25,790 nt of DNA, taken from positions 1 to 25,790 of IMG/VR virus record IMGVR_UViG_3300037961_000071. One strand, given 5' to 3'. A program made the translations under genes and the position numbers. Position 1 is the first letter of the stretch. Every line of letters begins with the position of its first letter. The notes beneath the pieces are model-generated. The model made no database searches and was not told where the DNA came from. It worked only from the letters and a program-made list of their open reading frames with translations. This DNA is from a virus. Below, one piece after another: positions 1 to 25,790 of the stretch.

Positions 1-2
1 GT

Positions 3-308
3 AGAAACAGGGTAAATAATCGTCCAGTCAAAGAAATTCTTTTGGATGAAGGTTTGTTGATTAAAAAGTTTGACGAGCAAGATGGAAAATGTTATTGGTC
101 TGGTTTGCCTCTTAAAGAGGAATATAACTATATCAAACATCATCCACTAGCAATTAGTGTTGAGCGTCTTGATAATCAACTTGGATATACTTATGAAAAC
201 ACTGTTCTGACTAGAAGGTTATATAATCTTGGTAGAATGGCGTTTCCTGAGGATGAGTTTAGAAAGGTCTTAAAGGAAATGAATAGTGAAATTATTGGTG
301 GAGTGTGA
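3..308 (+). CDS. HNH-type endonuclease, C-terminal part (5' end outside window)
   Basis: The frame is open from the first complete codon at position 3 to the TGA at 306-308, so the gene starts upstream of the window. A TTG at 42 could serve as a start, but the upstream codons also read as protein. The visible 101 residues contain GKCYWSG, then SVERLDNQLGYTYEN and a closing LYNLGR. This resembles the beta-beta-alpha core of phage HNH endonucleases (pattern S-x-[DE]-R-x-D-N-x-x-G-Y-T-x-x-N). Such genes are often free-standing homing or nicking enzymes in T4-like phages. It looks more A+T-rich than the genes that follow, which suggests separate acquisition. The family call is fairly good. Activity and target cannot be judged from a fragment, and the first metal-binding residues are not obvious. 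Confidence 0.7.
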   Translation, partial: RNRVNNRPVKEILLDEGLLIKKFDEQDGKCYWSGLPLKEEYNYIKHHPLAISVERLDNQLGYTYENTVLTRRLYNLGRMAFPEDEFRKVLKEMNSEIIGGV

Positions 309-314
309 ATTCCA

Positions 315-938
315 ATGATGAAGAAGCACGGGTTATTCCCAACTGACATATATGAGTTTAGACTCGACGAAGAAGACATGTGGATGTCAGACAAGGCACT
401 TGATTTTATCAAGACCTTAGAGATGTCCATGTATAACTACCCTGCTGGTGTCAGAACCAGTCGTGGAGACATACATAAAGAGGAACCGATGCTCCCGCTG
501 ATTGGATTCTTCCATGACTGTCTGGAATACATGCGTTGCGATCTTGCATTGCAGGTTGAAGAACTTAAAATCTCTCTTTCTTGGGCAAACTGGGCACCTG
601 GTAAGTCAGGCGCTGGTCATCCTCTTCATCGTCATCCTTATTCTTATCTCTCTGGTGTATACTACTTCACCGAAGGAAGTAGGACTGTCTTTCAAGACCC
701 TGTTGATATCCGTAATCTTGATACCTTGGAGATCATTAGGGATCACTTCGACGGACCCTATGAAAAGTTTGAGGCAGAACCTGGTAAACTTCTTATCTTC
801 CCTGGATGGTTGAGACATTTCAGTGAACCTCAGGCGAGAGAAGATGATCGATTTACGATGTCTTTCAACGCACTACCACATGGTGCAGTCAATGCTGGAC
901 CACAAGGCGTACCTATGGCAAGAATCAATGTATTATGA
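315..938 (+). CDS. 2OG-Fe(II) oxygenase-like protein
   Basis: This 207-residue protein resembles the small phage and bacterial 2-oxoglutarate/Fe(II) oxygenases of the double-stranded beta-helix fold. Visible markers are NWAPG followed by HPLHRH (residues 102-107), then SGVYYF, GKLLIFPGWLRH (H168) and DDRFTMSFN (R179). The first histidine group and H168 fit iron ligands, and R179 fits the 2-oxoglutarate carboxylate contact. Members hydroxylate proteins, nucleic acids or small molecules, and the substrate here is unknown. Two ATGs lie in tandem at 315 and 318, and either could start translation. The gene lies 6 bp after the HNH gene, and its stop overlaps the dam start by four bases (ATGA). A second, unrelated-looking oxygenase lies at 12278-12838. 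Confidence 0.8.
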   Translation: MMKKHGLFPTDIYEFRLDEEDMWMSDKALDFIKTLEMSMYNYPAGVRTSRGDIHKEEPMLPLIGFFHDCLEYMRCDLALQVEELKISLSWANWAPGKSGAGHPLHRHPYSYLSGVYYFTEGSRTVFQDPVDIRNLDTLEIIRDHFDGPYEKFEAEPGKLLIFPGWLRHFSEPQAREDDRFTMSFNALPHGAVNAGPQGVPMARINVL

Positions 939-1783
939 AGTTATTGAAGACCCCACTGAGATACCCAGGTGGTAAGTCACGAGCAGCAAAGATGCTGTAT
1001 GACTGGTTCCCTGCTGGTATTGAAGAGTTTCGTGAACCATTCCTAGGTGGTGCCTCTATGGCACTCCTCTTCACACAAAAGCACCCTGACGTTCCTGTCT
1101 GGGTGAATGATAAGTATTACTATCTCTATAATTTTTGGGTAACACTCCAAGAACATGGAGATGATTTGTCTGATGTATGTTATGCAACTAAACAAGAGCA
1201 CCCAACTCCTGACTCCGCTAAGGAGTTATTCATTAGGAGTAAGGAAGAGATTTCCTCCGCCGATCCTTTTCGCCAAGCTGTTCTATTTTGGGTTCTTAAT
1301 AAGTGTTCTTACAGCGGGTTGACTGAGAACTCTGCGTTCTCTCAGTCAGCATCACAGCAGAACTTTACCCTTCGTGGTGCTGCTAAGTTGAAGCAGTACA
1401 AAGATCTTATTTCTCACTGGGAAATCACTAATCTGGACTACGAAGAGGTCATGCAACCTGATAACGATAATACTTTTTGCTTCCTTGATCCTCCATACAA
1501 GATTGGTAGTTATCTCTATGGCACCAATGCTGAGATGCACAAGGATTTTGACCACAAACGCTTCGCAGAAGTGTGTAAGAAGTGTCCAAATGACTGGATG
1601 GTGACCTATAATGTAGATGAAGAGATCGAAAAGATGTTCGGTGACTTTCACCAACGTTATTTCTCCATCACATATGGTATGCAGCACCGTGAGAACAACA
1701 AGAAGTCAGAACTTCTGATCAGTAACTACGACGTAAACCCACCTTCTACCCTGGAATCAGCACTCTATGGACAAAAAGTTTGA
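935..1783 (+). CDS. dam: DNA adenine N6-methyltransferase, Dam/D12 class
   Basis: A 282-residue adenine-N6 methyltransferase of the alpha (D12, Dam-type) group. Near the N-terminus it has PLRYPGGKSRAAKM, the S-adenosylmethionine-binding motif of this class. This is followed by FREPFLGGASMALLF and the catalytic DPPY at residues 185-188. Length and motif order match T4 Dam and E. coli Dam. It probably methylates GATC or a related site in phage DNA, protecting against restriction or affecting packaging, but specificity cannot be read from sequence. The ATG at 935 overlaps the upstream stop. The gene's last 17 bp overlap the gp62 start, so it is built into the replication transcript. Confidence 0.92.
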   Translation: MKLLKTPLRYPGGKSRAAKMLYDWFPAGIEEFREPFLGGASMALLFTQKHPDVPVWVNDKYYYLYNFWVTLQEHGDDLSDVCYATKQEHPTPDSAKELFIRSKEEISSADPFRQAVLFWVLNKCSYSGLTENSAFSQSASQQNFTLRGAAKLKQYKDLISHWEITNLDYEEVMQPDNDNTFCFLDPPYKIGSYLYGTNAEMHKDFDHKRFAEVCKKCPNDWMVTYNVDEEIEKMFGDFHQRYFSITYGMQHRENNKKSELLISNYDVNPPSTLESALYGQKV

Positions 1784-2165
1784 TTATCAACTGAAAGACT
1801 ACCTCAACGATATCAATTTGAAGGCAGGTAAGTTGACTGGTGACGAGGATGCTATGAAGAAGTATCCTGCATACGTCATCAACAAGTGTATGTCACATCA
1901 CGTTGACACTGTGCTGTATGCCAACGAGATGAATCGCTTCTTCACTCTTGACAATGATCTTCAATATCAATTCTATATACATAGTATCAGGAAATCCAAG
2001 AGATTTGCTCCTTGGGATAAACAACAGACTGATAATGATCTAGAACGTGTTAAACAGTTCTACGGATATAGCACTGACAAGGCACGCGATGCATTGAAAC
2101 TGCTAAACAAGGGTCAACTTGAAGTCATCAAATCTAAACTAAAAGTTGGAGGAAAAAATGAGTGA
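1767..2165 (+). CDS. 62: Sliding-clamp loader small subunit (gp62-like)
   Basis: The 132-residue product resembles the cyanophage form of T4 gp62, the small subunit that joins four gp44 ATPases to load the gp45 clamp onto primer-template DNA. Supporting stretches are YPAYVINKCMSHHVDTVLYA with nearby NEMNRF, and SKRFAPWDK, typical of this family. The protein is shorter than T4 gp62 (187 aa), as is usual for cyanophage versions. There is no ATPase motif, as expected for gp62. The ATG lies inside the end of dam, and regA follows directly, matching the gp62-regA order of T4. The partner genes 44 and 45 are not in the window and would be expected upstream. Confidence 0.82.
   Translation: MDKKFDYQLKDYLNDINLKAGKLTGDEDAMKKYPAYVINKCMSHHVDTVLYANEMNRFFTLDNDLQYQFYIHSIRKSKRFAPWDKQQTDNDLERVKQFYGYSTDKARDALKLLNKGQLEVIKSKLKVGGKNE
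2148..2152 (+). promoter_or_regulatory. Strong ribosome-binding site for regA
   Basis: GGAGG at 2148-2152 lies five A-rich bases before the ATG at 2158. It decides the regA start in favour of 2158 over the in-frame TTG at 2146. The A-rich AUG context resembles sites T4 RegA is known to bind, so autogenous repression here is plausible but not shown. Confidence 0.7.
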
Positions 2166-2577
2166 AGAGATCTCGTGGTCTCAGGATATGATGTTAGAAG
2201 TTGCATTGAAGGAACCTGATGACTTCCTGAAAGTGCGTGAGACCCTAACCCGAATTGGTGTTGCTTCTAGAAAAGATCGTAAACTGTACCAGTCTTGCCA
2301 TATTCTTCATAAAAAGGGCAAGTATTATATTGTACACTTCAAAGAATTGTTTGCTCTCGATGGCAAACCTGCTAACATTACAAAGAACGATGTCGAACGT
2401 CGTAATCGCATCGCAAAACTTCTGTTTGATTGGGGTCTAGTAGACTTCCATGCAGAAGATCTAGTTGATGTTGCACCTTTGAATCAAATTAAAGTTCTGT
2501 CTTACAAAGATAAGTCAGAGTGGACACTTGAATCTAAGTACAACATCGGGAAGAAGAAAGTTACTTCCGAAACCTAA
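2158..2577 (+). CDS. regA: Translational repressor RegA
   Basis: A 139-residue protein recognisable as RegA, the T4 mRNA-binding repressor that blocks ribosome binding on many early transcripts, including its own. The diagnostic stretches are FLKVRETLTRIGVASRK, then LYQSCHILHKKGKYYIVHFKE and NDVERRNRIAKLLFDWGLVD, which follow the family's conserved core. It is slightly longer than T4 RegA (122 aa), with extra residues at the C-terminus. It lies directly after gp62, as in T4. The ATG is chosen because of the GGAGG five bases upstream. It probably acts on early replication messages in the infected cell. Confidence 0.93.
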   Translation: MSEEISWSQDMMLEVALKEPDDFLKVRETLTRIGVASRKDRKLYQSCHILHKKGKYYIVHFKELFALDGKPANITKNDVERRNRIAKLLFDWGLVDFHAEDLVDVAPLNQIKVLSYKDKSEWTLESKYNIGKKKVTSET

Positions 2578-2578
2578 T

Positions 2579-2779
2579 ATGTATGACCAGATGGATTGTT
2601 ATGACAAGGCGATCCAACTCTTTGGAACAAGAGTTGGCATGATTTGTGCTATGGAAATGGCACAGAAACTCGATGCAGAGACCGCCTACTCAAACATCAA
2701 GTACGAACTGAACGAATTGAAGAAAGTTCGTAAGAAATGGAACAAAAAACAGAACAAAAACAAATGTGAGGACTGTTAA
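2579..2779 (+). CDS. Small hypothetical protein, helical with basic tail
   Basis: A 66-residue product starting at the ATG at 2579, one base after the regA stop. It begins MYDQMDCYDKAIQLFG, continues as a predicted alpha-helix, and ends in a lysine-rich stretch with a terminal CEDC. The frame extends upstream to 2528 inside regA, but the adjacent ATG is the natural start. A second ATG at 2591 is also possible. Its stop overlaps the carbamoyltransferase start (TAATG), which suggests translational coupling. I do not recognise the family. The charged helix suggests a small binding or regulatory protein, but nothing indicates the partner. Confidence 0.6.
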   Translation: MYDQMDCYDKAIQLFGTRVGMICAMEMAQKLDAETAYSNIKYELNELKKVRKKWNKKQNKNKCEDC

Positions 2780-4230
2780 TGAAATTCTTGGGATTACGTC
2801 TTGACGACCATGATTCCAATATCACTTACACTAATGGAAAAACAGTACGATATTGTGCCACCGAACGTAAGTACGGTATTAAACATCATGGATTTGACAA
2901 CGCATGGCAATGGGAAGACATCCTGAACGGTTGGGGTGTCAAAGTCGATGATCTCGACGCCATTGCTATGATCACTGACCAGATAGAGTTTGCTGAGGGC
3001 GAAAACTATCGGGAATTGGACATGGGTTTTCCTTGTAGAACCTTTGCTGTTGATCATCACTGGGCACATGTTCTGAGTCTTTGGCCACTTGGTGACATTC
3101 CATTCACTAACTTCGTCTTCGACGGGTTTGGTAACAACGACCGCGCACATTCTCTCTATGTGGGTGGTAAATTGCAGTATACACACGATGTAAACAAGTC
3201 TGGATCTATTGGTGTCTGCATGGCAGCAGTGGGTCGCAAACTTGGTTTGTCTGGTGATGACTGGGGACTCGATCTAGCAGGTAAAGTCATGGGATTACAG
3301 TCCTATGGGATGCTAGACGAGTCCTATTACGAGAAAGTTGACATGTATCCCCTCAGTCAGATCCGTGGGATCTGGAACTATGACTCATGGCATAGGAAGT
3401 GGGACAATGATTTTGACATCAACTGGTTGAGAACAGTACATGAGGTCACTGGTGACAAACTTGCCGAGTATATTGGCAGTGAATACCCATGTGATGAACC
3501 TGTTGGTTACTCTGGTGGTGTAGCGCAGAACTGTGTGTTCAATGGGAAGATCCATAAGACTGGTCAGAAGGTCATGATTCCCCCTCATGCCAATGATTGT
3601 GGTCTTTCACTGGGTGCTGTTGAGTTCTTGCGTCAATACTTCCATGAAGAGGCATTCAGCACCAAAGGATTCCCCTTCTGGCAGGATGATGAGAGTGTAG
3701 AAGAACCCGATGACCATACTATTGACCAGGCAGCGATAGCACTAGCAGATGGTCACATCGTTGCATGGTATCAGGGACGTGGTGAGATCGGTCCTCGTGC
3801 CCTTGGACACCGTTCTATCCTCATGAATGCCCGTAACAGTAGGGCGAAGGACTATATCAATAGTAGAGTCAAACATCGTGAGCATTTCAGACCATTTGGT
3901 GCTGCTGTGCTCAAAGAAGATTGCAACAAGTTCTTTGACTTTGATGGTGACGCACCATACATGAACATCTCTGTCGATGTTAAGGACACAGAACTCACAT
4001 CTGTCACTCATGTAGATGGATCCTGTCGCATTCAGACAGTAGAGGGTGACGATTGCTTTGCACGTTTGATGCAGAGGTATAAAGAAATCACAGGTGACAG
4101 TGTTTTACTCAATACATCACTGAATTTGGGTGGTAAACCTATTGCTTCTAAGAAGTGGGAAGCAAAGGAATTGTTCTCTAAAAAAGGTATCAATGATCTG
4201 TTCATTGGAAACGATCATTTGTCTAAATAG
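2779..4230 (+). CDS. Carbamoyltransferase, NodU/CmcH (TobZ-like) family
   Basis: A 483-residue O-carbamoyltransferase. These enzymes make a carbamoyl-adenylate from carbamoyl phosphate and ATP in a Kae1-like domain, then pass the carbamoyl group to a hydroxyl. Visible motifs are VDHHWAHVLS (metal-site histidines H93/H94 and H97), VFDGFGN, YSGGVAQNC and IPPHANDCGLSLGA. GRGEIGPRALGHRSI (about residues 333-347) and LNTSLNLGGKPI follow near the C-terminus. It is somewhat shorter than bacterial NodU (about 560 aa), but both main domains are present. Phage copies are common in cyanophages and their acceptor is unknown; modified DNA bases, glycans or a small metabolite are possible. The start overlaps the previous stop, and the stop lies inside a late promoter. 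Confidence 0.9.
   Translation: MKFLGLRLDDHDSNITYTNGKTVRYCATERKYGIKHHGFDNAWQWEDILNGWGVKVDDLDAIAMITDQIEFAEGENYRELDMGFPCRTFAVDHHWAHVLSLWPLGDIPFTNFVFDGFGNNDRAHSLYVGGKLQYTHDVNKSGSIGVCMAAVGRKLGLSGDDWGLDLAGKVMGLQSYGMLDESYYEKVDMYPLSQIRGIWNYDSWHRKWDNDFDINWLRTVHEVTGDKLAEYIGSEYPCDEPVGYSGGVAQNCVFNGKIHKTGQKVMIPPHANDCGLSLGAVEFLRQYFHEEAFSTKGFPFWQDDESVEEPDDHTIDQAAIALADGHIVAWYQGRGEIGPRALGHRSILMNARNSRAKDYINSRVKHREHFRPFGAAVLKEDCNKFFDFDGDAPYMNISVDVKDTELTSVTHVDGSCRIQTVEGDDCFARLMQRYKEITGDSVLLNTSLNLGGKPIASKKWEAKELFSKKGINDLFIGNDHLSK
4222..4229 (+). promoter_or_regulatory. Late promoter (TCTAAATA) for the 4252-5573 unit
   Basis: TCTAAATA at 4222-4229 matches the T4-like late -10 element used with gp55/gp33/gp45-type transcription. 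It lies 22 bp before the ATG at 4252 and includes the first two bases of the carbamoyltransferase TAG stop. The genes behind it are small membrane proteins, in keeping with late expression. Confidence 0.65.
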
Positions 4231-4251
4231 AGTTGCCTAACCAATAGAAAT

Positions 4252-4536
4252 ATGTCTGAGACTCCTCATAAACCTGAGGAGACCAAACCCGTAAAAGTGA
4301 AAAAAGAAAAGTATGAATGGCATGATGAGGGAGTAGCAACTCTCGTACGTTTGATTATCCTCGGGTGGTCTGCCGCAATTCTTACGATCAATTACCTGCA
4401 AGTCCCTGGACTCGCTAAGACTAATATCGATCCAACTTTCATAGCCAGTGTTTTTACTGGGACGTTAGCTACGTTCGGGGTTGCTACGGCAAAATCTAAC
4501 AATGGTAACAGCAAAAAAGACGAACCTCCTAAGTAA
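4252..4536 (+). CDS. Small two-helix membrane protein, holin-like
   Basis: A 94-residue protein with a charged N-terminus rich in lysine and proline and two hydrophobic segments. The segments are about residues 29-46 (VRLIILGWSAAILTINYL) and 58-80 (PTFIASVFTGTLATFGVA). A short charged tail ends in DEPPK. The size, two membrane segments and polar tails resemble small class II holins, and the late promoter 22 bp upstream fits a lysis role. However, no endolysin lies next to it, and many cyanophage membrane proteins of this kind have no known role. The next gene begins three bases after the stop. Confidence 0.6.
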   Translation: MSETPHKPEETKPVKVKKEKYEWHDEGVATLVRLIILGWSAAILTINYLQVPGLAKTNIDPTFIASVFTGTLATFGVATAKSNNGNSKKDEPPK

Positions 4537-4538
4537 TC

Positions 4539-4778
4539 ATGCAAAAAGTAATTAACGCACTCGCAATTATTTCTTTCGTGGGTACTACTAGCATCATTGG
4601 TGCTGGTGCTGTGCTCTATTTACAGAGAGATAGTATTGTCGAAAGAGTGAAAGAGAGAGCAGCAGGTCTTGTGACCACTGCCGTGATGGAAGCACTTCCT
4701 CTTGCGCTTGATGGTGGCATCCCAGAGATCCCAGAAGCGACTGGTGGAGCAGTTCCTCTTCCTGTTGTGCCGTTCTAA
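4539..4778 (+). CDS. Small single-pass membrane protein
   Basis: A 79-residue product with an N-terminal membrane segment (about residues 5-28, ALAIISFVGTTSIIGAGAVL). A charged helix (RDSIVERVKERAAG) follows, and then a proline-rich end containing IPEIPEATGG and PLPVVPF. It looks like an anchored protein with its tail outside the membrane, although the N-terminal segment might also act as a signal sequence. It lies between two other genes of the same late unit, with gaps of 2-3 bases, so the three are probably made together. The IPEI element recurs at the start of the next protein. I do not recognise a named family. Confidence 0.6.
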   Translation: MQKVINALAIISFVGTTSIIGAGAVLYLQRDSIVERVKERAAGLVTTAVMEALPLALDGGIPEIPEATGGAVPLPVVPF

Positions 4779-4781
4779 ATC

Positions 4782-5573
4782 ATGCCGATCCCTGAGATTA
4801 AAATTACAGGGACTCAGATCAGTGAGATTAAAATTCCCGATGTAATGCAGCAGTTACCTCAGGTTCCCACTGCAATACCTGTGTACCCACCTGTCACATC
4901 GACGGTGGGTGTTCCTATTATTAACATTCCTGGATGCGTAGAGGCACACGAACAGAACTCCTCTAAGGAGAAGAGTGGTGTGCTATCGGAAGACGATCCT
5001 AAGGGTGTGGTTACCTACTGCGATGCAGGTATACCATCGTTTAATGCGATGGATTATAACAAAGATAAGTTAAAGTTTGAATACGAAGCACCTATTCCTA
5101 AGATTAGACCACCAGAGACACCTGATGTAGAGACACCTGAGGTTCCTAAGAATGCTGTCCCTAAGGACAAGTATGAATGTCCTGGTCCTAATGCACCAAG
5201 GATAGGTGATGTAGCACAAAACCAAAAAGAAAGGGTCTCTGGTTATGAGACCCGTATTATTAACAATGAACAGGTCTGTGTGACCTTGTATGAGGATATA
5301 CCACTAACTTCTCAGTACCTTCCAGCACCTCAGGTGGTCGCTACTACCGCTGCTATTGCTGCTGTTGCAACGACTTCCGCACTGCTCGCAAAACCGCTTG
5401 CCGATCTTCTTCTGAAAATTGTAAAACCTGCTGTGAAGAAGGGGATTGCTGCTGCGAAGAAGAAGATTCTTGGGAAGGAACCTCCCCGCCTGAATGTAAG
5501 GGACCGCCGAGATGAGCAGCGTCAGAGGAGTGCTGCTCTGAGGACTTTTCGGAAGATGATGGGACGGAAATAG
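4782..5573 (+). CDS. Proline-rich protein with C-terminal membrane segment and basic tail
   Basis: A 263-residue protein in three parts. The N-terminal 60 residues have repeated ITGTQISEIKIPDV-like and PVYPPVTSTVG-like extended stretches. A middle part is rich in proline and charge (IRPPETPDVETPEVPKNAVP) and contains several cysteines. The C-terminus has an alanine-rich hydrophobic segment (about 187-204) followed by a very basic tail (KKGIAAAKKKILGK and RDRRDEQRQR). This suggests a membrane-anchored or membrane-active protein with an extended outer region. It may be a late structural, injection or lysis-related factor, but I cannot name a family. Its last 221 bp overlap a minus-strand gene in the opposite direction, and both readings look protein-like. 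Confidence 0.65.
   Translation: MPIPEIKITGTQISEIKIPDVMQQLPQVPTAIPVYPPVTSTVGVPIINIPGCVEAHEQNSSKEKSGVLSEDDPKGVVTYCDAGIPSFNAMDYNKDKLKFEYEAPIPKIRPPETPDVETPEVPKNAVPKDKYECPGPNAPRIGDVAQNQKERVSGYETRIINNEQVCVTLYEDIPLTSQYLPAPQVVATTAAIAAVATTSALLAKPLADLLLKIVKPAVKKGIAAAKKKILGKEPPRLNVRDRRDEQRQRSAALRTFRKMMGRK
4793..4835 (+). repeat. Short direct repeat inside the proline-rich gene
   Basis: TGAGATTAAAATT occurs at 4793-4805 and again at 4823-4835, a spacing of 30 bp (ten codons). It encodes the repeated peptide EIKI. It probably arose by local in-frame duplication. Confidence 0.6.
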
Positions 5574-6357
5574 TATGAGCGTGTTGCTTTAATGCAGTCA
5601 CGTTTGTTACTTGCACATCAGCACAGATCTTTGCATATTCTGTACCTGGAACGAAGCGAATTCCCTCCTTCATTAGCTGTCCGCAATTTTTTAATCTCGC
5701 GATCTCAAAGTCAAGGCGCTTGTTGGCAGTTAGTTGCTGCATCATTTCGATGTTTGCTGCTGCTGCCTGCTTACATTGGTCTTGCAACTTCTTATCTAGT
5801 GGTCTAGACCATGTTGCACTGACACCAATAGACAAGTTGTAGTTATCTTTCTGTCCTGTACGTGTCGGTTGCATGAATAATATGGCACCAGGATTGTCTG
5901 GCGCACCGTCTTCATCTAGGTCACGCATATCATAGACAGGCGTGTCATACCAATCCTCGTATGGTTTTTGAGCACTCGCTGCACCAGTTATGTATGGGGT
6001 TATGTTCATCGTAGGACCCTGACACTGGATCCCATTCCCATAAGTGTTCGTTATATAAGGACCTTGCAAAACCTGAATGGCTTGGTTGGTCACTGAGCCC
6101 GAACTGTTCGCCACGGGCGCTGCTGTTGCAGAGACACCACCCACAGTCTCTGCTCTCACAGGTACTGGGGTCATGCCAAATAAAAGACATGCTATTGTTG
6201 GAAGATACTTGTAGTGTCGGTGACGCTTGTCACTTCGGTCACTCTGTTGATAATTGTGTGGTTGCTTAAACCAGGACCTTGATACGTTTCTGTGAACTGA
6301 AACGCCCCTCCTGGGGTGGTCTGTGTGAACTGTGGTTTGCTTGTTACGCCTGTCCAT
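5353..6357 (-). CDS. Putative exported protein with coiled-coil middle and Ser/Gln-rich tail; start uncertain
   Basis: The open frame runs from an ATG at 6357 to a TAG at 5355-5353. The first 50 codons lie inside the upstream exported-protein gene and do not look like a natural N-terminus. A hydrophobic stretch (LPTIACLLFG) and VPVRA followed by ETVGG look like a signal peptide and cleavage site. No ATG, GTG or TTG lies just before that stretch. The candidates are an AUA at 6195 that overlaps the upstream TAG (ATAG), the far ATG at 6357, or an ATG at 6174 that would remove most of the signal. The mature part holds QGPYITNTYGNG, DMRDLDEDGAPDN, a helical ANKRLDFEIARLKNCG region and a Ser/Gln-rich tail ending FSEEDRQAVLRAVRKS. 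Its function is unknown. Its 3' end overlaps the plus-strand gene by 221 bp. Confidence 0.6.
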   Translation of the reverse strand: MDRRNKQTTVHTDHPRRGVSVHRNVSRSWFKQPHNYQQSDRSDKRHRHYKYLPTIACLLFGMTPVPVRAETVGGVSATAAPVANSSGSVTNQAIQVLQGPYITNTYGNGIQCQGPTMNITPYITGAASAQKPYEDWYDTPVYDMRDLDEDGAPDNPGAILFMQPTRTGQKDNYNLSIGVSATWSRPLDKKLQDQCKQAAAANIEMMQQLTANKRLDFEIARLKNCGQLMKEGIRFVPGTEYAKICADVQVTNVTALKQHAHTISVPSSSEKSSEQHSSDAAHLGGPLHSGGEVPSQESSSSQQQSPSSQQVLQFSEEDRQAVLRAVRKSLQQQQ

Positions 6358-6683
6358 GTTGAAGTCACGCCATCAATAGTTACATTGTTTGTCCCTGTTC
6401 CTGGGGACAGGTTCCCATTTGCAGTAACACCAGTACCCGTCGCCGAGTATTGATATCCTGTGTTGTAGTCCATCGAGTTGATTGTCTCAGTGATCTTACT
6501 TGTAGTCTCAGTGTGGCTCGTCATCGAGCCCTGAGTGAAGTTCGGGACCACTGGCACTGCACTCGCAGGGGAGTACGTAGACAGGATACCCGTCAGTACG
6601 CTTAGTACCGCCACAGGTATCACATATCTGCCAGTCCCACGGGGGTGGGTCCTGTCCTGTATACTCCCAAGTACACCAGTCAT
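6192..6683 (-). CDS. Putative Sec-exported Thr/Ser/Gly-rich protein
   Basis: A 163-residue frame whose N-terminal part carries a hydrophobic signal sequence (VIPVAVLSVLTGILS) with SPASA before VPVVPNF, so cleavage near residue 42 is likely. The mature protein is rich in Thr, Ser, Gly and Asn (MTSHTETTSKITETINSMD, then TANGNLSPGTGTNNVTIDG), suggesting a beta-rich extracellular or periplasmic protein. I chose the ATG at 6683 because CAGGG lies about nine bases upstream. An in-frame GTG at 6623 would give a more compact 22-residue signal peptide. The gene is in a minus-strand late unit with two other exported-looking proteins. No family is recognised. Confidence 0.6.
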   Translation of the reverse strand: MTGVLGSIQDRTHPRGTGRYVIPVAVLSVLTGILSTYSPASAVPVVPNFTQGSMTSHTETTSKITETINSMDYNTGYQYSATGTGVTANGNLSPGTGTNNVTIDGVTSTWTGVTSKPQFTQTTPGGAFQFTETYQGPGLSNHTIINRVTEVTSVTDTTSIFQQ

Positions 6684-6714
6684 CTAGATTTACCCTGAAT
6701 CGTTTTCTAGGCAA
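6508..6714 (-). CDS. Possible small Cys-rich protein overlapping the exported-protein gene
   Basis: A 68-residue frame beginning at TTG 6714, immediately after the stop of the 6715-7191 gene and in the same frame. It ends inside the next gene. Its composition is unlike a random shadow: it has DDWCTWEYTGQDPPPWDW, then CDTCGG and LPCECSASG, a pattern that could bind zinc through four cysteines. Against it are the TTG start without a good ribosome-binding site and the 176 bp overlap with a better supported gene. It could also be reached by readthrough of the upstream TAA. I give it as a possibility only. Confidence 0.3.
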   Translation of the reverse strand: MPRKRFRVNLDDWCTWEYTGQDPPPWDWQICDTCGGTKRTDGYPVYVLPCECSASGPELHSGLDDEPH

Positions 6715-6730
6715 TTACCGTACGGTAATT
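6713..6730. repeat. Perfect 18-bp palindrome over a stop codon
   Basis: AATTACCGTACGGTAATT at 6713-6730 reads the same on both strands. On the minus strand it covers the last codons (Ile-Thr-Val-Arg) and TAA of the 6715-7191 gene. In RNA it could form a hairpin of about seven pairs with a GUAC loop. There is no following T-run, so it is not a standard terminator. It may be a protein-binding site, an RNA processing site, or chance. Confidence 0.8.
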
Positions 6731-7191
6731 TCGGTCACGAATTGACCTGTTGCCGTAGTACCAGCTCCACCAGCAGTCAAATCGATAGCACCACCAGTAT
6801 CGATGGTCCCTGCAAGGTCACCTGCTGATCCCGCCGCCGTACTGGTCTGGATACCGAAGTTGCTGACAGCACCTACACTAGGAGCACTAGCGTGTGCGTC
6901 GCCTTGGTTAAAGGATTCACTAAACGAGAAACTCGTAGCGTTAGTAGTAACGTCATACGACCCTTGGATCTGAGTCGCAGCAGCAGTTGCTGATGCAGGA
7001 GCAGTCAGACCACCAAAGGTAGTCACATCGATGTTTGAACCAGACACCGCATAGGATGAACCAATTCTTTCGACCTGAGTCGCTGCTGCATTCACAGTAA
7101 GTTGAACACTGCTTGACATTTTTGTTGTAATATCGGCATATGCTGGTGCCGTCATCAAAGTCATACCAAAGATGATTGCTGCCTTTCTCAT
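6715..7191 (-). CDS. Sec-exported Ala/Ser/Thr-rich protein
   Basis: A 158-residue protein with a textbook signal peptide: basic start MRK, hydrophobic AAIIFGMTLM, and APAYA before D20, so cleavage after residue 19 is expected. The mature 139 residues are rich in Ala, Ser, Thr and Gly with few charges (VQLTVNAAATQVE, SFSFSESFNQG, GGAIDLTAGGAG), suggesting an extended beta structure or fibre-like secreted protein. It is the first gene of the minus-strand unit, 27 bp downstream of a late promoter on that strand. The role is unknown. A secreted product made late could modify the host envelope, assist lysis or affect later infections. Confidence 0.75.
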   Translation of the reverse strand: MRKAAIIFGMTLMTAPAYADITTKMSSSVQLTVNAAATQVERIGSSYAVSGSNIDVTTFGGLTAPASATAAATQIQGSYDVTTNATSFSFSESFNQGDAHASAPSVGAVSNFGIQTSTAAGSAGDLAGTIDTGGAIDLTAGGAGTTATGQFVTEITVR

Positions 7192-7218
7192 TGGATTAGA
7201 AGAAACACCTCGTAGCTC

Positions 7219-7225
7219 TATTTAG
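7219..7225 (-). promoter_or_regulatory. Late promoter (CTAAATA) for the minus-strand unit
   Basis: TATTTAG on the plus strand at 7219-7225 reads CTAAATA on the minus strand, the same core as at 4223-4229. It lies 27 bp before the ATG at 7191, a spacing like that of the other late promoters here. It diverges from the hsp20 promoter at 7297-7304. Confidence 0.65.
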
Positions 7226-7296
7226 ACATAGGATTCTTTCTAGATAGCACTACTTTTTCGTTCGGTATCTACCCGTACCAAAACCCTGATATATGC

Positions 7297-7304
7297 TATA
7301 AATA
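7297..7304 (+). promoter_or_regulatory. Late promoter (TATAAATA) for hsp20
   Basis: TATAAATA at 7297-7304 is an exact match to the T4 late consensus. It lies 52 bp before the hsp20 ATG, further than the other late promoters in this window, leaving a leader of roughly 45 bases. The 7192-7356 gap holds only this promoter, the opposing one and a hairpin. Confidence 0.75.
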
Positions 7305-7307
7305 TAT

Positions 7308-7328
7308 GTGATTGCCTTCGGGGATCAC
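7308..7328 (+). other. Hairpin in the hsp20 leader
   Basis: GTGAT (7308-7312) pairs with ATCAC (7324-7328) around an inner CC/GG stem closed by a TTC or TTCG loop, with one mismatch. It lies at or near the expected 5' end of the late transcript. It might stabilise the mRNA or affect translation, but it could be partly outside the transcript. Confidence 0.45.
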
Positions 7329-7356
7329 ACAATACAAACTCGCTTTATAAGGAGCT

Positions 7357-7836
7357 ATGGACATTAAGAAGTTCACGTCGAAAGACATCGACGCAATTTT
7401 CGATGCGTCACAAAGATTTTCAGTAGGTTTTGATGACCTATTTTACCGCTTGCATTCCTACGGAGTAGGATCACCAGGCGGACAGTATCCTCCCTACAAC
7501 ATCATCAAGGAATCTGAGGTCAAATGGAGGATCGAACTAGCACTTGCTGGGTGGGCACCAGAGGACGTAGAGGTAAGCACAGAGAGCAACGTCCTGCTCA
7601 TCAAGTCCAAGACGGCGAAGGGACGCAACGATGAAGACGAGTACATGCATAGGGGTGTGTCCACTCGTACCTTCGCAAGAGGTTTCAACTTGGCAGACGA
7701 TGTGGAAATCGGCACAGTCAAGTTCACAAACGGTTTGCTCGTGATAGAATTACGGAAGATCATTCCCGATCACCAGAAACTGAAAGTGTATGAAATCAAT
7801 TCAGGAGGTGCTACTGCACCCAGTGACCCTACTTAA
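7357..7836 (+). CDS. hsp20: Small heat-shock protein, Hsp20/alpha-crystallin family
   Basis: A 159-residue small chaperone that would hold unfolding proteins in an ATP-independent way. The alpha-crystallin domain spans about residues 46-145. WRIELALAGWAPEDVEVSTE begins it, LLIKSKTAKGR lies in the middle, and the signature FTNGLLVIEL is at about 123-132. The N-terminal arm (FDDLFYRLHSYG) also fits bacterial IbpA-like proteins. Such genes are core genes of T4-like cyanophages and may help virion assembly or host protein stability late in infection. TATAAATA 52 bp upstream supports late expression. TAAGGAGCT just before the ATG gives a good ribosome-binding site. Confidence 0.93.
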   Translation: MDIKKFTSKDIDAIFDASQRFSVGFDDLFYRLHSYGVGSPGGQYPPYNIIKESEVKWRIELALAGWAPEDVEVSTESNVLLIKSKTAKGRNDEDEYMHRGVSTRTFARGFNLADDVEIGTVKFTNGLLVIELRKIIPDHQKLKVYEINSGGATAPSDPT

Positions 7837-7981
7837 TGGTCTGTTTGTTGGGTTCTTAATCCTTGTGGGTTTGGCACATAACCATGCTCACTTCACCATG
7901 GAACAAGATGCTGACTCATACGTGAGAGCATGGTGTAAAAAGAACCCTGACACATGTCAGAGTTACATAGATGATTACTAA
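7790..7981 (+). CDS. Small membrane protein downstream of hsp20
   Basis: A frame of up to 63 residues with one membrane segment (LLNGLFVGFLILVGLAHN), followed by HFTMEQDADSYVRAWCKKN and a short acidic end with two cysteines. The ATG at 7790 lies inside hsp20. In-frame GTGs at 7808 and 7823 are alternatives, and AGGAGG at 7803-7808 would serve the 7823 start (Met-Thr-Leu-Leu-Asn). It shares the hsp20 transcript, which ends at the terminator 20 bp after its stop. I do not recognise a family. The orientation, with a soluble Cys-containing tail, is inferred only. Confidence 0.55.
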   Translation: MKSIQEVLLHPVTLLNGLFVGFLILVGLAHNHAHFTMEQDADSYVRAWCKKNPDTCQSYIDDY

Positions 7982-8000
7982 CCTATATAATGTATAACCG

Positions 8001-8024
8001 AAGAGACCCGTGGGGTCTCTTTTT
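8001..8024 (+). terminator. Rho-independent terminator of the hsp20 unit
   Basis: AGAGACCC (8002-8009) pairs perfectly with GGGTCTCT (8013-8020) across a GTG loop, followed by a T-run ending at 8024. It lies between the small membrane protein and the next gene and should end the late hsp20 transcript. Confidence 0.9.
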
Positions 8025-8037
8025 GTTTGGAGGTTCT

Positions 8038-8280
8038 ATGAACATGTATGTAAATCTGTGTCCAGCGTACACAGAAAAAAGTGAAACGCTAACAGTGGAT
8101 GTTCCTACTGATCAGATGGATGATTTCATGCAAATGGTTCACATCCTGAGTGAGGAGAAGAACATCTCCGCTAGACGTGCCTTTACTGATATGGTACGAT
8201 ATACATTTGACAACCTTATGGAGAAAGAGTATGACCGCAAGAGTCGTAAGAATGCTAAACGGCGAGGACGTAATCGCTGA
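8038..8280 (+). CDS. Small hypothetical protein with basic C-terminus
   Basis: An 80-residue product beginning MNMYVNLCPAYTEKSE. GGAGG at 8029-8033 lies four bases before the ATG at 8038. The frame also opens at an ATG at 7990, but that would include the terminator, so it is rejected. The middle (DVPTDQMDDFMQMVHILSEE) looks helical and the end (RKSRKNAKRRGRNR) is strongly basic, suggesting nucleic-acid binding. It is the first gene of the unit leading to gp43, so an early or middle role near replication is likely. I do not recognise the family. Confidence 0.65.
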   Translation: MNMYVNLCPAYTEKSETLTVDVPTDQMDDFMQMVHILSEEKNISARRAFTDMVRYTFDNLMEKEYDRKSRKNAKRRGRNR

Positions 8281-8641
8281 CGTAAAGGAAGTCAGAAAAG
8301 AAGAGGATGGTCCTGCTTTTGCATACAGACTGACTCAACCTTACACTGTTGCTATTCAATCAGCACCTGAGGTGTTGTTTGAAACTGACGAACATGCTGC
8401 TCCTGTTGACTTTGATAGTCTTGAAGTAGAGTTCACTGTGTGGGTTCCTTTCTCGGCAGAAGAACATATCTTCGTGCCCCTTCCTTCGGTGCAATTCATC
8501 TATAAACCGATGGATTCCCTTGTTGAAAAGTACAACCAACTATTGAATCATGGTAAAGATCCTAATTTTGAAGACGGAGCCGTCACTATACTTGATCGGA
8601 AAGATGACGGAACTGGACGAGGAACCGTCATTGCTGATTGA
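8231..8641 (+). CDS. Hypothetical protein, possibly Sm-like fold
   Basis: A 136-residue protein with start at ATG 8231 (GGAG seven bases upstream) or ATG 8252. The start lies inside the preceding gene. The N-terminal part (VVRMLNGEDVIADVKEV, then FAYRLTQPYTVAI) has the alternating pattern of a small beta-barrel and loosely resembles the first Sm/LSm motif, in which a strand carries L-x-N/S-G-E. Acidic middle and C-terminal segments follow (FDSLEVEFTVWVPFSAEEH, VQFIYKPMDSLVEKYNQ). An RNA-binding role near RegA-type control would be attractive, but it rests on weak pattern similarity. The next gene begins inside its 3' end. Confidence 0.6.
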   Translation: MTARVVRMLNGEDVIADVKEVRKEEDGPAFAYRLTQPYTVAIQSAPEVLFETDEHAAPVDFDSLEVEFTVWVPFSAEEHIFVPLPSVQFIYKPMDSLVEKYNQLLNHGKDPNFEDGAVTILDRKDDGTGRGTVIAD

Positions 8642-8792
8642 GAACTGTCACTCGATCGCACCTGATGGAACTCTGTCCCCATACCCGCTACACACAGATC
8701 AGAGAGATTTGTTCTTGACTTCTGACCTGACTTTGACTATACTAGACCCGTCTGCCTCAGTGGCAGATGCGTACAAGCGGTTGGTTAGTTGA
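8604..8792 (+). CDS. Small hypothetical protein upstream of gp43
   Basis: A 62-residue product starting MTELDEEPSLLIENCHS, with GGAAAG directly before the ATG at 8604. A longer version from 8550 is less natural. It begins 38 bp inside the previous gene and its TGA overlaps the gp43 ATG (TGATG), so it is probably translationally coupled to the polymerase. The sequence is acidic, without clear motifs or membrane segments. Its function is unknown. Confidence 0.55.
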   Translation: MTELDEEPSLLIENCHSIAPDGTLSPYPLHTDQRDLFLTSDLTLTILDPSASVADAYKRLVS

Positions 8793-11281
8793 TGAATTTC
8801 TATACGGACGTACTTCTTCTCGGCGATGACATCCTTTATCGTGGATACGAGAACGGTTCACCTGTTCAGTATCGTGAGAAGATCCGTCCTACTCTTTTCT
8901 TTGTGCCTAGGGATCAGTCCAAGGCATCTAAGTACAAGACACTCGACGGTCGTTATGCTCACCCGAAACGTTTCGACGGCGCTAGGGCAGCACGCGATTT
9001 CATGCAGCAGTATGAGAACGTAGAGGGTATGGAAGTGCATGGTTACGATCGATTCGTATACCAGTTCATCGCTGACAAATTCAAAAACGAGATTCGTTTT
9101 GATATGGATCTCATGACGATCTATACGATCGATATTGAGGTCGGTTGTGACAATGGTTTCCCCTCAGTAGAGGCGTGCCAAGAGGAGATGCTCTGCATCA
9201 CCATCAAGAATCTCATCACCAAAGAAGTAATCACCTGGGGAACTCGTGAATTTACTCCTGATGGCACTGAATATCGGGTGTTCTGGAAAGAACAAGAGAT
9301 GCTATCTGACTTCCACCAGTGGTGGACCGAGAACACTCCTGATATTATTACTGGATGGAACTGCAATCTGTATGACATCCCGTACCTGTGCCGCCGCTTG
9401 GAGCGTGTTCTCGGGGAGAAGTGGAAGAAGTCCCTTTCTCCCTGGAACCGTGTACTAGAACGTGAGATTGAGATCCATAATCGCAAGCACCTGCAATACG
9501 ACATTAGTGGTGTAGCGATCCTGGATTATCTGGACCTGTACAAGAAGTTTACATACTCTGCACAGGAATCTTATCGTCTAGATCATATTGCAAATGTCGA
9601 ACTGGGTCAAAAGAAAGTTGACCACAGTGAGTACGAGAACTTCAAAGAGTTCTATACAAAAGACTGGCAGAAGTTTGTTGAGTACAACATCGTTGACGTT
9701 GAACTTGTTGACCGTTTGGAAGACAAGATGAAACTGATCGAGTTGGCACTCACTCTTTCTTATGACGCCAAGGTGAACCTCAGTGATGTGTATTCACAGG
9801 TTCGCATGTGGGACACCATGATCTATAACGATCTTCAAAAGAAGAACATCGTGGTTCCCCCTAAGGTTTCTACCAAGAAAGATGAACAGTATGCTGGTGC
9901 CTATGTGAAAGTGCCTGAACCAGGTGGGTATGATTGGGTTGTGTCGTTTGACCTTAACTCTCTGTACCCTCACCTGATCATGCAATACAATATCTCACCT
10001 GAGACTCTTGTTGAGAGGCGTCATGGTGCTGTAAGTGTTGACAAATTGTTGGAACAGGAGGCAGAGATTGACGGTGAGTATGCTGTGTGTGCTAACGGTG
10101 CTCAGTATCGTAAGGACATCCACGGTTTCCTGCCTGAAATGATGCAAAGAATCTATGATGACCGTAAGATCTATAAGGGAAAGATGCTTACTGCTAAGCG
10201 GCAGAATGAAAGCGCCCCGACCGTTCAGTTACAAAAGGATATTGCAAGGTACAACAATATCCAGATGGCACGAAAGATCCAACTCAACAGTGCCTATGGT
10301 GCCATCGGAAATCAATACTTCCGATACTTCAATCTGGCAAATGCTGAGGCGATTACTCTCTCAGGTCAAGTCTCGATCCGTTGGATTGAAAACAAAGTAA
10401 ACGAGTATCTAAACAAACTGCTCAAAACAGAGGACAAGGATTATGTTATTGCCAGTGATACTGACAGCATTTATATCTGTCTTGATCTACTTGTCAATTC
10501 AGTATTTGATGTACAAAACGTTCCTAAGGAGAGGATTGTTAACTTCCTTGACGCTGCTTGCAAGACCAAAATCGAACCGTTCATCGACAAGGCGTACCAG
10601 GAACTAGCAACGTATGTCAATGCTTATGAACAGAAGATGTTCATGAAGCGTGAGAACATTGCTGACCGTGGTGTGTGGACTGCTAAGAAGCGATACATCC
10701 TCAACGTCTGGGACAGCGAGGGTGTCCGCTATGAGAAACCCAAACTTAAAATCATGGGTATCGAAGCAGTCAAGTCTTCTACACCTGCACCCTGTCGTCA
10801 GGCGATTAGGGACGCACTTAAAATTATTATGAATGGCACAGAGGAAGATGTGCAGACGTACATCTCAAAGTTCAGGAAAGAGTTTGAGAGTCTCCCTGTT
10901 GAGGAGGTTGCCTTCCCTCGCTCCTGTAATAACCTCGGTAAGTTCTCCTCACCACGCGACATCTATGCCAAGGGTTGTCCCATGCACGTCCGTGGTTCTT
11001 TGATGTATAATTATTATGTCAAGAAGAAGAAGTTGTCTCACAAATATCCTCTGATTCAGGAGGGTGAGAAGATCAAGTTCGTTCACTTGAAGATGCCTAA
11101 TCGTATCGGAGAGAACGTAATCTCTTTCTTCCAAACACTACCCAAAGAACTTGACTTGCATGGTAGTATTGATTGGGATATGCAATTCGAGAAATCATTT
11201 CTTAGTCCCGTCAAGGTTGTCCTTGATGCTATTGGTTGGACACCAGAAAAACAAAACACCTTGGAGTTTCTATTCGCATGA
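8792..11281 (+). CDS. 43: DNA polymerase gp43, family B
   Basis: An 829-residue replicative polymerase with 3'-5' proofreading. The exonuclease motifs are TIDIEVG (acidic pair near D114/E116), [13 protein letters not shown], and [11 protein letters not shown]. The polymerase motifs are [11 protein letters not shown] (motif A, about 385-395), [13 protein letters not shown] (motif B, from about 495) and ASDTDSIYI (motif C, D556 and D558). All catalytic residues are present and the length is as expected for cyanophage gp43 (T4: 898). The ATG at 8792 is preferred to the TTG just before it. It overlaps the uvsX start by four bases (ATGA). It works with the gp45 clamp, the gp44/62 loader, and the gp41/61 primosome. 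Confidence 0.97.
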
Positions 11282-12288
11282 GTTTCTTAAATGATGTAGT
11301 AAAGGAGATCGGCAATGAGTACGCTGGTTTCGTTAGTGAAGGCGTTGCTGCTGGCGACGTTACATCTTTCATTGATACTGGGTCTTACCTGTTTAATGCC
11401 CTGGTTAGTGGTTCGATTTACGGAGGTCTTCCTTCCAACAAGATTACTGCCTTGGCAGGAGAGAGCAGCACGGGCAAGACTTTCTTTGCTCTCAGTGTGG
11501 TTCGTAATTTCCTTACTACTGATCCTGAGGCTGGATGCATTTATTTTGAATCTGAATCTGCTATCTCTCGTGACATGATCGAGAGTCGTGGTATTCCATC
11601 TGACCGTATGGTTATTGTTCCTGTCACCACAGTGCAGGAGTTCAGGACTCAGGCATTGAAGATCCTGGAAAACTATATGAACCAAAAGGAACGCAAACCT
11701 ATGATGTTTGTGTTGGACTCTCTGGGTATGCTGTCCACCACCAAGGAGGTTCAGGACTCTGCTGAGGGTAAAGAGACCCGTGACATGACTCGTGCTCAGG
11801 TCGTGAAGGCAATCTTCCGTGTGCTCACCCTGAAACTGGGTGCTGCTAACGTGCCTCTGCTGGTCACCAATCATACCTATGATGTCGTTGGTGCCTATGT
11901 GCCAATGAAAGAAATGGGCGGTGGTAGTGGACTAAAATACTCTGCATCGACTATTGTGTACCTATCCAAGAGCAAGGAGAAGGACTCGGACAAGAAGGTG
12001 GTAGGTAACATCATCAAATGCGAGGCGAAGAAGTCTCGTTTCACTAAGGAGAACTCTAAAATTGAGACTCGATTATTTTACGACAGTCGTGGACTTGACA
12101 AGTATTACGGACTACTGGAACTGGGTGAGCGCCACGGAGTCTTCGAGCGGGTCGGGAATCGCTACAAGATTGGTGGATCTAATCTTTTTCCTAAGTCTAT
12201 TCTCGCTGATCCCGAGAAATACTTCACCCCCGAAATCATGAATCAACTTGACAAAGCAGCGGAGGCAGAGTTCTCTTATGGATCTTGA
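11278..12288 (+). CDS. uvsX: RecA-like recombinase UvsX
   Basis: A 336-residue strand-exchange protein of the RecA/RAD51 superfamily, used by T4-like phages for recombination-dependent replication and repair. The Walker A motif GESSTGKT is at residues 61-68 (after ITALA). Walker B lies in [11 protein letters not shown] with D147, followed by the RecA-like segment [20 protein letters not shown]. The N-terminal [17 protein letters not shown] fits phage UvsX. The ATG at 11278 overlaps the gp43 TGA, and the 3' end overlaps the next gene by 11 bp. Order gp43-uvsX-(oxygenase)-gp41 keeps the replication cluster with one inserted enzyme. Confidence 0.96.
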
Positions 12289-12838
12289 AAAATATGTTAG
12301 GGTCTATGATAATGCACTTGACGTAAATACATGTCGTGCTATCATTGACCAGTCCTCCAAGATTGAATGGGAACGTTGGAATCGTGATGGTCGTCCTCAG
12401 TTCGACCAGTTCAACGTTACTGGTGTAGCAGAGGTCCCTCCTATGAATGGTCCATGGACCAAGATTCATAACGAGATGATCCTGTCTATCAGAAAGTATT
12501 CCAATCAATACATGGATGATGTTGGGTGTGTAGATCAATGGCCAATGGAAAATGCATTGGAACAATTACGCCTCAAACGCTACAAAGTTGGGGAGAATGA
12601 TAGGTTCGAGTGGCACGCCGACGTAGGTGACCACAGCAGTGCCCGTCGTTTTCTCGCAATGTTCTATTACTTAAACGATGTAGAGAAGGGTGGAGAGACA
12701 GAGTTCTCACACACCAAAGTAAAACCTGTACAAGGTCGTGTGCTAATGTTCCCACCTATGTGGATGTTCCCGCACGCTGGTCTTGCCCCTGTCAGCAATG
12801 ACAAATACATTATCGGCACCTATTTACACTACGTCTAA
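12278..12838 (+). CDS. 2OG-Fe(II) oxygenase, prolyl-4-hydroxylase-like
   Basis: A 186-residue 2-oxoglutarate/Fe(II) dioxygenase. The iron triad is visible as H113-x-D115 (EWHADVGD) and H166 (MFPHAG), with K176 ([13 protein letters not shown]) placed to bind 2-oxoglutarate. GGETEF and [12 protein letters not shown] are typical of the PiuC/prolyl-hydroxylase group. Phage copies are frequent in marine T4-like genomes and might hydroxylate protein, DNA bases or host metabolites; the substrate is not known. The ATG at 12278 overlaps uvsX, with GGAGG 12 bases upstream. The stop overlaps the gp41 start (TAATG). It is not closely similar to the oxygenase at 315-938. Confidence 0.88.
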
Positions 12839-14220
12839 TGCAAAAGATTGAAGAGATTGCTCTTAGCAAACTGATACTTGATGAGAACTATTGTAAGAGT
12901 GTTCTTCCCTTTATCAAGGAAGAATACTTTGAACAGTCTGAACTTAGAACTCTCTTCGGTGAAGTAAATAACTACGTCACTCAGTACAATACTATGCCAG
13001 AACCACTGGCATTGAAGATTGAGGTTGAGAAGCGACGGGATCTAAGTGCTGAACTCATCAATGAGATTGAAAAGTTTCTTGACGAGAGGATTGATAATCA
13101 ACATTACAATGATGAATGGTTGATGGACACCACAGAGAAGTGGTGTAAGGAACGTGCTATATATCTTGCCCTGATGGACTCCATCAAGATTGCTGACGGA
13201 CAAGATAAAGCACGAACCAAAGATGCTATCCCACATATTATGTCGGAGGCACTTGGCACATGTTTTGATGACACCGTTGGACACGATTACTTACTAGACG
13301 CAGATGACCGCTACGACTTCTACCACAAACAAGAAGACAAGATCCCGTTCGACCTTGACTATTTCAACAAGATTACGAAAGGTGGTCTACCTAGCAAGAC
13401 TCTCAATGTCGCCCTTGCTGGCACGGGCGTCGGGAAGTCTCTATTCATGTGCCATATGGCTAGTGCCTGCCTCTTACAGGGGCGCAACGTACTCTACATT
13501 ACACTTGAAATGGCAGAGGAGAAAATTGCTGAGCGAATTGACGCAAACCTCCTCGACGTACCAGTCAAGCAACTCTCTGACCCCCTCTTCTCAAAGCAAC
13601 AGTTCAGAAACAAAGTAGATAAACTACAAAAGAAGACGCAGGGTCGCCTTGTTATCAAGGAATACCCTACTGCTTCTGCTCACGTCAACCACTTCAAGTC
13701 TCTGCTCAATGAACTGAGTATGAAACGTGGTTTCTCTCCTGACATTGTGTTCATTGACTACCTAAACATCTGTGCATCAGCACGTTACAAAGGTACGATC
13801 GTGAACTCTTACACATTCGTCAAAGCAATCGCAGAAGAACTTCGTGGTCTTGCAGTAGAATGCAATGTACCTATCGTCACTGCCACACAGACAACTCGTT
13901 CTGGTTATGGTAGTAGTGACGTGGACATCACTGACACCAGTGAGTCCTTCGGTCTACCTGCAACTGCTGACCTGATGTTTGCTCTCATCAGTACAGAAGA
14001 TCTGGAACAGATGGGTCAGATTATGGTCAAGCAGTTGAAGAATAGATATAATGATCCGACCATGAACAAACGATTCATCGTGGGCATTGACAGATCCAAG
14101 ATGAGATTGTATGATTGTGATCAATCCGCACAGGACGACCTGGTAGATTCAGGTCAAGACATCAAGGATGAGATCCTTGAAGTAAAATCAACACACAAAT
14201 TCGACTCCTTCAAAGTATGA
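12838..14220 (+). CDS. 41: Replicative DNA helicase gp41 (DnaB family)
   Basis: A 460-residue hexameric 5'-3' helicase that unwinds the fork and binds the gp61 primase. The N-terminal domain (about 1-150) is helical. The RecA-like domain has Walker A GTGVGKS at 195-201 and Walker B DIVFIDYLN at about 302-310. The DnaB-type stretches LYITLEMAEEKIAERID and ATQTTRSGYGSSDVDITD follow. Length agrees with T4 gp41 (475 aa). An acidic tail (SAQDDLVDSGQD) ends the protein, which may contact partners. It begins at an ATG overlapping the oxygenase stop and ends in an ATGA junction with the MazG-like gene. Confidence 0.96.
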   Translation: MQKIEEIALSKLILDENYCKSVLPFIKEEYFEQSELRTLFGEVNNYVTQYNTMPEPLALKIEVEKRRDLSAELINEIEKFLDERIDNQHYNDEWLMDTTEKWCKERAIYLALMDSIKIADGQDKARTKDAIPHIMSEALGTCFDDTVGHDYLLDADDRYDFYHKQEDKIPFDLDYFNKITKGGLPSKTLNVALAGTGVGKSLFMCHMASACLLQGRNVLYITLEMAEEKIAERIDANLLDVPVKQLSDPLFSKQQFRNKVDKLQKKTQGRLVIKEYPTASAHVNHFKSLLNELSMKRGFSPDIVFIDYLNICASARYKGTIVNSYTFVKAIAEELRGLAVECNVPIVTATQTTRSGYGSSDVDITDTSESFGLPATADLMFALISTEDLEQMGQIMVKQLKNRYNDPTMNKRFIVGIDRSKMRLYDCDQSAQDDLVDSGQDIKDEILEVKSTHKFDSFKV

Positions 14221-14876
14221 GTACCAAACCACCAGGCGGCGCTGACAATGTAAACGTCGATTATAACTCTGCTGACAATGCCGCTAAGGCAGCAGAGAAT
14301 GTCATGAACCAGATGCAAGACATCAAGGAGAACATGACTGAGAATGCTCAGAACATTGCTGATGATACTCCGAAGACTCCCGAGGAGTTTATCAATCAGA
14401 AAGGTTTCAATGCTTGGCGTGCTGCTGAGAAAGTAAAAGAGCAAGAGAAGATTGACAAGGACGGCGAGAAGTTCGCTGTTGACTTGGATAAGTATCTGGA
14501 ATTTGCTGACAACACTTGTTCTGATTTCTCTAAGGATCATGATGCATACATCAAGCGTCTGAATGATCTGAAAGAACTTGGATGCAACATCGCTCGTCTT
14601 GACACTGCTGCTGCTGGTCTGTCTGCTGAGGCAGGCGAGTTCATGGAGATCGTCAAGAAGATCAAGTTCCAAGGTAAACCCTGGAATGAAGATAACAAAG
14701 AGCATCTGACCAAGGAACTTGGTGATATCATGTGGTATGCTGCACAGGCAGCAATGGCATTGGAGATTCGTCTCGATGATGTCATCTATATCAACACACT
14801 TAAACTGGCAAAACGCTATACTGGTGGTGCCTTTAATGTAAGTGACTCTGAGAACCGTGCCCCTGGTGATATCTAA
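14217..14876 (+). CDS. MazG-like nucleotide pyrophosphohydrolase with N-terminal extension
   Basis: The C-terminal half of this 219-residue protein matches the all-alpha NTP-pyrophosphatase fold. E138-x-x-E141 (SAEAGEFMEIVKKIKFQ) and E167-x-x-D170 (KELGDIMWYAA) form the magnesium-binding E-x-x-E/E-x-x-D pattern. Residues 180-203 (LEIRLDDVIYINTLKLAKRY) complete the usual helix with its K-x-x-x-RY end. The first 110 residues are an unusual charged, helical extension rich in Ala, Glu and Asn. Such enzymes cleave (d)NTPs to monophosphates and pyrophosphate, or may act on ppGpp-like alarmones; the substrate here is unknown. It lies directly downstream of gp41, in keeping with control of the nucleotide pool during replication. 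Confidence 0.82.
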   Translation: MSTKPPGGADNVNVDYNSADNAAKAAENVMNQMQDIKENMTENAQNIADDTPKTPEEFINQKGFNAWRAAEKVKEQEKIDKDGEKFAVDLDKYLEFADNTCSDFSKDHDAYIKRLNDLKELGCNIARLDTAAAGLSAEAGEFMEIVKKIKFQGKPWNEDNKEHLTKELGDIMWYAAQAAMALEIRLDDVIYINTLKLAKRYTGGAFNVSDSENRAPGDI

Positions 14877-15069
14877 GATATGGAGACTATGGGCAAAGGC
14901 ACTCGGTGAAAAACAAGGAACTACTGACAGAGAGGCGGATGCAGTGGCTCTCATACGCTCTGCTATACTCCTTTCTTATCTCATTACTAATTGTTTTATT
15001 ATTTCAGGCGTAATTATTCATTGGAACGACAATCAATGCACGGAAAACTTGACCCAGACGAAGACGTAA
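14866..15069 (+). CDS. Small single-pass membrane protein
   Basis: The frame is open from 14842 to 15069. I place the start at the GTG at 14866, shortly before KIWRLWAKALGEK. An upstream ATG at 14842 and a GTG at 14857 are also in frame. The rest has a charged loop (TTDREADAVALIR) and one membrane helix (SAILLSYLITNCFIISGVII), ending in a short polar tail. The IWRLWAKALGEK start looks like a conserved cyanophage small protein, though I cannot name it. Its TAA overlaps the next ATG (TAATG). Confidence 0.55.
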   Translation: MISKIWRLWAKALGEKQGTTDREADAVALIRSAILLSYLITNCFIISGVIIHWNDNQCTENLTQTKT

Positions 15070-15344
15070 TGAGTGACGAACTAATTTCACAACGCAAATC
15101 AACTGCCCTAATGAAGGCATTGCATGACAACATCAAAGATACCATCGCAGAACTTGGATGGGATTGTTATGACGATGTTGTTGTGCAGGTTGGTGGCACC
15201 TCAGTCTATGAGATTGATGGTGCTGGCACCAAGTGGGCACCTGTTAAAGGTACTCGTAAATATAATAAGGATGCATTCATTGTTATTAAGAATAGAAGTA
15301 GGGAACCTTATGCTCCATCCCAAGCACCAGTACATGACTGTTAA
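15069..15344 (+). CDS. Small hypothetical protein
   Basis: A 91-residue product starting MSDELISQRKSTALMKALH at the ATG that overlaps the previous TAA. A longer start at ATG 15036 (adding MHGKLDPDEDV) is possible, with GGA 11 bases upstream. The middle (DTIAELGWDCYDDVVVQVGG) and the end (KWAPVKGTRKYNKDAFIVIK) suggest a small alpha/beta domain. I recognise no family. It is the last gene of the replication unit before a late promoter, which overlaps its stop codon. Confidence 0.6.
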   Translation: MSDELISQRKSTALMKALHDNIKDTIAELGWDCYDDVVVQVGGTSVYEIDGAGTKWAPVKGTRKYNKDAFIVIKNRSREPYAPSQAPVHDC

Positions 15345-15350
15345 TAAATA
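15343..15350 (+). promoter_or_regulatory. Late promoter (AATAAATA) for the 15376-18985 unit
   Basis: AATAAATA at 15343-15350 resembles the late core. It lies 25 bp before the GTG start at 15376 and overlaps the TAA of the preceding gene (15342-15344). It marks the switch from replication genes to a late unit. Confidence 0.65.
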
Positions 15351-15375
15351 GTACCGACCACTAAACAGGCACACT

Positions 15376-16737
15376 GTGGCATCCAAAATTCAAGACGTTT
15401 GGCCAAGATATATTCCTGTCTTTCGTAATGGTCATGACGGTACAGTTGCACGATCAACACCCATCTATGATTCAGAAAGTGGGAATAGAAAACTAGGATC
15501 TGTTCCTAAGGATGCTGACGTTCACTACATTGCAGGTAATTTCCAGCAACCTCCATCTCGTATGGAGGTTTTGTGGTATCCGAACAGTCGTGCTGATGAA
15601 CCAGTTCGTGGGTGGATCAGTCTTGCTGCTGTAAAGAAACCCACCATGACACGTACTGGTGTCAAGGTATCAATGAAACCTCAGGACTTCCCTGGTATTG
15701 GTGGTGTTGAACTAGCATACTCTGCCTACCTTGACAAGATCAAGGAGGTTGTTCTCGCAAGAGACATGCCTATTCCGTTAAAGAACTACCTTATACAACT
15801 GATTGAGTATTGTGATAGTCATTCATCAGGAGATAGGGCAGATCTGATTGCTGCATACAGAGACTTCGCTAACAGTGATGCATTCGATAGTCTCGCTAAC
15901 ATCCAGAAGGATTTTAGTGAGTTGATGGCACCCATCTGTGTACTTGAAAGGGGTCAGAGACAACTTGCTAGTCTAGGTTTCGCAGAACTCAACAAGGGAA
16001 ATGCGATTGTGTTCGTACCCACAGCAGGTAACTACCCTCTGATTGACTTCATCATTAGGGACACCAGTGGTAGAGAGTATCCTTTCTCTGTGAAGGTTCT
16101 GTCAAAGACTACTAACGTCATCAAACCACAAGACTTAATGGAGTTTGTGGATGACAATCCAAGAGATCCTTTCATCGTCCAGTTCAAGAGGACCCCAGAG
16201 TATGAAGTGCTTCGACTCCTGGGTCAGACTAGGAAGGGTGTTGCCGAGACCTCCTATGAGACAATCAAATATCTGGCACAGACCCAACCCTTTTCTAGCA
16301 AGTTACCGAGTACAATAGCAAGAGTGATACCAGACAACCCTGACAAGCAGAGATTTACTGATGCAGTCATCGATGCAAACAGAGAAGTCTGGAACGAAAT
16401 GTATGAACAGTATTACAGGGAGGGTAGAGGACAACTGGACGACGCAGCACTCATCAGGAAGAATGGTAAATACAATCAACTGTCATACCTAATGCAGGTG
16501 GCGATTGCAAAGATCAGTCAGGACAGGACCCGTGGTCTCAACTACCTTGAAATTGTTAGAGACTTCCTGATGGAGCAAGTGGCATACTACAAGTTCAAGA
16601 TCAACAGTAACGGGATGCCCGAGTTCAAGATGGAGAACAAGTTCCATAACGAGTTCGATGCCAACACTAAGTTTGTTCTTAGGGCAAAATCATCCAAGGG
16701 TTCACCTATCAACGACAGACTCGGAGTCCAACCATGA
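15376..16737 (+). CDS. Late hypothetical protein with N-terminal SH3-like region
   Basis: A 453-residue protein starting with GTG at 15376, placed 25 bp after a late promoter. Residues 20-86 (DGTVARSTPIYDSESGNRKL to GWISLAAV) look like a bacterial SH3-type small beta-barrel. The middle (about 110-200) is helical. Around residues 219-245, LIDFIIRD then EYPFSVKVLSK has the strand-turn-strand shape of PD-(D/E)xK nucleases, with D224 and S-V-K240; the usual acidic residue before the lysine is replaced, so activity is doubtful. The C-terminal part (FTDAVIDANREVWNEMYEQ) is helical. It overlaps the next gene by four bases. It might be a virion or assembly protein, but no family is recognised. Confidence 0.6.
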   Translation: MASKIQDVWPRYIPVFRNGHDGTVARSTPIYDSESGNRKLGSVPKDADVHYIAGNFQQPPSRMEVLWYPNSRADEPVRGWISLAAVKKPTMTRTGVKVSMKPQDFPGIGGVELAYSAYLDKIKEVVLARDMPIPLKNYLIQLIEYCDSHSSGDRADLIAAYRDFANSDAFDSLANIQKDFSELMAPICVLERGQRQLASLGFAELNKGNAIVFVPTAGNYPLIDFIIRDTSGREYPFSVKVLSKTTNVIKPQDLMEFVDDNPRDPFIVQFKRTPEYEVLRLLGQTRKGVAETSYETIKYLAQTQPFSSKLPSTIARVIPDNPDKQRFTDAVIDANREVWNEMYEQYYREGRGQLDDAALIRKNGKYNQLSYLMQVAIAKISQDRTRGLNYLEIVRDFLMEQVAYYKFKINSNGMPEFKMENKFHNEFDANTKFVLRAKSSKGSPINDRLGVQP

Positions 16738-17927
16738 GCAAGAATACTCACCTAGAACACCTAGAAGATGACATCTTCAACAATGGTTATGCTGGTGCTC
16801 AGAATGCACTGGCGTTCCTGGAAGGACTCAAAGGTATGCTGACCACTGGTAAGGGTGGTGGCAACATGAAGGTCACAGTCAAGTGGGACGGTGCTCCTGC
16901 CATCATCTGTGGTGAGGATCCTGTCAATGGATTCTTCTTTGTCGGCACCAAGTCTGTGTTCGCCAAGACTGAACCTAAGATCTGCTATACCCATGATGAT
17001 ATTGATCAGTGGTATCAGGGAGAACTCAACACCAAGTTGAAGATGGCACTAGACCACTTGTCAAAGTTGCCTATCAAGGGTGTGATCCAAGGTGACCTCC
17101 TCTATACTGGAACTCCAACGCTCACCATGATGGGTGGCAAGAGATGCTACAAGTTCAAACCCAACACGATCACCTACTGTGTAGAGAAAGACACAGAGAT
17201 GGGTAAGAAAGTTGCCAAGTCGCAGGTTGGTATAGTGTTCCACACACATTACAATGGAGAAGACTTTGATTCTATGGCGGCGGGTTTTGGTGTTGACGTT
17301 TCTGGTCTGCAAGGTAACCCTGATGTGGCAGTCTTCTCCTCATCATTCACCAACACCAACGGTATCGCAAACCTCACACCAGGTGAGATGAACAAACTCA
17401 CCCAGACAATGAGAGTTGCTAAGCGTAACCTAGACTCGTCTCGTAAGTTCTTGAATGAGATCGGTGGCACTCTGAAACCTATGCAACCTGCTGCTCTGTT
17501 TAAGATCTTCTTCAACCAGAAGATCAAAGAGGGTAGGATTCCTAGCACTCCACAGGCAATGCTGAATGACTTCAAGAAGTTCGTAGAGACTGCCTATGCC
17601 AAGAAAGAAGCAGGTGTGAAGACACCAAAAGCAAAGGCAAACTGGGAATCAAAGAAACAGGAGGCGATAAATTACCTAAATAGTAATAAGTCTGAAATCT
17701 ATCGTGCGTTGGCAGGGTTTAAGAACCTCATCGCTGCGAAAGAACAGATCATCAACCGACTCAAAAAGATTGAGGGAGTTGGTACATTCCTAGAAGATGA
17801 GAACGGATACAAGGTCACGAGTCCAGAAGGATTTGTGGCAATCAAGGATGGCACTGCTGTCAAACTTGTTGATCGACTTGAATTCTCCCGTGCAAACTTC
17901 ACCGTAGCAAAAGATTGGGGCAAATGA
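16734..17927 (+). CDS. Putative nucleotidyltransferase/ligase-fold protein with KxDG motif
   Basis: A 397-residue protein. MKVTVKWDGAPAIICG places K50-W-D-G53 exactly as motif I (KxDG) of ATP/NAD ligases and capping enzymes, where the lysine takes the nucleotide. Further on, FFFVGTKSVFAK resembles the strand with the conserved basic residue of motif Ia. GVIQGDLLYTG (116-126) resembles motif III (GELL/GDLL), and VGIVFHTHYNGED might fill motif IIIa or IV. The rest (about 230-397) is helical and lysine-rich. I infer a diverged polynucleotide ligase or other covalent nucleotidyltransferase, and a binding-only relative is possible. It shares a late transcript with the HxGH nucleotidyltransferase that follows (ATGA junction). 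No gp30-type ligase is in the window. Confidence 0.6.
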   Translation: MSKNTHLEHLEDDIFNNGYAGAQNALAFLEGLKGMLTTGKGGGNMKVTVKWDGAPAIICGEDPVNGFFFVGTKSVFAKTEPKICYTHDDIDQWYQGELNTKLKMALDHLSKLPIKGVIQGDLLYTGTPTLTMMGGKRCYKFKPNTITYCVEKDTEMGKKVAKSQVGIVFHTHYNGEDFDSMAAGFGVDVSGLQGNPDVAVFSSSFTNTNGIANLTPGEMNKLTQTMRVAKRNLDSSRKFLNEIGGTLKPMQPAALFKIFFNQKIKEGRIPSTPQAMLNDFKKFVETAYAKKEAGVKTPKAKANWESKKQEAINYLNSNKSEIYRALAGFKNLIAAKEQIINRLKKIEGVGTFLEDENGYKVTSPEGFVAIKDGTAVKLVDRLEFSRANFTVAKDWGK

Positions 17928-18985
17928 GATTTCGTCAGTTTATTATCGAAGCAGCACAGGCTGCTGCTAAGAAGACGACAGCAAAACCAAAGAAGAATGA
18001 AGTCGTAGACAAGCATGTCGCGATCACATTCGGCAGGTTCAACCCACCCCATGCTGGTCATGGTAAGTTGTTGGATGCCGTGAAGTCTCATGCTGGTGAC
18101 TCAGGTAACTATCGCATCTACCCATCTCGTTCTCAGGACCACAAGAAGAATCCTCTACACCCTGAGCAGAAGATTCAACACATGCGTGGTATGTTTAAGC
18201 ATCATGCTGATGCTATTCAGAACTCGGAACAACATAGAAACATCTTTGACATCCTTCGTGATCTGCATGACGAAGGTCATGAGCATGTCACCATGGTAGT
18301 TGGTGATGACAGAGTAAAAGAATTCGAGAACCTAACTCAGAAGTATAACGGTAAGCATTACGACTTTAAGAGTATCAACATCAAGAGTGCTGGTGCTCGT
18401 GATCCTAACAGTGAGGATCCTATTGAGAAGTTGTCTGCTTCTGCTATGAGAAAGCACGCTCAGTCAGGAGACCATGACGCATTCCATGGTGGCACTGGTG
18501 GGTACAAGAAGTCTAAGGAGATGATGCAGCATGTCCTCGATGGCATGACACCTCCTAAGAAACCAGCAAAGACAAAAGCAAAAGAGAAGGCAGCAGCAGT
18601 CAAGGAATCTGTATGGGAGTATGCTCCTAAACTTGACTTTGAATCCTTCCGCGACTACTATATGCTCGACCATATCTTCAAGGTCGGTGCAATCGTAGAA
18701 CATGATGACAGTGGTATTCGTGGATCTGTGGTCCACAAGGGTACTAACTACGTTGTGTTCAAAGACGAGTGGGGCGACGAGCATCGTGCTTGGTTGCAAC
18801 ACGTTAGTGAAGTGAATGAAGATGCTGATACCTCAAAGGATCAGTCAAATTATTCTGCCGATGATGGCAGTGGTAACGATTGGAAAATCGGTACTGATAA
18901 ATATAGAATGGCGGTGCAGGCAATGACGCCTGGACAAGCAACGAAGAAGTTTTCTGATTTCAGGAAATCTGTCAAGAATAAATAG
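17924..18985 (+). CDS. HxGH nucleotidyltransferase (NMNAT/cytidylyltransferase-like) with capsid-targeting-like N-terminus
   Basis: A 353-residue protein. ITFGRFNPPHAGH (H43-x-G-H46) and LSASAMRKH (170-178), the ISxxxxR-type element, identify the alpha/beta nucleotidyltransferase fold of NMN or nicotinate-mononucleotide adenylyltransferases and cytidylyltransferases; VVGDDRVKEF fits a middle strand. The enzyme domain spans about 30-207. Residues 250-297 (VGAIVEHDDSGIRG, YVVFKDEWGDEH) form a small KOW/SH3-like beta domain. The first nine residues (MRFRQFIIE, then AAQAAA) resemble the capsid-targeting peptides of T4 internal proteins, cleaved by gp21 after an I/L-x-E. Start ATG 17924 overlaps the previous stop. 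Its TAG lies inside the next late promoter. Substrate unknown. Confidence 0.75.
   Translation: MRFRQFIIEAAQAAAKKTTAKPKKNEVVDKHVAITFGRFNPPHAGHGKLLDAVKSHAGDSGNYRIYPSRSQDHKKNPLHPEQKIQHMRGMFKHHADAIQNSEQHRNIFDILRDLHDEGHEHVTMVVGDDRVKEFENLTQKYNGKHYDFKSINIKSAGARDPNSEDPIEKLSASAMRKHAQSGDHDAFHGGTGGYKKSKEMMQHVLDGMTPPKKPAKTKAKEKAAAVKESVWEYAPKLDFESFRDYYMLDHIFKVGAIVEHDDSGIRGSVVHKGTNYVVFKDEWGDEHRAWLQHVSEVNEDADTSKDQSNYSADDGSGNDWKIGTDKYRMAVQAMTPGQATKKFSDFRKSVKNK
18977..18984 (+). promoter_or_regulatory. Late promoter (AATAAATA) for the 19008-21372 unit
   Basis: AATAAATA at 18977-18984 overlaps the last codons and TAG stop of the nucleotidyltransferase gene and lies 23 bp before the ATG at 19008. A second, weaker GATAAATA occurs at 18896-18903. 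Confidence 0.65.
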
Positions 18986-19007
18986 TTCTATCACTTTAAT
19001 TAGACTG

Positions 19008-20555
19008 ATGCTAGACATTAAAGTATCTGCCGCCCTCATGGGTTTCACGCAGAGCGAGCAAAGAAAGATCCTCGATGCCGTATATGGTGGCGATACCGTC
19101 TCTACTGAGCGCCTGAGTGAAGCAGTAAAGGTGGTCACACAGATCATTGAAGACCATGAAGAGGTGGTAGAGGGTTACGCTGGTTTCCCTATCGAGAAGG
19201 AACTGATCCAGAAGAATAAGGAGAGGTTCAAAGACGATAGGAACATCGGTAGAGTGATCTCCCAAGGAGGTCAGTCAATGGTTATCACTGGATTGAAGAG
19301 CGACGGTCGTTACCAGGTCGTCGGCAAGAAAGGTGAGAAGACCGCTAAGGCACCCGAAGATATTGGTCTCAATATGCAACGTGAGCATATTGACATCGAT
19401 GATCTGCATCAGCAGATGGTGGAAGGATTGAAGCAAGCACGTAAGAACGTGGGCGCTTCTACTTGCTGGGATGGTTACAAAGCAAAAGGAACCAAGAAAA
19501 AGAACGGCAAGGAAGTTCCTAACTGTGTCAAGGAAGAAGATCAGATCGACGAACTCTATAAGGGTAAGCACGGTCAGTCTGAGAAAGAGTATCAGGACGG
19601 TCGCTCTGATGGCGGCAAGATGATCTCTGGCGACTCCAAGCACAGTGGTGCAGCATACTCACACCGCTCCTACAAGGGGGTTGGTAAACCTGCTAAACCA
19701 GGTGAGCGTCAGAAGCACCAAGGCAAGATGGACAAAGGCACCAAAGCTGATCTTGCTTATCGTAAAGCAAACCTCAAAAAAGAAGAGGTAGAGCAGGAGA
19801 CTATCGAAGAGAAGAAGAAAGGTCTCTGGGCAAACATCCATGCCAAGCGTAAGCGTGGCGAAGCACCCGCTAAGAAGGGTGACAAAGATTATCCTAAGAC
19901 CCTCAACATCGAAGACATCCTTCATGACTGGGATGATGAGGAACTGGATACCATCTCCTTTGAGGAGTTGGAAGCGATCTGTGTTGAGGCACTCGAAGAA
20001 CTCGATGCAGACGTGCTGACTGAGGCACTTGACATCATCGATGGCATGGAACTCCTCTCTGAGGACTACTATGACTCTGCTGTTAAGGCGTCTAAGGAAG
20101 CAAGCAAGACCCCTGCTGCTAAGGCAGGTCGTGCTAACCTCCGTAAGGAGAAGATGAAGGCAGCACTTAAATCTGCTGGGTCTGCTGTCAAGAAAGGTTT
20201 GAAGACTGCTGGTAAGGCAGCGGCAAAGGGTGCTGGTTACGCTGCTGGTGCTACTGTTCGCGCTGCTAAGGCAGGTGCTTCGGAGTTCAAGAAAGGTTAC
20301 GACCGTGGTCGTGAAGGATCTACTACGAAGTCTAAGTCTTCGACTGCTGTTTCTGGTGACACAACCCGTTCTAGTTCTAGTTCTAGCGGTGGATCAGGTG
20401 AGTCCCGTGTACGTCTCCGTGATAGAATCAAGTCTGGTATCAAGAAAGTTGTCGGTGGTGCTGCCCGTGCAGTGTCCCGTGGTTCTAGAAACCTGGCAAG
20501 ACGCATGTCCGAAGAGCGTTATTCCTGGCGTAAAGAAATGGGAATGGACGAATGA
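19008..20555 (+). CDS. Long basic late protein, probably virion-internal or prohead-core
   Basis: A 515-residue protein of uneven composition. The N-terminal part (about 1-145) is mixed and helical. C153 to C173 bracket WDGYKAKGTKKKNGKEVPN, a motif I have seen in cyanophage structural proteins. Residues 190-270 are Gly/Lys-rich (GRSDGGKMISGDSKHSG), 290-355 are acidic and helical (DEELDTISFEELEAICVEAL), and 360-515 are Lys/Arg/Ala-rich with Ser runs. Many L/I-x-E sites could be processed by a gp21-type protease. The pattern suits a DNA-contacting internal or scaffold-type protein, but I recognise no T4 counterpart. A late promoter lies 23 bp upstream, and the gene ends in an ATGA junction. Confidence 0.6.
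   Translation: MLDIKVSAALMGFTQSEQRKILDAVYGGDTVSTERLSEAVKVVTQIIEDHEEVVEGYAGFPIEKELIQKNKERFKDDRNIGRVISQGGQSMVITGLKSDGRYQVVGKKGEKTAKAPEDIGLNMQREHIDIDDLHQQMVEGLKQARKNVGASTCWDGYKAKGTKKKNGKEVPNCVKEEDQIDELYKGKHGQSEKEYQDGRSDGGKMISGDSKHSGAAYSHRSYKGVGKPAKPGERQKHQGKMDKGTKADLAYRKANLKKEEVEQETIEEKKKGLWANIHAKRKRGEAPAKKGDKDYPKTLNIEDILHDWDDEELDTISFEELEAICVEALEELDADVLTEALDIIDGMELLSEDYYDSAVKASKEASKTPAAKAGRANLRKEKMKAALKSAGSAVKKGLKTAGKAAAKGAGYAAGATVRAAKAGASEFKKGYDRGREGSTTKSKSSTAVSGDTTRSSSSSSGGSGESRVRLRDRIKSGIKKVVGGAARAVSRGSRNLARRMSEERYSWRKEMGMDE
20369..20386 (+). repeat. TTCTAG hexamer x3
   Basis: Three tandem copies of TTCTAG at 20369-20386 lie within the serine run of the basic late protein, encoding alternating Ser codons. 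This looks like slippage-type expansion. Confidence 0.7.
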
Positions 20556-20941
20556 AACCTGACCAGAACAAAGAGGTGACTACCAGCAAAAAGAAAGGTA
20601 ACGTCACCATCAACCCTAAGAAAGAAGATCTCATGTCTGAATCACTAAGAAAGAAAATTCAATCCGAGGTGGAGGCACTACGAGAATCCGCCAAGAAGAA
20701 AGCAAAGCACATCAAAGCAGCCAAGGCAGGTAAGCGTTGGCAAGATTCCGATGGCGATGGTAAGTGGTACGAACCTGGCGAAGATGTTCGCAAGGAAGAG
20801 ACCGAAGTCGCCGAAGGTGCATGTGCTCCCTCTGTTGATGACACTGCTGCCAAGGAGAAATCCAAAGAGCGTATGAAGCAGAAGATGATGCAGATGACCA
20901 AAGACTTTGACAAGCAGCGTACTGGACGCGCAGCAAAATGA
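20552..20941 (+). CDS. Small basic protein with calcium-loop-like DSDGDG motif
   Basis: A 129-residue, highly charged protein. At residues 63-79, WQDSDGDGKWYEPGED resembles an EF-hand or dockerin-type calcium loop: D65, D67 and D69 fit the first positions, but the closing acid (E77) is one residue late, so binding is uncertain. The N-terminal LRKKIQSEVEALRESAKKKA and C-terminal KEKSKERMKQKMMQMTKD regions should form helices. It lies between the basic late protein and another small basic protein, all with ATGA junctions, and is probably a virion or assembly component. Confidence 0.6.
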   Translation: MKPDQNKEVTTSKKKGNVTINPKKEDLMSESLRKKIQSEVEALRESAKKKAKHIKAAKAGKRWQDSDGDGKWYEPGEDVRKEETEVAEGACAPSVDDTAAKEKSKERMKQKMMQMTKDFDKQRTGRAAK

Positions 20942-21141
20942 ACGAGGAACTAGCACACCTCAAACAAAAGCGCGAACATGAAGATCGTGATAACCGTATG
21001 AAGTACGGTAAACGTTACAAAGAAATCGTCGCTGCTAAAAAGAAGGAGAAAGAGAAGTCCACTCTTACAAAGAAAGGGGTCCGCGCACTGCACAAAGGTC
21101 AGTGGGGTTACATGAAGGATCGTAAATTCACTCCTGATTGA
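20938..21141 (+). CDS. Small highly charged protein
   Basis: A 67-residue product rich in Lys, Arg and Glu (LAHLKQKREHEDRDN, KKKEKEKSTLTKKGVRALHK), ending GYMKDRKFTPD. It is probably a long helix with a short compact end, which suggests nucleic-acid or protein binding. The start overlaps the upstream stop (ATGA), placing it in the same late unit. No family is recognised. Confidence 0.6.
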   Translation: MNEELAHLKQKREHEDRDNRMKYGKRYKEIVAAKKKEKEKSTLTKKGVRALHKGQWGYMKDRKFTPD

Positions 21142-21174
21142 CTATATAGAGTAGACCCTTTTGAGTATCAAACC

Positions 21175-21372
21175 ATGCTTGCATTTCTACTCCCCCTCGC
21201 ATCAAAAATCATCAAGGATGCCGTCGAAAAGATTCCCGATGACGCTGAACTTGGTGAGAAACTGATCGACATCTGCCTTGTTGTTCTTGGTAAAGCAGTG
21301 AAACTTACTAAGACTGACATGGACGACAAACTTCTAGAAACGGTCAAGGCAGCAATCGCTTCCCGCGACTGA
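21175..21372 (+). CDS. Small amphipathic protein
   Basis: A 65-residue protein starting MLAFLLPLASKIIKDAVEK, with a second moderately hydrophobic helix (LIDICLVVLGKAVKL) and a charged end. It may be a peripheral membrane or small helical-bundle protein. A holin-like role is possible but the helices are short and charged. It begins 33 bp after the previous stop without a strong ribosome-binding site, and is followed by the terminator at 21379-21402. No family is recognised. Confidence 0.55.
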   Translation: MLAFLLPLASKIIKDAVEKIPDDAELGEKLIDICLVVLGKAVKLTKTDMDDKLLETVKAAIASRD

Positions 21373-21378
21373 TTTCAT

Positions 21379-21402
21379 AGGGGACTAAGGTCCCCTTTTT
21401 TT
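21379..21402 (+). terminator. Rho-independent terminator
   Basis: GGGGAC (21380-21385) pairs with GTCCCC (21390-21395) across a TAAG loop, followed by seven T. It ends the 19008-21372 unit and abuts the late promoter at 21402-21409. Confidence 0.92.
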
Positions 21403-21409
21403 ATAAATA
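21402..21409 (+). promoter_or_regulatory. Late promoter (TATAAATA) for the Ig-domain virion gene
   Basis: TATAAATA at 21402-21409 is an exact late consensus. It shares its first T with the end of the terminator T-run and lies 33 bp before the ATG at 21443. A strong GGGAG ribosome-binding site at 21434-21438 precedes that ATG. Confidence 0.8.
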
Positions 21410-21442
21410 TAAAAAGGAACACAACAATCCGTAGGGAGAACA

Positions 21443-22225
21443 ATGGCAATTTTCGGAAAAATTGATGCCGCAACCTTCTCGAACAACGTCGCGGTCACCA
21501 ATGGTGACGCCACTGTTACGAAGAACGCAGCGGATACAGTAGCACAAGGCGACATCCTCGAACTGGGTGGCGTTGCTTACGTCGTAGCACAGGTCACCAG
21601 CACCACTGCTATCGAACTGCACAAAGCATATGCTGGTAGCACTAACGCTGCTCTGTCTGGTGCTGTGCGTAGAACTGCTCCTAAGGCAGTTGCAGAATTT
21701 GTAGTCAAGGGTGGCGATACTCGCTCTCGTGACTTGGTGTTTGTTGATGCTACTGAGCAAGCAGTTGCTGCTAACAAGGCTCGTGGTATCTGGGGTCCTG
21801 GTTGGTGGTTGTATGAGACTTACACCACTGCTGCTGGTGACACCCGTCATAAGGCAGAGTGCATTGCATTCGTACATGCTACTGCCGCTGCTGCTGGTGA
21901 CGACGCTGATGACACCATTGTGGCAGACGTGCTTGAAACGATTACGATCGGTACTCAACCTGCTAACCAGACCACTTCTTCTGGTGCTGCAACCTTCACT
22001 GTTGCTGCAACCGTTGATCAGTCTGGCACTATCACCTATCAGTGGCAGAAGAAGACTGCTGCTGGCACCCGTTATGTAAACGTGTCTGGCGCAACCAGTG
22101 CATCTCTCGCACTGACTGGTCAACTCGCTGCTAACGATGGTGACAAGTACCGCGTGAAGATCAACACCTCTAAGGGTGCAGAAGAAGTCGTATCCGACGC
22201 CGCTACTCTGACATTCGGTAGCTAA
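21443..22225 (+). CDS. Probable virion or decoration protein with C-terminal Ig-like domain
   Basis: A 260-residue protein rich in Ala, Thr, Gly and Val. The N-terminal 150 residues (MAIFGKIDAATFSNNVAV, then GDILELGGVAYVVAQVTS) look like a small beta-rich virion domain. From about residue 168, ITIGTQPANQTTSSGAATF, ITYQWQKKT and LTGQLAANDGDKYRVKINT follow the bacterial/phage Ig-like pattern, with W in strand C and D-x-G-x-Y-x-V before strand G. Hoc-type capsid decoration and tail proteins use such domains. An exact late promoter, strong ribosome-binding site and isolation behind a terminator suggest high late expression. The exact virion location cannot be told. Confidence 0.75.
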   Translation: MAIFGKIDAATFSNNVAVTNGDATVTKNAADTVAQGDILELGGVAYVVAQVTSTTAIELHKAYAGSTNAALSGAVRRTAPKAVAEFVVKGGDTRSRDLVFVDATEQAVAANKARGIWGPGWWLYETYTTAAGDTRHKAECIAFVHATAAAAGDDADDTIVADVLETITIGTQPANQTTSSGAATFTVAATVDQSGTITYQWQKKTAAGTRYVNVSGATSASLALTGQLAANDGDKYRVKINTSKGAEEVVSDAATLTFGS

Positions 22226-22244
22226 TAACAACTGACAATTTGAT

Positions 22245-22616
22245 ATGTACTTTGATGAGTTAAATGAGAAGAATCATTTAATGTTTGCCATCAAGTATTA
22301 CGAGAACCCTCACTCAGTTACACTCGACGACTTCATGGAAGACATGAAGAAGTTTAAGTACCTGAAACGATTACTAAAAAGGTATATCAAGACGGGGGTT
22401 CTTCGTACTAACTTGATCTTGAATCATTTAATTGTTCTCTATAATGTATTTGGTGAAGGAACTCTACCTCTTCTGATGTATAAGTTAGAACGAGAGTATT
22501 GGTCCGTCCTTAAAACATTCATCATCTATCTCAATAGATACTCTGACGATGAACCAGGTTCATTGCAATCGGTAGATATTGATGACGATGTAAAAGCAGT
22601 ATTAGATACGCTATGA
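22245..22616 (+). CDS. Small hypothetical protein
   Basis: A 123-residue helical protein, MYFDELNEKNHLMFAIKYY at the start, then a basic stretch KYLKRLLKRYIKTGVLRTN and a hydrophobic LILNHLIVLYNVFGEGTL. The pattern looks conserved-phage-like and globular, but I cannot assign a function. An internal basic helix could bind nucleic acid. It begins 19 bp after the Ig-domain gene with no clear ribosome-binding site, and overlaps the next gene by four bases (ATGA-type). Confidence 0.65.
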   Translation: MYFDELNEKNHLMFAIKYYENPHSVTLDDFMEDMKKFKYLKRLLKRYIKTGVLRTNLILNHLIVLYNVFGEGTLPLLMYKLEREYWSVLKTFIIYLNRYSDDEPGSLQSVDIDDDVKAVLDTL

Positions 22617-22990
22617 TTAACGAAGACGCTCCTACTAATTCTGTTGGCACTGGTGCTGAGACTGCCCTCCCTCCGTCTCATGAACCACCTGGTATCACCA
22701 GGCTTACTCGTGCCAAGGTAAAGAAGCGTCGCTTTGAGAAGAGCGTGTCTGATATGTTGAAGACCGAAGAAATCTCAGAACAAACTGACGGTTATCTACC
22801 CTTCCGTGTGCAGTATGAAGACTCACAAGACTTCATCCTCTACGGCAAGTCCGAAGCACAGGTCAAGATTGAATTGCGTAAGATGTATAGACCTGAGATG
22901 GCGAAGAAATTCAAAGTCAAGAGACTATATCCTGCCCAGGTGATTAAGTTCTATTGGGACAAACGACAACAGGCAATGAGTGTGCAGTAA
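22613..22990 (+). CDS. Small hypothetical protein with disordered N-terminus
   Basis: A 125-residue protein. The first 40 residues (NEDAPTNSVGTGAETALPPS) are low-complexity; the APTNSVG start is one I have seen on cyanophage structural-type proteins. Residues 60-120 form a small basic domain (YLPFRVQYEDSQDFILYG, then KIELRKMYRPEMAKKFKV). The TAA overlaps the next ATG (TAATG). Its function is unknown. Confidence 0.6.
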   Translation: MINEDAPTNSVGTGAETALPPSHEPPGITRLTRAKVKKRRFEKSVSDMLKTEEISEQTDGYLPFRVQYEDSQDFILYGKSEAQVKIELRKMYRPEMAKKFKVKRLYPAQVIKFYWDKRQQAMSVQ

Positions 22991-23433
22991 TGTTAGGGTT
23001 CGGGAAACTCAATACTATTGAGGCAAAATTTGAGATCTATGAAGATCTCTCTAAAAACATGTTGGAGAAGTTGGAGCGTGCTGTTGGTACAATCTCCGAG
23101 AACTCTAATAGAGTTGCAATCATCTTGGAACGACATGAGAATCGTTTGGATGAGGGCGAAAGAACTAATGAAGCGATCATGAAACTGGTCGAACGTGTAG
23201 AACAGAAGGTAGATAAGGTAGAAGAAAGAGTTAATCAACTGTCTAGGTTCCGTTGGATCGTCATCGGATGTACTGCTGCCCTAGTGACAGTCATGGAAGC
23301 GCCCGACATGATCAAAGATATGTTGACTTCTCGCGCTGAGTCTGGTAGCATTGTTGCAGTGGACTCTCGTATGAATGAGCACAGTCGATCAAGACTATAT
23401 TCAGAGGGCATCGTACCGCCTGGACAAATTTAA
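22990..23433 (+). CDS. Coiled-coil membrane protein, XhlA-like arrangement
   Basis: A 147-residue protein starting at ATG 22990, which overlaps the previous stop. A long heptad-like coiled coil covers about residues 18-84 (MKLVERVEQKVDKVEERVNQ near its end). A membrane helix follows (about 87-103, FRWIVIGCTAALVTVME), then a short soluble tail. The coil-then-membrane order resembles haemolysin XhlA-type proteins of phage lysis modules, but that is only an architectural similarity; a spanin-like or structural role is equally possible. Its last 59 bp are shared with the gp61 start in another frame. Confidence 0.6.
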   Translation: MLGFGKLNTIEAKFEIYEDLSKNMLEKLERAVGTISENSNRVAIILERHENRLDEGERTNEAIMKLVERVEQKVDKVEERVNQLSRFRWIVIGCTAALVTVMEAPDMIKDMLTSRAESGSIVAVDSRMNEHSRSRLYSEGIVPPGQI

Positions 23434-24367
23434 GAAAGTCAAGAACGGACTTTACAATTTCCGCTGCCCTTACTGTGGTGACTCACAGAAGCACAAGAAT
23501 AAGGCACGCGGATATTTCTTTATGATCAAGCAGCGTATGGTCTACAAGTGTCACAACTGTGGCATCGGTAGAACCTGTGCTAACTTCCTGAAAGAGATTG
23601 CACCAGAGGTATACTCTGAGTATCAACTAGAAAAGTATCGCCAAGGTCGCACTGGTAAAGGTAGCACCGTGGAAGAGATTGTATTGCCAGATAGTAAACC
23701 ACGGTTTACTAACAGAGCACAAGATCTGAAAAAGATATCTGATCTAAATAATGAACACCCAGCGAAACAATATCTCCTCAACCGTCAAATCCCAGAAGAA
23801 CAACTGGGGCGGTTTTACTATGCCGATAGGTTCAAGCGATGGGTAAACAGTCAAAAGCATACGTTCGATTCATTACAGAATGATCGACCTAGAATTATTA
23901 TCCCTCTCATTGGTGAGGACGGTGTTTGGTTTGGAATCCAAGGTCGCTCTATGGATCCAACAAGCACGCTACGATACATCACAGTAATGTTTGAGGACAG
24001 ACTCAAACTATTTGGACAAGACCATGTAAACTCTGAGGAAACGATTTATGTCACAGAAGGACCCTTCGACAGTGCTTTCATTACCAATGCTGTTGCTATG
24101 TGTGGCAGCGATGTTGACCACAGCACTCTTCCTTATCGAGATCGGGTCTGGGTTTTCGACAACGAACCGCGTAACAGACAAATCGTGCAGCGGATTGACG
24201 CTGCCATCAGAAGCAAGGAGAAGGTGGTCATCTGGCCAACGTCCGTAACTTGCAAGGACATCAATGACATGGTATTGCAAGGACTAAATCCTTCTGCTAT
24301 AATTAAAGACAATACTTTCTCTGGATTAGAGGCACAACTTAAATTTACCGATTGGAAAAAAGTATGA
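23375..24367 (+). CDS. 61: DNA primase gp61
   Basis: A 330-residue primase making RNA primers for lagging-strand synthesis with gp41. A zinc ribbon uses C31-x-x-C34 (RCPYCGDS) and C59-x-x-C62 (KCHNCG). The TOPRIM core is visible as YVTEGPFDSAFI with E228, WVFDNEPRNRQIV, and CKDINDMV near the end. Length fits T4 gp61 (342 aa). It starts inside the preceding coiled-coil gene and ends with an ATGA overlap with nrdA. Its distance from gp41 (about 9 kb) is normal for T4-like phages. Confidence 0.94.
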   Translation: MSTVDQDYIQRASYRLDKFKKVKNGLYNFRCPYCGDSQKHKNKARGYFFMIKQRMVYKCHNCGIGRTCANFLKEIAPEVYSEYQLEKYRQGRTGKGSTVEEIVLPDSKPRFTNRAQDLKKISDLNNEHPAKQYLLNRQIPEEQLGRFYYADRFKRWVNSQKHTFDSLQNDRPRIIIPLIGEDGVWFGIQGRSMDPTSTLRYITVMFEDRLKLFGQDHVNSEETIYVTEGPFDSAFITNAVAMCGSDVDHSTLPYRDRVWVFDNEPRNRQIVQRIDAAIRSKEKVVIWPTSVTCKDINDMVLQGLNPSAIIKDNTFSGLEAQLKFTDWKKV

Positions 24368-25790
24368 CCATCAACGTCGTCAAGCGTAACGGGCACAGCA
24401 CGCCCCTGAATCTTGAAAAGGTTCATCAAATGGTAGAGCACGCTTGTCGTGATCTTGCAGGTGTTAGTGAATCTCAGGTAGAGATGAATGCTAACCTGCA
24501 ATTCTTCGACGGTATCGAAACAAAAGATATTCAAGAGATCCTTATCAAGTCTGCAAATGATTTGATCTCTTTGGACGCACCTAACTATCAGTTTGTGGCA
24601 GCACGTTTGCTGCTGTTTTCTCTTAGGAAGTCAGTGTACAAGGCGCATCCTGACTCTCACCCCACCCTAAAAACTCAGGTAGACAAGGGTATTGTGCTCG
24701 GAGTCTATGACAAGACCCTTGCAGGGGCATACAGCGACGACGAGTGGGCGATCCTGGACTCATACATTGACCATGATCGTGACTATTTGTTCACATATGC
24801 TGGCATTCGTCAGGTAGCAGATAAATACCTGGTACAGGATCGGAGTAGCGGCGAAGTATTTGAAACTCCCCAGTTCATGTACATGCTAATTGCTGCAACT
24901 CTCTTCCAAAAATATCCAGAGGAGACTCGTCTTGAATACGTCAGACGATACTACGACGCAATCTCAAAGCACCTCATCAACATTCCCACACCTATCATGG
25001 GAGGGGTGCGAACTCCACTTCGACAATTTGCTAGCTGTGTTCTTGTTGATGTTGATGACACCCTCGATAGCATCTTTACTTCTGATATGGCTATCGGCAA
25101 GTATGTTGCACAAAGGGCGGGCATCGGTATCAACGCGGGTAGAATCCGTGGCATCAACAGTAAAATCAGAGGCGGAGAAGTTCAACACACAGGTGTTGTT
25201 CCGTTCCTCAAAAAGTTTGAGAGCACTGTCAGATGCTGCACTCAAAATGGCATACGAGGCGGAAGCGCGACTGTCCACTTCCCAATCTGGCACCAAGAAA
25301 TCGAAGACATCCTAGTATTAAAGAACAATAAGGGAACTGAGGACAATCGTGTTCGCAAACTTGACTACTCTATTCAACTGAGTAAACTGTTCTATGAACG
25401 TTTTATTAGAAATGAGACCATCACTCTTTTCAGTCCTCACGATGTTCCTGGTCTATACGATTCTTTTGGGACTCCCGCTTTTGATAATCTTTACACCAAA
25501 TACGAGGCAGACACCAGCATCCCAAGTAGGACCGTACCTGCACAGGAACTGATCCTGAATCTGTTGAAGGAGCGTGCTGAAACTGGTCGTGTTTATCTGA
25601 TGAACATCGATCACTGTAATGATCACTCTTCCTTCAAGGACAAAGTGAACATGTCTAACCTGTGTCAAGAGATCACTCTGCCTACTGATCCTATCAATCA
25701 TATTGATGAGGACGCTGGTGAGATTGCTCTCTGCATTTTGTCTGCTGTCAACGTTGGCAAGATCAGAAAGATTGATGACCTGGAAAACAT
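24364..25790 (+). CDS. nrdA: Ribonucleoside-diphosphate reductase class Ia large subunit, 5' part
   Basis: The frame is open from ATG 24364 to the window end (about 475 residues) and continues beyond. It closely follows E. coli NrdA. The N-terminal ATP-cone starts VVKRNGHSTPLNLEKVHQMV. SCVL holds the redox cysteine C225. YVAQRAGIGINAGRIRG and FSPHDVPGLYDSF follow. The active-site NLCQE gives N432, C434 and E436, and GEIALC holds the partner cysteine C457. It reduces ribonucleoside diphosphates to deoxyribonucleotides with NrdB. The ATG overlaps the gp61 stop. Cyanophages use such enzymes to feed DNA synthesis; nrdB is expected downstream. Confidence 0.97.
   Translation, partial: MTINVVKRNGHSTPLNLEKVHQMVEHACRDLAGVSESQVEMNANLQFFDGIETKDIQEILIKSANDLISLDAPNYQFVAARLLLFSLRKSVYKAHPDSHPTLKTQVDKGIVLGVYDKTLAGAYSDDEWAILDSYIDHDRDYLFTYAGIRQVADKYLVQDRSSGEVFETPQFMYMLIAATLFQKYPEETRLEYVRRYYDAISKHLINIPTPIMGGVRTPLRQFASCVLVDVDDTLDSIFTSDMAIGKYVAQRAGIGINAGRIRGINSKIRGGEVQHTGVVPFLKKFESTVRCCTQNGIRGGSATVHFPIWHQEIEDILVLKNNKGTEDNRVRKLDYSIQLSKLFYERFIRNETITLFSPHDVPGLYDSFGTPAFDNLYTKYEADTSIPSRTVPAQELILNLLKERAETGRVYLMNIDHCNDHSSFKDKVNMSNLCQEITLPTDPINHIDEDAGEIALCILSAVNVGKIRKIDDLEN

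Follow-up and report, generated by a model that had tools for sequence, protein, structure and literature searches.

Does a T4-like cyanophage carry a nucleotidyltransferase inside its virion head and deliver it to the host with the DNA? The question is raised by a 25.8-kb virus record of such a phage, analysed over its whole length and referred to here as the window. In it a + strand gene (17924-18985) encodes a 353-amino-acid protein (PF01467; phrog_395, 'cytidyltransferase'; T4-GC190) whose first residues resemble the start of T4 internal head proteins. The closest named relatives of the phage are Synechococcus phages S-WAM1 (81% identity in the nucleotidyltransferase) and S-SZBM1 (78%). 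The original prediction read the resemblance as a sign that the enzyme is packed in the head, cleaved there and injected. We consider it highly probable that the protein is a CTS-tagged, protease-trimmed internal head protein that probably enters the host with the DNA as a nucleotidyltransferase. The record is a fragment without protease or capsid genes of its own, and the virion data concern orthologues in other cyanophages.

Operon context of the nucleotidyltransferase gene

The coding sequence starts MRFRQFIIEAAQAAAKKTTAKPKK and the N-terminus of the protein reads MRFRQFIIEAAQAAAKK, so that the translation bears out a start of MRFRQFIIE followed by an Ala-rich run. The start shares a four-base overlap (ATGA) with the stop codon of the upstream DUF6267 gene. 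An in-frame stop immediately 5' of this ATG in some relatives, L045 among them, supports it as the start and rules out initiation at the upstream TTG (17915). The DUF6267 gene (16734-17927, + strand) in turn has an ATGA overlap with the first gene of the operon, which is unassigned in function (15376-16737, + strand). The DUF6267 protein has no targeting peptide, and its invariant KWDG, QGD, EGFV, K377 and R381 resemble motifs of ATP-dependent ligases and capping nucleotidyltransferases. We did not adopt its assignment as a ligase-type nucleotidyltransferase: the motif pattern is suggestive, yet a comparison of its model with the PDB gave nothing significant, the top non-significant match being T4 RNA ligase 2.

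A T4-type late promoter-like sequence, NATAAATA, is present at 15344-15350 (+ strand), 5' of the first operon gene and about 2.6 kb upstream of the nucleotidyltransferase. The late promoter originally assigned to the enzyme thus likely belongs to the operon; one directly 5' of the nucleotidyltransferase gene was sought and not found. The site in relatives often reads CTAAATAG at the same place, and strict conservation of ATAAATA was ruled out, as it was found in only 17 of 47 relatives. The window contains six ATAAATA sites, all on the + strand, against 2.2 expected, and those at 7298, 15344, 18978 and 21403 are located shortly 5' of predicted gene starts.

Downstream, a basic and repetitive protein (19008-20555, + strand) is 71% identical over its N-terminal 180 amino acids to SSZBM1_139, which was detected in S-SZBM1 virions with four peptides. 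It contains internal LSEA and LTEA sites at about residues 36 and 337, and is possibly processed by the prohead protease. Further downstream lies a head protein (phrog_613, 21443-22225, + strand) whose orthologue is also virion-borne.

The N-terminal peptide matches the T4 capsid-targeting signal

The T4 ipII and ipIII genes (AF158101) both encode proteins beginning MKTYQEFIAEA, exactly the IPIII start on which the original comparison drew. Mutagenesis of IPIII placed targeting mainly at residues 4 and 7 (Tyr4 and Phe7) and processing by the gp21 protease at residues 8 and 10 (Ile8 and Glu10), with gp21 cutting after L/I-x-E (reviewed in PMC9026906). The counterparts in the window protein are F3, F6, I7, E9 and A10: aromatic residues at both targeting positions (F3 and F6), then L/I-x-E and a small residue as a prohead-protease site. 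The peptide, MRFRQFIIEA, occupies codons 1-10 (17924-17953, + strand) and has a predicted cut after E9 (17950/17951). The T4 and cyanophage tags share the form M-[KR]-x-[FY]-x-x-F-[IL]-x-E/A (the slash marks the cut) with identical targeting and cleavage residues, although in the window clade the first aromatic comes one residue earlier (F3 versus Tyr4). As with IPII and IPIII, the mature protein is basic (pI about 8.9 from A10 onward) and is a non-core cargo, but here the cargo is a 353-amino-acid enzyme. The major capsid proteins of S-SZBM1 and S-CREM2 have LTE/A near the expected maturation position, matching the cut proposed for the nucleotidyltransferase.

To describe conservation, IMG/VR was searched with the nucleotidyltransferase protein and then with a profile, which yielded usable matches at 159 loci (some contigs occur twice). 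The tag motif is found 5' of the catalytic core in all 159, and a motif of the type M-x-F-x-x-F-[I/L]-x-E-A in 68 of 68 non-redundant relatives (66 match strictly, and two begin with GTG). Start positions for the alignment were picked with the motif pattern, and no sequence was discarded for lacking the motif. Among the 67 aligned members, F6 and E9 are invariant, A10 is present in 64, position 7 is mostly I or L, and position 3 is F, Y or L. The I/L-x-E that homologues were expected to share is conserved in them. Positions 2, 4, 5 and 8 vary freely, as does the whole of the Ala/Lys-rich, low-complexity linker that follows (residues 11-30; 17954-18013, + strand), where column entropy is high. 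This hypervariable linker separates the tag from the catalytic core. The 30-nucleotide tag exists in 23 distinct versions across relatives, and synonymous changes within these first ten codons indicate that selection acts on the peptide. Conservation imposed by gene overlap was ruled out, as the overlap with the upstream gene is only four bases.

In named phages the tag is kept down to about 32% identity: MKNFSSFLTEA in S-CREM2, MKKFSTFISEA in S-ShM2, MKKFSAFLKEA in P-SSM4, MKKFSAFLNEA in S-SM1, MKLFNQFFKEA in S-CRM01 and MRFRQFIIEA in S-SZBM1_140. It is absent from the homologues of P-HM2, S-PM2 (where the enzyme is fused to DUF6267) and the jumbo phages 121Q and RaK2, and therefore behaves as a detachable module. 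Within the window, no gene other than the nucleotidyltransferase begins with the motif. In shuffled N-termini the strict motif, M.{0,6}[FY]..[FY][ILVM].E, occurs 0.18 times per whole proteome; these shuffles, with the conservation in all recovered relatives, rule out a chance match.

Tagged proteins in IMG/VR and in virions

We also scanned IMG/VR with a DNA pattern for MKx[FY]xxF[IL/F]xEA that is independent of the enzyme; the results are a sample, and counts refer to the matches listed. Among these, 77 of 82 pattern hits start an open reading frame of at least 80 amino acids, compared with 27% for any ATGAAA on the same contigs. Of the tagged proteins listed, 33 of 73 belong to phrog_395 and 21 of 73 match PF01467, and some tagged relatives match the phrog_3462 NMNAT family. 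The protein search and the tag-only scan thus both point to a strong association between the enzyme family and the tag. Other tagged cargo among the matches listed comprises DUF5661 and DUF6267 proteins, AAA/zeta-toxin-like kinases and GNAT acetyltransferases. Three neighboring proteins of the Methylophilales phage Melnitz-2 (L099, 2881-7544) have tag-like starts: MQGFKTFLSEA, INFSKYITED in a DUF6267 protein and MKKFSEIIEA in a nucleotidyltransferase.

Published mass spectrometry places three orthologues in mature virions, with low peptide counts, which answers the concern that the protein might be absent from particles. S-SZBM1_140 (78% identical to the window protein) was detected in CsCl-purified virions with two peptides and 13.5% coverage (PMC9146016), S-CREM2 ORF154 with three peptides (PMC10665884), and the T4-GC190 protein of S-SM1 is also virion-borne (PMC3037559). 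All three carry the tag in their genomes. The authors of the S-CREM2 study suggested delivery into the host and equally warned of carry-over during CsCl purification (PMC10665884). The co-operonic DUF6267 provides a comparison: its S-SZBM1 orthologue SSZBM1_141 (69% identical) is not in the virion list of that phage, and the tag is absent from 75 of 75 non-redundant orthologues among those listed. The contrast with this untagged neighbor makes the tag an argument against carry-over.

A census of the S-CREM2 proteome points the same way. The strict motif is found in three of 219 proteins (a SAM lyase with a Pfam S-AdoMet_lyase match, a kinase-like protein and the nucleotidyltransferase), and all three are virion-borne (Fisher P 0.013); with the relaxed motif the count is seven of ten (P 0.002). 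A fourth S-CREM2 virion enzyme, gp12 (L101, 7704-10313), is annotated as Cas9 and has LRFASFMAEA at residues 17-26; it has no Pfam match and the annotation looks doubtful. Many tagged nucleotidyltransferases contain a module A..LGL..DGHG.W after the tag (residues 17-20; alignment A4), which also occurs in the S-CREM2 virion kinase and the 'Cas9' protein (L101, 10579-12846 and the gp12 interval) and may be a second packaging-related module. Two small tagged S-SZBM1 proteins, 191 (MKSFKSFLSES) and 192 (MKTFKQYITEA), are not in the S-SZBM1 virion proteome list; their genes (L084, 22311-23125) adjoin structural genes.

Fold and predicted chemistry of the enzyme

The protein belongs to the HIGH-superfamily nucleotidyltransferases (PF01467, 33.3 bits against a cut-off of 21). 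Its catalytic core (residues 31-215) contains GRFNPPHxGH and SASxxR, and GRFNPP(H/T)xGH and SASxxR are near-invariant across relatives. An AlphaFold model is confident over this core, shows residues 3-14 as a helix, and leaves the linker disordered (pLDDT <50 at residues 17-27). A small C-terminal domain of confident beta strands (about residues 251-296; 18674-18811, + strand) includes the conserved G255, G264, G267, G273 and N275.

The best Foldseek matches are phosphopantetheine adenylyltransferases (PPAT; E 7.8e-5), followed by FAD synthetase, a putative NaMN adenylyltransferase and an NMNAT/ADP-ribose pyrophosphatase. These matches reach the superfamily level, at which neither sequence nor fold separates NMNAT, PPAT and FAD synthetase. 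Scores against the NCBIfam NMNAT models are far below their cut-offs (TIGR00482, 24.6 against 112.45 bits; TIGR01526, 17.7 against 341 bits), and a PDB sequence search with the nucleotidyltransferase returned no relevant match. The window protein shares the PF01467 fold, (H/T)xGH and SxSxxR with NMN/NaMN adenylyltransferases and CoaD, but is only about 10-17% identical to them in structure alignments, has substrate residues that match no single family, and possesses the extra C-terminal beta domain. The description of the enzyme as NMNAT-like therefore holds for the superfamily and its intact catalytic motifs and not for NMNAT in particular, as PPAT folds are closer. The protein is likely an active adenylyltransferase, and the leading guess for its substrate is an NMN-like molecule.

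A tagged enzyme probably carried in the phage head

The nucleotidyltransferase is very probably an internal head protein with a CTS tag and protease trimming, and the original proposal of head packing through a T4-type peptide is strongly supported by the motif conservation and the virion orthologues. The enzyme would be made late in infection from the late operon, and its first ten residues would draw it into the core of the assembling prohead, with F3 and F6 serving in binding. A gp21 homologue would then cut after E9, with I7, E9 and A10 as the residues recognized, and the basic mature enzyme starting at A10 would stay in the DNA-filled head. Late synthesis and prohead-core targeting are suggested by the sequence identity with the mutationally mapped T4 signal together with the published virion data. 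By analogy with T4 IPI, Alt and CTS fusions, the enzyme probably enters the host with the DNA, where it may act on a small molecule before new phage proteins are made.

The same observations could be read in other ways. An ordinary late metabolic (auxiliary) enzyme might contaminate virion preparations, the peptide being a conserved dimerization or stability helix. Low peptide counts, the carry-over raised by the S-CREM2 authors and the helical model of residues 3-14 would suit such an enzyme. Against such a reading, the invariant residues are those that T4 uses for targeting and cleavage, the positions separating them vary, and the linker that follows is disordered; the same peptide is found on unrelated S-CREM2 virion enzymes, and the co-transcribed, untagged DUF6267 was not detected in S-SZBM1 virions. 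We regard contamination as very unlikely. It is somewhat less improbable, though still unlikely, that the protein is packaged and trimmed for a role in head assembly or DNA packing, its catalysis being incidental. Head assembly is slowed and the burst reduced in T4 IPIII mutants (PMC9026906), and the mature protein is basic; near-invariant catalytic motifs better suit a working enzyme, and other tagged cargo includes a SAM lyase.

Within the preferred reading, in which a tagged enzyme is packaged, trimmed and probably delivered, the protein could be a genuine NMN adenylyltransferase by which NAD+ is maintained or replenished early in infection, for example against an NAD+-depleting defence. 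The best NCBIfam relatives are NaMN/NMN adenylyltransferases, NMNAT families and folds recur among the matches of the enzyme and its tagged relatives, and phages encode NAD+ rebuilding pathways. Against this stand the TIGR00482 score, far below the family cut-off, the better match to PPAT structures and the fact that a partner NAD-salvage gene was not seen in the window. We regard this sub-case as possible but doubtful.

Implications for marine T4-like phages

Enzymes found in cyanophage virions are open to the charge of contamination, and a tag bearing the residues that T4 uses for targeting and cleavage supplies a mechanism and a simple test. The T4 mechanism itself and the presence of this enzyme family in virions are already known: the cyanophage 'cytitidyltransferase' (T4-GC190; phrog_395) of S-SM1, S-SZBM1 and S-CREM2 is the same family, and its delivery to the host has been proposed. 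A literature search for the targeting tag in cyanophages found no description, and the tag and cleavage site on this enzyme appear to be unreported. To call the protein a new kind of phage effector, as was originally done, is too strong, given its virion presence and the delivery already suggested for S-CREM2. T4 Alt, a packaged ADP-ribosyltransferase, is an older example of a head-borne enzyme that gp21 trims and that enters the host along with the DNA (PMC9026906), although its fold and chemistry are unrelated to those of the nucleotidyltransferase.

The finding is of interest less as a new enzyme member than for the broad employment of the tag among marine phages. With such a tag, the cyanophage proteins that are delivered when infection begins can be looked for by sequence search. 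We would tentatively suggest that marine T4-like phages load varied head enzymes by a T4-type tag. Their commonest cargo would be the present adenylyltransferase, which within minutes of the start of infection would act on host NAD+ or a different nucleotide cofactor, for instance to counter a defence based on nucleotides or NAD+. T4-GC190 has been described as part of the gene core of marine T4-like cyanophages, so that the delivery of a cofactor-modifying activity could be important in a great many ocean infections.
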